Of a DNA stretch of 64,000 nt, positions 1-64,000 are shown in pieces; position 1 is the stretch's first letter; each line of letters starts with the position of its first letter. The notes under the pieces were generated by a model. The model did not search any database, was not told the origin of the DNA, and saw only the letters and a program-made list of their open reading frames with translations. The DNA comes from Marinobacter psychrophilus (lineage in GTDB: Bacteria > Pseudomonadota > Gammaproteobacteria > Pseudomonadales > Oleiphilaceae), in the NCBI RefSeq assembly GCF_001043175.1, contig NZ_CP011494.1, forward strand, positions 2,232,001 through 2,296,000. Direction: 5' to 3'. The translations under genes were made by a program, and so were the position numbers.

Positions 1-1102
1 ACAATCGCCCGTGGGTCGTTGTTGCAGGGTGGGTGATGGTGGTCTTCACATCGCCCAGATTGGCGGTAATAGACACCATGCGTGTGGCGTCAATAAAGCG
101 CCAGGCCTCTTCCCTGCCCCCTTTTACCCGAAACGACAATACGCCGCCAAAGGCTTTTTGCTGGCGTTTGGCCAGTTCATAATGAGGATGCTGCGGCAGG
201 CCGGTATAAAATACCGTTTCCACCGCGCCTTGCTGCTGCAGCCATTGGGCCAACTCTAACGCATTGTCACAGTGGGCTCGCATACGAATTGGTAAGGTTT
301 CCAGGCCCTTCATGAACACCCATGCGTTAAACGGGCTCATGGTTGGGCCTGTTGCCCGCAAAAACACGAATATTTCTTCCAGCAGCGCGTGGGGACCTAC
401 AACGACGCCGCCTACGCAACGGCCCTGGCCGTCCAGATATTTGGTGGCGGAGTGGGTTACCAAGTCTGCGCCCAACGCCAGCGGCTGCTGCAGCACCGGG
501 GTGCAAAAACAGTTGTCGACGACTAACAGCGCATCGTGGGCGTGGGCCAAATCGGCCATCTTGCGAATATCTGCCACTTCGCACAGCGGGTTAGACGGCG
601 TTTCCAGAAACAACATCCGGGTGTTGGGCCGCATCGCCGCTTCCCAGCCGGCTTCGTCTGTTAATTTTACAAAGGTGGTTTCAACGCCAAATTTGCTCAG
701 GTATTTCTGAAACAGCGAATTCACCGTGCCAAATACGTCCCGTGAACACACCACATGGTCACCCGCCTTCAGCAGCGCCATGCAGGTGCTGGTAATAGCG
801 GCCATACCCGAAGCCATTGCCACTGCCCGTTCGCCGCCTTCCATCGCCGCAATGCGGTTTTCGAAAGCGGTCACCGTGGGGTTAGTAAAGCGCGAATAAA
901 TATTACCGGGCTCTTCACCGGAAAAACGCGCGGCCGCTTGCGCCGCGCTGGCGTAAACGAAGCTGGACGTCGGGAATATAGCGTCGCTGTGTTCCAGCTG
1001 GCCGGTACGAACCTGCCCCGCGCGCACCGCCAGGGTATCGCCAGACATGCCGTCCAGGTCTGATTCTGGTATCAAAACCGATTCTTCGCGGCAAAATGTC
1101 AT
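1..1102 (-). CDS. metZ: O-succinylhomoserine sulfhydrylase MetZ (3' end cut by window)
   Basis: A PLP-dependent enzyme of the Cys/Met metabolism family that makes homocysteine directly from O-succinylhomoserine and sulfide. The frame runs from an ATG at 1102 off the left edge, so about 367 residues are visible and the C-terminus is missing. The PLP-lysine motif SATKYLDGQGR has its Lys near residue 221, and the last visible residues (HPATTTHGRL) are typical just before the C-terminus of this family. A strong AGGAGA lies 6 nt before the ATG. It follows purF by 58 bp on the same strand, as in pseudomonads, so it is probably co-transcribed. SATKYLDGQGR favours MetZ over cystathionine gamma-synthase (MetB), but the two are close relatives. 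Confidence 0.93.
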   Translation of the reverse strand, partial: MTFCREESVLIPESDLDGMSGDTLAVRAGQVRTGQLEHSDAIFPTSSFVYASAAQAAARFSGEEPGNIYSRFTNPTVTAFENRIAAMEGGERAVAMASGMAAITSTCMALLKAGDHVVCSRDVFGTVNSLFQKYLSKFGVETTFVKLTDEAGWEAAMRPNTRMLFLETPSNPLCEVADIRKMADLAHAHDALLVVDNCFCTPVLQQPLALGADLVTHSATKYLDGQGRCVGGVVVGPHALLEEIFVFLRATGPTMSPFNAWVFMKGLETLPIRMRAHCDNALELAQWLQQQGAVETVFYTGLPQHPHYELAKRQQKAFGGVLSFRVKGGREEAWRFIDATRMVSITANLGDVKTTITHPATTTHGRL

Positions 1103-1160
1103 TGTCTTCTCCTGGTCATGGTTTTCTGCTGGTCATAGCATTCTTGTGCTGTTTAGAGCA

Positions 1161-2684
1161 TCAGTCTTCATCGTTATGCATGTCTATACTGCCGTTTTCG
1201 GTATCGCTCGTCACAGCACCGGAGCGGGTTGCATCGTTACGCTGGCCATCCAGGCGATCCAGATAGGCGCGATCAATATCGCCGGTTACGTATTCACCGG
1301 TAAATACCGAACATTCCCAGCCATCGATGTCATTATTGACATCGCTCACTGAGGTAATCAGGTCTTCCAGGTTCTGATACAGCAACCAGTCAGCGCCGAT
1401 CAATTCGCGTATTTCTTCCACAGTGCGATCGTGAGCAATCAGCTCTTTAGCAGACGGCATATCAATGCCATATACGTTGGGATAACGCACCGGCGGCGCA
1501 GCCGAAGCAAAATACACTTTGCGAGCGCCGGCATCGCGGGCCATCTGCACGATTTCCTTGCAGGTGGTACCACGTACAATAGAGTCGTCGACCAGCATCA
1601 CGTTCTTGCCGCGGAACTCCAGATCAATGGGGTTTAGCTTCTGGCGTACCGATTTCTTCCGCATGGTCTGGCCGGGCATAATAAATGTACGTCCAATGTA
1701 GCGGTTTTTGATAAAGCCTTCGCGGAATTTCACGCCCAGACGGTGGGCCATCTGCATCGCCGAGGTGCGGCTGGTGTCTGGTATCGGCATAACCACGTCG
1801 ATATCGTGATCGGCGAAATCTTTCAGCACTTTATCCGCCAGCGTTTCGCCCATGCGCAAACGCGCTTTATAAACCGAGACTTTGTCCATGATGGAGTCCG
1901 GACGAGCGAAGTACACATGCTCGAAAATACACGGATAGAGCTTTGGCTGTTTGGCGCACTGCTCACTGTGAAAGGTGCCGTCGGTTTCAATATACACCGC
2001 TTCACCCGGCGCAATGTCGCGCACCAGGGTGAAACCGGAGGCGCCTAGGGCCACACTTTCAGACGCAATCATATATTCCTTGCGGCCGTCGCTGGCTAAG
2101 CGCACGCCATAACAGATCGGGCGAATGCCGTTGGGGTCGCGGAAACCGACGATGCCGTAGCCGGTAACCATCGCGATAACCGCGTAGGCACCACGGCAGC
2201 GTTCGTGTACAGAACGCACGGCGGCAAAAATATCGTCTTTGGTCGGGTGCAACTTGCCCAGTTTTTGGAGCTCGTGAGCGAACACGTTCAACAACACTTC
2301 CGAGTCTGAATTGGTGTTGATGTGGCGCAGGTCAGTGCGAAACAAGTCAGTACTGAGCTCGTCAGAGTTTGTCAGGTTGCCGTTATGGGCCAAAGTAATG
2401 CCGTAAGGACTGTTGACATAAAACGGCTGGGCCTCGGCAGAGCTCGCACTGCCCGCGGTAGGGTAACGAACGTGACCAATACCGACGTTGCCCACTAACC
2501 GGTGCATATGGCGGGTATGAAAAACATCGCGCACCAAGCCGTTATCTTTGCGCAGGTAAAAACGCTCGTCTTCGAAGGTCACAATACCTGCTGCGTCCTG
2601 CCCCCGATGCTGAAGAACGGTCAGCGCATCATAAAGCAACTGATTCACGTGCGAAGTGCTGACGATACCGATGATGCCACACAT
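1161..2684 (-). CDS. purF: amidophosphoribosyltransferase PurF
   Basis: Catalyses the first committed step of purine synthesis, glutamine plus PRPP to 5-phosphoribosylamine, in the cytoplasm. At 507 aa it is the usual length. The protein begins MCGIIGIV, so Cys2 becomes the N-terminal nucleophile of the Ntn-type glutaminase domain (about residues 2-230, with [11 protein letters not shown]). The phosphoribosyltransferase domain follows, with the PRPP loop [13 protein letters not shown] near residues 365-378. It lies between cvpA and metZ, the common gammaproteobacterial arrangement. The C-terminal 30 residues are hydrophilic and acidic. Confidence 0.98.
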
Positions 2685-2724
2685 GGGTTAGAGATTCTCC
2701 GAGTGTTAAAACTGAATGGAAGCC

Positions 2725-2759
2725 ACGCCAGGCAGATTGCCTGATACAGCGCCTGGCGT
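2725..2759 (-). other. inverted repeat between cvpA and purF
   Basis: A perfect 9-bp inverted repeat (ACGCCAGGC / GCCTGGCGT) with a 17-nt loop sits in the 102-bp gap between the cvpA stop and the purF start. No T-run follows it on the minus strand, so it does not look like a simple terminator. It could be an attenuator, an mRNA stability hairpin or a repressor site. It does not resemble the E. coli PurR operator. Confidence 0.5.
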
Positions 2760-2786
2760 TTGAATAACCGGGTTTTACAAGATGCC

Positions 2787-3296
2787 CTACTCTGCGCTTT
2801 GGGGAGTAAGGAATCCGGAAAGCTCATCACCGAAGGTACGGCGGGACCAGTCTTCTAACACCGACAACCGGTCAATCATCAGCGATTCTTGCCACCAGAT
2901 GTCTTGAGACACCGGTGTGTAACGCAACAAAGCGATGCCCACCACCACAACCAGCACCCCACGCAACAGACCAAAGCCCATACCTAGAACCCTGTCAGTG
3001 CCGGACAAGCCTGTGGCCCTTACCAGCTGCCCGATAATGCCATTAATGATAGCGCCCACGATAAGCGTACCAATAAACAGAATCGCGAATGCCGCAACTG
3101 ACCTAACCATGGGCGTTTCCACGGTGCTGGCCAGTAGCGACTGCATCTGGGGGTGAAATGTGCGAGCAACAATGAAGGCCATTACCCACGTAACCAACGA
3201 CAACGCTTCGCGAACAAAGCCGCGCCTCAGGCTGATCAGCGTTGATATGGTAATAACCGCAATAATGACCCAGTCAATCCAGATCAACGCATCCAT
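2787..3296 (-). CDS. cvpA: CvpA family inner membrane protein
   Basis: A 169-aa membrane protein of the CvpA/colicin V production family. Four hydrophobic segments are visible (about residues 8-24, 33-45, 65-87 and 103-122), with conserved family features such as the basic SLRRGFVREAL loop after the first helix. In many gammaproteobacteria cvpA sits directly upstream of purF, as here, and the downstream polar effect on purF gave early cvpA mutants their purine phenotype. The molecular function of CvpA is not settled. Its upstream neighbour is the SPOR-domain gene, 96 bp away on the same strand. Confidence 0.93.
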   Translation of the reverse strand: MDALIWIDWVIIAVITISTLISLRRGFVREALSLVTWVMAFIVARTFHPQMQSLLASTVETPMVRSVAAFAILFIGTLIVGAIINGIIGQLVRATGLSGTDRVLGMGFGLLRGVLVVVVGIALLRYTPVSQDIWWQESLMIDRLSVLEDWSRRTFGDELSGFLTPQSAE

Positions 3297-3392
3297 GAAA
3301 CACCCGGGCGACGCAAATAGAGAGCGCGGATTCTATCAGGAAACCGCGCTCTGCCAAACCACCGTTGCGATAAAACCTTGCTGGACGGCTTA

Positions 3393-4022
3393 TTAATCAG
3401 GGCTGGTAACCAAACTGTTTAGGCTAAAAGCCTTGTCAAGGGCCGCTTTGGCCGCTTCGGATTCGGATTTGCTGGCGAAAGGCCCACTAAATACCCGGGT
3501 CAGCCGGGTGTCGCCGCGGCTGAACTCTTGAAGATGTGAACTGTAGCCTTTTTCGCGGGCGCTATCACGCAAACGTCGGGCATTATCAGCATCACCAAAG
3601 CTGCCCAACTGAACAACCCAAGCGCCTTCCAGAGAGCGACTGAACTCTTCCTCGGTTTGCGGACCGGGCTCCGGCTGAGCCGGTGCCGGCTTAACCTCGG
3701 CCACCGGTGGCAGCGTAACAGTGTTGCTGGCCGTAGTCGGCGTTGCCGGCTCAGGCGTCACTTCTTCAATCAGCTTAAAGTCCCCAGACCCGCTGGCACG
3801 GTCCGCTGCGGCTGGCCCCGAAACGTTCTGATATTCCGGCATGGAGGTCTGCGGTGGTGGTTCGGTGCTCACTTCCGGAAATGGCGGTTCTTCGGGAATG
3901 TTTATCGAGGTGGAGTTGCGCCCGGAATGGGGCTCGTCAAAGATCATCGGCACAAAAATAACCGCTAGTGAAATCAGCACCAGGGCGCCGATGATCCTCT
4001 GTTTTAATCCGTCCACAATCAT
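3393..4022 (-). CDS. dedD: SPOR domain cell-division protein, DedD-like
   Basis: A 209-aa bitopic membrane protein. It has a short cytoplasmic start (MIVDGLKQR), one transmembrane helix (about residues 10-27), a Pro/Glu-rich periplasmic linker (about 30-125) and a C-terminal SPOR domain (about 130-205, WVVQLGSFGDADNARRLRD...). SPOR domains bind denuded glycan strands at the septum, and DedD supports septal peptidoglycan synthesis. Its ATG overlaps the folC stop by 4 nt (ATGA), so translation is probably coupled to folC. The order folC-dedD-cvpA-purF matches E. coli and Pseudomonas. Confidence 0.92.
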   Translation of the reverse strand: MIVDGLKQRIIGALVLISLAVIFVPMIFDEPHSGRNSTSINIPEEPPFPEVSTEPPPQTSMPEYQNVSGPAAADRASGSGDFKLIEEVTPEPATPTTASNTVTLPPVAEVKPAPAQPEPGPQTEEEFSRSLEGAWVVQLGSFGDADNARRLRDSAREKGYSSHLQEFSRGDTRLTRVFSGPFASKSESEAAKAALDKAFSLNSLVTSPD

Positions 4023-5356
4023 GCTCCCGGGTTGGTAACGGCGGCGTTTGGATACAAAAGGTTGCGGGCCGCCGCCACAGTAAAGAACGAACCAAACACA
4101 ATCACGATGTCGTTAGCACGGGCTTGGTCGCGGGCTTCAGCCAGGGCCTCCGGCACCGATTGCCAGTGACCTGCAGACTCAATACCGCACTGCTCGAACT
4201 GCGCATTCAGAGCCTCGGCGCTAAAGCCGCGGGGAGCTTCATTCACCAAGCCGGCCAGATACCAGCTGTGAACCACGCTGTCCATCGCTTTGGCAACGCC
4301 TTGCACGTCTTTATCCGCAAGCGCACCGTAGACCGCATGAATGCGGGTTTCCGGGTGTTGTAGCAGGCGCAACCGACTCGCCAGCCAGCAAGCCGCATGA
4401 GGGTTATGCCCCACATCCAGAATCACCAGCGGCGACGTGGCTACCTGTTCAAAACGCCCGGGCACAGACACTCCAGCCACGGCTCGCTCGATTTGTTGAA
4501 CACCCAGATTGGGCGCCAGGGTGCGCGATGCGACAACCGCTGCAGCCAGACTTTTTACCGGCAGGGCAAAATCTGGCAGGCGAAACTCTTCGTCTCCCAA
4601 CTCCAGATTCACCATCGCCGGCTGGCTTGAACACTGCACCAACTGATAATCACGGCCCAGCAACGCCAGGTCTACCTCCTGCGATAAAGCTTGCTGCAAT
4701 ACCGAACGCGGAGGATCAAAATCGGCGTAAACCGCAGGGATACCCCGTCGCAAAACTCCGGCTTTTTCAAAGCCGATTGACTCACGATCGTTACCCAAAA
4801 AGCTCGCATGATCGATGTCAATCGACGTAAGGATCACAAAATCCGCGTCTAACACGTTTACAGCATCCAGACGACCACCCAGACCAACCTCCAGAATCCA
4901 GTCATCTACATCAGCTTCGGACATGGCCACAAACGCAGCCAAAGTGCCAAATTCAAAATAGCTCAACGACACTTCTGCCCTGGCCGCCTGAACCCTTTCG
5001 AACCCGTAAATCATTTGCGCGTCTGAAATCTGCTCGCCCAGCAGACGTACGCGCTCGTTGTACACCTGAAGATGCGGCGACGTGTAGGCTGCCGTACGGC
5101 GCCCCGCTTCCTGCAACAGAGCTTCTAGGGCTGCGACCGTGCTGCCCTTGCCGTTGGTGCCAGCCACAGTAATAATGCGGGCCTTGGGCTTGGCCGGGAA
5201 CAGTCTTTGCAAAACCACCATCACTCGGTCCAGTCCCAGCTCGATTTCAACTGGGTGAATGGCCTCAAGGTAGCTCAACCATTGGCCTAGGCTGGCATCG
5301 GCGCCGGGGGCCGTTATTTTCGGCGCGTACTGATCCGGATTATGCGACTGAGGCAT
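4019..5356 (-). CDS. folC: bifunctional folylpolyglutamate / dihydrofolate synthase FolC
   Basis: Adds L-glutamate to dihydropteroate to make dihydrofolate, and extends the polyglutamate tail of folates. At 445 aa it is a little longer than E. coli FolC (422). The Mur-ligase ATP-binding loop [11 protein letters not shown] lies at about residues 63-73, followed by the central ligase domain ([17 protein letters not shown]) and a C-terminal domain with [11 protein letters not shown]. Its start region overlaps the accD 3' end by 17 nt and its stop overlaps the dedD start by 4 nt, which points to a tight accD-folC-dedD transcription unit. Confidence 0.97.
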
Positions 5357-6266
5357 CTTCGTCCGGCTTTTCAGTCACTTCAATTTCAATGGGTGCTTCG
5401 GTTTCAGGTTTTTCCAAATTGCCGAATTTTGCCAACAGGTGTGCAATTCGTTCTCGCATCTGGTGACGGTGCAGAATCATATCGATAGCGCCATGCTCTA
5501 ACAAAAACTCGCTGCGCTGGAATCCTTCGGGCAACTTTTCACGCACGGTCTGCTCAATCACCCGCGGCCCGGCAAAGCCGATCAGTGCGTTAGGTTCAGC
5601 GATGTTCAGGTCGCCCAACATCGCCAGGCTGGCCGACACGCCGCCGAATACCGGGTCGGTCATTACCGAAACATACGGCACGCCGTGTTGCTTCATACGC
5701 TCAAGAACAGCGGCGGTTTTGCACATCTGCATCAATGAGAGAATGGCCTCCTGCATACGCGCGCCGCCGCTGGCAGCGAAGCACACCAGAGGAATACGCT
5801 CTTCCAGCGCCACATTGGCCGCCCGTACAAATTTTTCCCCAACCGTCTGGCCCATAGAGCCACCCAGGAAATTGAACTCGAAGGCGCAAGCCACCAGTGG
5901 AAGCCCCATGGTAGTGCCCTTCATGGCCAACAAGGCATCTTTTTCGCCCGTCGCTTTCTGGGCTTGCGTCAAGCGGTCTTTATAACGCTTGGTGTCTTTG
6001 AACTTGAGGCGGTCCCAAGGTTCCAGATCTGCGCCAATGTCTTCACGGCCGTCTGCATCCAGAAAAATATCAAGACGGCGGCGGGCACCCACTCGCAAGT
6101 GATGATTACACTTCAGGCACACGTCCAGGTTTTTTTCCAACTCGGGCTTGTACAAAAAAGCACCACATTTCGGGCACTTTTTCCACAAACCTTCCGGAAC
6201 ACCGGTCCTCGTCTTGGATTCCGAGCGGATCTTGCTCGGCATTATTTTATCTAACCAACTACTCAT
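5340..6266 (-). CDS. accD: acetyl-CoA carboxylase carboxyltransferase subunit beta AccD
   Basis: The beta half of the carboxyltransferase that moves CO2 from biotin-BCCP to acetyl-CoA, the first committed step of fatty acid synthesis. It works as a heterotetramer with AccA, which is not in this window. At 308 aa the length is normal. The N-terminal zinc ribbon is clear (CPKC at residues 31-34, CLKC at 50-53), followed by the crotonase-like carboxyltransferase core with the oxyanion-hole glycines in [11 protein letters not shown]. The last 20 residues are acidic and poorly conserved. It starts at ATG 6266, with a 225-bp non-coding gap upstream that probably holds its promoter. Confidence 0.98.
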
Positions 6267-6371
6267 GATTTAATCCCGTCTGTAGAACCTGTTTTGATCG
6301 TTCTATTGCAAACACTCGCTAGCGGCCAGCAATTACAGCCTCGGATAGCGTGTTTAATGACCCTATTCTGG

Positions 6372-6386
6372 CAGCATGCCATGCTG
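6372..6386. promoter_or_regulatory. 15-bp palindrome upstream of accD
   Basis: CAGCATGCCATGCTG is a perfect odd-centred palindrome in the 225-bp gap between trpF (stop at 6492) and accD (start at 6266). On the minus strand a TTTACA hexamer lies directly upstream of it, so the palindrome would fall in the -35/-10 spacer or the -10 region if that hexamer were a -35 box, a typical repressor position. I see no convincing -10. The rest of the gap shows nothing else recognisable. Confidence 0.35.
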
Positions 6387-6491
6387 TGTAAACGTCTCAT
6401 TTAATGAAACATAGTACATACAACGCAGGGCTGGCCCAATCTTTCCAATCGCGTACCTTGCACCCGCGCTCTATTTAACCGATCCGTAAGT

Positions 6492-7118
6492 CTACCAAGA
6501 CCCAGCACTTCTGGTCGCGGCCACAAAGTCTGCCATCTTTTTGGCGCATTTGATGCCTTTGCCGATTTCCACGCCGCCACTGACGTCCACCGCCCAAGGG
6601 CGTACCTGATGCACGGCTGCAGCAACGTTATCAGGTTGCAAGCCACCGGCCAATATCAGTGGCAACGGCCGTTGTTCAGGAATCAGTGACCAGTTAAATC
6701 CGTGGCCGGTGCCCCCGTATTGCTCAGGATGCCAGGCATCAACGAGCAAACCAGCTGATTTTTTGTACTTCTCAAAGGCCTGTTCAATCTGCCCTTGCTG
6801 CCGTACCCGTATGGCTTTAATCCAGCGGCGCTGAAACTGCTCACAGAAAGCAGCCGTTTCGTCACCGTGGAACTGCAACAAGTCCAGAGCCACCTGCTGC
6901 GACACCTGCCTTACAAAATCCGCCTGCGGATTCACAAACAATCCCGTTACGCTCACAAACGCCGGTATCTGCGCTGCCAGTTGCCGCGCTAAATCAATAC
7001 TGACAGCCCGCGGGCTTGGGTCATAAAACACCAGGCCAATTGCGTCAGCGCCAGCGGCCACTGCAGCGTCGATATCCTCTGGACGGGTCAGACCACAGAT
7101 CTTTACACGGCTAGCCAC
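6492..7118 (-). CDS. trpF: phosphoribosylanthranilate isomerase TrpF
   Basis: Isomerises phosphoribosylanthranilate to CdRP in tryptophan synthesis, as a (beta/alpha)8 barrel. I place the start at GTG 7118 ([16 protein letters not shown]), giving 208 aa, the usual length. An ATG at 7232 in the same frame would add 38 unrelated residues and overlap truA by over 120 nt. With the GTG start the overlap with the truA stop is only 8 nt, and AGAGG lies just upstream. The catalytic Cys (Cys8, KICGLT) and the acidic residue of [15 protein letters not shown] are both present. trpF is separated from the other trp genes, as in pseudomonads. Confidence 0.96.
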
Positions 7119-8022
7119 AGTTGGAAGGCCTCTGTTTACAGTGAATATGGGTGGCCGGTACCGGCCGATTCTGCTCCGCGCTAAACCATGGTTCAGCAAA
7201 CGCCGGACCACAGCTGGGCTGGGGTATTCCAAATTCGACGGGGTAACCCACGTCTACCAGGTACAAACCATCAGGCGGTGCGGTCACGCCAGCTTGCCTG
7301 CGATCCTTCGTCGCCAGAACTTGGCCAATCCAATCCGGCGTCTGCTCTTGGCAACCTACGGCCATCAAGGCCCCGGCGATATTGCGCACCATGTGATGCA
7401 AGAACGCATTGGCCTGAACGTCAATCACCAGATAATCGCCTTTGCGTCTTACGCTGATGTTCTGCAAAAATCGAATTGGGCTATGAGACTGACAGCCAGC
7501 AGCACGAAAAGCACTAAAATCGTGTTCGCCAACCAGCGCCTGGGCCGCCTGATGCATGTTTTCGGCATTTAAAGGCTGAAAGTTCCAGCTAACCTGGCCG
7601 CGTTGAATACTTGGGCGCACCGGGTTGTTGTAGATAATGTAGCGATAGCGACGGTAAACCGCGGAAAACCGGGCATGAAAGTCTCCCTGGCACTGGCCAG
7701 CCCAGCGCACGGAAATATCAAAAGGCGAAGCAGTATTAATACCCATCACCCAAGAACGCATCGTGCGCAGTGACGGCGTATCAAAATGAACCAGCTGGTA
7801 ACTGGCATGAACACCGGCATCGGTGCGGCCCGCACACACCAGTTCCACATCGTGATCGGCGACTTTACTGGCGGCTTTTGCCAACTGTTGCTGCACAGCG
7901 CGAATGCCGGATTTTTGTTGCTGCCAGCCGTGGAATTCGCGGCCATCGTATTCCAAGACCAATGCCACACGGCCGTTGCCAATGGGTGTATCCGCTGTAA
8001 GCGCCTGGGGTTCAAGAAACAA
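7111..8022 (-). CDS. truA: tRNA pseudouridine(38-40) synthase TruA
   Basis: Makes pseudouridine at positions 38-40 of the tRNA anticodon stem. The frame opens at TTG 8022 (303 aa). The conserved protein begins at [17 protein letters not shown] (residue 18), so a start further in is also possible, while an in-frame stop lies just upstream of the TTG. The catalytic Asp is Asp68 in the motif [10 protein letters not shown]. The second half carries the family motif [15 protein letters not shown]. The last codons overlap the trpF GTG by 8 nt. The upstream gene is fimV, whose terminator lies in the gap. Confidence 0.96.
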
Positions 8023-8058
8023 GAGTCAGCTCGATGTGTTATCTGAGTGTTAAAAGAC

Positions 8059-8094
8059 AAAGCCGGCGATCAGAAGGCTCTGAGCACCGGCTTT
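8059..8094 (-). terminator. rho-independent terminator after fimV
   Basis: Inverted repeat AAAGCCGG / CCGGCTTT with a loop of about 20 nt that may itself pair. On the minus strand it is followed by a T-rich stretch (CTTTGTCTTTT). It lies 20 bp past the fimV stop and would separate fimV from truA. Confidence 0.7.
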
Positions 8095-8114
8095 ACTCGA
8101 AGGATTATAACCAA

Positions 8115-10961
8115 TCAGGACAGATTTTTAAGCAGTTCCTTCGCTTCTGCCTTCTGTTCGGCGGTGCCTTCGAGTTCCACTTCTATCAAAATGTCGCGCG
8201 CACCGTCAACATCGCCCATCTCAACGTAGGCCTGCGCCAAATCCAGCTTGGTTGCTGCCTCGTCGGTGCCAGCCAGAAAGTCGAAATCATCGTCGTCACC
8301 CAGATCGCTCTCGTCGATCGATCGAGGCGCACCAGGTGCCACAACGGGGAGGTCTTCTTCTAGAAGATCATCTTCAAACAAATCCACTTCTGGAAGATCG
8401 TCTTCCGACAGGTCGTCCTCAGGAAGGTCATACGCCGGAAGGTCTTCTTCGGGCAATTCCAGCGTCTCCAGATCATCCAGGCTGATGTCGTCTTCGTCGT
8501 CTTGGTTCTCGGCCAACCTAGCGCCCAGCTCTTCCTCGGCTTGCGGATCGTCACCCAGCTCCAAAGCCAACAGTTCTGCGTCGGTCATTTCCGGCAGCTC
8601 TTCTGCTTCGGATTCGGTTTCATCGCCACCAGTGAGACTGGTGCTATCTGCGCTATCAGCAAATTCGCCCATCAGCGTCAGGTCTTCGTCCGAAATTTCC
8701 AGGTCCAATTTATCCAGATCAGGATCCAGCTTGCCCGAATTCGATTCTTGCATGTCAAAAGGCTTGAGTTCAGCCTCGGGGTCGTCTTTATCAAGTTCTG
8801 CATCCAACTCGTCCAGGAAGGCCTCGTCTAGACTTAGATCATCATCGTCAAGTGTCTTGCCGGCCGTGTTTACAGATTCGTTAGCCTTGGCCAAAGGCAC
8901 AGCGTCTTCATCGGCAAATTCTCTGGCGAATTCGTCGGACAACGCAAAATCGTCAAAGTTGTCAAAATCTTCCGACGCTTCCGACTTTGCAGGCTCTCCC
9001 TTGGCGCCCAAATCTTCAATAGTGGCCAGATCGTAGTCTATAGGATCGTCTAACGTCGGATTGGTGCTGCCTATTGCGTCTTCAGCTTCCTCATCGAAGC
9101 TCCCAAAAGAGCCTGCAAAGGAACCAGAGCGCAATTCGGATTCAAGATCATCGATGCTGGGTGCCGCTTCCGCCTGTTCCAGATCTGTCAGCAAACGATC
9201 AGCTTCGGCCATGGCCGCGCCATCATCCAAAGCGATCAGCTCGCCATACTGACGTTCAAAAGCCACTCTATTCTGGGCGTCCGCGTAGACCGCCAGCAAC
9301 TTCAAGCGCAGGTCGGTGCGGCTAGGCTCGCGGGAAATCGCAGACTCCAGAGTATTTACCGCCTGTTCGTGCTGACCGTAAGCCAAGTAGGAATCAACCT
9401 CTACCAGTATGTCTGGCCCAGCTTCAGGCATTGACGGTTCGTGATCGACAAGGACCAGGTCAAACGAGTTAGGCCTTGGTACGGGTTCAATCGGAGGCGC
9501 TTGATCAAAGTCGGTATCGTTCTCGGCTACATCCTCGTTTTTAGATTTGCGGCGAGACACCAGAAGCAACAGTAGCAACAGCAACAGCAAACCGCCGCCC
9601 AAAACCATCTGGTACAGCGGGTTGCTCATAATGCTGTCGACCAAACCACTCGGAGCCACGTTTGCTTCGACCGCATCAGGCTGCGTCGCCTGTGGTTGTG
9701 AGTCCTGCTGAGGTTGCACTGCCACCTCAGCAGCCGGTTCGGCTTCGGCCTGAGTTTCGGCGACATCATCAGCAACTGCGGGGTCATCGGCTGCATTTTG
9801 GTTCATGCTGTCAACCGCGCTCTCGCCGTTGATACCAGCCTGCTGCATGTCGGCCAACTGGCTGTTTTTCAGCTCCAGCAACCGCTGCAGGGTTTCCATC
9901 TGCTCTTGCAGTGCATTAACACGGGTATTTAACTCGCTGTTTTCACGGCGCGCACTATCAAGCTCTTCGAGCGCTACCACGGTGCCGGCATCTGCGCCAT
10001 CCGCCTGGTTGCCGTCAGTACCGGCAGACCCGCTCTGTTCAGTGTTATTATCTGCCTGCGGCGCTTTGGTCTCGGCCACAATCAGTTTCAGTTCCGCATC
10101 CCCGCCGTCTATTGCCGCGGGCGCAGGGGGCACAGCCGCTGCACTGGCATCAATAGTTGCACGGGCTGCGATGATGTCCTGGTTTTGGGCTCGCACAGCC
10201 TGGATGGCCTGGCCCTGGCCAAGTCGCTCAATCTGCGCAAGCGTAGGTGCGCGAAGAACTTTACCGCGTTTCAGCCGGTTGATATTGCCATTTATGAAGG
10301 CATCAGGATTAAGGTCCTGAATCGCCAGCATAACCTGTTGCACCGATACGCTGTTGCTTGGGCGCATCTTGATGGCAATACTCCACAGGGTGTCAGACGA
10401 CGCTGTAGGGCCGTAAACACTGCCAGACGCAAGAGACTGCGCAGAACCAGAACCGGCTGACTCAGAGCGGATTAATGAGCCGCTCTCTGCGCTGGGCAAT
10501 GAGTTGCTGCGGCCGGCAGACGATGCCGCGATAAGCGGTTCCCGGGTTCCTGTCTCTGCCGCATACACGGGTGGGTCTACCAACACCGAATATTCACGCA
10601 GCACCCGGCCGCTGGGCCAAGTTAACTCCAGCAGAAAACTGAGGTACGGCTCTCGTAACGGTTCGCGGGAAGACACGCTTACCGCCAGGCCGCCATCACT
10701 GCGGGTAACCACCTGAAATTCCAACTTACTGGCAAACTGGCCGCGATTAAGGCCGACCCGCTGGTAAGCGGATTCCGAAGCCACATTTACGAAAACATCA
10801 CCAGGGCTTACGCCGCGACTCTGGCGCAGCACAATTTGTGCATCCAGAGGCTCATTCAAGTAGGACTGAAGCTCCACCTCCCCTAATCCCAGGGCTTGTG
10901 CAACGCCAGAGCCAAGACCTCCAGCCAGTGCCAGAGCAACCGCAAGCTTGCGTACCTTCAT
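8115..10961 (-). CDS. fimV: FimV/HubP family polar hub protein
   Basis: A large inner-membrane protein (948 aa) of the FimV/HubP family, which organises the cell pole and supports type IV pilus function and chemosensory localisation. Visible in order: signal peptide (about 1-23, cut near AQA-LGL); the FimV N-terminal domain with LGEVELQSYLNEPLDAQI; a LysM peptidoglycan-binding domain (about 185-245, DTLWSIAIKMRP); a periplasmic coiled coil (about 330-375); one transmembrane helix with a run of ten Leu (about 450-470); and a long acidic cytoplasmic region with TPR-like segments. A C-terminal FimV domain (about 905-948, LDLAQAYVEMGDVDGARDIL) ends the protein. Residues 840-874 are seven pentapeptide units of the form DLxxx. 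The family fits the asd-fimV-truA order of Pseudomonas. Confidence 0.96.
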   Translation of the reverse strand: MKVRKLAVALALAGGLGSGVAQALGLGEVELQSYLNEPLDAQIVLRQSRGVSPGDVFVNVASESAYQRVGLNRGQFASKLEFQVVTRSDGGLAVSVSSREPLREPYLSFLLELTWPSGRVLREYSVLVDPPVYAAETGTREPLIAASSAGRSNSLPSAESGSLIRSESAGSGSAQSLASGSVYGPTASSDTLWSIAIKMRPSNSVSVQQVMLAIQDLNPDAFINGNINRLKRGKVLRAPTLAQIERLGQGQAIQAVRAQNQDIIAARATIDASAAAVPPAPAAIDGGDAELKLIVAETKAPQADNNTEQSGSAGTDGNQADGADAGTVVALEELDSARRENSELNTRVNALQEQMETLQRLLELKNSQLADMQQAGINGESAVDSMNQNAADDPAVADDVAETQAEAEPAAEVAVQPQQDSQPQATQPDAVEANVAPSGLVDSIMSNPLYQMVLGGGLLLLLLLLLLVSRRKSKNEDVAENDTDFDQAPPIEPVPRPNSFDLVLVDHEPSMPEAGPDILVEVDSYLAYGQHEQAVNTLESAISREPSRTDLRLKLLAVYADAQNRVAFERQYGELIALDDGAAMAEADRLLTDLEQAEAAPSIDDLESELRSGSFAGSFGSFDEEAEDAIGSTNPTLDDPIDYDLATIEDLGAKGEPAKSEASEDFDNFDDFALSDEFAREFADEDAVPLAKANESVNTAGKTLDDDDLSLDEAFLDELDAELDKDDPEAELKPFDMQESNSGKLDPDLDKLDLEISDEDLTLMGEFADSADSTSLTGGDETESEAEELPEMTDAELLALELGDDPQAEEELGARLAENQDDEDDISLDDLETLELPEEDLPAYDLPEDDLSEDDLPEVDLFEDDLLEEDLPVVAPGAPRSIDESDLGDDDDFDFLAGTDEAATKLDLAQAYVEMGDVDGARDILIEVELEGTAEQKAEAKELLKNLS
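8340..8444 (-). repeat. pentapeptide-encoding repeat inside fimV
   Basis: Seven consecutive units (DLPAY, DLPED, DLSED, DLPEV, DLFED, DLLEE, DLPVV) encoded by a degenerate 15-bp tandem repeat in the acidic cytoplasmic part of FimV. Copy number could vary between strains by slippage. Confidence 0.75.
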
Positions 10962-11255
10962 GCTTTTTCCTTTCCAGTCTCCGTTATTCGTACCTGCTTC
11001 GGTGCACAGCGGCGTTGAAGCAGTTTCGGACGAGGTTGGATGACTTCCGTCTGGGTGTTGTATAAGTGTGGCGGAACTTTAATTCTCACCTCGGCCAGTA
11101 TTGTTGATAAGCATCATTTTATCAATGAATCAACGTTCTTCAGTGCACTGCTACGCTACTTTGCCAACTTTTCACCGTAAACGTATAGCCATTACAAACG
11201 TAAAGTCATTGCGGGCACTGAGGCGACACCGGCTTTTGTGGTTCTAAAAATAACA
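10962..11255. other. fimV upstream region
   Basis: Non-coding DNA between the asd terminator and fimV. It presumably holds the fimV promoter on the minus strand. I see a 7-bp inverted repeat TTGATAA / TTATCAA (11104-11125, 8-nt spacer) of unknown role, and no gene. Confidence 0.5.
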
Positions 11256-11285
11256 GGGGCGAAGGCTGAAAGCAGCCTTCGCCCC
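11245..11285 (-). terminator. strong rho-independent terminator after asd
   Basis: A perfect 13-bp stem (GGGGCGAAGGCTG at 11256-11268 with its complement at 11273-11285) and a 4-nt loop. On the minus strand it is followed by TTATTTTT. It lies about 40 bp beyond the asd stop. Confidence 0.9.
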
Positions 11286-11323
11286 TCACCGGTTGTTTGA
11301 AACCGGACGCAGTTGGCATTAAA

Positions 11324-12439
11324 TCAACGACTCTGAAGAATTCGCAGCATGCGCCTCAGCGGTTCTGCCGCGCCCCACAACAACTGATCGCCCACAGTAA
11401 ACGCAGAAATGTACTCCGGCCCCATAGCCAATTTGCGTATACGGCCCACTGGAATACTCAGGGTGCCGGTTACCTTTGCTGGTGTCAGCTCGTGCATGCT
11501 GGCCTCGCGCTCGTTGGGGATAACTTTCACCCAATCGTTGCCGGCGGCCAGAATCTTCTCGATTTCAGCAACAGGCAGATCTTTGCGCAACTTTATGGTC
11601 AGTGCCTGGCTGTGTGAGCGCATGGCACCGATTCGAACGCACAAACCGTCAATGGGAATCGGATTGTCGCTGCGGCCCAGAATCTTGTTGGTTTCAACAC
11701 CGGCTTTCCACTCTTCCTTGCTCATACCGTTTTCGAGCTGTTTGTCGATAAACGGAATCAGGCTGCCCGCCAGCGGCACGCCAAAGTGCTCAGTCGAAAA
11801 CTCGTTGCTGCGCATGGTGTCGGTCACCTTGCGGTCAATCTCCAGAATTGCAGAAGACGGGCTGTCCAGCTCGGCTTTAACGCTGCCATTCAGCTCGCCC
11901 ATCTGGTTCAGCAACTCGCGCATGTTCTGCGCGCCGGAACCGGAAGCGGCCTGATACGTCATGGGCGATACCCATTCAATCAAGTCCTGCTCCAGCAAAC
12001 CGTCCAAGGCCAACATCATCAGGCTGACTGTGCAGTTGCCTCCGATGTAATCTTTCACGCCTTCGTCGAGCGCAGCGTCAATCACGTTGCGGTTAACCGG
12101 GTCTAGCACAATGACAGAATGGTCAACCATGCGCAGGGTAGACGCAGCGTCTATCCAATAGCCATTCCAGCCGGCATCTCGCAGCTTCTGATACACCGCC
12201 GAGGTGTAGTCGCCGCCCTGACAGGTCAGAATCACGTCGAGGGTCTTTAGTGTCTCGATATCAAAGGCATCCTGCAGCGGCAGAATGCCTTCACGGCCCA
12301 CATCCGGCGCCGGTTGCCCGGTTTGCGACGTGGAAAAGAATACCGGTTCGATATCCGCGAAATCGTTTTCTTCACGCATACGATGCATGAGGACAGAGCC
12401 CACCATGCCACGCCAACCTATAAGCCCAACTCGCTTCAT
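11324..12439 (-). CDS. asd: aspartate-semialdehyde dehydrogenase
   Basis: Reduces aspartyl-4-phosphate to aspartate semialdehyde with NADPH, the branch point to lysine/diaminopimelate, threonine and methionine. At 371 aa it is the usual gammaproteobacterial length. The NADP-binding start reads [18 protein letters not shown]. The catalytic Cys is Cys136 in [11 protein letters not shown], and the substrate/His region follows ([19 protein letters not shown]). ATG 12439 is the natural start. It sits between leuB and fimV as in Pseudomonas, with its own strong terminator. Confidence 0.98.
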
Positions 12440-12584
12440 GCGGCTTTTGAACCTCTTTAATACCTGTCAGCAGCCGGTGTCGCTGGCGCAGACAAAATGA
12501 ATTTTTACGCAGCAATAACGCTGCATTACTGCGAATTAAAATGCTGTCGATTTAACATACTATCGACTTGAGCACACTGTCCAA

Positions 12585-13658
12585 TTATAGCTGCGCCAGT
12601 ACTGCCTCACCCATTTCACGGGTAGAAACCCGGGTACAGCCCTCAGACATTATATCCGCTGTGCGCAAGCCCTGGTCCAGTACCTTGCCAACCGCGGTCT
12701 CAATGGCTGCGGCGGCGGCGCCTTCATCAAGGCTATAGCGTAGCATCATCGCAACGCTAAGAATGGTCGCCAACGGGTTTGCAATGCCTTTGCCGGCAAT
12801 ATCAGGTGCCGAACCATGGCAAGGCTCGTACATGCCCTGCTTCGCCGAATTCATCGAAGCCGATGGCAGCATGCCGATGGAGCCTGTCAGCATAGCGGCT
12901 TCGTCAGAAAGAATATCACCAAACATATTGCCGGTTACAATCACATCAAACTGTTTGGGTGCGCGCACCAGCTGCATCGCGGCATTGTCCACGTACATGT
13001 GGGACAGCTCTACGTCCGGATACTCGAGCTTGAGCTCGTTCATGATCTCACGCCACAGCACGGTCACTTCCAACACGTTTGCCTTGTCGACCGAGCACAG
13101 TTTTTTGCCACGCTGCTGGGCCGTTTCAAACGCGACCCGGCCAATACGGCGAATTTCAGTCTCTGTGTAGGCGTAAGTGTTATAGCCCTGGCGCTCACCG
13201 CTTTCCAGCTGCCGCACACCGCGGGGCTGACCGAAGTAAATGCCGCCGGTCAGCTCACGGATAATCATGATATCCAGCCCGGACACCACTTCCGGTTTCA
13301 GCGAAGAAGCAGACGCCAGCTGCGGATAAAGAATAGCAGGGCGAAAATTGGCAAACAGTTCAAGTTTGGAACGCAGGCCCAGCAAACCTTTTTCCGGACG
13401 TTTGGCCATCGGCAAGCCGTCCCACTTCGGGCCGCCAACGGCGCCCAGCAGAATCGCGTCGGCCTTGGTGGCCAACTCCAGGGTTTCATCCGGCAGCGGA
13501 GTGTCGGAATCGTCCAGCGCAGCACCGCCAACCAAGCCGTGTTGAAAGCTCAAATCAAGCTTGAACGACTCATTCACCCAGCGCAGTACTTTTTCGGCCT
13601 CGCCCATGATTTCAGGGCCAATGCCATCGCCCGGCAGCAATAATATGGTTCGTGACAT
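12585..13658 (-). CDS. leuB: 3-isopropylmalate dehydrogenase LeuB
   Basis: Oxidises and decarboxylates 3-isopropylmalate with NAD+ in leucine synthesis. 357 aa, the normal length. Recognisable signatures are the start [28 protein letters not shown], and the metal/substrate motif [24 protein letters not shown]. It is the last gene of the leuC-leuD-leuB set, 45 bp after leuD, and is followed by asd after 145 bp that show no clear terminator. Confidence 0.98.
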
Positions 13659-13703
13659 TTCAGGTTCCTTGATATCGTTTTCGACATGGGTGTGGCAGCC
13701 AAA

Positions 13704-14357
13704 TTACTGGCCGGCACCAAACAGCCAGGGCGCGGTTTTGCGGCGCGCATCTTCGTAATGCTGAATAACATCGGCGTCTTCCAACGTCACACCAATATCG
13801 TCCAGGCCATTCAACAGGCAATGGCGACGAAAGCCGTCTACGTCAAAGCTAAAAGATTCGCCAGACGGCGTGATAACGGTGTTGGCTGCAAGATCCACCG
13901 CCAGTTCATAACCTTCGCTCGCCTCAGTTTCAATAAACAGCTGGTCAACTATTTTTTCATCAAGAACAATAGGCAACAGCCCATTTTTAAAGCAGTTATT
14001 ATAGAAAATATCAGCAAAACTGGGGGCAATAATCACCCGAAAGCCGAAATCTCCAAGCGCCCAAGGCGCATGTTCACGGCTGGAACCGCAACCAAAATTG
14101 GTGCGGGCCAACAGCACGCTGGCGCCGCTGTAACGTTTTTGATTCAGCACAAAATCCGTGTTTAACGGGCGCTTGGAACTGTCCTGACCAGGCTCGCCCT
14201 CGTCCAGATAGCGCAATGGATCAAACAGGTTGGGGCCGAAGCCGGTGCGTTTGATGGACTTCAAAAATTGTTTGGGAATGATCAGATCCGTGTCCACGTT
14301 GGAACGGTCCATGGGGGCTACCAGGCCCTGGTGTTGGGTAAATGCGCGCATGGTCAT
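13704..14357 (-). CDS. leuD: 3-isopropylmalate dehydratase small subunit LeuD
   Basis: Small (swivelling) subunit of isopropylmalate isomerase, partner of LeuC. At 217 aa it is typical for proteobacteria. Signatures are the start region [20 protein letters not shown] and the active-site loop [18 protein letters not shown]. Its start lies 13 bp after the leuC stop, with a good Shine-Dalgarno (AGGAGAC) between, so the two subunits are clearly co-expressed. Confidence 0.98.
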
Positions 14358-14370
14358 TGTCTCCTGTAGC

Positions 14371-15789
14371 TCAGTTCAGCATTTCACGAACATCAACAAA
14401 ATAGCCGGCAATCGCTGCCGCCGCTGCCATAGCCGGGCTAACCAGATGGGTACGCCCACCAAAGCCCTGACGTCCCTCAAAATTACGGTTAGAGGTAGAC
14501 GCACAATGCTCGCCCTGCCCTAACTTATCGGCGTTCATGGCCAGGCACATAGAGCAACCGGGGTCACGCCATTCCAGGCCCGCTTCCAGGAAAATCTTGT
14601 CCAGCCCCTCAGCTTCGGCCTGCAACTTCACCAAGCCCGAGCCCGGCACCACCATGGCCTGCTTCAAACTACCCGCCACTTTGCGACCTTTAACCACCAG
14701 CGCCGCCTCGCGCAGGTCTTCAATCCGACTGTTGGTACAGGAACCAATAAATACCCGGTCCAGCTTGATGTCGGTGATCAACTGATTGGGCAGCAGACCC
14801 ATGTATTTCAGCGCACGCTCAAGCCCTTCCCGTTTGATCAAGTCGGTTTCTTTAGCCGGATCTGGCACCTGGCCGGCCACATTCGCCACCATTTCCGGGG
14901 ATGTGCCCCAGCTAACCTGAGGCTCAATATCCGCACCTTCAAACTCAACCACTTTGTCAAATTCAGCGCTCAGATCACTGTGCAAGGTGCGCCAATGAAC
15001 AACAGCTGCATCCCAGGCTTCACCCTCAGGTGAAAACGGTCGACCCTTGACGTAATCAATAGTGGTGTCGTCTACCGCCACCATACCAACGCGAGCGCCG
15101 GCTTCAATCGCCATATTGCACACCGTCATCCGGCCTTCCATGCTCAGGCCGTGTATGGCGTCGCCACCAAACTCGATGGCATGGCCGGAACCGCCAGCGG
15201 TCCCGATTTTGCCAATAATCGCCAGCACGACGTCTTTGGCGGTTACGCCTTTACCCAACTGGCCATTCACTTTCACCAGCATGTTTTTCATTTTCTGCTG
15301 CACCAGACACTGGGTAGCCAGCACGTGTTCCACTTCCGAAGTACCAATACCGTGGGCCAGGCAGCCAAACGCGCCGTGGGTCGAGGTATGGGAATCACCG
15401 CAGACAATGGTCATACCGGGCAAGGTTGCACCCTGCTCGGGCCCGATCACGTGCACTATGCCCTGGCGCTGGTCTTTAATCTTGAATTCGAGAATGCCGA
15501 ACTCGTCGCAGTTGCTGTCCAGGGTTTCTACCTGAATGCGCGACACCGGGTCTACAATGCCGTCGATTCCCATGGCGCGGTCAGTGGTAGGCACATTATG
15601 GTCGGGCGTTGCCAGATTGGCATCAATCCGCCAAGGCTTTCGGTTGGCCAGGCGCAGACCTTCAAACGCCTGCGGCGACGTCACTTCGTGCAGCAGGTGG
15701 CGGTCAATGTAAATAAGCGCAGAGCCGTCATCACGCTGTTTTACCAGATGATCGTCCCACAATTTGTCGTACAAGGTTTTACCCGCCAT
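14371..15789 (-). CDS. leuC: 3-isopropylmalate dehydratase large subunit LeuC
   Basis: Large subunit of isopropylmalate isomerase, aconitase family, carrying a [4Fe-4S] cluster. 472 aa. The cluster cysteines are visible in [15 protein letters not shown] (about 345-359) and [13 protein letters not shown] (about 405-418). Other aconitase motifs include [14 protein letters not shown]. It is the first gene of leuCDB and is read divergently from the LysR gene at 16003, with a 213-bp shared control region. Confidence 0.98.
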
Positions 15790-15925
15790 GATCGCTCTCT
15801 CATCGTTTTTGGGTTTTAAACAAAACTCATCGCCGTAGGTGCGGCTATTCGCTTTAGAATTCTGATTGTTTAAACAGTTTAAAGTGCCTGACCAATAACC
15901 TCAATTCATGTTTTTTATACATAGC

Positions 15926-15940
15926 ATTCCTGTTTGGAAT
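15926..15940. promoter_or_regulatory. candidate LysR-type operator between leuC and lysR
   Basis: ATTCCTGTTTGGAAT, a dyad of ATTCC/GGAAT around 5 nt, fits the T-N11-A LysR consensus (TTCC-N5-GGAA). It lies in the divergent region, 137 bp from the leuC start and 63 bp from the LysR gene start, next to an A/T-rich TATAAA on the leuC side. This position suits both self-repression and activation of leuC. It is an inference from pattern only. Confidence 0.5.
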
Positions 15941-16002
15941 ACTATTAAGTAGAATGAAACGCTTCAAGGTGTTCTAAAAAGCACTTTTAGCCGACGGCAG
16001 TC

Positions 16003-16899
16003 ATGGTACTTATGGATTCCAACACATTGCGCGCCTTTCTGGCCATTGTTGACCAGGGCTCGTTCTCTGAAGCCGCCGAGCAGCTGCACATTACCCAACC
16101 TGCCATTAGTAAGCGGCTGGCCGCTCTGGAGGTCCAGCTCGGCGCCGAACTGGTTGATCGCAGCCAGCGCCAGCTTAAGTTAACCGACGCCGGCGCTCGG
16201 CTACTGCCCCATGCCAGGCGAATTCTGGATGAAATCCACAACGCCCGAATTGCCCTGTCGCCAAGCACCCGCGAAGTTGCTGGTGAACTACAGATTATTG
16301 CCAGCCATCACATTGGCCTGCACCACCTGCCAAGCTGGCTGCGGCGTTTCAAACGCGACCATCCGCAAGTCACCCTTGATCTTCAATTTATGGAATCAGA
16401 CGCCGCTTACGCCCAGATGCGCAAACGCGGCGCCGAACTGGCGTTTGTGACCCTGAGCGATGGTATAGACTCGAACTTTAAGGTATACGCCCAATGGCCA
16501 GACCCAATGGCGTTTGTGGTTGGGCCGGAGCATCCGCTGGCAGCGCTGGAACAGCCTACTCTGGCGGACTTGTCTGGCCACGCGGCGCTATTGCCAGACA
16601 CCAGCACGGGAACTTACCGGTTAGTCAGCCGGCTATTTATGGAGGCCAACCTGCCGTTAAGCTCACAAATGCCCACAAATTACCTGGAAACCCTGAAAAT
16701 GATGACCAGTGTGGGTCTTGGCTGGAGCGTCTTGCCAGTGCGCATGCTGGACAGCAGCCTGCGGGTAGTGCCGGTGGCACATTCAGTGGCGCGGCTGATG
16801 GGTGCTATTGGCCTGTCAGGAAGAAACTTGAGCGGTGCCGCCCAAGCTCTGCTGGCGATTGTGGAACAACAGGAAGAAGCCCGGCGCGGTAACCGTTAA
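16003..16899 (+). CDS. LysR family transcriptional regulator divergent from leuCDB
   Basis: A 298-aa LysR-type regulator. The N-terminal winged helix-turn-helix (about residues 4-63) is clear: NTLRAFLAIVDQGSFSEAAEQLHITQPAISKRLAALE. The rest is the periplasmic-binding-like effector domain. The start may be ATG 16003 or ATG 16012; the latter (MDSNTLRAFL) fits the family better. It is transcribed away from leuC, so it is a good candidate regulator of the leucine operon. The effector is unknown; 2-isopropylmalate, as for LeuO/LeuR-type systems, is only a guess. Its stop is followed within 5 bp by a REP-like palindrome. Confidence 0.93.
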   Translation: MVLMDSNTLRAFLAIVDQGSFSEAAEQLHITQPAISKRLAALEVQLGAELVDRSQRQLKLTDAGARLLPHARRILDEIHNARIALSPSTREVAGELQIIASHHIGLHHLPSWLRRFKRDHPQVTLDLQFMESDAAYAQMRKRGAELAFVTLSDGIDSNFKVYAQWPDPMAFVVGPEHPLAALEQPTLADLSGHAALLPDTSTGTYRLVSRLFMEANLPLSSQMPTNYLETLKMMTSVGLGWSVLPVRMLDSSLRVVPVAHSVARLMGAIGLSGRNLSGAAQALLAIVEQQEEARRGNR

Positions 16900-16903
16900 A
16901 GCA

Positions 16904-16928
16904 GGGGACAGACTTGAAGTCTGTTCCC
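16904..16928 (+). repeat. REP-like palindrome copy 1
   Basis: 25-bp imperfect palindrome: GGGGACAGACTT, central G, then AAGTCTGTTCCC. It begins 4 bp after the LysR gene stop. It forms an inverted pair with copy 2 after a 23-bp spacer. Confidence 0.85.
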
Positions 16929-16951
16929 TATCCTCAGATTTCCGGCAAAGC

Positions 16952-16976
16952 GGGGACGGATTTCAAATCTGTCCCC
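16952..16976 (-). repeat. REP-like palindrome copy 2 (contains MFS stop codon)
   Basis: 25-bp palindrome: GGGGACGGATTT, central C, then AAATCTGTCCCC. It overlaps the 3' end of the MFS gene, whose last codons (Gly-Gln-Ile-stop) are read from it. Confidence 0.88.
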
Positions 16977-18135
16977 TACCTCTCTCCAGCTCAGGCGGCG
17001 GGGGCGGTGGTCGCAAACCGCGCCAGGCCGCGGCGAACGCCAAGGCGGTGACAACCGCGCTGCCCAGAAAGGCCGCGGAGGTATCAATGCCGTCTACCAG
17101 GAACCCCGCACCCCAGGCACCCAAAGCCCCACCGGCACCAAATGTTAAACCGCTATAAAGTGCCTGCCCCTGGCCATGGTGATGGCGGCCAAAAAAGCCT
17201 TGAATGTACTGCACCGACACCGCATGTAACGCGCCGTAAGACGCCGCATGCAACAGCTGGGCAAATATCAGCACAGGCAGCACCGACGCCATTTCCGCAA
17301 TCAGCAACCAGCGCAGCAGGCTCAGCAGCAACGCCGCCAGCACAATGTTTCGCACGCTGAAACGCGCGCCCAGGCGATGCATTACCATAAACAACACAAT
17401 TTCGGCGATGACCCCCAGTGACCACAACAGACCAATGGCCAGCTTGCCGTAATCGTGCAACTGCAGGTGAATACTGAAAAACGTGTAGTAAGAGCCGTGG
17501 GCCACTTGCAGCAAAAAGTTCATGACAAAAAACGCAATTACCGCAGGATGAGTCAAAATGGCCTTCAAGCTGCCCCTCGGGGACTTTTGGATGCGAACGA
17601 TTTTTTCAACCGGAAGCATCCAGGCCGACACCGCAATGCCGGCAAACAGCGGAATCAGCAACATCGGCAAATAGCGAATATCCACCCATTCCAGAAGTAC
17701 GCCAATCAACGCCACGGCGGCAATAAAACCCACCGAACCCCACAAACGGATTTTGCCGTATTGGTTCCGCTGCGAACCCAGAACCTGAAGGGTGATGACT
17801 TCGTAAAGAGGGAGCACCGCGTTCCAGAAAAAAGTGAACGCCAACATAACCAGCAGCAGGCCAGTGAAACCGGGCTCTAAGAACACGCCAGCAAAACACA
17901 GAGAACCGGTGATGGTTCCGAAGCGAACCAGGCGCACTCTTTGCCCTGTGCGATCGCCCAAATAGCCCCACACGCTGGGAGCCACAATTTTGGTAAGCTG
18001 GATGGTCGCCATCAAACTGGCGATTTGCAGATAAGAAAAGCCGCGGCCATCAAGGTAAAGCGACCAGTAAGGCAGCATGCCGCCCAGCAGGGCGAAGAAC
18101 CAGAAATACAAATTCGACAGGCGCCAGTGCGTCAC
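16963..18135 (-). CDS. MFS transporter, HcaT-like (MFS_1_like)
   Basis: A 390-aa inner membrane protein with about 12 hydrophobic segments, of the 3-phenylpropionate/nucleoside-type MFS subfamily. The start RLSNLYFWFFALLGGMLPYWSLYL and the loop GYLGDRTGQRVR between helices 2 and 3 are typical. The substrate cannot be told. The C-terminus ends in a proline-rich PPPPPELERGRGQI, and the final three residues and stop are supplied by a REP-like palindrome, so the original stop has probably been replaced. Palindrome pairs bracket the gene on both sides (16904-16976 and 18193-18256), and its neighbours (LysR, aroC) are unrelated. Confidence 0.92.
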   Translation of the reverse strand: MTHWRLSNLYFWFFALLGGMLPYWSLYLDGRGFSYLQIASLMATIQLTKIVAPSVWGYLGDRTGQRVRLVRFGTITGSLCFAGVFLEPGFTGLLLVMLAFTFFWNAVLPLYEVITLQVLGSQRNQYGKIRLWGSVGFIAAVALIGVLLEWVDIRYLPMLLIPLFAGIAVSAWMLPVEKIVRIQKSPRGSLKAILTHPAVIAFFVMNFLLQVAHGSYYTFFSIHLQLHDYGKLAIGLLWSLGVIAEIVLFMVMHRLGARFSVRNIVLAALLLSLLRWLLIAEMASVLPVLIFAQLLHAASYGALHAVSVQYIQGFFGRHHHGQGQALYSGLTFGAGGALGAWGAGFLVDGIDTSAAFLGSAVVTALAFAAAWRGLRPPPPPPELERGRGQI

Positions 18136-18192
18136 TGTTATCCCTTACCTTTGATTCGCGCCGCTACCTTTCAGTACCATTTTCAAGCCAGT

Positions 18193-18217
18193 AGGGACAA
18201 ATTTGAAATCCGTCCCT
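18193..18217 (+). repeat. REP-like palindrome copy 3
   Basis: 25-bp palindrome: AGGGACAAATTT, central G, then AAATCCGTCCCT. It lies 58 bp upstream of the MFS start and forms an inverted pair with copy 4 after 14 bp. Confidence 0.87.
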
Positions 18218-18231
18218 GATGAGCGAGGAAT

Positions 18232-18256
18232 GGGGACGGATTTCAAATTTGTCCCC
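18232..18256 (-). repeat. REP-like palindrome copy 4
   Basis: 25-bp palindrome: GGGGACGGATTT, central C, then AAATTTGTCCCC. It lies just downstream of the aroC stop (18277), in opposite orientation to copy 3. Confidence 0.87.
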
Positions 18257-18276
18257 GATGTCTCATCTCTGGAGCA

Positions 18277-19371
18277 TTAAAGCTGAGGCAGTACCGGGGT
18301 GGTTACCCGCACGTCGGCGTTCTGGCCGCGATGGCGCAAATAGTGGTCCATTAGCACAATGGCCATCATCGCCTCGGCGATGGGCGTCGCGCGAATGCCC
18401 ACGCAGGGGTCGTGGCGGCCGGTGGTGATAATCTCGACCGGGTTGCCGTCAACATCAATACTCCGGCCCGGCAAGCGCAGGCTGGAGGTCGGCTTGAGCG
18501 CGATGCTTGCCAGAATAGGCTGGCCGGAGGAAATACCCCCCAGAATGCCACCGGCTTGATTAGACAAAAACCCTTCCGGTGTCATTTCGTCACGGTGTTG
18601 AGTACCTTTTTGGTCAATACAACCAAAGCCGGCACCAATTTCAACGCCTTTTACCGCGTTAATGCTCATCAAAGCGTGGGCAAGGTCTGCGTCTAGCCGG
18701 TCAAACACCGGCTCGCCCAGCCCCGGTGGTACGCCTTCGGCTACCACGTTAATACGGGCCCCAATAGAGTTGCCTTCTTTGACCAACGCCTTCATGTAGG
18801 CTTCCATTTCCGGCACTTTGCTGGAATCCGGGCAGAAAAACGGATTCTGGTGCACTTGCTCCCAATCCAGGGTCTCGGCTTTTATCGGGCCTAATTGGCT
18901 CAGATAGCCACGCACGGTAATGCCTAGGCGATGCAGCAGGAATTTCCGCGCTACGGCGCCGGCGGCCACACGCATGGCGGTCTCGCGGGCCGAAGAGCGT
19001 CCACCACCGCGATAATCCCGCTCACCAAATTTGTGGTGATAGGTGTAATCGGCATGGGCCGGGCGAAACTGGGTGGCAATTTTTGAATAATCTTTAGAGC
19101 GCTGATCGATATTTTCAATCAGCAGACCAATAGGCGTGCCGGTGGTGCGGCCTTCGAATACGCCGGAAAGAATGCGCACTTCATCGGCTTCGCGGCGCTG
19201 GGTGGTGTAGCGCGACGTGCCCGGTTTGCGGCGATCAAGATCGTACTGCATGTCTTCTTCACACAGCTCCAGTCCCGGCGGACAGCCATCAATCACACAC
19301 CCCAGAGCGGCCCCGTGGCTTTCACCAAACGTGGTCACCGTGAACAGCTTGCCAAATGTGTTTCCAGACAT
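18277..19371 (-). CDS. aroC: chorismate synthase AroC
   Basis: Converts EPSP to chorismate, the last step of the shikimate pathway, using reduced FMN. 364 aa, normal length. Family signatures are visible: [19 protein letters not shown] at the N-terminus, [39 protein letters not shown] centrally (FMN and phosphate contacts), and [18 protein letters not shown] near the C-terminus. It lies 47 bp downstream of prmB on the same strand, the usual prmB-aroC order in gammaproteobacteria. The next gene, MFS, is separated by two REP-like palindromes. Confidence 0.98.
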
Positions 19372-19418
19372 AATTCAGTATCTTATCAAGTTGTTATAAA
19401 AAAAGTGTAAAGATTTTT

Positions 19419-20321
19419 TCAGCTGTTCAACAGATATTTACGCAAGTCTTTAGCGACAATAGCGAGCACACCGTCGCCGCCGTTTTCAAACTCCAGCCAG
19501 GTCAGCGGCAGCTGAGGATAGGCCGCATCCAGCTCTGGCCAGCTGTTACCAACTTCCACAATTAACAGGCCGTTGTCGGTCAGCCGATCAGCCGCTCCGG
19601 CCAATATGCGATGGGCAATCTCCAGGCCGTCTTCACCGGCCGCCAGGCCCAATACTGGCTCATGGCCGAACTCCACAGGCATGTCGGCCAGATCCCGTGC
19701 ATTGACGTAAGGCGGGTTACTCAGAATCACATCGTAACGTTCATTCAGATTGCTGAACACATCCGATTGCACGGTACGCACCCGCTCGCCCAATTGATGC
19801 AAGGCAATATTGGAATCGGCCACCGCCAGCGCGTCGGTGGAAATATCCGCCAGGTCAACCTCGGCGCTGTCAAACACCGTGGCTGCGGCAATACCAATGC
19901 AGCCGCTGCCGGTACACAAATCCAGAATACGCTCAACATAAACATCACCCAGCCAGGGCTGCAAGCCATTTTCCAGCAGCTCTGCCAGCGGTGAACGCGG
20001 CACCAGCACCCGCGGGTCTACGTTAAATGGCAGTCCCATAAACCAGGCTTCGCCCAACAGATAAGCCAGCGGAACCTGCTCTTCTACCCGGCGCTCTATG
20101 CGCTCCAAAATCAGCTCGCGCTCTTCGTGCACCAGGCGCGCATCCAGAAACAGGTTATTGTTTTCCAGCGGCAAATTCAGGCTACGCATAACCAGCTGTA
20201 CCGCTTCGTCCCAAACGTTGTCGGTGCCATGGCCAAAGTACAGCGGCGACTTGGCAAAACGGGAGCAGGCGTAACGCAAAAAGTCGCGTACGGTGGCCAA
20301 ATCATCAACGGGGCTGGTCAC
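19419..20321 (-). CDS. prmB: ribosomal protein uL3 glutamine methyltransferase PrmB
   Basis: SAM-dependent methylation of a glutamine in ribosomal protein uL3 (E. coli Gln150). I choose GTG 20321 (VTSPVDDLATVRDFLRYA), giving 300 aa, close to E. coli PrmB (310). AGGA lies 10 nt upstream, and an ATG at 20441 in the same frame would add 40 basic residues and overlap the patatin gene. The SAM motif ILDLCTGSGCIGIA and the catalytic NPPY (LSNPPYVNARD) mark it as a HemK/PrmB-type enzyme. LPLAYLLGEAWFMGLPF and the position next to aroC favour PrmB over PrmC. Confidence 0.95.
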   Translation of the reverse strand: MTSPVDDLATVRDFLRYACSRFAKSPLYFGHGTDNVWDEAVQLVMRSLNLPLENNNLFLDARLVHEERELILERIERRVEEQVPLAYLLGEAWFMGLPFNVDPRVLVPRSPLAELLENGLQPWLGDVYVERILDLCTGSGCIGIAAATVFDSAEVDLADISTDALAVADSNIALHQLGERVRTVQSDVFSNLNERYDVILSNPPYVNARDLADMPVEFGHEPVLGLAAGEDGLEIAHRILAGAADRLTDNGLLIVEVGNSWPELDAAYPQLPLTWLEFENGGDGVLAIVAKDLRKYLLNS

Positions 20322-20400
20322 GGCAAAAGAGTCCTGTCTGAACGGAAAATGGGCAAATAGTATACGTGTTTTAGCTGTCTTGCGCGCGGCATAAACCGGC

Positions 20401-21660
20401 TTAAACCGCGAGCGGGCCTGAGCTGCTGTGGTCTTGCTCATAGCGGTCCAAAGCCGCTGCCATGCGCTCGCGACCCAGCTGAATCAGCTCTGGTGCTTTG
20501 TGAAAATCATAGCTGCGGCATACGTTTTTGGGAACATTTACCAACAGGTCAGGCGGGTAGCCAGCAATTTTGTACTGTACCAACACGCTTTGCATGGTTT
20601 CAATGGCCAGGTTCATCACCTCGAACTTGCCAATACCCAGCTTTTCCCAATTAATGGTCTGACCTTCGTCCTGAGTTTTGCTGGTGCTTGTCGGCTCGGC
20701 TGATTTCAGGCTTTGTGCCGCTTCTTCTTCGGCCTGCTTACGCTGTTTTTTGGCGTTCTGCTTTTGCACTTCGCGGTTGATTTTATCTTCCGCGGGCTCA
20801 CCGTCGACTTTACCGCCGGCCAACCCTTTCAGCGTATCCCAGTCAAACCAGCGCGAGGCTTTTTCACGCATTGCGCTCATCCACTCTTCACTGTCGTCAT
20901 CATCGTCGAGGCTGGTAAAAGCCGCATCCGACAGGCGCTGGCTGCGCTCTTCTTCACCCGCCAGGTTCACCGCAACAATCAGGTCGGCATGGGCCGAAAT
21001 GGTCGGAATGATCGGCAGCGGATTCAGGGTGGCGCCGTCAACCAGCACCCGGCCGTTCAGTACCAGCGGCGTCACCACACCGGGAATGGCCACCGACGCG
21101 CGTATGGCCTGGTCCAGCGGGCCTTCCTGAAACCAGATTTCTTTATGGCCCAGAAGGTCTGTGGCTACCGACGTAAACGCAATGGGCAAGTCTTCTATGC
21201 GCGTATCGCCTAGAATGTCGCTGACAATAGAAAAGATTTTCTCACCGCGAATAGCGCCCACCGCACTGAAGGTTACGTCCAGTAGCTTAAGCACATCGAA
21301 CTGCCCTAATCCCGTTACCCAGTCTTTATACTGCTGCAATTTTCCCGCAGCGTACATGCCCCCCACCAGGGCTCCCATAGAGCAGCCGGATATCGCGATA
21401 ATTTCATAGCCGCGCTCGTTAAGCACTTCAATGGCACCAATATGGGCATACCCGCGGGCACCGCCGCTGCCCAAGGCGAGGGCAACGGTAGCGCGCTTTT
21501 GCCGAGGCGCCAGCTTTTTGTCTTTGCCGGTTTCCGACGCAGCAGCAGAAGCCAGACCGCCGCTTTCGACCACCACGGAACTGCTGCTCGCGGCGGTTTT
21601 CACAGAACCTGCCGTCAGGCTTTTGTCAGCAACCGTCTTGTCATCGTTTTTAGATGTCAT
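20401..21660 (-). CDS. patatin-like phospholipase family protein
   Basis: A 419-aa predicted serine lipid hydrolase, RssA-like in its core. The oxyanion loop GSGGARG is at residues 64-70, the nucleophile elbow GCSMG has Ser94, and the catalytic Asp lies in VDGATLNPLPI near residue 211. The first 55 residues are Ser/Thr/Ala-rich and probably disordered, with no signal peptide. Residues about 290-330 form a charged helical insert (REVQKQNAKKQRKQAEEEAAQ) not seen in short RssA proteins. The physiological substrate is unknown. It is 4 bp after the DUF4892 gene and probably shares its transcript. Confidence 0.9.
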   Translation of the reverse strand: MTSKNDDKTVADKSLTAGSVKTAASSSSVVVESGGLASAAASETGKDKKLAPRQKRATVALALGSGGARGYAHIGAIEVLNERGYEIIAISGCSMGALVGGMYAAGKLQQYKDWVTGLGQFDVLKLLDVTFSAVGAIRGEKIFSIVSDILGDTRIEDLPIAFTSVATDLLGHKEIWFQEGPLDQAIRASVAIPGVVTPLVLNGRVLVDGATLNPLPIIPTISAHADLIVAVNLAGEEERSQRLSDAAFTSLDDDDDSEEWMSAMREKASRWFDWDTLKGLAGGKVDGEPAEDKINREVQKQNAKKQRKQAEEEAAQSLKSAEPTSTSKTQDEGQTINWEKLGIGKFEVMNLAIETMQSVLVQYKIAGYPPDLLVNVPKNVCRSYDFHKAPELIQLGRERMAAALDRYEQDHSSSGPLAV

Positions 21661-21664
21661 GACA

Positions 21665-22588
21665 TCACCTTGAAATCACCACAATTTCCACACGGTTGCC
21701 TTTGCGCTTCGGATCTGACTGAATAATGCTCGGCCCCACCACCACTAACTGCTGGCGTTCCTTCACAATGCCGGTTTGCACCAGCAAATCAGACATCGAT
21801 TCACCGGCCGCGCGGGCGCGAGCCATGGCGTCTTCCAACGGCTCGCTGCCTTCCAGATCCGAGTAGGTGATCAGCATCACGGTACTGCCGTCGGCATCGG
21901 CCCAGTCCCGTAACATGCGGCGGTCCTGTGATTGCCAGTCAAAGCGCACAATAAAGCCGTCTTGCCAGGCCACCGTCAAGGGCCCGCGAATGCGACTTTC
22001 CAGGGATCCCAGGCCCGGCACCACGGCGCCTGAGCCAACCTCGAAGTGCTCTACCCAGACGTATTCGCTCTGGTTACCGCGGGTAACCGTGTATACCAGA
22101 GTCAGCCAGCGCTGGCCGTCTTCACTGACCGTGCCCGCCACCAGGTAATCCTGTGCAGTGTCGCGGCCAAGCAGCATGGATTTGTCAAAAATCTGATTGG
22201 CCCACACGTTGCTGCGACCGCAACGCACGCCCGAGCATTCAAACAAGATGTTAGCTCCAGAGTCCAGCAGCGCCTGACGATAGTGATTCAACGCATTCAC
22301 CCGGCTGGCGTCTGTATTAATGCGATACAGCAGACTGTTGCCGGATACCGGCAGCCGTGCCATCACATCGGACCGAATTTCACTGTTAATTTCCCGCACC
22401 GGGCTGAACAGAACAAGATGCCCGCCCGACTCCAGCGGCCGGGTTTCTTCTAGCTGTGACAAAGGAAACGGCTCTGGAGCTGTCTCCGGAAATGCAGCCA
22501 GTGCCTGTTTGCTGGCAACAGCGAGCATCGCTCCAAGTGTTAACGTAGCTCCAATAACAAAACTTTTCGCACATTGACTATGCAACAC
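21665..22588 (-). CDS. DUF4892 domain periplasmic protein
   Basis: A 307-aa exported protein of the DUF4892 family known in Pseudomonas and relatives. It starts at GTG 22588 behind AGGTGA. The N-terminus is a signal peptide (about 1-32, cut near ALA-AFP). The family hallmark ILFECSGVRCGRSNVWAN, with two Cys that may form a disulfide, is present near residues 113-130. The last third (about 235-307) looks like a compact OmpA-like fold ending in KRKGNRVEIVVISR. Function unknown. It lies 8 bp after the alpha/beta hydrolase gene, in a likely four-gene unit with PilZ and the patatin. Confidence 0.85.
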   Translation of the reverse strand: MLHSQCAKSFVIGATLTLGAMLAVASKQALAAFPETAPEPFPLSQLEETRPLESGGHLVLFSPVREINSEIRSDVMARLPVSGNSLLYRINTDASRVNALNHYRQALLDSGANILFECSGVRCGRSNVWANQIFDKSMLLGRDTAQDYLVAGTVSEDGQRWLTLVYTVTRGNQSEYVWVEHFEVGSGAVVPGLGSLESRIRGPLTVAWQDGFIVRFDWQSQDRRMLRDWADADGSTVMLITYSDLEGSEPLEDAMARARAAGESMSDLLVQTGIVKERQQLVVVGPSIIQSDPKRKGNRVEIVVISR

Positions 22589-22596
22589 AGCATCAC

Positions 22597-23517
22597 CTAT
22601 TGATTCAAAAATCGTTTAACAGCCTCGGTCACCGGACGGGTATCTCCATCCAGATGACAGTGGTGGCCGCCGGGAACATCAACCTGCTGAAAATCTTTAA
22701 TCACTTGGGCGCGGATGTGGGTAGTGTCGGCGTTGTCTGCCAACAATCCGGATTGAGCCCGCACAAATAACGTTGGTGTGCTCAGCGCCGCTAAGGACGC
22801 CAACACCTGCTGTTCTGACAACATCAGCGACGACGGGTGCCGCAACCGCGCATCGGTGCGCCACAACCAGCCGCTTTCCACTTTTTGCATATTACGAGGT
22901 ACCAGGGCCAGAGCCGCTTCCGGGCTCAAAGGACTCAGGCCGCCGGCCCGTACCTTCGCCGCTGTCGCTAAGTCCCGATACAACGCCGGCTTGCTAGAAC
23001 CCGCCAGACGTTTGCTGATGGAACGGCGCAACTGGGGAATCACATCGTGTTCGTGACGGCTGAGCGCGCCCAGGCTGTCAATCAGCACCAGTTTGCGCAC
23101 CCGCTCGGGGAACGCCGCAGCGTAAAGCGCTGCAACAATGCCGCCAAGAGAATGCCCAACCAAGTCCAACGGAGTCTTGTCAGCGTCAAAGTGACGTTCA
23201 ATCAATTCGGCAAGATCCGCTACGTAATCCATCAACACATAATGTTGCCCCGGCGGACGATGGCCAGAACGGCCGTGGCCTGCAAAATCAAACGCGTAAA
23301 CGTCGCCAACATCGGTCAGTTCCGGTGCCAGATGGGTAAATGTATCGCTGTTATCAAGCCAGCCGTGCAGCAACAGCATCGGCCGCAAGCTCGCGGCTTC
23401 GGGCTGTGCAGGCCAGCTTAAGCCCGCCAGCGTGATGTGCTCTAGTGGCCATAGCGCTTCCCGCCCGGCGGCAAATTCTGTACCTGTATCCGCCAACGCG
23501 GCAGCAGCTTCGGTCAT
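22597..23517 (-). CDS. alpha/beta hydrolase
   Basis: A 306-aa soluble alpha/beta-fold hydrolase. The oxyanion motif LLLHGWLDNSDTF is followed by the nucleophile elbow VGHSLGG and the catalytic His near the C-terminus in PGGHHCHLDGD. The family includes many esterases and epoxide hydrolases, and the substrate cannot be assigned. No signal peptide is evident. It is flanked by PilZ (8 bp upstream) and the DUF4892 gene (8 bp downstream). Confidence 0.88.
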   Translation of the reverse strand: MTEAAAALADTGTEFAAGREALWPLEHITLAGLSWPAQPEAASLRPMLLLHGWLDNSDTFTHLAPELTDVGDVYAFDFAGHGRSGHRPPGQHYVLMDYVADLAELIERHFDADKTPLDLVGHSLGGIVAALYAAAFPERVRKLVLIDSLGALSRHEHDVIPQLRRSISKRLAGSSKPALYRDLATAAKVRAGGLSPLSPEAALALVPRNMQKVESGWLWRTDARLRHPSSLMLSEQQVLASLAALSTPTLFVRAQSGLLADNADTTHIRAQVIKDFQQVDVPGGHHCHLDGDTRPVTEAVKRFLNQ

Positions 23518-23525
23518 CGGGTACC

Positions 23526-23876
23526 TCAGAGTGTATGAGTGGGGCGGTCAGAACTCAGCGAACCCGCCAAATACGACTCGATTTTGGTTCTGGCCAATTC
23601 GGCGTCAACACTAAACTGTACGCCAATACCGGCCGCGCGGTTCCCTTGTGCGCCTTTTGGTGTAATCCAGATAACCTTGCCAGACACCGGCAACTTCTCC
23701 GGTTCATCCATCAGATTGAGCAGCAAAAACACTTCGTCACCAAGCTGATACTGCTTTTGGGTGGGAATAAACAGGCCACCTTGGCGGATATAAGGCATAT
23801 ACGCAGCGTAGAGTACTGCTTTGTCTTTAATGGTCAGGGTTAATATGCCACTGCGATTTCCGAATCCGGGCCCCAT
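23526..23876 (-). CDS. pilZ: PilZ domain protein (type IV pilus)
   Basis: A 116-aa single-domain PilZ protein. It contains the beta-barrel core (GILTLTIKDKAVLYAAYMPYIRQGGLFIPT, then GKVIWITPKGAQGNRAAGIGVQF) but lacks the RxxxR and D/NxSxxG motifs used for cyclic di-GMP binding. This matches the PilZ subtype of Pseudomonas, which acts on the pilus motor ATPase PilB through FimX rather than binding the nucleotide itself. It follows holB, as PA2960 does in Pseudomonas, which supports orthology. Confidence 0.92.
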   Translation of the reverse strand: MGPGFGNRSGILTLTIKDKAVLYAAYMPYIRQGGLFIPTQKQYQLGDEVFLLLNLMDEPEKLPVSGKVIWITPKGAQGNRAAGIGVQFSVDAELARTKIESYLAGSLSSDRPTHTL

Positions 23877-24010
23877 AACAAATACCTTGTCTGTGGTGTA
23901 TCAAATAACGTTTCGGCAAACGTATCAATAAATATTGGTTAATCATAACAGTAGCGAGACCGATGCGGGAATTTCAGGCTCTTCAAGCAACATTAGCCTG
24001 CGCGACTACC

Positions 24011-25033
24011 TCAACCGGCACGCTGTCGTTTGGGCATCAGTTGTTGCCACGCCAGCAGCAGCCGGCTGGCTTCCAGCTCCGGGTTGGCATTGTATACAAC
24101 GGCTTCACGCCCTTCACGCACCATGCCCAGCAATTCATGGGCGCGCCAGGGCGGATTGCAGCCGGCCAGGAAGCGCAGCATGTCCGCGGCTTCGTGGTGC
24201 GCCGGCTCACCCCCGGCGCTCAGCCGGGCCAGGTCGGCCGCCCAGCCTTCAAACAGCCACAGGGTTTCAGCAAGCCCTAGTGCTTTAAAAGCTTTGGCAG
24301 CATCGGCCAGGGTCACCTGGTTTTTCATAAAATCGCGAAAACCGCAGAAAGCCGCGTCATGCAGCGCTATGAAGCCGCTGTTCAGATAATCCAAAGCCAG
24401 CCTCGGGGCATTACCAGCCAACATCAACGCTTTCGCCACCGAAGTGCTATCTGGCTGATTTTCAGGTGGTAGCAGAGCCAGTTGGCCCACCAGCCAGCGT
24501 TCGGCTTCAGCTGCCACGGGTACCGGCAACGTATGAGTCTGACAGCGCGAGCGAATCGTCGGCAACAACGGCCGGCCGCTTTCCTGTAACAGCAACAGCA
24601 CGGTATCACCGCTGGGTTCTTCCAGAGTTTTCAGCAAGGCATTGGCAGCGTTGATATTGAGCTGGTCGGCGCGATCGATAATCGCGATTTTACGATGACC
24701 TACCTGAGGTGACGCAGAAGCAAAATTAATCAATTCCCTGATTTGAACAATGCGTACCATGCGCGATTTTTCAGGGGCGTATACCCGCACATCGGGATGG
24801 CTGCCGGCACGTTTCAGTTCACACTGTTTGCAGTGGCCACAGGCTTGTGGCATTCCCTGCGGGTCGGTTTGCAGCTGATCACACAGCAACAAAACGGCAA
24901 CCGCATCTGCCCAGGCACGTTTACCAACACCGCGCTCGCCATTAATAATCAGTGCGTGTGGCAGCCGCGACTCCGTCAGCTGTTTCTGCACGCTGCGCCA
25001 GGCTTTTGCCAGCCAGGGCATATCGGTCGCCAT
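24011..25033 (-). CDS. holB: DNA polymerase III subunit delta' HolB
   Basis: Clamp-loader subunit of DNA polymerase III. I place the start at ATG 25033 (MATDMPWLAKAW), 340 aa, with AGGA 7 nt upstream; a TTG at 25054 would add 7 residues. Features are the degenerate P-loop GERGVGKRAWA, the zinc-binding cysteines CGHCKQCELKRAGSHPDV, and the sensor and SRC-type motif LPTIRSRCQTHTLP. Delta' does not hydrolyse ATP. In most relatives tmk lies directly upstream; here the upstream gene is the transglutaminase, whose reading frame runs 92 nt into holB. Confidence 0.96.
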   Translation of the reverse strand: MATDMPWLAKAWRSVQKQLTESRLPHALIINGERGVGKRAWADAVAVLLLCDQLQTDPQGMPQACGHCKQCELKRAGSHPDVRVYAPEKSRMVRIVQIRELINFASASPQVGHRKIAIIDRADQLNINAANALLKTLEEPSGDTVLLLLQESGRPLLPTIRSRCQTHTLPVPVAAEAERWLVGQLALLPPENQPDSTSVAKALMLAGNAPRLALDYLNSGFIALHDAAFCGFRDFMKNQVTLADAAKAFKALGLAETLWLFEGWAADLARLSAGGEPAHHEAADMLRFLAGCNPPWRAHELLGMVREGREAVVYNANPELEASRLLLAWQQLMPKRQRAG

Positions 25034-27179
25034 ATCGGTGTCCTGGTGTATCAATCCGTTGCCTCGCTGCTCGCTTAGAATGATTCGCTCGATTGCGCGG
25101 GAGACCCGCCTGCCGGCGCTGCCGTTTCATACCAGCCAGCAAGCGCCGCAGAAGGCGGATATCCGACGCCGGCTGCGCAACTGCATCAGCCGCTTGACGA
25201 CTATAGTAATGAGTATTGACCACACCGGCAAAAACTCTGGCAGAATCCGCCAGCGCCGGTTCCGCCCGTGCCAGCCGATCAGCCAGCCCCAGGGGCGTTT
25301 CACCCTGGCGTACGGGTACACCAACACCCTCGCAAAACCTTTGCCAACGCTGAAATTGGCGCGCCACGCCGATAAGGCGACCGCCCTGCCGGCCACGCCA
25401 GGCACTGATCAACCCGGCCAACATCAGTGCGACCGCCACAGTGCCGGCGCTAATATAACCCAGGTCCCGCATGGTAAGGCCACCGGGCAAGCGCGACAGC
25501 AGGTCCATCTGGCTCTGGCCCTGATACCCTACCACCCAGCGTTGCCACTGATAATTGATGCGGTCCAGCTGCAGGCTGGCCCAAGTCAGCAGCGGCAAGT
25601 TGCCGTACTTTTGCGGCGACAACCAGCTGTTTTCCAGAAACGAACCTTCTTCCGCCATCGCCTCCCGCAGGCCGGATTCAATACGCGACGGCGCAATCGC
25701 CGCGGTCGGGTCAAGCCGAATCCAACCCGCACCCTCAAACCAGCCCTCTACCCAGGCGTGGGCGTCGTACTGACGCACAATCAGGTAATCGTCGCCAGCT
25801 CCCGATTCACCGCCCTGATACCCAACCACTACCCGCGCCGGAATACCGGCAGCACGCAGCACAAAAGTCATGGCACCTGCGTAATGGGCGCAAAAACCGC
25901 GTTTTACATCGAACAACAAGGCATCAATACCGTTATCCGGCATCACGGGCGGCCGCAGAGTATAAAAGTAGGGCTGCTCGCGAAAACGCTGCAGCAGCGC
26001 AGCTGCTATTCCACGGTCGTCATACTGGCTGCGCAGTTCATCAGCCAAAGCCCTCGCCTGCGGATTGCCTCGGCCGGGCAGTTGCAATAATTGACGACGC
26101 TGCGCCGGTGGGAGTTGCACGTCGGGGTTAACTGGAGGCGCCTCCAGGGCCAGGCGATAGCGCACACTGGTGTCCGCGGGGCGACGGAAGCGAAACAGAT
26201 CTTGGTCTATTTCTTCAATATTGGGCGATGCCGCTACCGAATCCGCCAGCACGAACGCCCAACTCTGATCGGTGGGTTCCAGCAATATTTCGTATTGGTT
26301 TGCGGCCAGGGGCCCGGAAACGCCTTCGATTTCAACCCGTCCCAAACGCCGGAAAGCTGGTTGGGCAGACTGTTTCCAGGTTGCGCCGTCAAGATAATCC
26401 AGCGTCAGGCCGCGCCAATAGAGTTGCGCCTGGGGTGGTGCCTGCCCGCCGAAGCTCACACGAAACGCACGCTCGCTGCTCTGGGCCAGGTTGGAAATAT
26501 CGCCTGGGGTCATCTGGTCGCTTATCCCGCTTCGGGCCTGGCCCGACACCAGCGGAACGCTCCACAGCGGCGCCATGCGCGGAAAGAACACAAACAGCAC
26601 AATCACCACCGGCAGCATTTTTAGCAGCAAACCCGCCAGGCGGCGGCCGCCAGAGCGCACGCCCGCAGGCAGTTCAGGCGCGTTCAGCACCTGCAAACCC
26701 AGCAGCAGTAACACCACCGCGGTAAAATTTAACAGGGTCCAATGTATGGCTTGATGAAACAAAAAATTCACCGCAGCCATGTACAGCAATATGAAAAACA
26801 GCACGTAAAAATCGCGGGCGCAGCGGGTTTCAAGCCACTTAAGCGCCACGCACAGCACAAAAAATGACGCGGCAGTGTCTACCGTGAACTGGCTTTTTAC
26901 GGTGGCCACGTACAATCCGCCCAACACCACTACCAACCCCGTTCGCCACCCTCGCCCAGGTAAGCGAACACGGCCCAGGCGTGCCAGCCAGCGCCAAGCC
27001 ATAAGCGCAACACACACCACCAACAGCCAGGCCGGCAGTCGGTCCCACTGTGGCACCAGCAATAGTGTAAATGCAGCAACCAGCCATAAAAGCGCCTTGC
27101 CAGGCAGTTGCGCAGTCTGCACTTGTACGCCTGAACCGAGGATTGGCGAAGGCTGCTTGTTACGTCGGCGGAGGGTCAT
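24942..27179 (-). CDS. tgpA: transglutaminase-like membrane protein, TgpA family
   Basis: A 745-aa inner-membrane protein related to Pseudomonas TgpA. The N-terminus has about six transmembrane segments (residues 30-200), followed by a DUF3488-type periplasmic part and the transglutaminase core with Cys430 (RGFCAHYAGAM), His474 (YDAHAWVEGW) and Asp490 (IRLDPTAAI). A last transmembrane helix is near residues 570-590. Its ATG overlaps the DUF58 stop by 4 nt. The final 30 or so residues are basic and low in hydrophobics, and overlap holB by 92 nt. Most homologues, as I recall them, end earlier, so the stop codon may have been lost. Essential but poorly understood in Pseudomonas. Confidence 0.92.
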   Translation of the reverse strand: MTLRRRNKQPSPILGSGVQVQTAQLPGKALLWLVAAFTLLLVPQWDRLPAWLLVVCVALMAWRWLARLGRVRLPGRGWRTGLVVVLGGLYVATVKSQFTVDTAASFFVLCVALKWLETRCARDFYVLFFILLYMAAVNFLFHQAIHWTLLNFTAVVLLLLGLQVLNAPELPAGVRSGGRRLAGLLLKMLPVVIVLFVFFPRMAPLWSVPLVSGQARSGISDQMTPGDISNLAQSSERAFRVSFGGQAPPQAQLYWRGLTLDYLDGATWKQSAQPAFRRLGRVEIEGVSGPLAANQYEILLEPTDQSWAFVLADSVAASPNIEEIDQDLFRFRRPADTSVRYRLALEAPPVNPDVQLPPAQRRQLLQLPGRGNPQARALADELRSQYDDRGIAAALLQRFREQPYFYTLRPPVMPDNGIDALLFDVKRGFCAHYAGAMTFVLRAAGIPARVVVGYQGGESGAGDDYLIVRQYDAHAWVEGWFEGAGWIRLDPTAAIAPSRIESGLREAMAEEGSFLENSWLSPQKYGNLPLLTWASLQLDRINYQWQRWVVGYQGQSQMDLLSRLPGGLTMRDLGYISAGTVAVALMLAGLISAWRGRQGGRLIGVARQFQRWQRFCEGVGVPVRQGETPLGLADRLARAEPALADSARVFAGVVNTHYYSRQAADAVAQPASDIRLLRRLLAGMKRQRRQAGLPRNRANHSKRAARQRIDTPGHRYGDRYALAGKSLAQRAETADGVAAATRTDY

Positions 27180-28231
27180 TGCGGGCTCCCGCTGCTGGCG
27201 ACATCCAGCGATTCCAGGTCAGCGCCAGTGGATTTCAAGCGACTGCCAAAGCGGCGAGGCTCTTTGTCACGGGGTTTCTCTCGTCCCCACACCGCCAGTG
27301 CGCGCTGACATCTCACTGCATGGGCCGCGCCACTGTCTGGTTCTATCAGCTGCCCCGGCAAACTCAGTCCATAGCGCACATCCAAACGTTGGCGGTCATC
27401 CACCAGAAACGCCAGATAACTTAAACGCATTTCGCTACTTGCGCCTATAAACGCTTGAAAGTCCAACCATTGCGGGTCACCGGTTTGCCCTTGCCAGTCT
27501 GCCACTACCAACTGCCCGGTCCGGGCAAATCGTTTCCACAGTACGCGCTGGCTGGAATCGCCTTCGCGCCAGGGCCGTAAATCGGCGCTGTCTGAACCGG
27601 CCTGAACACTCGCCACCGCCTCGTTTTCGCCGTCCTCGGCTGTGGCGCTCAGTTCGGGCACAGTGATGGGTTTTGCAAAGGCCAAGCCGGCTGACACCGG
27701 CCGCAACCAGGACCAAGCTTTCAACAGCCCAAAAGGATAACGGGTTTCTATTCGAATTCGGTCCGGGCGCACATAACCACGGCGCGGCGCCCAAACCAGC
27801 ACAGACACATCACGACTTTGGCCGGCTGGTACACTCACCCACACCGGCAAAGAACCCCCGCTGCTAACATGCACCGCAATGGCGTCGTCTTTACCAGCGG
27901 TCAGGCGCAAGCTGAACGGCACTGTGCCACCAGCAACCGCCTCTCCCGCCCGGCTCAATGCCAGAGTCAAACCTGCCAGATTACGGTGGGTCTGATGCAT
28001 AGCGCCGACAAACACTCCGCCAAGGACAAAGGTCAGCATATAAATCAGACTGTTTTGATAGTTGATGCCGGTAATCAGCATAATCAGTAGAAGAGCACCG
28101 AACATCACGCCGGCACCGGTAGGCAAAATGAACAGATTTTTCTGGCTGAACGTCTGGCGATCAGATCTGGGCAGGCGTCGATTCACCCAGCGCTGCCAAA
28201 AACCATCGATTGTCGGTTTCTTCATTGTCAT
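27176..28231 (-). CDS. DUF58 domain membrane protein
   Basis: A 351-aa protein with two close transmembrane helices near the N-terminus (about 31-75), then a soluble part containing the DUF58 signature around residues 215-235 (DLRPWREGDSSQRVLWKRFARTG, the conserved R-x-Y/W-x-x-G-D region). DUF58 proteins are usually encoded between a MoxR AAA+ ATPase and a TgpA-type transglutaminase. Here the transglutaminase follows with a 4-nt overlap, but no MoxR gene is upstream: pabB is read divergently from 28309. The biochemical role is unknown. Confidence 0.92.
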   Translation of the reverse strand: MTMKKPTIDGFWQRWVNRRLPRSDRQTFSQKNLFILPTGAGVMFGALLLIMLITGINYQNSLIYMLTFVLGGVFVGAMHQTHRNLAGLTLALSRAGEAVAGGTVPFSLRLTAGKDDAIAVHVSSGGSLPVWVSVPAGQSRDVSVLVWAPRRGYVRPDRIRIETRYPFGLLKAWSWLRPVSAGLAFAKPITVPELSATAEDGENEAVASVQAGSDSADLRPWREGDSSQRVLWKRFARTGQLVVADWQGQTGDPQWLDFQAFIGASSEMRLSYLAFLVDDRQRLDVRYGLSLPGQLIEPDSGAAHAVRCQRALAVWGREKPRDKEPRRFGSRLKSTGADLESLDVASSGSPQ

Positions 28232-28308
28232 AAATCCAGTATACGTAACAGCCTTTCGCGAATCGCCAGCGTATAGACAAATCGTCGAAGAAATTTTCCC
28301 TTAAAAGA

Positions 28309-29730
28309 ATGCGAGAGGTTTTCCCCTTGATAGCGGCTACACCCATCAGCGCTGATCAATTTGCCCGGCTTCAGGCCCATGCCAGCCAATGCAGCGACTT
28401 TATTTGCCTGGGAGCTCCCGGAGCGGAAACTGGCCGCGGTGAACGCTTTGGTTTCACCGCACTGGCAGCCCAGACCTTAGCGCTCACATGCAGCGATGTA
28501 TACGCCGACAAAGCCGCTCTGGCCCGTACTGCGCACTTTATGGAAAAACAGCTAGCGCAGATGGAAAGTCAGCATTCGCAGGTTGACGAGCCGGCGTCGC
28601 AAACGACACCCTGGCTAAATGGCGGCTGGCTGGGTTTTGCCAGTTACGAGTTGGGGTATCGGAATTTGAAAGCTCCGACGAATACGGCATCAACCACTTC
28701 ACCCAGCGCCGACCTCAATCCATTGCCCGCCATGCAAGCCGGTTTGTACCTGTGGATGGCCAGCTGCGATCGGCAAAACGAACAATATTACCTGTGGATT
28801 CATCCGCGGTGCGCAACGGCAACTCGGGCGCAACTTGCGGACTGGCAACAAAAAACCGCAGCTTCGCCCCTGCCCCAACAACACTGGCGCATGACCCAAG
28901 CCTTTGCGCCACGGCAATCAGCGGCAGATTTCATGGCCGGCGTTGAACGGGTGAAAGCGTACATTTTGGCGGGTGACTGCTATCAGGCCAATTTATCCCA
29001 GCAGTTCAGCGGGCAATACCTGGGCGACCCCTGGCGCGCCTATCAGGCCCTTGCCAGCGCGCACCCTACGCCCTACGGCGCCTTTTTACGGCTTGGCGAC
29101 CAGGCCATTGTCTCGGCCTCGCCGGAGCGTTTTCTTCAGATCAGCGGCGATACCGTGCGGACCAGCCCCATCAAAGGCACGCGGCCACGGGGCAAAAATA
29201 CCGAGCAGGATCGCGCCCTAGCGCAGGAATTGATGGATTCAGAAAAAGACCGGGCAGAAAATCTGATGATTGTGGATCTGCTACGCAACGATCTAGGCCT
29301 GAACGCGGCCACGGGGTCTGTGCGTGTGGATAAACTGTTTGCGCTGGAGTCTTACCGCAATGTGCACCACTTGGTAAGCCACATTCGCGCAACTCTGGCG
29401 CCCGGAGTATCACCGCTGCAGGCATTTTTCGATGCTTTTCCGGGTGGTTCAATTACCGGCGCGCCAAAAATTCGCGCCATGGAAATTATTCAGGAACTGG
29501 AGCCGCACTGGCGCGGCCCTTACTGCGGCTCAGTATTCCATCGCAACTTCGACGGCCAGCTAGACAGCAGCATCGCCATTCGCACCCTGGTGTGCGACAA
29601 CACCGGGACCATTCATTGCTGGGGCGGCGGCGGCATCGTCTCGGATTCAGAAGCCGAGAGCGAATATCAGGAAACCCTGACCAAAGTAAAACCGCTGATG
29701 GACTGCCTGGAAAAAGAAGGCGGGCTGTAG
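28309..29730 (+). CDS. pabB: aminodeoxychorismate synthase component I PabB
   Basis: Makes 4-amino-4-deoxychorismate from chorismate with ammonia supplied by the PabA glutaminase, for folate synthesis. 473 aa. The chorismate-binding domain carries ASPERFLQI, RTSPIKGTRPRG, ENLMIVDLLRNDLG and GGSITGAPKIRAMEII. The Lys in PIKGT is the PabB-type residue (TrpE has Ala in this position), which separates it from anthranilate synthase. It is one of three plus-strand genes in the first 54 kb, divergent from DUF58 and convergent with thrH. The ATG at 28309 lies 77 bp from the DUF58 start. Confidence 0.95.
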   Translation: MREVFPLIAATPISADQFARLQAHASQCSDFICLGAPGAETGRGERFGFTALAAQTLALTCSDVYADKAALARTAHFMEKQLAQMESQHSQVDEPASQTTPWLNGGWLGFASYELGYRNLKAPTNTASTTSPSADLNPLPAMQAGLYLWMASCDRQNEQYYLWIHPRCATATRAQLADWQQKTAASPLPQQHWRMTQAFAPRQSAADFMAGVERVKAYILAGDCYQANLSQQFSGQYLGDPWRAYQALASAHPTPYGAFLRLGDQAIVSASPERFLQISGDTVRTSPIKGTRPRGKNTEQDRALAQELMDSEKDRAENLMIVDLLRNDLGLNAATGSVRVDKLFALESYRNVHHLVSHIRATLAPGVSPLQAFFDAFPGGSITGAPKIRAMEIIQELEPHWRGPYCGSVFHRNFDGQLDSSIAIRTLVCDNTGTIHCWGGGGIVSDSEAESEYQETLTKVKPLMDCLEKEGGL

Positions 29731-29767
29731 GTATGAGGTATATAGGTAGGAGGTATATAGGCCCGCC
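29719..29767. repeat. inverted repeat and 15-bp tandem repeat at the pabB stop
   Basis: TAGGTATGAGGTATA at 29728-29742 is followed at once by TAGGTAGGAGGTATA (29743-29757), with one mismatch, immediately behind the pabB stop. The block is enclosed by GGCGGGC (29719-29725) and GCCCGCC (29761-29767), which could close a hairpin between the convergent genes pabB and thrH. Confidence 0.6.
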
Positions 29768-29807
29768 CTCAAACAACACAAATCCCGGTTCCAGATTTAA
29801 AAAGCAA

Positions 29808-30422
29808 TCAGGCGCTGTGCACCAGGCTGGCCTTCAAGAATTCCTGTTTCAAATCGTCAAACGTCTGCACGGCCGGGAACTGCGGAAATTCGTTGATCAC
29901 ATTTTGCGGCGCGTGGAACAAAATACCGGCTTCAGCCTGCGCCAGCATGGTGGTATCGTTGTACGAATCGCCGGCGGCAATCACCCGGTAATTCAGCAGC
30001 TGGAAGGCGCGAACCGACTGGCGTTTGGGGTCACGCTGGCGCAGCAGGTAGTTGGTAATCTGGCCGTTGTCCGCTACTTCCAGTTTGTGGCACAACAGCG
30101 CAGGATAGCCCAGCTTGGCCATCAACGGCATGGCAAATTCGTAGAAAGTGTCTGACAGAATCACTACCTGAAAGCGCTCTCGCAGCCAGTCCAGAAATTC
30201 TGCTGCACCGGGCAGCGGGTCCAGCCCGCCAATAACTTCCTGAATTTGTGGCAGGCCGTATCCGTGTTGGTCTAACAGCTTCAGGCGCTGCTTCATCAAT
30301 ACGTTGTAATCAGGAATATCGCGGGTGGTTGCCTTGAGTTCTTCAATGCCGGTTTTCTCCGCAAACGCAATCCAGATTTCTGGGATCAATACTCCTTCAA
30401 GATCAAGACATGCCAGTTCCAC
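29808..30422 (-). CDS. thrH: bifunctional phosphoserine phosphatase / homoserine phosphotransferase ThrH
   Basis: A HAD-superfamily enzyme of 204 aa. The nucleophile is Asp7 in LACLDLEGVLIPE (DxE instead of the usual DxD is the ThrH mark), motif II is VVILSDTFYEF, and motif III/IV is IAAGDSYNDTTML. In Pseudomonas aeruginosa ThrH transfers phosphate from phosphoserine to homoserine, bypassing ThrB. It is convergent with pabB (77 bp gap) and followed upstream by cysB on the same strand. Confidence 0.95.
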   Translation of the reverse strand: MELACLDLEGVLIPEIWIAFAEKTGIEELKATTRDIPDYNVLMKQRLKLLDQHGYGLPQIQEVIGGLDPLPGAAEFLDWLRERFQVVILSDTFYEFAMPLMAKLGYPALLCHKLEVADNGQITNYLLRQRDPKRQSVRAFQLLNYRVIAAGDSYNDTTMLAQAEAGILFHAPQNVINEFPQFPAVQTFDDLKQEFLKASLVHSA

Positions 30423-30542
30423 AGTGCTCTCCTGTATTATCTATAAGGGAAGATTCGGTTGCAGTCACAGTGCCCCGCACCCGCATTGGTTCGCTATGTT
30501 AGAAAAAACTGCCCAGAACTGCATCGCTCTGCAAACAACCCG

Positions 30543-31619
<1,077 letters not shown>

Positions 31620-31638
31620 TCATTCTTTTTTAGAATAA

Positions 31639-33768
31639 TTAATACTCAATCACCCGTCGAAACGGCGGCAGCGAATCCAGCAACAGCTGGCCATAGCGCC
31701 GCGCCACAATGCGCCGGTCCAGAATGGTCACCCGCCCGGTGTCTTCCTCGGTGCGCAGCAAGCGCCCTACTGCCTGAACCAGCTTAATAGAAGCTTCTGG
31801 CACGGTAATCTCCATAAACGGATTACCACCGCGCTGGGTCACCCACTCCGCCAGGCTGGCATCAATTGGGTCATCGGGTACTGAAAACGGCAAACGAGTA
31901 ATGACCACGTGGTGCAGATACTTACCCGGCAGGTCTATGCCCTCGGCAAAACTGGCAACACCAAACAACACGCTAGGCCGGCCGTCATCCACCCGCGCGC
32001 AGTGTTGGCGCAGCACTTCGCCTTTGGCCATGTCGTCCTGGGTAATAATCAGCCCGGGGTAGTCACCGGCTAAAGCGTCTCTTACCTGATGCATCTGCCG
32101 CCGCGACGTAAACAACACCAGAGTTGCAGTTTCCCCTTGCCACAGCGTGGGCAGGCGTTCAATCAGCTCTTCCAGAAAACCGTCGTCAGTGGGCATGGCC
32201 TTCATGGCCGGCACTTCCACCGTGGCCATCTGCTGGTAACGGAACGAGCTGGGCACCACCAGGTAGCGGGCGTCTTCCGGCAATCCCGCGCGGGAGCGAA
32301 GGCGATCAAATTTACCCAACGCAGTCAGCGTGGCGCTGGTTAATACAGAACCGTAGGCCCGCGACCACAGCCGCGTATACAGCAGGTCGTCGGCTAAAAC
32401 CGGCGAGCTGTAAAGAGTGATGTCCTCGCCGTGGTCCCAGCGCTGGCGCACTGTCCAGCGTGCCGGCGGCGGGCTTTTTGTTTCCTCGCACCAGGCCGCC
32501 CACAAGCGCAGCTGCTCTTCGGAGCGGCTGTGAAACGAACCAATCACCGGATACCAGGATTCTGCCGTTTCACGGTCAATATCGTGGGTTTTGCGCTCGT
32601 CAAAGGCACCCTGGAGTTCTTCAGCCAGAGCGCCCAAATGGCGCGAAAAATTAGCGCTGGCAATGCGCGCTTCCGCCGCCAGTTCCGCCATGTCGTCCGG
32701 CAGCTGACCTTCGGGATAGCGCCACTGGGCCGAGCGGCGCTCGTCGTTGAATTCCCAAGTAATATTGTGTTCGCAGTATTCGTATACCCGGGTGACCACC
32801 AGATCGACTTCCCGCGCGGCTTCGCTGATGCGCTCCAGAGTTTTTGCCCCCTGGGTGCCCGGGCTCAGGTAAGGCTGCATTTTTACCAGCATCTGCGACA
32901 GCTGTTTTAACCAGCTGCGAGTAGAGTTCAATGAAATAGATGCGGCAAAGTGATTCAGCGCTTTGTCTGGCAGGTGGTGGGCTTCGTCAAATATAAACAG
33001 GGCGTTTTCCGGCTCTGGCAGTATCGCACCGCCGCCCAAGGCCAGATCCGCCAGCACCAGGTCGTGGTTGGCTACGACTATATCGGCTGCGTCCAGATCT
33101 TTGCGGGCTTCAAAAAACGCACAGCTGTCAAAATAACTGCAGTGGCGATTGGTGCACTGGCGATGGTCGGTGGTTACCTGGCGCCAGATATCGTCCGGAA
33201 TCTGCTCCGGCCAGTGGTCGCGGTCGCCGTCCCACTTGCGCCCGCCGTAGCTGGCCAGCATTTCCTCGAAAAACGCGCGGGTACCGGGTTCCTCTTTACC
33301 CGGTGCATCCAGCAAAAACAGCGGCATGGTGTCACTGTCGCCATTGCCTTCGTCGTGCAAGCGACCTTCCAACCGAGACAGGCACAAATAGCGGCCACGG
33401 CCTTTAGCCAGGGTCCAGTTTATATCCAGCTTGCTGTGTTTTTTCAGGTCTGGCAGGTCTTTCAGAACTATCTGGTCTTGCAGCGCCACCGTGGCAGTGG
33501 AAATTACCAGAGTTTTGTTCAGGGCTTTAGCCACCGGAATAGCGGCAATCAGGTAGGCCAGAGTTTTACCGGTACCGGTACCGGCTTCTACCACGCAGGC
33601 CGAAGGCGGTGACGTACGCTGGCCATCGTTGTCGGTGATGTCGCCCATATAGCGGGCTATTTCGGCAATCATCAGGCGCTGGCCATAACGCGCGCGCACC
33701 TCCTTACCCGCCAACATATCGCGGTAAGCCTGCTGGATTTGCTGTTTGGTCTGTTCGCTCAGGGCCAT
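31639..33768 (-). CDS. dinG: ATP-dependent DNA helicase DinG
   Basis: A superfamily 2, XPD-like 5'-3' helicase involved in resolving R-loops and replication conflicts. 709 aa. Walker A is EAGTGTGKTLAY (61-72), Walker B is FDEAHHLPDKAL, and a group of cysteines (LCLSRLEG, then QCTNRHCSYFDSC) forms the [4Fe-4S] cluster. The motif VQAVGRLLRTEEDTG near the C-terminus is helicase motif VI. The ATG overlaps the stop of the GspB-like gene by 1 nt (TGATG), so it is translated from the same transcript. Confidence 0.95.
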   Translation of the reverse strand: MALSEQTKQQIQQAYRDMLAGKEVRARYGQRLMIAEIARYMGDITDNDGQRTSPPSACVVEAGTGTGKTLAYLIAAIPVAKALNKTLVISTATVALQDQIVLKDLPDLKKHSKLDINWTLAKGRGRYLCLSRLEGRLHDEGNGDSDTMPLFLLDAPGKEEPGTRAFFEEMLASYGGRKWDGDRDHWPEQIPDDIWRQVTTDHRQCTNRHCSYFDSCAFFEARKDLDAADIVVANHDLVLADLALGGGAILPEPENALFIFDEAHHLPDKALNHFAASISLNSTRSWLKQLSQMLVKMQPYLSPGTQGAKTLERISEAAREVDLVVTRVYEYCEHNITWEFNDERRSAQWRYPEGQLPDDMAELAAEARIASANFSRHLGALAEELQGAFDERKTHDIDRETAESWYPVIGSFHSRSEEQLRLWAAWCEETKSPPPARWTVRQRWDHGEDITLYSSPVLADDLLYTRLWSRAYGSVLTSATLTALGKFDRLRSRAGLPEDARYLVVPSSFRYQQMATVEVPAMKAMPTDDGFLEELIERLPTLWQGETATLVLFTSRRQMHQVRDALAGDYPGLIITQDDMAKGEVLRQHCARVDDGRPSVLFGVASFAEGIDLPGKYLHHVVITRLPFSVPDDPIDASLAEWVTQRGGNPFMEITVPEASIKLVQAVGRLLRTEEDTGRVTILDRRIVARRYGQLLLDSLPPFRRVIEY

Positions 33769-34532
33769 CAGCGCGGGCTCATCCAGTCGCGCATTATACC
33801 CAGTCGAAATTGTTGCCCTTGCCTGCTTAACACCACGCCATCCTCAGTAATTTCTTCCACCCGCAGGCCTTCAAAGCTATCGCCCGGCCGCAGATTCTGG
33901 TTATTGATCATTACCCTGCGGGCCTGTGGCACCGAGGCAAATATGTGACTGTTTACCGTCAAATCCGGCACGCTGCGCTGGAACGACAACGGCAGCTCAA
34001 CCAAGTGCGGAACACGCACCCCATCTGCGCTGCTTGCAGACGCCTCGGCGCCCGAGGAACCCAGCGGGCCAATCTGGCCCCAACCCTGGTTATTGCGATC
34101 AACCACACCGCTGTTGCCGTAGCCCGACGGCACAATCACCGTTGGTGATTGATACTCTGAAAAAAACGCTGATTGAACGTCTGCAGGCTGCGGCGCTGAA
34201 AACTCGTCCACAAGGCGCTCTTTAACAAGGCTCTCGTCAACAAGAATCTTTGCCGTAACACCCTCGCCCATTGCCGGCGCAGAAATTACAGCAACAGCAG
34301 CCAGCGTTTGTTCCGGCGCAGCCAGGTTCGTCACGGCGTCGTCTTGCGAGGGCCAAAACACATAGGCCAGTATCCCGGCATTTAGCAGCAAACCCGCTGC
34401 CAACAATGCCTGAACCGGCCAATGCCGCTTTGGCGGGAAATGAATAAGCTGCAGTTGGCGCCCCAAATCCGGCACTTTGCCTTGATGGCGCTCGCTCTCC
34501 GATTTACGCAGCGCATCTAATATATACGACAT
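33768..34532 (-). CDS. GspB-like type II secretion assembly protein
   Basis: A 254-aa bitopic membrane protein. The start MSYILDALRKSESERHQGKVPDL is the signature of the GspB/ExeB family, followed by one transmembrane helix (about 40-60). A Pro/Ser-rich periplasmic linker leads to the C-terminal T2SSB domain (about 175-250, LSFQRSVPDLTVNSHIFASVPQARRVMINNQNLRPGDSFEGLRVEEI). GspB partners the ATPase GspA in inserting the secretin into the envelope. The GspA-like gene is 3 bp upstream, but no other secretion genes are in the window. Confidence 0.9.
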   Translation of the reverse strand: MSYILDALRKSESERHQGKVPDLGRQLQLIHFPPKRHWPVQALLAAGLLLNAGILAYVFWPSQDDAVTNLAAPEQTLAAVAVISAPAMGEGVTAKILVDESLVKERLVDEFSAPQPADVQSAFFSEYQSPTVIVPSGYGNSGVVDRNNQGWGQIGPLGSSGAEASASSADGVRVPHLVELPLSFQRSVPDLTVNSHIFASVPQARRVMINNQNLRPGDSFEGLRVEEITEDGVVLSRQGQQFRLGIMRDWMSPR

Positions 34533-34535
34533 GCG

Positions 34536-36320
34536 CTAACCCTCCGGCGGCGCGGACGCCGCTGTATTAGTGGTCAGAGCGTCGCTTTTGCCTTGCAGGC
34601 GCGGCACCGCTGCGTTTAGGTCATTGTGCATCTGTATAACCGTCATGGTGCCGGCCACACCGTCTTCGGTCAAACCCTTCCGGCTCTGGTACCAGCGCAC
34701 TTGGTCTTTGCTGGAGCGCCGCTTTAGCTCGGCATTGAGTGCGTCGTCGTCAGCGGTCAAACGGTCCACCAATTCCATCATGCGCGCGCTCAACCACAGG
34801 TTTTCGCCGTTGTCGCCGCTGAAAGGGCTGTTTGGGCGCAGGTATTCCGGGTACTGCCACAATACTCGATAGTGCCCGAACCATAGCGGTTCCAGATCGC
34901 TAAAGGCAACGCTCACCGGCCCCTGCTGCGTCAGCAGGTCGGCCTGCTGCTGATGCAAACGCCGCAATACCACGTAGCGGTCGCCAGTATCACTGGCGCC
35001 GCTTTGCAAGCGGTTCTCTGATTCGTCCCTTAATCCGCCCCTTAATCTTAATATGGCCGGCCGGTCAATCAGCTCCAGGCTAAGCCGGGTTCCGGTGCGC
35101 TCCAGGCAGCCAAGCCCCTCAGCCCGGGCAAAAAAACAGGCTATGGGCGCTTGTTGCGGCTGATAATCAATCTGCCAGGCGCCAAATAACTGCACAAACG
35201 CCGCCGAAAGTTCGAGACTGTGTACCTGTAGTTCAAACTTCGTCAGTCCATCAGCACTGCCGGCTGTTTCGGCAACCGTTGCCGGCGCGGCCGTATCGCG
35301 TTTTATACGCCCACTGCGCGGAGTCACTTCGTCGTCCGCTGGTGCCGATGCTGCTACTGGGCTTTGTTCAGCAGCCGGGGAGGCAATAAGCCCGTCAAAA
35401 TCGCCATTACTCCATCGCTGTACGGCCCACAGGGTTAACACCACGGCCAACAAAAGGGACGCCAAAAGCGGGCCGAGGCTTCGGAGCCTGGATACTCCCA
35501 GCCCGCTGTAAGGATGGCTGCCGCGAACCTCTCTCGCCGCAATGCGGATGTGAACCGCAGTAATTTCGTGTTCGCTCTCGGCGTAGGCGCCCAACAACGC
35601 GCGATCACTGATCAGGTTAATCAGTCGCGGTATGCCCTGGCTTTCACGGAATAAGCGCCGCCTGGCAGCGCGGCTAAACAATTCGCCGCGCACACCGGCA
35701 ACACTGAGCCGGTAACGCAAATACGCGGCCAACTCCTGGCGATTGATCGCTTTAAGGTGATAACGCGCCGTGATGCGCTGATTCAGCTGCCGCAGCTGCG
35801 GTAACGCAAGAATGGTTTGCAGCTCGGGCTGGCCCAGCAGCACAATCTGCAACAGTTTCTTCTCGGCGGTTTCCAGGTTGGTCAGCAGGCGCAACTGTTC
35901 GAGCACACCCGCTGACAAATTCTGTGCCTCGTCAATAATTAGAACTTTGTGCCGACCGTCAGCGTGGGCTTGAAGCAGATGGTGGTTGATCAGGTCTACC
36001 AGCTGTTTGATGCTGGCGTCGTCGCGGTGGGGTATTTCCAACTCGTCGCAGATCACCATCAGCATTTCAGCGGCAGACAGACGCGGGTTGATAATCAACG
36101 CAATATCGGCATTTTGCGGCGCATTTTCAATAAAACAGCGGCAAATGGTGGTTTTTCCTGTCCCCACTTCCCCAGTAATCACAATAAAACCACCCTGCCC
36201 GGGAATGCCATACATCAGGTGCGCGAGGGCTTCTTTATGACGCTCACTGAGGTACAAATAGCGCGGGTCAGGCGCTATGGAAAAGGGGGGCTCGCGAAAA
36301 CCGAAGAAGTCGTAATACAT
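34536..36320 (-). CDS. ExeA/GspA-like AAA ATPase with peptidoglycan-binding domain
   Basis: 594 aa. The cytoplasmic AAA domain starts MYYDFFGFREPPFSIAPDPRYLYLSERHKEAL, with Walker A GEVGTGKTT (50-58), Walker B VLIIDEAQNLS (about 125-135) and the C-terminal AAA lid. One transmembrane helix (about 285-305) leads to a periplasmic region ending in a peptidoglycan-binding type 1 domain (about 525-575, VRWYQSRKGLTEDGVAGTMTVIQM). ExeA/GspA uses this to open the cell wall for the type II secretin. It is co-transcribed with the GspB-like gene (3-bp gap) and dinG. Confidence 0.93.
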   Translation of the reverse strand: MYYDFFGFREPPFSIAPDPRYLYLSERHKEALAHLMYGIPGQGGFIVITGEVGTGKTTICRCFIENAPQNADIALIINPRLSAAEMLMVICDELEIPHRDDASIKQLVDLINHHLLQAHADGRHKVLIIDEAQNLSAGVLEQLRLLTNLETAEKKLLQIVLLGQPELQTILALPQLRQLNQRITARYHLKAINRQELAAYLRYRLSVAGVRGELFSRAARRRLFRESQGIPRLINLISDRALLGAYAESEHEITAVHIRIAAREVRGSHPYSGLGVSRLRSLGPLLASLLLAVVLTLWAVQRWSNGDFDGLIASPAAEQSPVAASAPADDEVTPRSGRIKRDTAAPATVAETAGSADGLTKFELQVHSLELSAAFVQLFGAWQIDYQPQQAPIACFFARAEGLGCLERTGTRLSLELIDRPAILRLRGGLRDESENRLQSGASDTGDRYVVLRRLHQQQADLLTQQGPVSVAFSDLEPLWFGHYRVLWQYPEYLRPNSPFSGDNGENLWLSARMMELVDRLTADDDALNAELKRRSSKDQVRWYQSRKGLTEDGVAGTMTVIQMHNDLNAAVPRLQGKSDALTTNTAASAPPEG

Positions 36321-36383
36321 GAATACGCTAATATCCCGTTTGGCTAATTCATGAACCTGTTGAGCGAGAGGCCCCTTAACTCA

Positions 36384-37232
36384 TTAGAAGTCATCAAGCA
36401 TCAGGTCGTCACTGTCGTCGGCGGCAAACGGATCCCGCTGTACCTTGCCGTCGTTAATCAGGAATTCACGGCGCTGCATATATGCATTGCGAAAAAACAC
36501 GTAACGGTCACCGGAAATCAGCTTTTCAACCGGAATCAAGTCAGCCCGCACATCTACCAGCTGCAAGCCACGAGCGTACCCGTTGTATGGATTTTCAATG
36601 TCGTCCCAGCTGGATGGCAACAAAAAGCTGTCAACACCAAAGCCTGCAAAATCTCGCGGGTTGGATGGCCCCAGCACGGGCAGCATTAAGTAGGAGCCTG
36701 CGCCCGTACCCCAGTGGCCCAGGGTTTGGCCGAAATCTTCCGGACGCTCGGGCAAGTCCCAGGCGGTGGCCACATCAAACACGCCCGCTAGCCCGAATAC
36801 CGTGTTAAAGGTAAAACGACCTGCAGCCACGACGGCCGACTCCAGCTTGAGCTGCAGCACGCTGTTGGTAAAATTGCCAAGTTCACCCAAATTACTGAAC
36901 ACATTGGTAACGCCACGGTCCGCGAACTCCGGCATAATCGCACGGTAAGTTTGGGCGATCGGCTTCAGCAACCAGCGATCCAGACTTTCGTTAAACGCAA
37001 ACACCTTGCGGTTCCAGTTTTCATAGGGATCACGCTTGTGCTTGCTAGAGTTCGTCGTCAAAGACGCAGATTCAGTCACCCCTTCACTTACCCTTTGGCC
37101 TGTGGTTTGTATCGATTCCTGGGCCTGGGCCTGGGCTTGGCCGGATGCGAATAACAGCATCAAAGCCAGCGTTATCGAGGCACCACAGGGAAGCACAAAC
37201 CGTGAGTAGGGCCGTAGACTAAATTGAATCAT
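36384..37232 (-). CDS. mlaA: MlaA (VacJ) outer-membrane lipid asymmetry protein
   Basis: Removes phospholipids from the outer leaflet of the outer membrane and hands them to MlaC. 282 aa. Visible motifs are DPYENWNRKVFAFNESLDRWLLKP, GVTNVFSNLGELGNFTNSVLQ and PEDFGQTLGHWGTGAGSYLMLPVLGPSNPRDFAG, the core of the family. The N-terminal hydrophobic stretch (about 15-35) ends in AQAQAQ and looks like a type I signal. I see no lipobox, although most MlaA proteins are lipoproteins. The C-terminus is acidic. It stands alone, divergent from the thioesterase gene. Confidence 0.93.
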   Translation of the reverse strand: MIQFSLRPYSRFVLPCGASITLALMLLFASGQAQAQAQESIQTTGQRVSEGVTESASLTTNSSKHKRDPYENWNRKVFAFNESLDRWLLKPIAQTYRAIMPEFADRGVTNVFSNLGELGNFTNSVLQLKLESAVVAAGRFTFNTVFGLAGVFDVATAWDLPERPEDFGQTLGHWGTGAGSYLMLPVLGPSNPRDFAGFGVDSFLLPSSWDDIENPYNGYARGLQLVDVRADLIPVEKLISGDRYVFFRNAYMQRREFLINDGKVQRDPFAADDSDDLMLDDF

Positions 37233-37273
37233 ATTAAGCTCTTTGCATTCTATATTTATAAACGGAGAAATCG

Positions 37274-37681
37274 ATGTCGGTACCGGGAAATCTTGTCAGC
37301 ACAATCACCGCTCCCCTGCGCTGGGGTGATATGGACGCCTACGGGCACGCCAACAACACAGTGTACTTCCGCTTCTTTGAGGAAGCTCGGATTGTCTGGC
37401 TGGCCGACATCAAAATCGGCATGAATGGTCCTACTGGGCCCATCATTATTAAGACGAGCGCGACCTTTCTAAAGGAATTGAAGCACCCCGCCAACTTGGT
37501 GATTACCACCTACGCCGACAAAGCCGGCAACACCAGCCTTGACACCTACCACGAGATAAAAGGCGCCGAAAGCGGGCAACTGTACGCAGAGGGGTACGCA
37601 AAGCTGGTATGGTTTGATCACAACACCCGCAGTTCCTGCCCTTTGCCGGACGCCCTACGCGCACTTGCCACAAACGCCTGA
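37274..37681 (+). CDS. acyl-CoA thioesterase, 4HBT/YbgC type
   Basis: A 135-aa hot-dog-fold thioesterase. The catalytic region WGDMDAYGHANNTVYFRFFEEAR carries the conserved Asp and the HxNN motif that define the 4-hydroxybenzoyl-CoA thioesterase family. The substrate cannot be assigned. The ATG at 37274 is 41 bp from the divergent mlaA start. It is followed by a terminator shared with the convergent FabH-like gene. Confidence 0.9.
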   Translation: MSVPGNLVSTITAPLRWGDMDAYGHANNTVYFRFFEEARIVWLADIKIGMNGPTGPIIIKTSATFLKELKHPANLVITTYADKAGNTSLDTYHEIKGAESGQLYAEGYAKLVWFDHNTRSSCPLPDALRALATNA

Positions 37682-37702
37682 ACGGCATGAATGCTTTAAC
37701 AC

Positions 37703-37738
37703 AAAAAAGCGATGGGGGAATCACCCGTCGCTTTTTTT
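37703..37738. terminator. bidirectional rho-independent terminator
   Basis: AAAAAAGCGATGGG pairs with CCCGTCGCTTTTTT, 14 bp with one G-T pair and a 7-nt loop. It lies between the thioesterase (plus) and the FabH-like gene (minus) and carries T-runs in both directions. Its right end touches the stop codon of the FabH-like gene. Confidence 0.9.
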
Positions 37739-37739
37739 C

Positions 37740-38861
37740 TCAACGGCGGCGCACAACCACGCTGCCAATAGAATAGCCGGCGCCAAACGAGCATATTACA
37801 CCAACATCTCCGGGCACCAGGTCGTCTTTGTTCAGGTGGAAGGCAATGATGGAACCGGCGGAGCTGGTGTTGGCGTATTCATCCAAAATCACCGGTGCCT
37901 CATCTTCGGTAGCATCGCGGCCCAAAACCCGGCGCGCAATCAGATGGTTCATGCTCAGGTTAGCCTGGTGCAGCCACATCCGTCGCAGTTGACCGGGCGT
38001 CAGCCCAAGGCTCTGCAGATGATTCTGAATGGTATCGGCGACCAGCGGTGACACTTCCTTGAACACCTTGCGACCCTGCTGCACAAACAACTTGTCTAGC
38101 TGACCAATACCGCTGTCGTCGGCACGGTTCAAAAAACCGAAATTGTTGCGGATGGCGTTGGAGTACAGTGTTTTCAGATTAGTACCCAAAATCTCAAAGC
38201 CGGCGGCCGGCGCTACCGCGTCTTCCCGCTCCACCAAAATAGCGGTGCAGGCATCGCCAAATATAAAGTGGCTGTTGCGGTCGCCAAAATTCAGGTGGCC
38301 GGAACAGATTTCAGGGCTAACCACCAGCACCGCGCGGGCAGTGCCGTTTTCCACCGAATTCACCGCGGCCTGCAAGCCAAACGTGGCAGAGCTGCACGCC
38401 ACATTCATATCGTAAGCAAAACCCTGAACGCCCAACGCGTTCTGAACTTCGATCGACACCGCCGGGTAGGCCCGCTGCAAGTTGGAACAAGCCACAATCA
38501 CCGCGTCTACGTCATCCGCTGTTTTACCCGCTTGCTGCAGGGCCTCGCGACAGGCCGCTACCGCCATATCGCACTGCACCGAAGGCTGATCGTTGGCGCG
38601 GTCCGGAATATTCGGCTTCATCCGCTTGGGGTCCAAAATGCCCTCTTTATCAATGACGTGGCGGCGCTTTATACCGGACGCTTTTTCAATAAAGGCCGAA
38701 GACGAATGTTCCAGGGCCGTTTGTTCACCGCGTGCGATCGCATCGGCATGCTCGGCGTTGTGCAGGTCTACGTACTGATTGAATGTTGCAACCAGCTCGT
38801 CATTGCTGATGATTGCCGGTGGTGTGTACAGACCGGTTCCACTGATGATGGCTTTAATCAC
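37740..38861 (-). CDS. beta-ketoacyl-ACP synthase III (FabH-like)
   Basis: A 373-aa thiolase-fold condensing enzyme. The catalytic Cys is Cys156 in DMNVACSSATFG, the His lies in MWLHQANLSMNHLIARRVLG and the Asn in DEYANTSSAGSI. It has an insertion of about 45 residues near the N-terminus (FNQYVDLHNAEHAD...) that ordinary FabH lacks. This form resembles the Pseudomonas enzyme PA3286, which condenses medium-chain (octanoyl) CoA with malonyl-ACP and so routes beta-oxidation products into fatty acid synthesis. That substrate is inferred from family resemblance only. It is a single gene. Confidence 0.92.
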   Translation of the reverse strand: MIKAIISGTGLYTPPAIISNDELVATFNQYVDLHNAEHADAIARGEQTALEHSSSAFIEKASGIKRRHVIDKEGILDPKRMKPNIPDRANDQPSVQCDMAVAACREALQQAGKTADDVDAVIVACSNLQRAYPAVSIEVQNALGVQGFAYDMNVACSSATFGLQAAVNSVENGTARAVLVVSPEICSGHLNFGDRNSHFIFGDACTAILVEREDAVAPAAGFEILGTNLKTLYSNAIRNNFGFLNRADDSGIGQLDKLFVQQGRKVFKEVSPLVADTIQNHLQSLGLTPGQLRRMWLHQANLSMNHLIARRVLGRDATEDEAPVILDEYANTSSAGSIIAFHLNKDDLVPGDVGVICSFGAGYSIGSVVVRRR

Positions 38862-38943
38862 GCTAATCCCATGTTATGGTGAAAATCTGAAAGGTAAAAA
38901 GAAAAAATAGTACCACAGACACAGGCGTTTGCCCGCGCTCCCA

Positions 38944-41900
38944 TTACACCCGTGTAGCCTGCCATTGTTTATCAAGGCGCTTGATGGACACCGTCATCTG
39001 CGTACCCAACTGCTGAGCGAAAAACGATACCCGGTATTCTTCCAGCATCCAGCGGTACAATTCAAGCTCCGGGTCTTTAACACCCTGGCGTTGCTGCTCA
39101 ACCAGTTTGCTGGCATAACGCGCCCACAACAGTTCGATGGTATGCAGAAACTCCCGCTCGCGGCCCATCTCCCGGGGCATCTTCTCGAACCGTGCCAAAG
39201 CCGCTTCAAAATAACGCCCGAACTGGGCCAGAGATTGCGCCGGTGTTTTTACCAAAAACCCCGGATAAACAAGATTTTGCATCTGAAACTTAATGTCAGC
39301 CATGGAATTCGCCAAGGCCAGATTAATCTTTCCCTTCAGCCGTTTTGCCACCTGTTGGTAGCCGTGCATAGCCTGGTGAAGGTGCTCCACCGCGGTTTCG
39401 AGCGCTGGAATGAAATCACCCCGGTGCTGATTGAAACACGCATCGAACGCCTCCGGGCTGCGTGGCAATGAACCACCCAAGAAGTGCTGCATGGCGGTCG
39501 ATAGCAACAAATCGTCCAGCAAAATCCGCGCCTGCCCTACCGGCGCGAACATCAGCGCCGCCTGTTTGAATTTCGGCAGCTTGCGCTCCAAATCATCCAG
39601 AGTGTTGCCGAAACGATTCAGAATCAGCCGCGCGATGGCCTTGCGGGTAATGGTTTCTGCCGTTAACGAGTCCAGACAGCGGGTTTGCCGCACGTCTTTT
39701 CCCAGGTCTTCCAGGGCCAGGTAAACCGTCACTTGCATACCGCCTTTTTCGGTTTGCACATGCTGCGCCAAGGTGCCGAACTGCCAGCTGGCATGAGTCG
39801 CCGTGGGGGTCTCGTCTTTGCTGTCGGTGGCAGTAATCGACGCCAGAGCCTGTTCGGCTTTGGCCTCAAGCTGGTTCTGCAAATCAACGGTTTCACGGCT
39901 TTCCGCGATAACGGTGCCTTTGTCCCCGGTCACCCGCAGATTCATTCGCAGGTGCCGCGGAAGATCGTTTTGCTGCCAGGACTGCGGGTCTATCTGCACC
40001 CCGGTCATGCGTCGCAGCTGCGCGCCCAGTTGCAACGCCAGCGGCTCATTAGAAGGCTGCAGGTTGGCCAAAGCTGCGTCGATAAAATCCGGCACCGGCA
40101 CAAAATTACGCCTCAGGGATTTCGGCAGCCCTTTCACCAGTGCAATACACTTTTCCCGCAACAAACCGGGTACCAGCCATTCCAGGCGACGCGCCGGAAT
40201 CTGTTTCAATGCCATCAATGGCACCCGAAGAGTCACGCCGTCACGCTCGCTGGTGGGCTCAAACTCGTAATCCAGCGGGTACCTCACCCCCTCCCACTCC
40301 AAAAAATCCGGATAGAGGGCATCCGCCTGGGCATCCAGCGGGCGCTGAAGCACGTCTTGTTCGGTCAGCTCCAGAGCTTTCAGCTCGGCCGCTTCCAGAT
40401 TTTTCCACCAGTGCTCGAAATGGCGACCGCTGACGATGTCGGCCGGCAAACGCTGATCGTAAAAGGCCACCAGGGTTTCGTCATCTACCAGCAAATCCCG
40501 GCGACGGGTTTTCTTTTCCAGGTCTTCGACCGATTCCAGCATTAACCGGTTAAGTTCGATAAACGGCGCCCCTGAGCGGTATTCGCCATCTACTAACGCA
40601 TGGCGAATAAACAAGTCGCGGCAGGCGGCCGGGTCAATGTCGCTGTAAACAATGGCGCGGCGCGGAACAATATCCAGGCCATACAGGGTGATTTTTTCAA
40701 AACCCATCACTTGGGCACGCTTTTGCTCCCAGTGCGGCTCAAAATAGTGATGCTTGACCACGTGGGCCGCCAAGGGCTCTATCCATTGGGGCTGAATAGA
40801 CGCCACCATGCGCCCGAACACCCGGCTGGTTTCCACAATTTCAGTGGCTACAATCCACTTGGGTGCGGTTTTCGCTACTTTCGAGCCCGGGAATATCAGC
40901 AACTTGCGATTGCGCGTGGCCATGTATTCGCGATTTTCAAACTTTGTTGCCACTTGCCCCAACAAACCCGCCAACACCGCGGTGTGCACCGACTGATAGC
41001 TGGCAGCCTGAGGGTTCAGCTTAAGCTTCTGTTCGCGGCAAATCAGCGTCAGTTGGCGGTGCACATCACGCCATTCGCGCATGCGCATCCAGCTCAAAAA
41101 GCTTTTTTGACAGACTTTTTTCAGCTGATTTAGCGACAGTTCCTGGCGCTGCTCTTCGTAAAAATTCCAGATATTCAGCAGGGTAACAAAGTCGGATTCT
41201 TTGTCGTTGAACGGCGTATGAGCCTGGTCGGCCTGCTGCTGTTTGTCTTGCGGCCTGTCGCGGGGGTCTTGCACGCTCAGCCCGGCAATAATGATCAGCA
41301 GTTCACTCAGGCTTCCCTGCTCCGCAGAGGTCACCAGCATGCGCGCCAGACGCGGGTCTAGAGGCAGGCGCGACATGGTGCGACCAGCCGCAGTTACCCG
41401 GCGCTTGTCGGTGACCGCTCCCAGCTCTTCAAGCAGTTTGTAGCCATCGTTTATCTGGCGATTATCCGGCGATTCCAAAAACGGAAAGTGACGAATATCA
41501 CCCAGGCCCGAGGTGGCCATCTGCAAAATCACCGAGGCAAGATTGGTGCGTAGAATTTCGGGGTCGGTGTATTCCGGACGATTGATAAAATCGTTTTCGT
41601 CATACAGGCGAAAACAGATGCCCGGCGCTACCCGCCCACAGCGACCGGCGCGCTGGTTGGCGCTGGCTTGGGAAATCGGTTCTATAGGCAAGCGCTGAAT
41701 TTTGGAGCGCACGCTGTAGCGGCTGATGCGCGCCACACCGGTGTCAATCACGTAGCGAATGCCCGGCACCGTCAGCGACGTTTCTGCCACGTTGGTAGAC
41801 AACACCAGACGCCGGCCGCGGTGGTTTTGGAACACCCGGTTCTGTTCCTGATTGCTGAGCCGCGAATACAGCGGCAACACTTCGGTGTGCCGCAACTCCG

Positions 41901-42939
41901 CGTGGCGCAGCACGTTGCTCAAGGAACGAATTTCCCGCTCGCCGGGCATGAACACCAATACATCGCCCGGAGGCTCGCTGGCGCTGCGTTCGTGCTGCTC
42001 AATTTCTTCCAGTGCCTGCAAGATGCCGTCGAACCAGCCCTGATCGCGGTCATCGTCATCGCCTACTAATGGGCGATAGCGCACTTCTACCGGAAAGGTA
42101 CGACCGCTGACTTCAATCACCGGGGCGTTATTAAAGAATTCACTAAAACGCCCCAGCTCGATGGTGGCGGAGGTGATAATGATTTTGAGGTCAGGCCGCT
42201 TTGGCAGCAGCTGTTTCAGATACCCCAGCAGAAAGTCGATGTTCAGACTCCGCTCGTGGGCTTCGTCGATAATCAGCGTGTCATAACGGTCTAAAAACGG
42301 GTCGTGCTGGACTTCCGCCAGCAGTATGCCGTCAGTCATCACTTTCAAACGGGAATCTTCAGAGGTGGTATCGGTAAAACGAATCTGGTAACCCACTTGC
42401 CGGCCAGTCTGTTCACCCAGCTCTTCGGCAATGCGCGCCGCTACGCTGCGCGCAGCGATACGACGAGGCTGGGTGTGGCCAATCAAACCTCGAATACCGA
42501 GGCCCGCATTCATACAAATTTTTGGGATCTGGGTAGTTTTACCAGAGCCGGTTTCACCGGCAATGATCACCACCTGGTTGTCTGCAATAGCGGCGGCTAT
42601 GTCGTCTACCCGCTCCGAAACCGGCAGGCCCTTAGGGAAACTGGCCGGTTTGTGCAAGCGCTGGCGAGACTGCACTTTTTCTTGCCCGGCTTGCAGCCAG
42701 CGGCCAATTTTTTCCAACTCTTTGGTGCCAGGACGGCCTTTGGCTCGGGCGAGAGCTCGGGTTATGCGGGCGGCTTCAAGCTGAGCACAAACACCAAGCT
42801 GTTCTGTAATGCCATGAACAGCGGCACGAACAGCCGCGCGCGAGTCAGCGAGTGTTGCCGCGCTGGGTTCAGGGGGCGTTGCCGCTCCCGCCGCGTCAGA
42901 AAGCGTGTCTATGTTAGGTTTAGTGATTACTTGCTTCAT
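38944..42939 (-). CDS. hrpA: ATP-dependent RNA helicase HrpA
   Basis: A 1331-aa DEAH-box RNA helicase. The N-terminal 85 residues are charged and helical, followed by Walker A (IAGETGSGKTTQIPKI), DEAH (LIIDEAHERSLNIDF), SAT (IITSATIELGRF), motif VI (QRAGRCGRVAPG), the helicase-associated HA2 and OB domains, and the long HrpA-specific C-terminal region. E. coli HrpA is 1300 aa, so the length fits. HrpA has been linked to resolving stalled ribosomes and to mRNA processing in E. coli. Its start overlaps the fadD gene 3' end by 20 nt, so the two share a transcript. Confidence 0.96.
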   Translation of the reverse strand: MKQVITKPNIDTLSDAAGAATPPEPSAATLADSRAAVRAAVHGITEQLGVCAQLEAARITRALARAKGRPGTKELEKIGRWLQAGQEKVQSRQRLHKPASFPKGLPVSERVDDIAAAIADNQVVIIAGETGSGKTTQIPKICMNAGLGIRGLIGHTQPRRIAARSVAARIAEELGEQTGRQVGYQIRFTDTTSEDSRLKVMTDGILLAEVQHDPFLDRYDTLIIDEAHERSLNIDFLLGYLKQLLPKRPDLKIIITSATIELGRFSEFFNNAPVIEVSGRTFPVEVRYRPLVGDDDDRDQGWFDGILQALEEIEQHERSASEPPGDVLVFMPGEREIRSLSNVLRHAELRHTEVLPLYSRLSNQEQNRVFQNHRGRRLVLSTNVAETSLTVPGIRYVIDTGVARISRYSVRSKIQRLPIEPISQASANQRAGRCGRVAPGICFRLYDENDFINRPEYTDPEILRTNLASVILQMATSGLGDIRHFPFLESPDNRQINDGYKLLEELGAVTDKRRVTAAGRTMSRLPLDPRLARMLVTSAEQGSLSELLIIIAGLSVQDPRDRPQDKQQQADQAHTPFNDKESDFVTLLNIWNFYEEQRQELSLNQLKKVCQKSFLSWMRMREWRDVHRQLTLICREQKLKLNPQAASYQSVHTAVLAGLLGQVATKFENREYMATRNRKLLIFPGSKVAKTAPKWIVATEIVETSRVFGRMVASIQPQWIEPLAAHVVKHHYFEPHWEQKRAQVMGFEKITLYGLDIVPRRAIVYSDIDPAACRDLFIRHALVDGEYRSGAPFIELNRLMLESVEDLEKKTRRRDLLVDDETLVAFYDQRLPADIVSGRHFEHWWKNLEAAELKALELTEQDVLQRPLDAQADALYPDFLEWEGVRYPLDYEFEPTSERDGVTLRVPLMALKQIPARRLEWLVPGLLREKCIALVKGLPKSLRRNFVPVPDFIDAALANLQPSNEPLALQLGAQLRRMTGVQIDPQSWQQNDLPRHLRMNLRVTGDKGTVIAESRETVDLQNQLEAKAEQALASITATDSKDETPTATHASWQFGTLAQHVQTEKGGMQVTVYLALEDLGKDVRQTRCLDSLTAETITRKAIARLILNRFGNTLDDLERKLPKFKQAALMFAPVGQARILLDDLLLSTAMQHFLGGSLPRSPEAFDACFNQHRGDFIPALETAVEHLHQAMHGYQQVAKRLKGKINLALANSMADIKFQMQNLVYPGFLVKTPAQSLAQFGRYFEAALARFEKMPREMGREREFLHTIELLWARYASKLVEQQRQGVKDPELELYRWMLEEYRVSFFAQQLGTQMTVSIKRLDKQWQATRV

Positions 42940-44599
42940 CCCTTAGTTCGCGGCGCAGTACTTTGCCAACGTTGGTTTTTGGCAACTCGGTACGGAATTC
43001 AAAATGCCGCGGCACTTTGTAAGCGGTCAGGCGTTCACGACAGAACTCTTTCAGCTCACCGGCAGTCACACCGTCTTTGGAGGCAATCAGATACACCTTT
43101 ACGGCTTCACCGCTTTTTTCGTCAGGGATGCCCACCGCAGCACATTCCAGCACGTTAGGGTGGCCGCTGATCACGTCTTCGACTTCATTGGGAAAGACAT
43201 TAAAGCCAGAAACAATAATCATGTCCTTTTTACGGTCCACAATGCGAATGTAGCCATCTTCTTGGATAACAGCCACGTCACCGGTCCGCAAATAGCCATC
43301 GTCGGTCATGGATTTACGTGTGTCATCCGGGCGCTGCCAGTAACCGCGCATGACCTGCGGACCCTTAACACAAAGCTCGCCGCGCTCACCAAAGGGCGTT
43401 TCATTGTTATCGTCATCCACGGTTTTCAGCAAGGTACCCGGCAGCGGCAAACCAATGGTGCCCAGTTGAATAGCGCTGCGCGGGTTAAAGCTCACCACCG
43501 GAGAGGTTTCAGTCATGCCATAACCTTCACAAATTTCGCAGCCGGTCACCTGCTTCCAGGTTTTAGCCGCCTTGGACGTAAGCGCCATGCCGCCGGAAGC
43601 TGTCAGCTTCAGATTGCTAAAATCCAGCTTACAGAATTCTTCGTTATTACACAGCGAAACAAACAGCGTGTTTAAACCCAGAAACGCGGTGAATTCATGA
43701 TCTTGCAGCTCTTTCACAAAGGCGTCTATATCCCTCGGGTTGGGAATCAGCACGTTGTGGGCACCGGCTTCCAACATGGTGCCGCAGTTCAGAGTGAACG
43801 AGTAAATGTGATACAGCGGCAGCGGTGCAATCACCACTTCTTTGCCTTCAACAATGTTGTCTTCCAGCATCGGCCGAATCTGCAGCAGGTTTGCCACCAG
43901 ATTGCCGTGGGTCAGCATGGCGCCTTTGGCCACGCCAGTCGTGCCACCGGTATACTGCAGCACGGCGATATCGTCCTGTTTGCATTCAACCGGAGTGAAC
44001 TTCTCGCGGGCACCGGCTGCCAGCACCGCGGGTAATTGGTGGGCATGAGGCAGATTGTACGCAGGCACCATCTTCTTGACGTGCTTGACCACCATGTTCA
44101 TCAGCGTGCGCTTGAAGGTCGAATGCATATCCGCCACTTCGGTCACAATCACGTGCTCAATGCTGGTATCGGGCAGCACTTTTTCTACGTTGGCAGCCAT
44201 ATTAGCCAGCACCACCAGCGCTTTTGCACCCGAATCATTAAACTGGTGTTCCATTTCACGGGGGGTATACAGCGGGTTGGTGTTCACCACTATCAGCCCA
44301 GCGCGCATGGCACCAAAGATAACCACCAAATACTGGCACACGTTCGGCATTTGAATGGCAATGCGGTCACCCGGCTTCAGGTTGGTTTTGTTCTGCAGCC
44401 AGGCTGCAAAATTACGGCTTTGAACATCCAGATCTTTATAACTGAGGGTAACACCAACGGCAGATACTGCTGGGCGATCCGCGTACTTAGTCACTGCCTG
44501 GTTGAACACGTCAACCATGCTGGAGTATTTTGCTGAATCGACACCCAGGGCTATACCCTGTGGGTACTTATCCTGATAGAACTGTTCGAAACTCATCAT
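42920..44599 (-). CDS. fadD: long-chain fatty acid CoA ligase, FadD-type
   Basis: Activates fatty acids to acyl-CoA via an acyl-AMP intermediate, at the inner membrane face. 559 aa, the FadD length. ATP/AMP signature TGGTTGVAKGAMLTHGNLVAN (about 207-227), the adenylation motif GYGMTETSPVVSFNP and the C-terminal FadD signature GYIRIVDRKKDMIIVSGFNVFPNEVEDV are all present. Its 3' end overlaps hrpA by 20 nt, an unusual pairing. Upstream are 188 bp without a gene before the CoxE-like stop, likely its promoter. Paralogues with other chain lengths are common in this group, so the gene symbol is a family-level call. Confidence 0.93.
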   Translation of the reverse strand: MMSFEQFYQDKYPQGIALGVDSAKYSSMVDVFNQAVTKYADRPAVSAVGVTLSYKDLDVQSRNFAAWLQNKTNLKPGDRIAIQMPNVCQYLVVIFGAMRAGLIVVNTNPLYTPREMEHQFNDSGAKALVVLANMAANVEKVLPDTSIEHVIVTEVADMHSTFKRTLMNMVVKHVKKMVPAYNLPHAHQLPAVLAAGAREKFTPVECKQDDIAVLQYTGGTTGVAKGAMLTHGNLVANLLQIRPMLEDNIVEGKEVVIAPLPLYHIYSFTLNCGTMLEAGAHNVLIPNPRDIDAFVKELQDHEFTAFLGLNTLFVSLCNNEEFCKLDFSNLKLTASGGMALTSKAAKTWKQVTGCEICEGYGMTETSPVVSFNPRSAIQLGTIGLPLPGTLLKTVDDDNNETPFGERGELCVKGPQVMRGYWQRPDDTRKSMTDDGYLRTGDVAVIQEDGYIRIVDRKKDMIIVSGFNVFPNEVEDVISGHPNVLECAAVGIPDEKSGEAVKVYLIASKDGVTAGELKEFCRERLTAYKVPRHFEFRTELPKTNVGKVLRRELRDEASNH

Positions 44600-44787
44600 T
44601 ACTCGAACTCCTGTCTGGGCTTTTCTAGTTATAATATTTGGCCTGTCAAGTCGTGCGACCGAGTTTCTTTTCTGAAATCAAGTCGACAAAAGTCTAAGTC
44701 GCAGAATTGACGCAAGAATAGCAGTTTTGAGCGCAAGCAAATAGCAGTTTCTACCCACCACCTTGTTCATTTTCCTGCAAATTACGG

Positions 44788-45966
44788 CTATTTACTCAGC
44801 TGTTTCATGGCGCCTTCCAAGCCTTCCACCGTCAAGGGATACATCTGGTTATCCACAAGCTGACGGGCCATGGCCATAGAGCCGCCCTGCGCCCAGAAGG
44901 CCTCTGGCAGGGGATTCAGCCAAACCACTTTGCGGAAATGATCGGTAATACGTTGAAACCAGGTGGAGCCGGATTCTTGATTCCAGTGCTCGATGGAGCC
45001 GCCCGGATGGCTTATTTCATACGGCGCCATAGTGGCGTCCCCGACAAAAATAACCTTGTAATCCGAGCTGTATTTATTCAGCAGGTCCCAGGTCGGCGTT
45101 ACCTCGTTGGTGCGCCGAACGTTCTGGGTCCACACGCCCTCGTAAATGAAGTTGTGAAAATAAAAATACTCCATATGCTTGAATTCCAGCCGCGCCGCTG
45201 AAAACAGCTCTTCACATTCGCGAATGTGCGGGTCCATAGAGCCGCCCACATCAAAAAAGATCAGCACTTTTACCGCGTTGTGGCGCTCAGGCACCATCTT
45301 CAAATCAAGGTATCCGGCGTTACGGGCGGTGGAACGAATGGTGTCGTCCATGTCCAGGGTATCTGCCGCGCCCTGACGGGCAAATTTGCGCAACCGGCGC
45401 AACGCCACTTTGATGTTGCGAATACCCAGGGTAACGCTGTCATCCAGGTCTTTAAACTCGCGTTTTTCCCACACTTTTACCGCGCGACCGTGGCGGCCTG
45501 TTTTCTGGCCGATACGAAAGCCTTCCGGATTGTAACCATTCGCACCAAAGGGCGAGGTGCCGCCGGTGCCAATCCATTTGTTACCGCCGGCGTGGCGCTC
45601 TTTTTGCTCTTCCATGCGTTTTTTGAATGTTTCAATCAATTCTTCCAGGCCACCCAAGGAATCAATTTTGGCCTTTTCTTCATCGCTCAGATGTTTTTCA
45701 AACTCGGCCCGCAGCCAATCATCGGGAATCAACGATTGCAACAACTCATCCAGGTGCTCAATGCCCTCAAAATACACTTTAAAAGCACGGTCGAATTTAT
45801 CGTAGTGGCGCTCGTCTTTAACCAGGCACAGGCGCGCCAGATAATAGAATTCTTCCATGTCAGCGAAGGCCAGGCGGTGCTGCAGAGCTTCCAGCAAATC
45901 GAGAAACTCTCGCAGGCTCGCCGGCACCTTCGCCCGTCGCACTTCCAGAAAAAAATTAATCAGCAT
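44788..45966 (-). CDS. VWA domain protein, CoxE-like
   Basis: A 392-aa soluble protein of the CoxE/VWA family, commonly encoded next to a MoxR-type AAA+ ATPase. The N-terminal helical part (about 1-130) resembles the CoxE start (INFFLEVRRAKVPASLREFLDLLEAL). The C-terminal von Willebrand A domain has a changed metal site: KVLIFFDVGGSMDPH has Gly in place of the middle Ser of DxSxS. This variant is common in this subfamily. MoxR/VWA pairs, for example RavA-ViaA, act as chaperones for metal-centre assembly or for envelope functions. The target is unknown. The MoxR gene lies 110 bp upstream on the same strand. Confidence 0.88.
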   Translation of the reverse strand: MLINFFLEVRRAKVPASLREFLDLLEALQHRLAFADMEEFYYLARLCLVKDERHYDKFDRAFKVYFEGIEHLDELLQSLIPDDWLRAEFEKHLSDEEKAKIDSLGGLEELIETFKKRMEEQKERHAGGNKWIGTGGTSPFGANGYNPEGFRIGQKTGRHGRAVKVWEKREFKDLDDSVTLGIRNIKVALRRLRKFARQGAADTLDMDDTIRSTARNAGYLDLKMVPERHNAVKVLIFFDVGGSMDPHIRECEELFSAARLEFKHMEYFYFHNFIYEGVWTQNVRRTNEVTPTWDLLNKYSSDYKVIFVGDATMAPYEISHPGGSIEHWNQESGSTWFQRITDHFRKVVWLNPLPEAFWAQGGSMAMARQLVDNQMYPLTVEGLEGAMKQLSK

Positions 45967-46076
45967 AAAACCCTACCTTTAAACCACCGCACGAACGCAT
46001 CGGGCCAAAACAGTCTTAATAGCTACTGACAAGCACACCCCACAAGAGTTCTGCACTCTTGCGAAACTCGCCACCA

Positions 46077-46919
46077 TCAGCCGCGGCGGCGCGCCATAAA
46101 CGCCAGCTTCTGCAGCAGATGAACATCCTGCTCGTTTTTCACCAGCGCACCGTACAGCGGTGGCAAAGCACTGCTGCTGTCTTTCTGGTGCAGCATCTTG
46201 GCAGACAGCTCATCGGCCATTAGCAGCTTCAGCCAGTCAATCAGCTCAGAAGTAGACGGCTTTTTCTTCAGGCCGGGCACCTTGCGCACGTCAAAAAACA
46301 CTTCCAGAGCATCACGTACTACCTGCTGCTGAAGACCCGGAAAGTGAACATCGACAATGTTTTGCATGGTGCCTTGGTCCGGAAAGCTGATGTAGTGGAA
46401 AAAGCAGCGACGCAGGAAGGCGTCGGGCAGTTCTTTTTCGTTGTTGCTGGTGATCACAATGATCGGCCGATACTTCGCCCTTACGAACTGCTGGGTCTCG
46501 TAAACGTAGAACTCCATGCGGTCGAGTTCCTGCAACAGATCGTTGGGGAACTCAATGTCGGCCTTGTCGATTTCATCAATCAACAGCACTACCTGCTCTT
46601 CGGATTCGAAAGCTTCCCACAACTTGCCGGGAATAATGTAATTGCTGATGTCTTTTACTTTCTCATCGCCCAGCTGGGAATCCCGCAGACGCGACACCGC
46701 GTCGTATTCGTACAGGCCCTGCTGAGCTTTGGTGGTGGACTTGATGTGCCAGGGAATCAAACGCTTGCCCAAAGCCGCCGCTATTTCTTCCGCCAACAGG
46801 GTTTTGCCGGTGCCGGGCTCACCTTTAATCAGCAACGGGCGCTGCAGTGTAATAGCCGCATTCACAGCCATTTGCAGGTCTTCGGTGGCGACGTATTTAT
46901 CGGTGCCGGTAAATTTCAT
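46077..46919 (-). CDS. MoxR family AAA+ ATPase
   Basis: A 280-aa AAA+ ATPase. The N-terminus YVATEDLQMAVNAAITLQRPLLIKGEPGTGKTLLAEEIAAALG has Walker A at about 32-41, followed by Walker B (VVLLIDEIDKADIEFPNDLLQELD), the sensor 1 region VITSNNEKELPDAFLRRCFF and the C-terminal lid. MoxR ATPases work with a VWA partner as a chaperone-like unit. The partner here is the CoxE-like gene 110 bp downstream, while a second, secreted VWA gene lies 17 bp upstream. The 280-aa size and the YVATEDL start are typical of the MoxR subclass often seen next to CoxE. Confidence 0.92.
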   Translation of the reverse strand: MKFTGTDKYVATEDLQMAVNAAITLQRPLLIKGEPGTGKTLLAEEIAAALGKRLIPWHIKSTTKAQQGLYEYDAVSRLRDSQLGDEKVKDISNYIIPGKLWEAFESEEQVVLLIDEIDKADIEFPNDLLQELDRMEFYVYETQQFVRAKYRPIIVITSNNEKELPDAFLRRCFFHYISFPDQGTMQNIVDVHFPGLQQQVVRDALEVFFDVRKVPGLKKKPSTSELIDWLKLLMADELSAKMLHQKDSSSALPPLYGALVKNEQDVHLLQKLAFMARRRG

Positions 46920-46936
46920 GTGCTGGGTCCTGTAGG

Positions 46937-49195
46937 TTACTTCTTGCGATCATTGTCGGGCGTATTTTTTGGCTCAGGCGCGCCGCCTTCGCTAGCGCCT
47001 TTGTCAGTTTCTGTGTCTGGCAGGTCATCAAATTCAGACAGGTCAAAGTCGTCCAAGCCAAACTCGTCATCGGCCGATTCTTCTAGGTCAACGTCATCCA
47101 GCGCCGCATCCAGCTCGTCATCAGGGACCGACAGATCGAAATCGTCATCAAAAGCCAAAGGTTCAGGTTCAGGTTCACTCTCTTCCGGCTCTATCAGCGG
47201 TATGTCATCTTCGGGCAGCGGTTCAGGTTCGCTGGGCTCGGGCAAGTCCTCGGCAGTCGTATCCGGCTCTGGCTCAACGCTAGGCACTGGGATTTCGTCA
47301 ACCACGAGCTCTGCAGCGAGTTCGGGTTCTAGCTCTGGCACCTTTTCAAGCTCAGGCTCCGGCTCAGGCTGAAGTTCCGGCACTGATTCTAACTCTGGCT
47401 CTGGCTCAACCAGTTCGTCCGGGCTTAATTCCGGTACAGTTTCAGGCTCGTCAATATCGGTAATCACCGGCACGGCAGCCACTTCCGGGGCTGCTGCGGG
47501 CGCAGCAGGTTCTGCTTCCACGTCCGCTTCAGCATCGCTTTCGTCGGTGTTTTTGCGCTTGCGCAGCAACAGCCAGATCAACAAGGCCAGCACCAACAGA
47601 GCACCCGCGCCGGCCGCAATCATCCACGGCGCTATTGCCAAATCTGCGTTTTCGGGTTCTGCCGGCTCGGACTGGTCCAATTCAGCAACGTCTATTGGCT
47701 GTATCAGTTGTACAGCTTCTTCTGGGGTAAGCTCGGGCTCTGCGACAGGTTCGCTGGCAACTGCAGACGCGGGCGCCTCATCAACCGCAGGCGCAGCAGT
47801 AGGCTGCGGCTCGGGCTTGGCAGGAGCGGCGGTTTTGAAAGGATTAGCGGCGTCTATTTCAAGCGCAAACAGTGGCGCGTCTGCGGCGGAAGCTTCGGCA
47901 CCGGCGGCAGGTTCAAAACGGGTGGTTCCGGAGAACTTGCGCGCAAAGGTGCTGCTGCGCGCTTCAACTACCACCTGGTACTGGCCAGCGGTCGGCATTT
48001 CAGCAATGTTATAGCGATACACGCCATCTGCTGGCGGGCTCTGCTCTGACAACACCTTGGTACCGCTACGGCCATCTTCATTTGACAGTGTCAGGTCAAC
48101 GGTCAGCACACTCAGAAAATCGGCATTTGTAATCGGTTCTTCACCGTCAAAAAGCCCGATTCGAATCGCCAGTGGCTTCTCTATTGAAAAGATGCCGGGA
48201 ATGGGACTCACAATCATCCGCAAGTCACTCACCACGCTTACCCGGCTACCCTCGCCTAGCTGGCCGTCCAGGCTCCAGCGCCCGGCTACGGGGTCGGTTA
48301 CGGTAATCAGGTCATACCCCGGTTCGCGGGCCCAGCGAATATTGTCCGGGTGCTGCTGCAAGGTGGTCGCGGCTGCACCGGGCGCTTTCAAAGCCAGGGC
48401 GCGGTTGTCAGATGTTTCATTGTCGCCCCAGAAAATCAGCGCGGTGTATTCAGTTACGCTGGCGTCTACCATAAAGCCGTCGTCATCTATGGGCGTCTGT
48501 TCTTGTGGCACGGCGGCGTTAAAAGCATCCAGAAAAGCACGGCTCAAATCGTTGGCGTTTTCCGCCACGTGAAAGCTACCGTTTGAGTCGGAGGCCAGTT
48601 TACGCAGAAACTCGGTGTCTGCCTCGGCCGACAGCGCTACCGCGTGAAAACGCGCGCCCTGCTGTTTCAACGGCGGAACCAAAGTGTCAAGAATGCGGTT
48701 AGCCTCGACTTTATTAGCACTGGGGTTTCGGCTGATATCCACCTTGCCGTCGGTAAGCACGATAAAGTGAGTGTTACTCAGTACGCCACCGGTAAAGTAA
48801 CCATCACTGGCGGTTTCGATGGCCGCACCCAAATTGGTACGCATGGCCACAGAATTGATCGCGTCGCTTTGCGCAATCGCCATTTCACGCCAGGCATCAC
48901 TAACTTCGCGATGGGGCACTAGCATGTTGACATACTGGCCGAAGGTCCACACACCGGCCGTGGCGCCATCGGGCAGCAATCGGGCCAGCAAACGCACCGC
49001 CGGGCGGCGCAGGTTTTGCGGATCGTTTTGCTTCATGGAGCCGGAAACATCAACAATAATTCGCACGTCCACCGCGCCCGGCAACTGCGGACTATCCGCT
49101 TGCTCTGCTTGAGCCTGAGCCACGCCCGAAAACGCCGCCAGCGTAATAACAAGCGCGAGCCACAGTGTTTTGTGCGTTACCAGAGTTGATTTCAT
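46937..49195 (-). CDS. large VWA domain membrane protein with acidic Glu/Pro-rich tail
   Basis: 752 aa from ATG 49195; a GTG at 49210 would add 5 residues, but GGTGGGA lies before the ATG. The protein has a Sec signal peptide (about 1-28, AQA-EQAD), then a periplasmic von Willebrand A domain with an intact DVSGSM metal motif (about 48-53) and VLTDGKVDIS. A beta-rich middle (about 240-440) follows, then one transmembrane helix (about 545-565, MIAAGAGALLVLALLIWLLLRKRK). The cytoplasmic tail of about 180 residues is full of Glu, Pro and Asp, ending in FDDDFDLSVPDDELD... . It is 17 bp upstream of moxR. The function is unknown. The acidic tail resembles FimV in composition. Confidence 0.87.
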   Translation of the reverse strand: MKSTLVTHKTLWLALVITLAAFSGVAQAQAEQADSPQLPGAVDVRIIVDVSGSMKQNDPQNLRRPAVRLLARLLPDGATAGVWTFGQYVNMLVPHREVSDAWREMAIAQSDAINSVAMRTNLGAAIETASDGYFTGGVLSNTHFIVLTDGKVDISRNPSANKVEANRILDTLVPPLKQQGARFHAVALSAEADTEFLRKLASDSNGSFHVAENANDLSRAFLDAFNAAVPQEQTPIDDDGFMVDASVTEYTALIFWGDNETSDNRALALKAPGAAATTLQQHPDNIRWAREPGYDLITVTDPVAGRWSLDGQLGEGSRVSVVSDLRMIVSPIPGIFSIEKPLAIRIGLFDGEEPITNADFLSVLTVDLTLSNEDGRSGTKVLSEQSPPADGVYRYNIAEMPTAGQYQVVVEARSSTFARKFSGTTRFEPAAGAEASAADAPLFALEIDAANPFKTAAPAKPEPQPTAAPAVDEAPASAVASEPVAEPELTPEEAVQLIQPIDVAELDQSEPAEPENADLAIAPWMIAAGAGALLVLALLIWLLLRKRKNTDESDAEADVEAEPAAPAAAPEVAAVPVITDIDEPETVPELSPDELVEPEPELESVPELQPEPEPELEKVPELEPELAAELVVDEIPVPSVEPEPDTTAEDLPEPSEPEPLPEDDIPLIEPEESEPEPEPLAFDDDFDLSVPDDELDAALDDVDLEESADDEFGLDDFDLSEFDDLPDTETDKGASEGGAPEPKNTPDNDRKK

Positions 49196-49267
49196 GAAGC
49201 GTCCCACCACGTTTTCCCTGTGTAAAACAGCCGTAAAATGAACAGCCGCCGATTTATTGTTAAATTT

Positions 49268-49606
49268 TCAGCGTTTCATCCGATAACGCACCAAGTCCAG
49301 AATCCACACCAGCAGCAAAACCATGCCGGCCAGCGCAAGATTTAACAAGGCAGCGCTGGCCGCAACGCTGTCACCCAGAATCAGTTCATAACCGCCGTAC
49401 AACCATGCCGGAATCCACCAACCGGCTATATCTATAGACTCCACCGGTGCCGCCAGAATAGCCGCCAACGCAGCTAGCAACAGTGTACGCAACCCGTAAA
49501 ACGGCAAAAACCGCAACAACCGCTGCATCATCCATAAAAACAACACCAGCCCTACACCGTAGGCGGCCCAAAACAGCCAGTACACGTTCTGTAATTCCGC
49601 ATCCAT
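49268..49606 (-). CDS. small membrane protein (3-4 TM), unknown
   Basis: A 112-aa hydrophobic protein with segments at about 7-25, 36-50, 60-76 and 83-105, no signal peptide and a basic end (RYRMKR). I do not recognise a family. Its ATG overlaps the ycgN stop by 1 nt, so it is the last gene of rnd-ycgL-ycgN. The next gene, the VWA protein, starts 73 bp downstream. Position and hydrophobicity suggest a real gene. Confidence 0.72.
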   Translation of the reverse strand: MDAELQNVYWLFWAAYGVGLVLFLWMMQRLLRFLPFYGLRTLLLAALAAILAAPVESIDIAGWWIPAWLYGGYELILGDSVAASAALLNLALAGMVLLLVWILDLVRYRMKR

Positions 49607-50055
49607 TATGTCATTACCCAGTGAATAATATGTTCTTCCCAGTCTTGCTCTGCCACGGCCGCCTCTGACACCACCTTACCGCGCACTGACACGCCCGCAT
49701 CGTGCACGGATTGCGGATCACCACTGCGCAGCGGGTGCCAATCGGCCAATGGGCGACCGTCTGCCAGAGTTCGATAGGCGCAGGTATAGGGCAGCCAGTG
49801 ATAATCCGGCAAGGTTTGCGGCGTAATCAATGTGCATCCGGGTACTTTTTTCAACCGTTCAGAGTAAACCGTGCAACCGCAGGTATCAGTATCCATGTAC
49901 TGGCACACTAAATCCGTATGGTATACCTCACCGGTGTCTTCATCTTCCAGCTTATTCAGGCAACACTTCCCGCAACCGTCGCAGAGAGACTCCCACTCGG
50001 TCGGTGTCATTTCGTGCAGGCGTTTACGCTGCCAGAATGGCACCTGGGCAATCAT
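49606..50055 (-). CDS. ycgN: YcgN family cysteine cluster protein (UPF0260)
   Basis: A 149-aa protein of the YcgN family. The conserved cysteine motif SLCDGCGKCCLNKLEDEDTGE (about residues 23-43) and further Cys in CQYMDTDTCGCTVY are the family marks, matching the CxxCxxCC metal-binding pattern of YkgJ-like proteins, likely binding a metal or Fe-S cluster. It overlaps ycgL by 4 nt upstream and the small membrane gene by 1 nt downstream. The association with ycgL and rnd is conserved in gammaproteobacteria. Its function is unknown. Confidence 0.9.
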   Translation of the reverse strand: MIAQVPFWQRKRLHEMTPTEWESLCDGCGKCCLNKLEDEDTGEVYHTDLVCQYMDTDTCGCTVYSERLKKVPGCTLITPQTLPDYHWLPYTCAYRTLADGRPLADWHPLRSGDPQSVHDAGVSVRGKVVSEAAVAEQDWEEHIIHWVMT

Positions 50056-50348
50056 CGGTTGCGCTGCCCCAGCTTCATCTTGAACTCAACAATTGCCATG
50101 TCCTGTTCTTCCGGCATCTGAAGGAAAAAGCCTTTGTCGGCAATCCCCGCCAAAACCTTTTCGGCGCTGGTGCGAGCCAATTTTCGCTCGGGCGTCAAGA
50201 CCACATCCATAGCGTGCACCGGCTTGCCAAACAAGGTGCGCAGGGCTTCCGGCAAGTCATCCCAAAGGTGACCTCGGCGCACATACAGATAAGTGTCGGG
50301 TTTTTTGCTGCTGCGAAAAACAGAAACAAAGTCGTGGGTTTTGGTCAC
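50052..50348 (-). CDS. ycgL: YcgL domain protein
   Basis: A 98-aa protein of the YcgL family, with the pattern FVSVFRSSKKPDTYLYVRRGHLWDDLPEALRTLFG at the N-terminus and FFLQMP in the C-terminal half. The fold is a small alpha/beta of unknown function. It overlaps rnd by 4 nt and ycgN by 4 nt, within one operon. Confidence 0.9.
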   Translation of the reverse strand: MTKTHDFVSVFRSSKKPDTYLYVRRGHLWDDLPEALRTLFGKPVHAMDVVLTPERKLARTSAEKVLAGIADKGFFLQMPEEQDMAIVEFKMKLGQRNR

Positions 50349-51493
50349 GAAAGCAGTTCCTCGATTGCGCCCCGAACCGGAGCCAGTATCTGGCCGCGCC
50401 AGCCTTCAAAAAACGGGTTACCCGCCAGCTGTTGTTGCTGCACAACGGCTTCCAGGCGTTTGCGCGGCGCCAGCAATTCTATCGGAATATCAGCCGATTC
50501 CGCAGCACGCACAAAGTGTTTTTTCAACTGCTTGTAAAAGCCCTGTTGGTCTCGGGTCAAAGGTGCTGGAATCGGCTCTATGGCAACATCATCGGCGGCA
50601 TCTGCTTTTGCAATCAGCGCCAGCAGAGTATCACCGTGGCGTCGAACCTGGCCGGATGCCAGGCCCTGAATGTTCGACAAAGCGTCCAGAGTTTTGGGCT
50701 GCATCTCGGCCATTGCCAGCAACAAAGGGTCTGCCATTACCCAATTGCGGGGCTTGTCTTGGCGATGACATTCGCGCTCACGCCAACTAACCAACGCCTG
50801 AAGCACCTGTTGCTGCGGGGCGCTTAGAGGCCAACCGCCGCGCAGCTTTAAATAATGTCGGGTGGAATCGTCTTGGCTTGCCAGGTCGGCAGCAAAGCGC
50901 GCGGATTCTTCCACCAAAGCCTGCTGAAGCCCGCGCCCGGCCAAAACTTCTTGCAGCCAGTCATAAACCGGCTTTAAAAAGCGCACATCATCAATGGCGT
51001 AACGCTGCTGCAAATCGCTCAAAGGCCGTGAAATCCAGTTAGAGCGGGTCAGCGTTTTGTCCAGGCTTTCACCGAACAGGCTTTCAACCAATTTGGCGTA
51101 ACCCATTGAAAACCCGAGCCCGGCAAATGCCACGCCCAGCTGCAGATCAATGACACCCTGCATGGGAATACCCAGCCAATGGCGGAACAATTCCAGATCT
51201 TCACTCACCGCGTACAGCAGTTTCAAACGTTGGTCGTCTTCCAGAGCCGCGCGAAAACCGGCAGAGGCTTCTGCCACTTCCGGGTCCACCAGGCGAAATT
51301 GATCGGCCAGCCCAAGCTGCACCAGGCCCGGAATGGGGTAATAGGTGCTTACCCGCTCGAATTCGGTATCGAGAGTCAAAGGCCCTGTGGGCTGCGCCGC
51401 CAGCCAGTCATCCAGCTGCTCAGGGGTTTCCAGCCATAGTACCGGTTCGGATGGCACAGGCGCTGTTAGCCGGGGAAGTTCATTCGCATTCAT
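50345..51493 (-). CDS. rnd: ribonuclease D
   Basis: A 3'-5' exonuclease acting on tRNA and small RNA 3' ends. 382 aa. The DEDDy catalytic motif is visible: LTLDTEFERV (first Asp and Glu), AVSEDLELFRHW (Asp), and YAIDDVRFLKPVYDWL (Tyr and Asp). The HRDC domain (about 205-290) follows, and the C-terminus is family-typical. It heads the operon rnd-ycgL-ycgN and is 24 bp after recR on the same strand. Confidence 0.95.
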   Translation of the reverse strand: MNANELPRLTAPVPSEPVLWLETPEQLDDWLAAQPTGPLTLDTEFERVSTYYPIPGLVQLGLADQFRLVDPEVAEASAGFRAALEDDQRLKLLYAVSEDLELFRHWLGIPMQGVIDLQLGVAFAGLGFSMGYAKLVESLFGESLDKTLTRSNWISRPLSDLQQRYAIDDVRFLKPVYDWLQEVLAGRGLQQALVEESARFAADLASQDDSTRHYLKLRGGWPLSAPQQQVLQALVSWRERECHRQDKPRNWVMADPLLLAMAEMQPKTLDALSNIQGLASGQVRRHGDTLLALIAKADAADDVAIEPIPAPLTRDQQGFYKQLKKHFVRAAESADIPIELLAPRKRLEAVVQQQQLAGNPFFEGWRGQILAPVRGAIEELLS

Positions 51494-51517
51494 AAAGTTG
51501 CCTGATCGGGAAATGGC

Positions 51518-52120
51518 TTAGCCAGCTAAGGGTTTGCGGCCGCGGAAAGCGTGGGTCAGGGTAAAACCGTCGACATAACCCAACTCGCCACCCACAGGAA
51601 TGCCGTGGGCCAACCGGGTAATCAGTACGTTGTTATCGGCTAGGCGGTCGGCAATGTAGTACGCCGTAGCTTCGCCTTCCACCGTGGGATTGGTGGCCAG
51701 TATTAACTCGGTTACGCCTTCATCGCGCACCCGGTGAACCAGCCGATCAATACCAATCTGCTCCGGCCCAATGCCATCAATGGGGGACAAGTGCCCCATC
51801 AGCACAAAATAGCCGGCGCGGTAATCGCCGGCCTGCTCGATGGCCAGCAAGTCTGACGGGCTTTCCACCACGCACAGCACACCGGTGTTGCGCTCCGGGT
51901 TTTCGCAAATGCCGCACACGTCGGTGTCGGCAAAATTCTGACAGCGATCACAGCGGCGCACGCCATCCATAGCCCGGCCCAAAGCATCACCCAGGCGGCT
52001 ACCGCCACTGCGGGCGCGTTCCAGCAAATGAAAAGCCATACGCTGGGCGGTTTTTTGGCCCACGCCAGGTAGCACCCGCAAGCTTTCAACCAACTCATCC
52101 ACCAGAGGACTGAACGCCAT
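51518..52120 (-). CDS. recR: recombination protein RecR
   Basis: RecFOR pathway protein that helps load RecA on gapped DNA. 200 aa, normal. The helix-hairpin-helix ([19 protein letters not shown], about 17-35), the zinc ribbon [21 protein letters not shown] (about 57-77) and the Toprim domain ([15 protein letters not shown]) are present. It follows ybaB (23 bp) and dnaX on one strand, the classic dnaX-ybaB-recR order. Confidence 0.98.
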
Positions 52121-52143
52121 AATAATCCCAAAAGTTCAATAAT

Positions 52144-52467
52144 TCAGAAAGGCATCTTAAAGCCGGGAGGAAGACCCATACCCGACATCATGCCAGACAT
52201 TTTGTCTTTCTGATTGGCTTCCACACGGCGCACGGCGTCATTCACCGCCGCCGCCAGCAAGTCTTCAAGAATGTCTTTTTCTTCGCTCATCAAAGACGGA
52301 TCAATCTCCACTTTACAAACGTCGTGGCGGCCGTTCATTACCACCCTCACAAGCCCCGCACCGGATTCGCCAGTCACTTCTGTTTTGGCGATTTCTTCTT
52401 GGGCTTTTTGCATGTTTTCTTGCATTTTTTGGGCTTTTTTCATCAGTTCGCCCATGTTATCCGTCAT
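52144..52467 (-). CDS. ybaB: YbaB/EbfC family nucleoid-associated protein
   Basis: A 107-aa DNA-binding protein that forms dimers. It begins [46 protein letters not shown], with the family-typical helical pincer, and ends in a Met/Gly/Pro-rich tail ([15 protein letters not shown]). It lies 4 bp after dnaX, and recR follows 23 bp later. Confidence 0.97.
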
Positions 52468-52471
52468 AACG

Positions 52472-54448
52472 TTATCTCCTGTTTGAGCCAGCCGGGCTCT
52501 TTATATCGGCCTGACTCGTGTCGTTGGCCGGGCGCTTTTTGGGGACTTCAATCGGTCGAATACTGTCTTCCACAACACGGGCAGCAAATCGATCCACAAT
52601 CGATTGTACCAGCGGGTCAGTGCGAATGGCCTGCTCCGCCGCCTGCTGCCGAATCTTACGCTGGCGCTCTTCATAGGCAGCCGGCGTATCGTCTGGCTGC
52701 CCTCTTTCTATACGTAATTCAGTGGCGGCGCCAAAGCGATTTCTCAAGGCGGCCAGAATTTTTTCTTCGTGGCGGGCGTTCAGCAGCCGCGCGTGGCCCT
52801 CATCAATGGTCAGCAGCACGTCATTGCCTTGGTGCAGCATAGAGCCGTGGCTGGCCAGATTCCCGGGCATGCCCGCAATATTCAGGCTGCGAAAATCCCG
52901 CTGCCAAACAAATTCACCCGCCGGTAATGTCTCCTCCGCTACCTCTGGCTGCATTGGCAATTCACTGGCCAATGGCAGTGGCTGGTCATCAGGCTGCGGT
53001 TTTAGCTGAACAGCAGACTGCGGCTCTAACTGATTCTGCTGAGCTGGCTGATGCTCGGGCTCTGCCGGCAGCGGCTGTTGCTCTGGGGCAGAAGCCTCAA
53101 ACGCTTCATCAGCGCCGTAAAGGGCACCGTCGTCAGGGTAATCTACGTCTGTGCCAGGCTGAGGCTCCCAAGGTGGAATCGACTCAACCGGCATTCGTGC
53201 TGCTGCTGGCGGCGGCGCCGAAGCTGCCGGGGCTTCAGGCTCCGGCTTTGCGAGTACTGGCGTTGCAGGTTGATTCGAACTGGCAGTAACAGGGTCTGGT
53301 TCATCGCGGTTTCCGGCCGGTGCCGACTCCGCAGCAATCGCCGCGGGCGGTTCCCGGCGAGCAGTTCCGGGCCGGAATGCCAACATACGCAGCAGCGTCA
53401 TTTCGAATCCCATGCGCGCGTCCGGCGTTATCGCCAGATCTTTGCGCCCCATCAACGCCACTTGGTAAAACAGTTGCGCGTCTTCGGCACTCAGCTTTTT
53501 GGCCAACGTCTGAATCTGGCGGGCGTCGCCCAAGGCGTTGTCTGCACTGCCAGGCACTACCTGCTCCATCGTCACCCGATGGAACAGCGACAACAGGTCC
53601 GCCAGAATTACCCCGTAATCCGGCGCAAAATCAGCAATACGGCTAATTTCCGTCAACAACGCAGGGCCATCACGGGCAACCAAAGTGCCCACCAAGCTTT
53701 CGATATCACGTTGATTAATTGTACCCAGCATGGAACTGACATCGCTCGCCGCCAGTTGCTGGTTACCAAACGCAATTGCCTGATCTGTCAGGCTCAGGGC
53801 ATCGCGCATACTGCCGTCCGCTGCACGCGCCAGAAGCCACAGGGCCGGTTCTTCAAAAGGAATTTTTTCAGCGGTCAGTACGTGATTCAAATGGCCGGCG
53901 ATGTGTTCCGGTGTCATCCGCTTCAAATTAAACTGCAAACAGCGCGATAACACCGTCACCGGCAGTTTTTGGGGATCGGTGGTGGCCAACAGGAATTTAA
54001 CGTGCTCTGGCGGCTCTTCCAGAGTTTTCAAAAAGGCGTTGAACGACTGATTGGTGAGCATGTGCACTTCATCAATCAGGTACACCTTGAAACGCCCGCG
54101 GCTGGGCGAATACTGCACGTTGTCGGTCAGCTCACGCATGTCGTCAACGCCGGTACGCGAAGCCGCGTCTATTTCGATCAGATCAACAAAGCGGCCTTCC
54201 TGAATTTCGCGACAGCTGCCGCACACACCGCAAGGTTTCGCGGTAATGCCGGTTTCACAGTTTAAACAGCGGGCCAACAGGCGGCCGATGGTGGTTTTCC
54301 CCACACCACGGGTGCCGGTAAATAAATAGGCATGGTGCAAGCGCTGACTTTCCAGCGCGTGGATTAATGCCTGAAGCACGTGTTCCTGCCCCACCATGTC
54401 TTCGAAGGTGCGAGGGCGCCATTTACGGGCAAGTACCTGGTAGCTCAT
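52472..54448 (-). CDS. dnaX: DNA polymerase III subunits gamma and tau DnaX
   Basis: The clamp-loader ATPase of the replicative polymerase. The protein begins at ATG 54448 ([28 protein letters not shown]), 658 aa; the frame is open 41 codons further upstream without similarity to the family. Walker A is [14 protein letters not shown], the zinc site is [19 protein letters not shown], Walker B is [14 protein letters not shown]. The region from about 380 to 540 is Pro/Gln/Ala-rich, then the tau-specific C-terminal part follows. I see no good E. coli-like slippery heptamer, so production of a short gamma form is uncertain here. Confidence 0.97.
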
Positions 54449-54609
54449 AGTTCGCCAATTGCCGTGAAAAATAGCCTTAAGTCTAGCATGGATGCTAAAA
54501 CCGAAAAACAGAGGGTATAGGTAATGAAGAATGAATAAAGCGTAATCGAGAAAGTAGCAAAAAAATAGCACTTATAAAACAGAGAGAAAGGCAATAGCGG
54601 AAAAAACGT

Positions 54610-54630
54610 GGGGGGGGGGGGGGGGGGGGG
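54610..54630. repeat. homopolymer tract of 21 G
   Basis: A run of 21 uninterrupted G on the plus strand (21 C on the strand that carries dnaX and the 4.5S RNA). It sits 9 bp past the 3' end of the SRP RNA gene and about 160 bp upstream of the dnaX start. It is either a genuine phase-variable tract or an assembly or sequencing artefact; the sequence cannot tell. Confidence 0.9.
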
Positions 54631-54639
54631 CTAAAATAG

Positions 54640-54753
54640 GTGGTGGCCCCACTAGCGACACTCCGGCACACATATCGACCGCTGCGGCTGCTCCCTTCCG
54701 GGTCTGACCGGGTTCACGGTTTCATGTTGCGAAGGCACCAATGGAGCCACCAT
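54640..54753 (-). ncRNA. ffs: 4.5S signal recognition particle RNA (small bacterial type)
   Basis: On the minus strand the domain IV hairpin is clear: GGTCAGACCCGGAAGGGAGCAGCC is split by me here into GGTCAGACCCGG and AAGGGAGCAGCC, which is the Ffh-binding loop with its symmetric and asymmetric internal loops. The 5' end GGTGGCTCC (near 54751) pairs with the 3' end GGGGCCACC (near 54642), closing a rod of about 110 nt. The ends are approximate. It lies upstream of dnaX on the same strand, as in E. coli relatives, with the poly-G tract just beyond its 3' end. Confidence 0.93.
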
Positions 54754-54918
54754 AACGGCGTTTCAGAACGTTTACCTGAAAGCGGCACGCATAGTAACAA
54801 ACGCCACGGGGTACTACAAGGCCGAGCGGGCTCGCCCAACCGAGCGTTTTAATTTACTCTTCATCTAGCCTGCGTTAATAGTCACCAGCAGCCGCCAGAA
54901 CAAAACCCGGAAGAGTCC

Positions 54919-56994
54919 ATGTTTAACGATTTCAACGCCCTCAGCCACGCCGTTGCGTTTATCACTTACGGCCTACTGGCAATTCTGATTGCCGCCCGCT
55001 ACATGCGCCGCAATTCCGATCGAGCTCTGTTCTTTGCCGCGCTGGTATCCACCTTGTGGGCAGCAGCTCTGGTGACACAGTCCATCTGGGGATTCCCGGA
55101 TTTTGCCGTGCGTTACTTGCTGGAACTGCTGCGCGACGGCGCCTGGATCGCACTTATTTTCACCCTGCTAGGCAGCGCATTGCCAAACGACGGCACCGCA
55201 CGAAAAATTAAACAAATGTTGGCAGGCGCCGTTATTGGCGTGTTGGTGATACTGCTACTGGCGAGCGCCGCTGAACACTTTGACGTAAACCACATATTTT
55301 TCGGCAAAACAAAAATAGTAGGCCAGTTGGCGCTGTCGCTGATTGGCCTGCTACTGATCGAACAAATCTGGCGCAATTCCCTTGGCTTTCGTCGCTACAG
55401 CATCAAATACATGTGCACCGGCGTAGCCACCATCTTCATCTTCGATTTTGTGATGTACGCCGATGCCCTGCTGTTTGGCCAGATCAACCCGAACTTCTGG
55501 GACGCCCGCGGGCTCGCAAATGCACTGCTGGTGCCGCTGTTTGCGGTAAACGTGGTTAACACCCGCAGACAGCCCATAGACTTCCGGGTATCACGGCGTG
55601 CCGCCTTTCACGCGGGCACTCTGCTGTTCGCCGGCGCCTATCTGGTATTTCTGTCGGTTGCCGGCTACTACATCAAAACCGTGGGCGGCAGCTGGGGCGA
55701 CGCCCTACGCATTCTATTCTTCACCCTGGCACTGGTGTTTCTGGCTACCCTACTGCTTTCGCGCCGGCTGCGAGCCCGCATGATGGTTGCCATCAGCCAG
55801 AATTTTTTTGACTACAAATACGACTACCGCAATGAGTGGCTAAAAATGACCAAAGAGCTGGCCAACCTGACCGACTCGCCGCCCCTGCCGGAACGGGTTA
55901 TCCGCATTCTGGCAGACCTGGTAGAAGGCAACGCAGGCGCCATCTGGCTGCAAGACGACCAGAACCGCTATCAGTTAAAAGCCACCATCAACATGAACTT
56001 CGATCGTCACACCCTGATTGACCCCAATGACGACCTGGTGCGCTATTTCCGCGATAAAGAATGGATCATAGACCTGAACGTCTACAAAGCAGATCCGGTT
56101 GCCTATGACTTATTAGAAGTGCCAGACATTATCATCCAATGCCCTAGTGGCTGGCTGATCATCCCCCTTTACTCAGGCAACGAGCTGTATGGTATGGCAC
56201 TGATCGGCGCGCCCCTTACCCAGGTAGAACTGAATTGGGAGAACTTCGATCTAATCCGCGTGGTTGCCCGCCAAACCGGTAACCTGCTGGCCCAAGCCGA
56301 TGCCCAGAACGCACTCACGCGGGCCATGCAGTTTGAAGCCGTCAGCAAAGCGTCTGCCTTCATGCTGCACGATTTGAAAACCGTGATCGCGCAACTGTCC
56401 CTGCTGGTCAAAAACGCGCCAAGGCACCGCGACAACCCAGCATTTATTGATGACATGATTCAAACCGCCGACCACGTGGTGAACAAAATGTCGAACCTAG
56501 TCACCCACATCCAAAAGCCTCAGGACAGCCAGGGGCAAGCCGCAGAAATGATCAACCTGACAGACCTTCTCACTAGCGCCATATCCGACGCCAGCAGGCG
56601 CAACCCGCAACCGCATTTTGATTACCGAAACGGCGACGTGTGGATAAGGGCAGGCGCCGAACAACTGGGCACCGTAATAGGCCATTTGCTGCGCAACGCC
56701 CAGGACGCCACGCCGCGAGATGGCGACATAACCGTCACTTTAAAAGTCGCCCGCGGCACCGCCGTGGTATTTATTCAGGATTCCGGCAGCGGCATGACCG
56801 AAGAATTCATCCGCAACCGCCTGTTCAAGCCCTTCGAAAGCACCAAGGGGCTGACAGGCATGGGCATAGGGGTTTACCAAACCCGGGAATACTTACTGGA
56901 GCTTGGTGGAAGCATTGATGTCACCAGCGAGGCAGGCGTGGGTTCGTGCTTTTCAATGCGCCTGCCGCTGGCCGACGCCGCAACGTCAACTTAA
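54919..56994 (+). CDS. prsK: PEP-CTERM system histidine kinase PrsK
   Basis: A 691-aa membrane sensor kinase. About nine transmembrane helices make up residues 1-295, followed by a GAF-type domain (about 330-470), then a dimerisation/phosphoacceptor helix with His484 in MLHDLKTVIAQLSLLVKNAP and an ATPase domain (N box VIGHLLRNAQDATP, G1 box FIQDSGSGM, G2 box GLTGMGIGVYQTREYL). HDLK in place of the common HE is typical of the PrsK family. It is the first gene of prsK-prsR-prsT. In related bacteria this pair is tied to genes for PEP-CTERM proteins and exopolysaccharide. The signal sensed is unknown. Confidence 0.93.
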   Translation: MFNDFNALSHAVAFITYGLLAILIAARYMRRNSDRALFFAALVSTLWAAALVTQSIWGFPDFAVRYLLELLRDGAWIALIFTLLGSALPNDGTARKIKQMLAGAVIGVLVILLLASAAEHFDVNHIFFGKTKIVGQLALSLIGLLLIEQIWRNSLGFRRYSIKYMCTGVATIFIFDFVMYADALLFGQINPNFWDARGLANALLVPLFAVNVVNTRRQPIDFRVSRRAAFHAGTLLFAGAYLVFLSVAGYYIKTVGGSWGDALRILFFTLALVFLATLLLSRRLRARMMVAISQNFFDYKYDYRNEWLKMTKELANLTDSPPLPERVIRILADLVEGNAGAIWLQDDQNRYQLKATINMNFDRHTLIDPNDDLVRYFRDKEWIIDLNVYKADPVAYDLLEVPDIIIQCPSGWLIIPLYSGNELYGMALIGAPLTQVELNWENFDLIRVVARQTGNLLAQADAQNALTRAMQFEAVSKASAFMLHDLKTVIAQLSLLVKNAPRHRDNPAFIDDMIQTADHVVNKMSNLVTHIQKPQDSQGQAAEMINLTDLLTSAISDASRRNPQPHFDYRNGDVWIRAGAEQLGTVIGHLLRNAQDATPRDGDITVTLKVARGTAVVFIQDSGSGMTEEFIRNRLFKPFESTKGLTGMGIGVYQTREYLLELGGSIDVTSEAGVGSCFSMRLPLADAATST

Positions 56995-57162
56995 ACACCA
57001 GCCGCAACAAAAAAAAGCCAGACGGGCGAATGAAAATGTGACTCTTAACAATGCATGTGTATGCAAAAGCAAGAATTGGCACACACAATCGTTGCAAAAT
57101 GCGGCCTTTGAGTTAAGACTTCAAAACGTAGACACACGCGCTCACAAGGAATAAACACACCC

Positions 57163-58542
57163 GTGACAAGACAATTACTGATTGTAGAGGACGACCCGGG
57201 TCTGCAAAGCCAGATGCGCTGGTGCTTCACTGACAACCTGCAAGTGTCTGTTGCCGCCGACCGCGAAACCGCCCTGGCCCTGCTGCGACGACTGGAACCT
57301 GAAGTGGTAACCCTGGACCTGGGCCTGCCTCCAGACCCAGGCGGAAGCACCGAAGGCTTCGCCCTGCTGGAAGACATACTGCGCCTGGCACCTATGACCA
57401 AAGTCATTGTAGTGACTGGCCGTGAAGAAAAAGAAAACGCCGTAAAAGCCATCGGCATGGGCGCCGCCGACTTCTACCAAAAACCGGTAGACGCCGACAT
57501 CCTCAGCTTTGTGGTTAACCGGGCGTTCCGCCTGGCCGAGCTGGAAAAAGAAAACCTCGAGCTGGCAAGCCGCGACAACACCAGCGTGAAAGGCATTATC
57601 GCAGCCAGCCCGCAAATGCTGGCGGTGTGCCGCACCCTGGAAAAAGTAGCGCCAACCGACATCACCACCCTGATCAACGGCGAAACCGGCACCGGCAAAG
57701 AAGTACTGGCCCGCGCCCTGCATGACCTTAGCCCGCGGGCGCACATGCCCTTCGCCGCCATTAACTGCGCGGCCATTCCAGATAACCTGCTGGAGAGCGA
57801 GTTGTTCGGCTATGAAAAAGGCGCATTCACCGGCGCCACTCAAAGCAAAAAAGGCAAAATTGAAAGCGCCAACGGCGGCACCCTGTTTCTAGATGAAATT
57901 GGCGACATGCCCATGGCGCTACAAGCCAAACTGCTGCGTTTCCTGCAGGAACGAGTGGTAGACCGAGTCGGGTCACTAAAACCCACGCCCGTAGACGTAC
58001 GCGTGGTGTGTGCTACCCACCGCAATGTCAACGAACTGATTCAGGAAGGCACCTTCCGCGAAGACCTTTACTACCGCATCAGCGAAATCACCCTGGATCT
58101 GCCCGCGGTGCGTGACCGCGACGGCGACGCCTTGGTCATCGCCCAATCACTGTTGAAAAGTCTGAGCAAACAACTAGACCGGCCCGGCCTGAGCTTCTGT
58201 GACGACGCCATAAGCGCCATTGAGACCTACCCCTGGCCCGGCAACGTGCGCGAAATGATCAACAAAATAAAACGCTCGGTGATTATGGCCGACGGCAAAC
58301 GCATCACTATAGATGATCTTCAGCTGCCCCTAAGCACAGACAACACAGACGCCAACGAAAGCCAACTGAACCTGCGCAAAGTACGAGAAAACGCCGAACG
58401 CGCTGCCATCGTTCAAGCCCTGCGCACCAGCAACTTCAACATGGCGCAAGCATCCCGACTTCTAGGGGTTACCCGCCCCACCCTGTACAACCTGACTGAC
58501 AAATACCGGATTAACACCTCAGTCGAGGCTGCGGAAAGCTAA
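57163..58542 (+). CDS. prsR: PEP-CTERM-box sigma-54 response regulator PrsR
   Basis: An NtrC-type regulator of 459 aa starting at GTG 57163 (AAGGA 12 nt upstream). The receiver domain (about 3-125) has Asp52 in [10 protein letters not shown] as the phosphoacceptor. The sigma-54 AAA+ domain has Walker [13 protein letters not shown] and the sigma-54 contact loop GAFTGA (in [11 protein letters not shown]), with Walker [14 protein letters not shown]. The C-terminal Fis-type helix-turn-helix reads [23 protein letters not shown]. It is phosphorylated, presumably by PrsK (168 bp upstream), and should act at the -24/-12 promoters seen at 61277 and 63111. Confidence 0.95.
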
Positions 58543-58571
58543 CCCAAGTATCGAGGACGGGGACGGAGCCA

Positions 58572-58595
58572 GAGACGAACTTCAAATCCGTCCTC
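58572..58595 (-). repeat. REP-like palindrome copy 5 (degenerate)
   Basis: GAGACGAACTTC, then AAATCCGTCCTC, 24 bp, with several mismatches to the palindrome consensus. First of three same-orientation copies between prsR and prsT. Confidence 0.65.
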
Positions 58596-58613
58596 TACGC
58601 TAAAAGTTAAACC

Positions 58614-58638
58614 GAGGACAGATTTCAAATCTGTTCCC
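58614..58638 (-). repeat. REP-like palindrome copy 6
   Basis: 25 bp: GAGGACAGATTT, central C, then AAATCTGTTCCC. Same orientation as copies 5 and 7. Confidence 0.85.
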
Positions 58639-58650
58639 CTACCCAAACTT

Positions 58651-58675
58651 AGGGACAGATTTCAAATCTGCCCCT
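58651..58675 (-). repeat. REP-like palindrome copy 7
   Basis: 25 bp: AGGGACAGATTT, central C, then AAATCTGCCCCT. It ends 22 bp before the prsT start. Confidence 0.85.
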
Positions 58676-58697
58676 ACCTTCATCGGAGCCATAAACG

Positions 58698-61127
58698 ATG
58701 TCGATAACAACACCAAAGAAAAAACTCCCACGGCTGATCCTGCTGGGCACTCTTATACTGCCCTTGCTGAGCGCCTGTAACAGCGGCCCGGATACCTCCG
58801 AAGCGCTGTCGCACCTGAGTCGCGCAGACACCTACGCCGAGCAGGGCCAGTTCCGCTCGGCTATTCTCGAAATCAAAAACGCTATCCAGACCGAGCCAGA
58901 CAACGTCAGCCACATTGCCCGGCTGGGCGAACTCTACTTGGAACTGGGCGCCAACAAACAGGCCGTTGAGCTGCTGGAGCCCTGGCTGAAAGACTACCCG
59001 CAAGCGGTGGCCCTGCCTTTGGCCCGGGCCTATGTGGAAGAACGCAAACACCTGTCTGCCATCGAAACCCTGGCACTGGCAAACCCCGAAAGCTCTGATG
59101 AAAAACTCGAAGCGTCCCTGATCGAAGCCAAAGCCATGCGCTTGTCTGGCGACGTAGACGGAGCAATCACCGCCTACCGAGACATTAGCGCCAATTACTC
59201 AACCAGCGTGGATGCGATAACCGGTCTAATAGAGACCCATATTCAACAAGGCAATGCCCGCACGGCGCTCGGGGCCGCCAACGATTGGTTGGCCAGCCAC
59301 GAAACCACGCCAGCCGTTCTCTATCTGAAAGGCCTGGCCCAATACCAGCTTGATGAACTGGAGCCCGCCACCGCCACACTCACCGACGCCGTTACCCAAA
59401 TGCCGGCATCCGACATATTCATGCCATTAAGAGGCAAGTTACTGTCGCTGTTGTCACGGGTGTTGACTGAACAGGGCAAAATCACCGAAGCCCAGGTATA
59501 CAGCCGCATCCTGGCCGAACAAACCGACTCAGGCTCCCGCGAACAGAGCAAAGCCGTTATCGCCGCCATTCAAGCTGGCAACTTTGACGAAGCCAAAACC
59601 ATGCTGCGGGACATGCGCAAGCTAGACCCCGACAACGAACAGCTGGCCTTAATGTTGGGCACCCTGTCTGCAGGTACCGGTGAATTGGAAGAAGGCGCCG
59701 AATTGCTGTCTGGAAATCTGGACCCGGAAACCACCCCAACCCGCTTTATTCGGGCCTCTACCATGGCCCAGATTGACGTGGGCGAACGGGAAGAAGCACT
59801 CGCCACTCTGGAACGTGCCGTAAAAGCCCGCCCCAACGACAACGATCTGCTGGCCATGCACGGCGTTCTGGCCCTGAGCATGCCCGGCCAGGAAGCCGCG
59901 GGCGTCACCAGTTTGAGCAAAGCCATTAGCAACGAACCCGATCGCACCCGTTTAAGGATTGCGCTGGCCCGGCACTACATCAATAACCAGCAAACCGAAC
60001 AGGCCTTGGGCCAATTGCGGATGGCGTTTACCGCCCAGCCAGCAGATTGGGCAAGCACAGCTATCTATTTAAGCCTGCTGATCGACAGCGGTGAAACCCG
60101 CGAAGCCGAAGACGTACGCGATTCGCTGGTCAATGGCTACGGCAACGAGCCTCAAGCGCTCCTGCTGGCGGCAATCGCCGACGGGCGCATGGGTAACTCC
60201 GACTTCGCTTTGATTCGCCTTGAGCAACTGACAGTAGACAACCCAGATATGCAGCAGGCGCGCCTGGCCCTGGCAAGCCTGTATGCCTCGACCAACAGCC
60301 CAGACAAAGCCGTTGAACAACTCCTGGCCGCCGCCGTTATAACCCCGGAGGTGATCGGACCGCTTCAGCAGGCCGGCCAGATTTACGCTACCACCCACAG
60401 CGTGGAAGAAGTTCAACAGTGGCTGGGCACCGTTGCTGAAACGCATCCGCCACTGGCACCAAACGCCAGCTTGTTGTCTGCGTTAATCCACATACAACAA
60501 AGCGATGTAAAACATGCACGAACGATTCTTGAGCCAATGGCCAACGAAGATAACCCCATCGGCTACAGAGCCTACGGACAGCTATTGGCCGCAGAATCTG
60601 TTATCAGCGCACAGGCCGAAGATTACTCAACGGCCCTGGCTAAAGCAGCAGAAGCCATTGCCATTCAGCCCGAAAACGTCGGCTTCGCACTGCTGCCTGC
60701 CCGCATACTCATCACTCAGGGTAAAAATGCTGAGGCGCTAGAAGCACTTCAAGCCGCCGCAGAAACCCACAACAACCACGTCGCCATTCTAATGGCCCAG
60801 GCCGACCTGCAAATGAACCAACAGCAGGATCAGGCAGCAACCGAGTTGTATGAACAAGTTGTGTTAACGCAGCCTAACAACGTGGTGGCGCTGAACAACC
60901 TGGCTTGGCTACTACGTGAAAAGAACAACAGCCGCGCCGTAGAACTCGCCAGCCGCGCCAGCGAGCTGGCGCCCGAAGCGCCAGACATACTCGACACCCA
61001 CGGATGGGTTCTGCACCTGGGCGGTAACCACGCAGAGGCCAAGCCCATCATTGAGAAGGCCTTGGCGCTAGCGCCAGACAACGCAGAAATTCAGGGACAC
61101 TTGAAAGCCATTAACGAGGCACTGTAA
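58698..61127 (+). CDS. prsT: PEP-CTERM system TPR lipoprotein PrsT
   Basis: An 809-aa predicted lipoprotein. The signal has the lipobox LLSAC with Cys27, followed by Asn, suggesting outer-membrane anchoring. The rest is a long array of TPR motifs, such as LSRADTYAEQGQFRSAILEIKNAIQ at the start, ending with ALAPDNAEIQGHLKAINEAL. PrsT proteins accompany prsK and prsR in species with the exosortase/PEP-CTERM system and are probably involved in exporting or assembling exopolysaccharide. It lies 155 bp after prsR; that gap is filled with three REP-like palindromes. It is followed by a strong terminator. Confidence 0.93.
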   Translation: MSITTPKKKLPRLILLGTLILPLLSACNSGPDTSEALSHLSRADTYAEQGQFRSAILEIKNAIQTEPDNVSHIARLGELYLELGANKQAVELLEPWLKDYPQAVALPLARAYVEERKHLSAIETLALANPESSDEKLEASLIEAKAMRLSGDVDGAITAYRDISANYSTSVDAITGLIETHIQQGNARTALGAANDWLASHETTPAVLYLKGLAQYQLDELEPATATLTDAVTQMPASDIFMPLRGKLLSLLSRVLTEQGKITEAQVYSRILAEQTDSGSREQSKAVIAAIQAGNFDEAKTMLRDMRKLDPDNEQLALMLGTLSAGTGELEEGAELLSGNLDPETTPTRFIRASTMAQIDVGEREEALATLERAVKARPNDNDLLAMHGVLALSMPGQEAAGVTSLSKAISNEPDRTRLRIALARHYINNQQTEQALGQLRMAFTAQPADWASTAIYLSLLIDSGETREAEDVRDSLVNGYGNEPQALLLAAIADGRMGNSDFALIRLEQLTVDNPDMQQARLALASLYASTNSPDKAVEQLLAAAVITPEVIGPLQQAGQIYATTHSVEEVQQWLGTVAETHPPLAPNASLLSALIHIQQSDVKHARTILEPMANEDNPIGYRAYGQLLAAESVISAQAEDYSTALAKAAEAIAIQPENVGFALLPARILITQGKNAEALEALQAAAETHNNHVAILMAQADLQMNQQQDQAATELYEQVVLTQPNNVVALNNLAWLLREKNNSRAVELASRASELAPEAPDILDTHGWVLHLGGNHAEAKPIIEKALALAPDNAEIQGHLKAINEAL

Positions 61128-61163
61128 AGCAACCTGACACTCCGCAGGTTAGCTAGCAAAACC

Positions 61164-61200
61164 AAAAAAGCCGCTGAACCCACTATTCAGCGGCTTTTTT
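61164..61200 (+). terminator. rho-independent terminator after prsT
   Basis: AAAAAAGCCGCTGAA pairs with TTCAGCGGCTTTTTT around a 7-nt loop, followed by T-run. It lies 37 bp past the prsT stop. A homologous copy (62824-62861) follows the prsT relic. Confidence 0.93.
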
Positions 61201-61276
61201 GATGCGAATGTCAGGTTTCTTTACAGGCACAAAATCAGAACGTAAAAAAACCTTTAATAAACAATGAATTTGAAAG

Positions 61277-61294
61277 TTGGCACAGTAATCGCTT
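61277..61294 (+). promoter_or_regulatory. sigma-54 (-24/-12) promoter of first PEP-CTERM gene
   Basis: TTGGCACAGTAATCGCTT: GG at 61279-61280 and GC at 61291-61292 are separated by exactly 10 nt, and TTGGCAC matches the -24 element. Transcription would begin near 61303, giving a leader of about 140 nt that contains the riboswitch. PrsR is the expected activator. Confidence 0.8.
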
Positions 61295-61321
61295 CATATT
61301 GCATAGGGAAAAGGCAAGAGC

Positions 61322-61405
61322 CTGACCAGAAGCCAAACCATTTGCGAAGATGGGACGGAAAGCCAAGGGTCTCAACAAGAAGAAGAGATAGCCTGGTTGC
61401 AAGGC
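61322..61405 (+). promoter_or_regulatory. class I cyclic di-GMP riboswitch (GEMM-I)
   Basis: The leader of the PEP-CTERM gene contains, in order, GCCAAACC, the hairpin CCATTT-GCGA-AGATGG (6 bp with a GNRA tetraloop), the conserved GGGACGGAAAGCC, a second hairpin (GTCTC / GAGAT) and TAGCCTGGTTGC. This is the architecture of GEMM-I RNAs such as Vc2. By my recollection of Vc2 numbering, the ligand-contact bases G20, A47 and C92 correspond to 61332, 61359 and 61400 and are conserved. The G21-C46 pair is C33-G58 here (61333 and 61358), a compensatory swap. No covariance model was run. Confidence 0.83.
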
Positions 61406-61445
61406 GAACTATACGGAATTAGAGCTAAACAACCGGAGAGCACCT

Positions 61446-62168
61446 ATGAAATTTAAAACAACTCTTTGCGTAGCAGCATTATGCTTGGCTTCAGCAGCAG
61501 CCCACGCGGTGCCAAGCTTGGGCACCATCCTTTCGAATGGCACCTACAATGGCGTCACTGATACTGGTCTCGAATCAGTTGTGCTGACAGACACTAGCAA
61601 CAACAACGATGATATTACGGCTTTTTTGTTTCTTGAACTGGCAGGATTCAGAAACAACAACAACTTTGGCATCTACAGTTTTTCCTATGATGGGTCCGGC
61701 AACGTGGTTGTTGGTGATACGCTTGAGCTGTTCTCAGGATCGCAAAGCCCGGGTACCGGCGGCTTCACCACAGATGCGACCGTGGAATTTGACTTGCTCG
61801 CAGGAACTGCCACCAACGCATCAACCAATGTTGTTGCCAACATCGGTAAAAACTTTGGTTTTTATCTGGCCAATACCGTTAACAATAACGGCTTTACCTG
61901 GTACAGCCACACCTCACTAAACTCGGACGGCTTTGACCATATGCTCATGTTTGATACGTCAAGCAACTCAGTGTCTGGCCTAAGCGGTAGCGATGTGGTT
62001 CTTGCCTTCGAAGATCTTTGCAATACCAACTGCAGCAACGATGGTGATTACAATGACATGGTCGTAGGCATCTCCGACGTAATCCCGGTCCCCGAGCCCG
62101 GCACCCTGGCCCTCCTCGGCCTTGGCCTTGCAGGACTTGGCGCAGCTCGCCGTCGTCAGAAAGCCTGA
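61446..62168 (+). CDS. PEP-CTERM sorting domain protein with DUF4114-like domain
   Basis: A 240-aa secreted protein. It has a signal peptide (about 1-22, SAAAHA-VPS), a middle part with a DUF4114-like ending (VLAFEDLCNTNCSNDGDYNDMVVGI, about 185-211), and the C-terminal PEP-CTERM sorting signal (VPEPGTLALLGLGLAGLGAA followed by RRRQKA). Such proteins are processed by the exosortase XrtA (not in the window) and are exported with the exopolysaccharide matrix. The start is ATG 61446, with the SD GGAGAG 5 nt upstream, at the end of the riboswitch-containing leader. Confidence 0.93.
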   Translation: MKFKTTLCVAALCLASAAAHAVPSLGTILSNGTYNGVTDTGLESVVLTDTSNNNDDITAFLFLELAGFRNNNNFGIYSFSYDGSGNVVVGDTLELFSGSQSPGTGGFTTDATVEFDLLAGTATNASTNVVANIGKNFGFYLANTVNNNGFTWYSHTSLNSDGFDHMLMFDTSSNSVSGLSGSDVVLAFEDLCNTNCSNDGDYNDMVVGISDVIPVPEPGTLALLGLGLAGLGAARRRQKA

Positions 62169-62186
62169 TTTCGGTTGAGTAGTAAG

Positions 62187-62212
62187 AAGCCAGCTTCGGC
62201 TGGCTTTTTTTA
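62187..62212 (+). terminator. terminator after first PEP-CTERM gene
   Basis: AAGCCAGC-TTCG-GCTGGCTT followed by a T-run, about 20 bp past the stop codon. Homologous terminators recur at 62641 and 63884. Confidence 0.88.
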
Positions 62213-62499
62213 TTTTAAATTTGTGTATTTCCAATTCTGAATAACCAGCACTTTCCTCAGCACTATCAACACCCCCCCCTAAAAACGAACGTCGACTTTC
62301 TTTACGCTATCGCTCATTACCTTACATTACCTCGACCTATTGATTTTAAGACTTGTCATGGGGAACTCACGCAACTTGAACGAGCGATAGATCTATGCGG
62401 CTGCCGAGAACGAAAATCCCTCTGTAAAGGTGACATCGTTGTATTCCCTAGCGAATTACGCTCCCCATGCAAGAACTGCAAAATCACGACAGTCACGGC
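62213..62499. other. intergenic stretch without recognisable gene
   Basis: About 290 bp of AT-rich DNA between the first PEP-CTERM terminator and the second, orphan promoter region. Nothing in it is recognisable to me. Confidence 0.5.
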
Positions 62500-62515
62500 G
62501 TCGACATTTTATACA
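62500..62515 (+). promoter_or_regulatory. GTCGAC box (candidate PrsR site), copy A
   Basis: GTCGACATTTTATACA, identical over 16 bp to 63022-63037. It lies exactly 91 bp upstream of the first G/A of the degenerate -24 element at 62591. Confidence 0.6.
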
Positions 62516-62588
62516 CTTACCATAACCTCGCACTCGCGATTACTTTTTAACCGATTCTACCCTTCTGTATTTTGTGTATTTTTGTAAC

Positions 62589-62606
62589 TTGACCGCTATA
62601 TTGCTT
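62589..62606 (+). promoter_or_regulatory. degenerate sigma-54 promoter without a gene
   Basis: TTGACCGCTATATTGCTT resembles a -24/-12 promoter with GG changed to GA, and 10 nt before the GC (62603-62604). It is followed after about 35 bp by a PEP-CTERM-type terminator, with no open reading frame between. Confidence 0.55.
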
Positions 62607-62640
62607 TCTGAAGCTACTAGCCGCTTAGGGTTAAGTGAAA

Positions 62641-62665
62641 AAGTCAGCTTCGGCTGGCTTTTTTA
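62641..62665 (+). terminator. orphan terminator, PEP-CTERM type
   Basis: AAGTCAGC-TTCG-GCTGGCTT followed by T-run, a near copy of the terminator at 62187. No gene lies directly upstream of it; the degenerate promoter is 35 bp away. Confidence 0.8.
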
Positions 62666-62682
62666 TGGGCCAAAACCAGACT

Positions 62683-62707
62683 AGGGACAGATTTCAAATC
62701 TGTCCCT
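62683..62707 (-). repeat. REP-like palindrome copy 8
   Basis: 25-bp perfect palindrome apart from its centre: AGGGACAGATTT, central C, then AAATCTGTCCCT. It immediately precedes the prsT relic. Confidence 0.9.
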
Positions 62708-62713
62708 GCCTTG

Positions 62714-62788
62714 CTTATCGAGCAGGCACTGGCGCCGGAAAGTGTGGAGATGCAGGAGCACCTGAATACTGTAAAGCAATCTATGTAA
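62714..62788 (+). pseudogene. relic of the 3' end of a second prsT
   Basis: A 24-codon frame ending in TAA encodes LIEQALAPESVEMQEHLN followed by TVKQSM. It aligns with the PrsT C-terminus IIEKALALAPDNAEIQGHLK followed by AINEAL. A hairpin terminator homologous to the prsT terminator follows (62824). There is no start codon or upstream gene; the REP-like palindrome copy 8 lies directly in front. It is probably left over from a duplication of the prsT 3' end. Confidence 0.75.
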
Positions 62789-62823
62789 AATTTTCTGACA
62801 CTACCTCAAAACGCCCCACTTAT

Positions 62824-62861
62824 AAGGGCTGCTGAACCACACGTTCAGCAGCCCTTTTTTT
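62824..62861 (+). terminator. terminator behind the prsT relic
   Basis: AAGGGCTGCTGAA pairs with TTCAGCAGCCCTT, followed by a T-run. It shares its loop-closing sequence GCTGAACC/TTCAGC with the prsT terminator at 61164. Further downstream ATCAGGTTTTTTTACA (62869) mirrors GTCAGGTTTCTTTACA (61210). Confidence 0.85.
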
Positions 62862-63021
62862 ATGGCGTATCAGGTTTTTTTACACAGACCCAGGAAGCGG
62901 CTCGCACCAACGTAACCCCCCTAAGCATGATCAAACCAAGCTCCAGACAGGCCAGAGCCGGAAAGATCTCGTTTTACATGGCACAGCAAACCCCCATGGC
63001 CGCCTCAACACAAATACTGGT

Positions 63022-63037
63022 GTCGACATTTTATACA
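63022..63037 (+). promoter_or_regulatory. GTCGAC box (candidate PrsR site), copy B
   Basis: GTCGACATTTTATACA, identical to copy A at 62500 and again exactly 91 bp before the GG of the promoter (63113). Confidence 0.65.
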
Positions 63038-63110
63038 TATATCCCAGAATCGCTCTTTTTTTCAGTCTTAAATATACTCTAACCTACTGTATTAAATGTT
63101 AATTAATAAC

Positions 63111-63128
63111 TTGGCCTTTTTTTTGCTA
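63111..63128 (+). promoter_or_regulatory. sigma-54 promoter of second PEP-CTERM gene
   Basis: TTGGCCTTTTTTTTGCTA, with GG at 63113-63114 and GC at 63125-63126, exactly 10 nt between. The leader from about 63137 to 63228 carries no recognisable riboswitch, in contrast to the first gene. Confidence 0.75.
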
Positions 63129-63228
63129 GCAATACATCAAGTCTAAAGCTGCCCAAAGTTAAGACTCAAAACCTCCCGGCTCAAATCATTTTTGGCGCAG
63201 AGATCAACAAAACCACAGGTGAATCATC

Positions 63229-63870
63229 ATGAAAAAAGTACAACTGAGAACCGCACTCCTTACAGGCGTTGTAGCTGCTGCCGTTTTGAGCGTGAGCTCG
63301 CTAGCAAACGCAAATCTTCTTACTAATGGTAGTTTCGAAGACCCAGGGGTTTCTGGATCTACGTTCCTGACAAGTCTGCCAGGATGGGGCTCAACTGGAA
63401 AAGTAGAGCTTTGGAACCGTGACATTGGCGCTCAACCGAGGGGACCTGCCCCATACGATGGATCCCAGTACCTCGAGTTAAACTCTACGAATGGCGGCCC
63501 TTACTCAATTTTCCAAAGCTTTGATTCAGTAATCGGAAGCATCTATGAGGTGTCTTTCGCTTACAGCGCAAGAGCAAACACCAACCCAGCAGAAGAGTTC
63601 AGCTTTTACCTCGGAGACGAAAGTGATAACGGAGACACATTTAACATCGTTAATGGGCCAAGAGGAGACTGGTCTCTCGCCACTTACAATTTTATGGCGA
63701 CATCAGAAACTTCTAAGATAGCGTTCAAAGCCATCGTTCCATCCACTGGCACCATAGGGAACTTTCTGGACAACGTCATCGTTACTGACGTTCCAGAGCC
63801 TGGCACACTAGCTCTTCTGGGCCTCGGCATTGCCGGCCTGGGCGCAGCCCGTCGTCGTCAGAAAGCCTGA
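63229..63870 (+). CDS. PEP-CTERM sorting domain protein
   Basis: A 213-aa secreted protein. It has a signal peptide (about 1-27, LANA-NLL) and a galactose-binding or DUF642-like beta-sandwich (NLLTNGSFEDPGVSG, then YDGSQYLELNSTNGGPYSIFQSF and YEVSFAYSARANTNPAEEFSF). It ends with the PEP-CTERM signal VPEPGTLALLGLGIAGLGAA followed by RRRQKA. The C-terminus differs by one residue from the first PEP-CTERM protein, and the coding DNA stays identical for the last 20 bp past the stop. The start is ATG 63229, with AGGTG upstream. The function in the matrix is unknown. Confidence 0.92.
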   Translation: MKKVQLRTALLTGVVAAAVLSVSSLANANLLTNGSFEDPGVSGSTFLTSLPGWGSTGKVELWNRDIGAQPRGPAPYDGSQYLELNSTNGGPYSIFQSFDSVIGSIYEVSFAYSARANTNPAEEFSFYLGDESDNGDTFNIVNGPRGDWSLATYNFMATSETSKIAFKAIVPSTGTIGNFLDNVIVTDVPEPGTLALLGLGIAGLGAARRRQKA

Positions 63871-63883
63871 TTGTTCAGCATTG

Positions 63884-63913
63884 AAAAAGGCCAGCTTCAG
63901 CTGGCTTTTTTTT
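63884..63913 (+). terminator. terminator after second PEP-CTERM gene
   Basis: AAAAAGGCCAGC-TTCA-GCTGGCTTTTTTTT, 14 bp past the stop, homologous to the terminator at 62187. Confidence 0.88.
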
Positions 63914-63987
63914 GTCTTGTTTTTGTGTTTGCCCAAACCTGAAAGCCCAGTATGCTGAACACGTTTATAACACTCGGTGGACGCGCA

Positions 63988-64000
63988 ATGTTACGGAAAA
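63988..64000 (+). CDS. possible start of the next gene (cut by window)
   Basis: ATG at 63988 (Met-Leu-Arg-Lys...) 9 nt after GGTGG. Four codons only, so the call is tentative. An exopolysaccharide or XrtA locus gene would be expected here. Confidence 0.3.

Follow-up and report, generated by a model that had tools for sequence, protein, structure and literature searches.

A PEP-CTERM surface-protein gene of Marinobacter psychrophilus is preceded by a putative PrsR box, a sigma-54 promoter motif and a cyclic di-GMP-I (GEMM-I) riboswitch aptamer, and, at the level of sequence comparison, this dual-input anatomy is conserved in the genus. The leader probably receives two inputs, namely a PrsR/sigma-54 promoter and a c-di-GMP-sensing aptamer that would act on translation. 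The parts are known, and their conserved combination is new as far as we searched. The genome consists of a single contig of 3,998,597 bases. The analysed stretch of 64,000 bases (positions 2232001-2296000) is hereafter called the window, and coordinates refer to it unless otherwise indicated.

The leader, its aptamer and its putative promoter

The plus strand of the window carries, in this order, prsK, prsR, a prsT-like gene, a terminator-like repeat, the box, the sigma-54 motif, the aptamer, the PEP-CTERM gene and a terminator-like site. The first-pass annotation had invoked PrsK and PrsR, and their genes were confirmed: prsK (54919-56994), encoding the histidine kinase of the PEP-CTERM system, scored 660 bits with NCBIfam TIGR02916 (cut-off 300), and prsR (57163-58542), encoding the sigma-54-interacting response regulator, scored 669 bits with TIGR02915 (cut-off 502.6). 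The third gene (58698-61127) encodes a PrsT-like TPR protein, which scored 277 bits with the PrsT profile TIGR02917 and thus did not reach its cut-off of 312.2. Downstream of this gene lies an inverted repeat with flanking A and T runs (61164-61200), which was read from the sequence as a likely terminator and is absent from the list generated by a terminator scan of the window. This repeat likely separates the leader from the prs genes.

The PEP-CTERM gene itself (61446-62168) encodes a protein of 240 amino acids with a PEP-CTERM tail (Pfam PF07589, 31.9 bits, cut-off 20.7) and a DUF4114 domain (Pfam, 31.8 bits, cut-off 27), and the terminator scan identified an intrinsic-terminator-like site 3' of the gene (62184-62209). 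The exosortase encoded in the genome exceeds the cut-off of NCBIfam TIGR02602 (107.0 versus 105.55) and falls below that of the XrtA model (149.1 versus 208). With both the tail and a genomic exosortase over their cut-offs, the product was classed as an exosortase substrate. The genome contains 44 GGDEF matches, 43 of which are over the cut-off. A bacterial small SRP RNA is also present in the window, on the minus strand at 54647-54743 (Rfam, 71.8 bits).

The search with the Rfam GEMM covariance model that the first-pass annotation had proposed yielded a match to RF01051 at 61322-61404 on the plus strand (cmscan, 56.6 bits, gathering score 35, E-value 2.1e-8 over both strands of the window), in which all 87 model positions are covered. 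Every part of the GEMM-I layout named in that annotation is present, i.e. GCCAAACC (61332-61339), a six-pair hairpin with a GCGA loop (61338-61353), GGGACGGAAAGCC, a second hairpin and TAGCCTGGTTGC. The ligand-contact bases in Vc2 numbering, which we take to be G20 at 61332, A47 at 61359 and C92 at 61400 from their placement through the Rfam alignment, are kept as had been claimed. C21-C22 (61333-61334) have G46-G45 (61358-61357) as partners, such that the pair 21-46 is C61333-G61358, swapped relative to the family consensus. The assignment to the c-di-GMP-I clan stood in that the RF01051 threshold is exceeded. However, RF03167 (c-di-GMP-I-GGC; 54.3 bits at 61323-61405, E-value 2e-12 on a 251-base stretch) ranks above RF01051 by E-value for this RNA, so we infer the ligand from the pocket: because G20, A47 and C92 are kept, c-di-GMP is the likely ligand.

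RF01051 was detected in 41 of the 124 Marinobacter genomes (48 matches under strict filters). All 48 matches were examined; 39, in 38 genomes, have the C21 form (GCCAAAC), and nine have the other form. Across the 39 aligned leaders of the swapped form, the two-hairpin fold is supported by covariation: 95.0% of the cells in the aptamer helices are paired, and 10 of the 20 aptamer pairs change on both sides, whereas the shuffled mean is 3.6 and none of 500 shuffles was as high. This signal falls sharply when the pairing register is slid. Only the pair 65-85 of the aligned leader is poorly kept, being formed in 13 of the 39. G20, C21, C22, G46, A47 and C92 are each found in all 39 leaders, of which only G46, A47 and C92 are free observations, as the first three belonged to the string used for row selection. 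The pair 21-46 is C-G in 39 of 39 and hence invariant within the genus set; its covariation is relative to the family consensus.

A tetraloop receptor in the second hairpin is not universal among c-di-GMP-I riboswitches. Using a rough pattern, we found no GAAA-loop receptor in the window leader or in any of the 39 swapped genus leaders, and the same pattern found none in 119 of the 122 judgeable swapped sequences among the world-wide matches listed. By comparison, three of the nine standard-type genus copies lack the receptor by this pattern. A P1 helix was considered and rejected, since shuffled sequences pair just as well between the 12 nt preceding G20 and the 14 nt following C92 (mean z -0.18; 3 of 39 below 0.05). 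A predicted hairpin, AGGC-AAGA-GCCT (61312-61323), lies just 5' of the aptamer core. Hairpins recur here with differing sequences in many of the 39 leaders, in the position that the paired ends of classical GEMM-I RNAs would occupy, and they beat shuffles (mean z -2.1; 21 of 39 below 0.05, the rows being related).

The sigma-54 promoter that had been postulated ahead of the leader corresponds to a -24/-12 motif without mismatch, TTGGCACAGTAATCGCT, at 61277-61293. With one mismatch allowed, the window contains five matches against 2.5 expected, which makes the motif weak if taken alone. From the -12 position, the transcript start is predicted near 61304-61307. Upstream of the motif lies a putative PrsR box, TGTCAGGTTTCTTTACA (61209-61225), which resembles TGTCRA-N5-TTTACA; with up to one mismatch, this pattern has four matches in the window against 0.27 expected, all between 61123 and 63037. 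The genus comparison strengthened the claim of a dual-input layout. The strict sigma-54 motif is present in 33 of the 39 swapped-aptamer leaders versus none of the nine other genus aptamers, and shuffled leaders reach it in 0.6% of cases. The box, within 170 nt and with up to two mismatches, is present in all 39 swapped leaders (no mismatch in 17, one in 19 and two in 3) versus none of the nine others and 1.9% of shuffled leaders; its pattern was derived from these leaders, and the fair evidence therefore comes from the nine control aptamers, the shuffled leaders, the fixed spacing, the occurrence in other genera and the number of matches in the window. Of the 33 leaders that have both elements, 29 keep box and promoter 67-69 nt apart; in the rest the distance is 65, 77 and twice 131 nt. 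With its -24/-12 motif and a conserved site upstream, the gene was counted among those putatively controlled by PrsK/PrsR. Further box-like sites lie by PEP-CTERM genes at 61123-61139 (minus strand), 62784-62800 (minus strand) and 63021-63037 (plus strand); after the last of these come a sigma-54-like motif, approximately 90 nt on, and the second PEP-CTERM gene (63229).

Distribution in Marinobacter and beyond

The swapped form of the aptamer is closely linked to PEP-CTERM genes within the genus. By the strict pattern, the next open reading frame ends in a PEP-CTERM tail in 35 of the 39 cases; in two it has an AEP variant (L013 and L036), and in the remaining two the tail is broken or truncated (L035 and L052). 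A PEP-CTERM-type tail therefore follows 37 of the 39 swapped aptamers and none of the nine other genus aptamers. When 36 of the 39 aptamers were used to build a covariance model, this model detected no further copies of the swapped type in the genus; apart from the swapped aptamers it matched only two copies of the standard type, both found before. Under strict filters, 86 of the 124 genus genomes have no match of the swapped kind. PrsR is above its cut-off in 115 of the 124, indicating that the aptamer is rarer than the phosphorelay.

The genome of M. psychrophilus has four RF01051 matches. Two of them, at approximately 452 kb, stand ahead of paralogous genes; the others are the window aptamer and a fourth match at contig position 2299354 (L006:11356-11434), approximately 3.4 kb past the window end, which is below threshold (31 bits). 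The last one has the same swapped pair and ends 21 nt before another PEP-CTERM gene. In its leader the strict sigma-54 motif is absent, but a sigma-54-like motif is recognised by a looser pattern, together with a one-mismatch box. An exosortase gene (L006:12139-13587) comes next after this PEP-CTERM gene. Going by position, an aptamer belongs to two of the genome's eight PF07589 matches; leaders were obtained for six of the eight, L174 and L176 being left out. Locus L005 contains GEMM-I-like matches at 3876-3964 (28.8 bits, below threshold), 5045-5133 (76.3 bits) and 5874-5962 (68.3 bits) in an array of similar genes with putative exported products. In the third aptamer of this locus, position 20 is A and the 22-45 pair is broken, and this aptamer may be decayed or altered in specificity.

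Outside the genus, the swapped pair is not a mark of PEP-CTERM control. Species-representative genomes contain the swapped core, GCCAAACC-N9-18-GGGACGGAAAGCC, in no fewer than 116 stretches (at least 123 matches), before genes of many kinds. The swap noted in the first-pass annotation is thus real, although it defines a widespread subtype. Among the 123 world-wide matches listed, 112 lack a PEP-CTERM tail under the strict pattern (12 of the 123 are situated no more than 700 nt from a locus end), and 11 precede such tails: five in Marinobacter, one each in Glaciecola, an Oleiphilus MAG, a gammaproteobacterial MAG and a deltaproteobacterial MAG, and two in Desulfobacula. The sigma-54 motif and the box occur together in seven of these 11 versus one of the 112 others listed. 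Four of the seven are Marinobacter cases already included in the genus count; the other three show the trio of aptamer, sigma-54 motif and box before PEP-CTERM genes in Glaciecola, the Oleiphilus MAG and the gammaproteobacterial MAG. Neither the motif nor the box was found in the Desulfobacula and deltaproteobacterial cases.

In a sample of the class, 67 of 369 genomes, including that of M. psychrophilus, contained matches. None of the 115 matches outside the own genome precedes a strict PEP-CTERM tail, a few stretches being cut by contig ends. The strict pattern misses related signals of the VPLPA and PEA types, and 17 of the 115 matches were read by eye; three have such tails, one of them over the NCBIfam cut-off. 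A broader tail pattern adds five cases world-wide, four of which resemble exosortase signals (L093, L100, L150 and L168), and only L150 passes the NCBIfam PEP-CTERM cut-off. Judging from the world-wide and class-sample counts, the pairing of aptamer and PEP-CTERM gene appears to recur and, among the genomes sampled, to be common only in Marinobacter. GEMM-I aptamers, most of them of the swapped type, precede proteins with VPLPA- or PEA-like C-terminal signals in seven loci of other lineages (L286, L294, L302, L093, L100, L150 and L168), two of which are over the cut-off, and this suggests a wider link with exosortase substrates. Cores of the swapped type also occur in tandem: four by pattern and three by Rfam in Desulfosudis (L085:7167-7512), and three by either approach in a Desulfobulbaceae MAG (L082:5818-6298), with the array members assigned to RF01051, RF03167 or RF03168.

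Mode of control and competing interpretations

A terminator scan found no terminator between the aptamer and the start codon, making translation the probable level of control. In minimum-energy folds, CTGGTTG (61393-61399), the 3' strand of P3 together with the base before C92, pairs either within the aptamer or with CAACCGG (61430-61436), a candidate switching strand that overlaps the Shine-Dalgarno sequence (GGAG, 61435-61438). In the predicted free state, CUGGUUG is paired with CAACCGG at the Shine-Dalgarno sequence. Forcing the aptamer to form costs approximately 3.1 kcal/mol, an amount that a tightly binding ligand could supply; the probability that the 9-nt Shine-Dalgarno region is unpaired then climbs from 0.20 to 0.57, whereas the four core bases barely move (from 0.41 to 0.45). 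Of 38 leaders, only eight show an opening of this 9-nt region that exceeds 0.2, and none shows an equally large change in the opposite direction; the four core bases rise by more than 0.2 in three and fall in two, with equal means.

Covariation of this helix is not above that of shuffles, of which 185 of 500 were as high by percent paired and 87 of 500 by covariation score. The folds of the leader and of the platform stretch are only slightly better than those of shuffled sequences, of which 24 and 13 of 200, respectively, did as well. CAACC is missing in 16 of the 39 leaders. The 3' strand GGUUGC is found in 22 leaders with CAACC and four without it, and other 3' strands in one with and 12 without, an association that comes mostly from one group of relatives. 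Compared with shuffled leaders, the duplex energies of the 23 leaders with CAACC have a mean z of -1.3, with two below 0.05 and a combined p of 3e-6 that would be valid only for independent rows, which these are not; none of the 16 leaders without CAACC is below 0.05. The folds suggest the helix 61393-61399/61430-61436 as the platform, as a hypothesis only, and we give a translational ON switch an even chance. A similar principle operates in the pilM riboswitch, where, according to the accessible text of the report, a terminator strand captures the ligand-pairing C (PMC9262584).

The sequence of events in the preferred two-input reading would be as follows. Phosphorylated PrsR on the box at 61209-61225 would activate the sigma-54 promoter at 61277-61293, a step suggested by the conservation of the motif, the neighbouring prsK and prsR and published work on PEP-CTERM systems. 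The transcript, starting at approximately 61304, would carry a receptor-less GEMM-I aptamer with C21-G46 at 61332-61400, which most likely binds c-di-GMP. Without ligand, the P3 3' strand (61393-61399) would pair with 61430-61436 and cover part of the Shine-Dalgarno sequence; ligand would lock P3, free the Shine-Dalgarno sequence and turn expression on, such that the PEP-CTERM gene would be expressed only with PrsK/PrsR active and c-di-GMP high. A more far-reaching proposal, which we regard as possible but somewhat doubtful, is that in Marinobacter and a few gammaproteobacteria a receptor-less, P1-less aptamer placed between a PrsR-dependent promoter and the Shine-Dalgarno sequence forms an AND gate in which the ligand-contact strand blocks the ribosome, the subtype having been recruited repeatedly to exosortase substrates in several lineages.

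The same anatomy could serve as an OFF switch, with c-di-GMP binding repressing the gene through another platform. The lack of covariation in the proposed ON helix and the absence of its strand from 16 leaders fit such an arrangement, and cyclic-dinucleotide riboswitches of both the ON and the OFF kind are described in the accessible text of PMC9262584. Nevertheless, we consider it unlikely, since no terminator was found between the aptamer and the start, the 9-nt region opens in the ON direction wherever it changes by more than 0.2, and a rise of matrix proteins with c-di-GMP is the general expectation. The better E-value of RF03167 could instead mean that the RNA belongs to a variant class sensing another molecule. 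RF03167 came first not only for the window RNA but also in all 20 swapped genus loci compared (of 39; three over its threshold) and in all eight swapped world-wide loci compared (of at least 116; three over its threshold). However, the window RNA stays below the RF03167 threshold of 59 bits and has A61359 at position 47, as all 39 leaders have A there, whereas the RF03167 consensus has G at this position, to which the variant name GGC presumably refers. Moreover, the short second hairpin of RF03167, which has no receptor stem, fits this RNA for reasons unrelated to the ligand, and a single tandem array is divided among RF01051, RF03167 and RF03168; a variant class is accordingly improbable.

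The least probable of the readings is a sensor of 3',3'-cGAMP, as the window RNA has G61332 at position 20, where GEMM-Ib RNAs of the cGAMP type carry A. The fold class is nevertheless the same, and the accessible text of PMC8835794 reports cGAMP binding by GEMM-I RNAs of Geobacter. It is also conceivable, though very improbable, that the leader is a relic or a structural element without regulatory effect. The 86 genus genomes without a swapped match and the related PEP-CTERM genes that do without an aptamer point in this direction, and there is a precedent in Vc1, as the accessible text of PMC4545359 describes a c-di-GMP effect on gbpA that is independent of Vc1. Against this, helices that covary and pocket bases that never change in the 39 leaders suggest that the fold is under selection.

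Known systems and relatives without the aptamer

Known GEMM-I RNAs offer two structural comparisons. The window aptamer resembles RF01051 and Vc2 of Vibrio cholerae in its two hairpins, GNRA loop, G20, A47 and C92 and in its score over the family threshold, but differs in the C-G pair at 21-46, in that no GAAA receptor was seen and in a P1 no better than shuffles. With RF03167 it shares the short second hairpin without receptor stem and the lower E-value, and it departs from that family in its sub-threshold score and in A instead of G at 47.

Riboswitches near PEP-CTERM genes have been described in M. nitratireducenticrescens GP59, a strain that we take to belong to the genus Methylophaga. According to the accessible text, its c-di-GMP riboswitches 4-7 adjoin three genes of the PEP-CTERM type and one of the VPLPA-CTERM type, close to exopolysaccharide genes; three of the four show higher transcript levels in biofilm, and that text describes no test of switching (PMC12530212). 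The likeness to the window lies at the level of description, c-di-GMP riboswitches adjoining PEP-CTERM genes. The first-pass annotation did not recall the combination being described; this has to be narrowed, since the riboswitch beside PEP-CTERM genes is already in that report, whereas the words sigma, PrsK and PrsR are absent from its main text. For the promoter half, the accessible text of Haft 2006 reports that 99 of 167 proteobacterial PEP-CTERM genes have the sigma-54 site upstream, and it gives PrsK, PrsR and PrsT their names (PMC1569441); RpoN dependence of pepA of Aquincola, with primer extension, is shown in the accessible text of PMC9850573. The window shares with these systems a sigma-54 motif after a cis site, the genes prsK and prsR and a prsT-like gene, but the word riboswitch appears in neither main text (PMC1569441, PMC9850573). 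In gbpA of V. cholerae, a regulated promoter and a GEMM-I leader likewise lie on one gene; the promoter there is governed by cAMP-CRP and not by PrsR/sigma-54, and, in the text cited above, Vc1 is not needed for the c-di-GMP effect (PMC4545359). In the open literature, from which subscription papers are largely excluded, we found no text joining a riboswitch, sigma-54/PrsK/PrsR and PEP-CTERM.

Haft 2006 called the PrsK stimulus obscure and expected further regulators, according to its accessible text (PMC1569441). The PrsK signal and the tie of PEP-CTERM to biofilm decisions are the context in which a leader riboswitch would matter, as it would link c-di-GMP directly to an exosortase-sorted matrix protein, with the inputs split between promoter and mRNA.

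Relatives of the window gene that lack the aptamer resemble the plain PrsK/PrsR/sigma-54 form. Eleven of 30 related loci lie in genomes without an RF01051 match; all 11 leaders were examined, and an aptamer was seen in none. A looser sigma-54-like motif is present in nine of them, 59-82 nt before the assigned start, compared with 169 nt in the window gene. Four of the nine, two of which are near-identical, have a box at close to the customary distance (66-67 nt); in five more, a weak box-like match, in most cases with two mismatches, is found approximately 190-240 nt before the motif. The simplest history compatible with these sequences would be that the aptamer was gained between the promoter and the ribosome site, or lost in the others. 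Genes with a sigma-54-like promoter that have or lack the aptamer offer a natural comparison within the genus. In M. psychrophilus itself, a box and a sigma-54-like motif but no aptamer precede the PEP-CTERM gene at contig position 2344762. Just past the window, a group II intron with a reverse transcriptase/maturase lies between two PEP-CTERM genes (L006:9258-11009), and an open frame of 28 codons that is nearly all PEP-CTERM tail (contig positions 2296610-2296690, approximately 64610 in window numbering) is perhaps the remnant of a gene.
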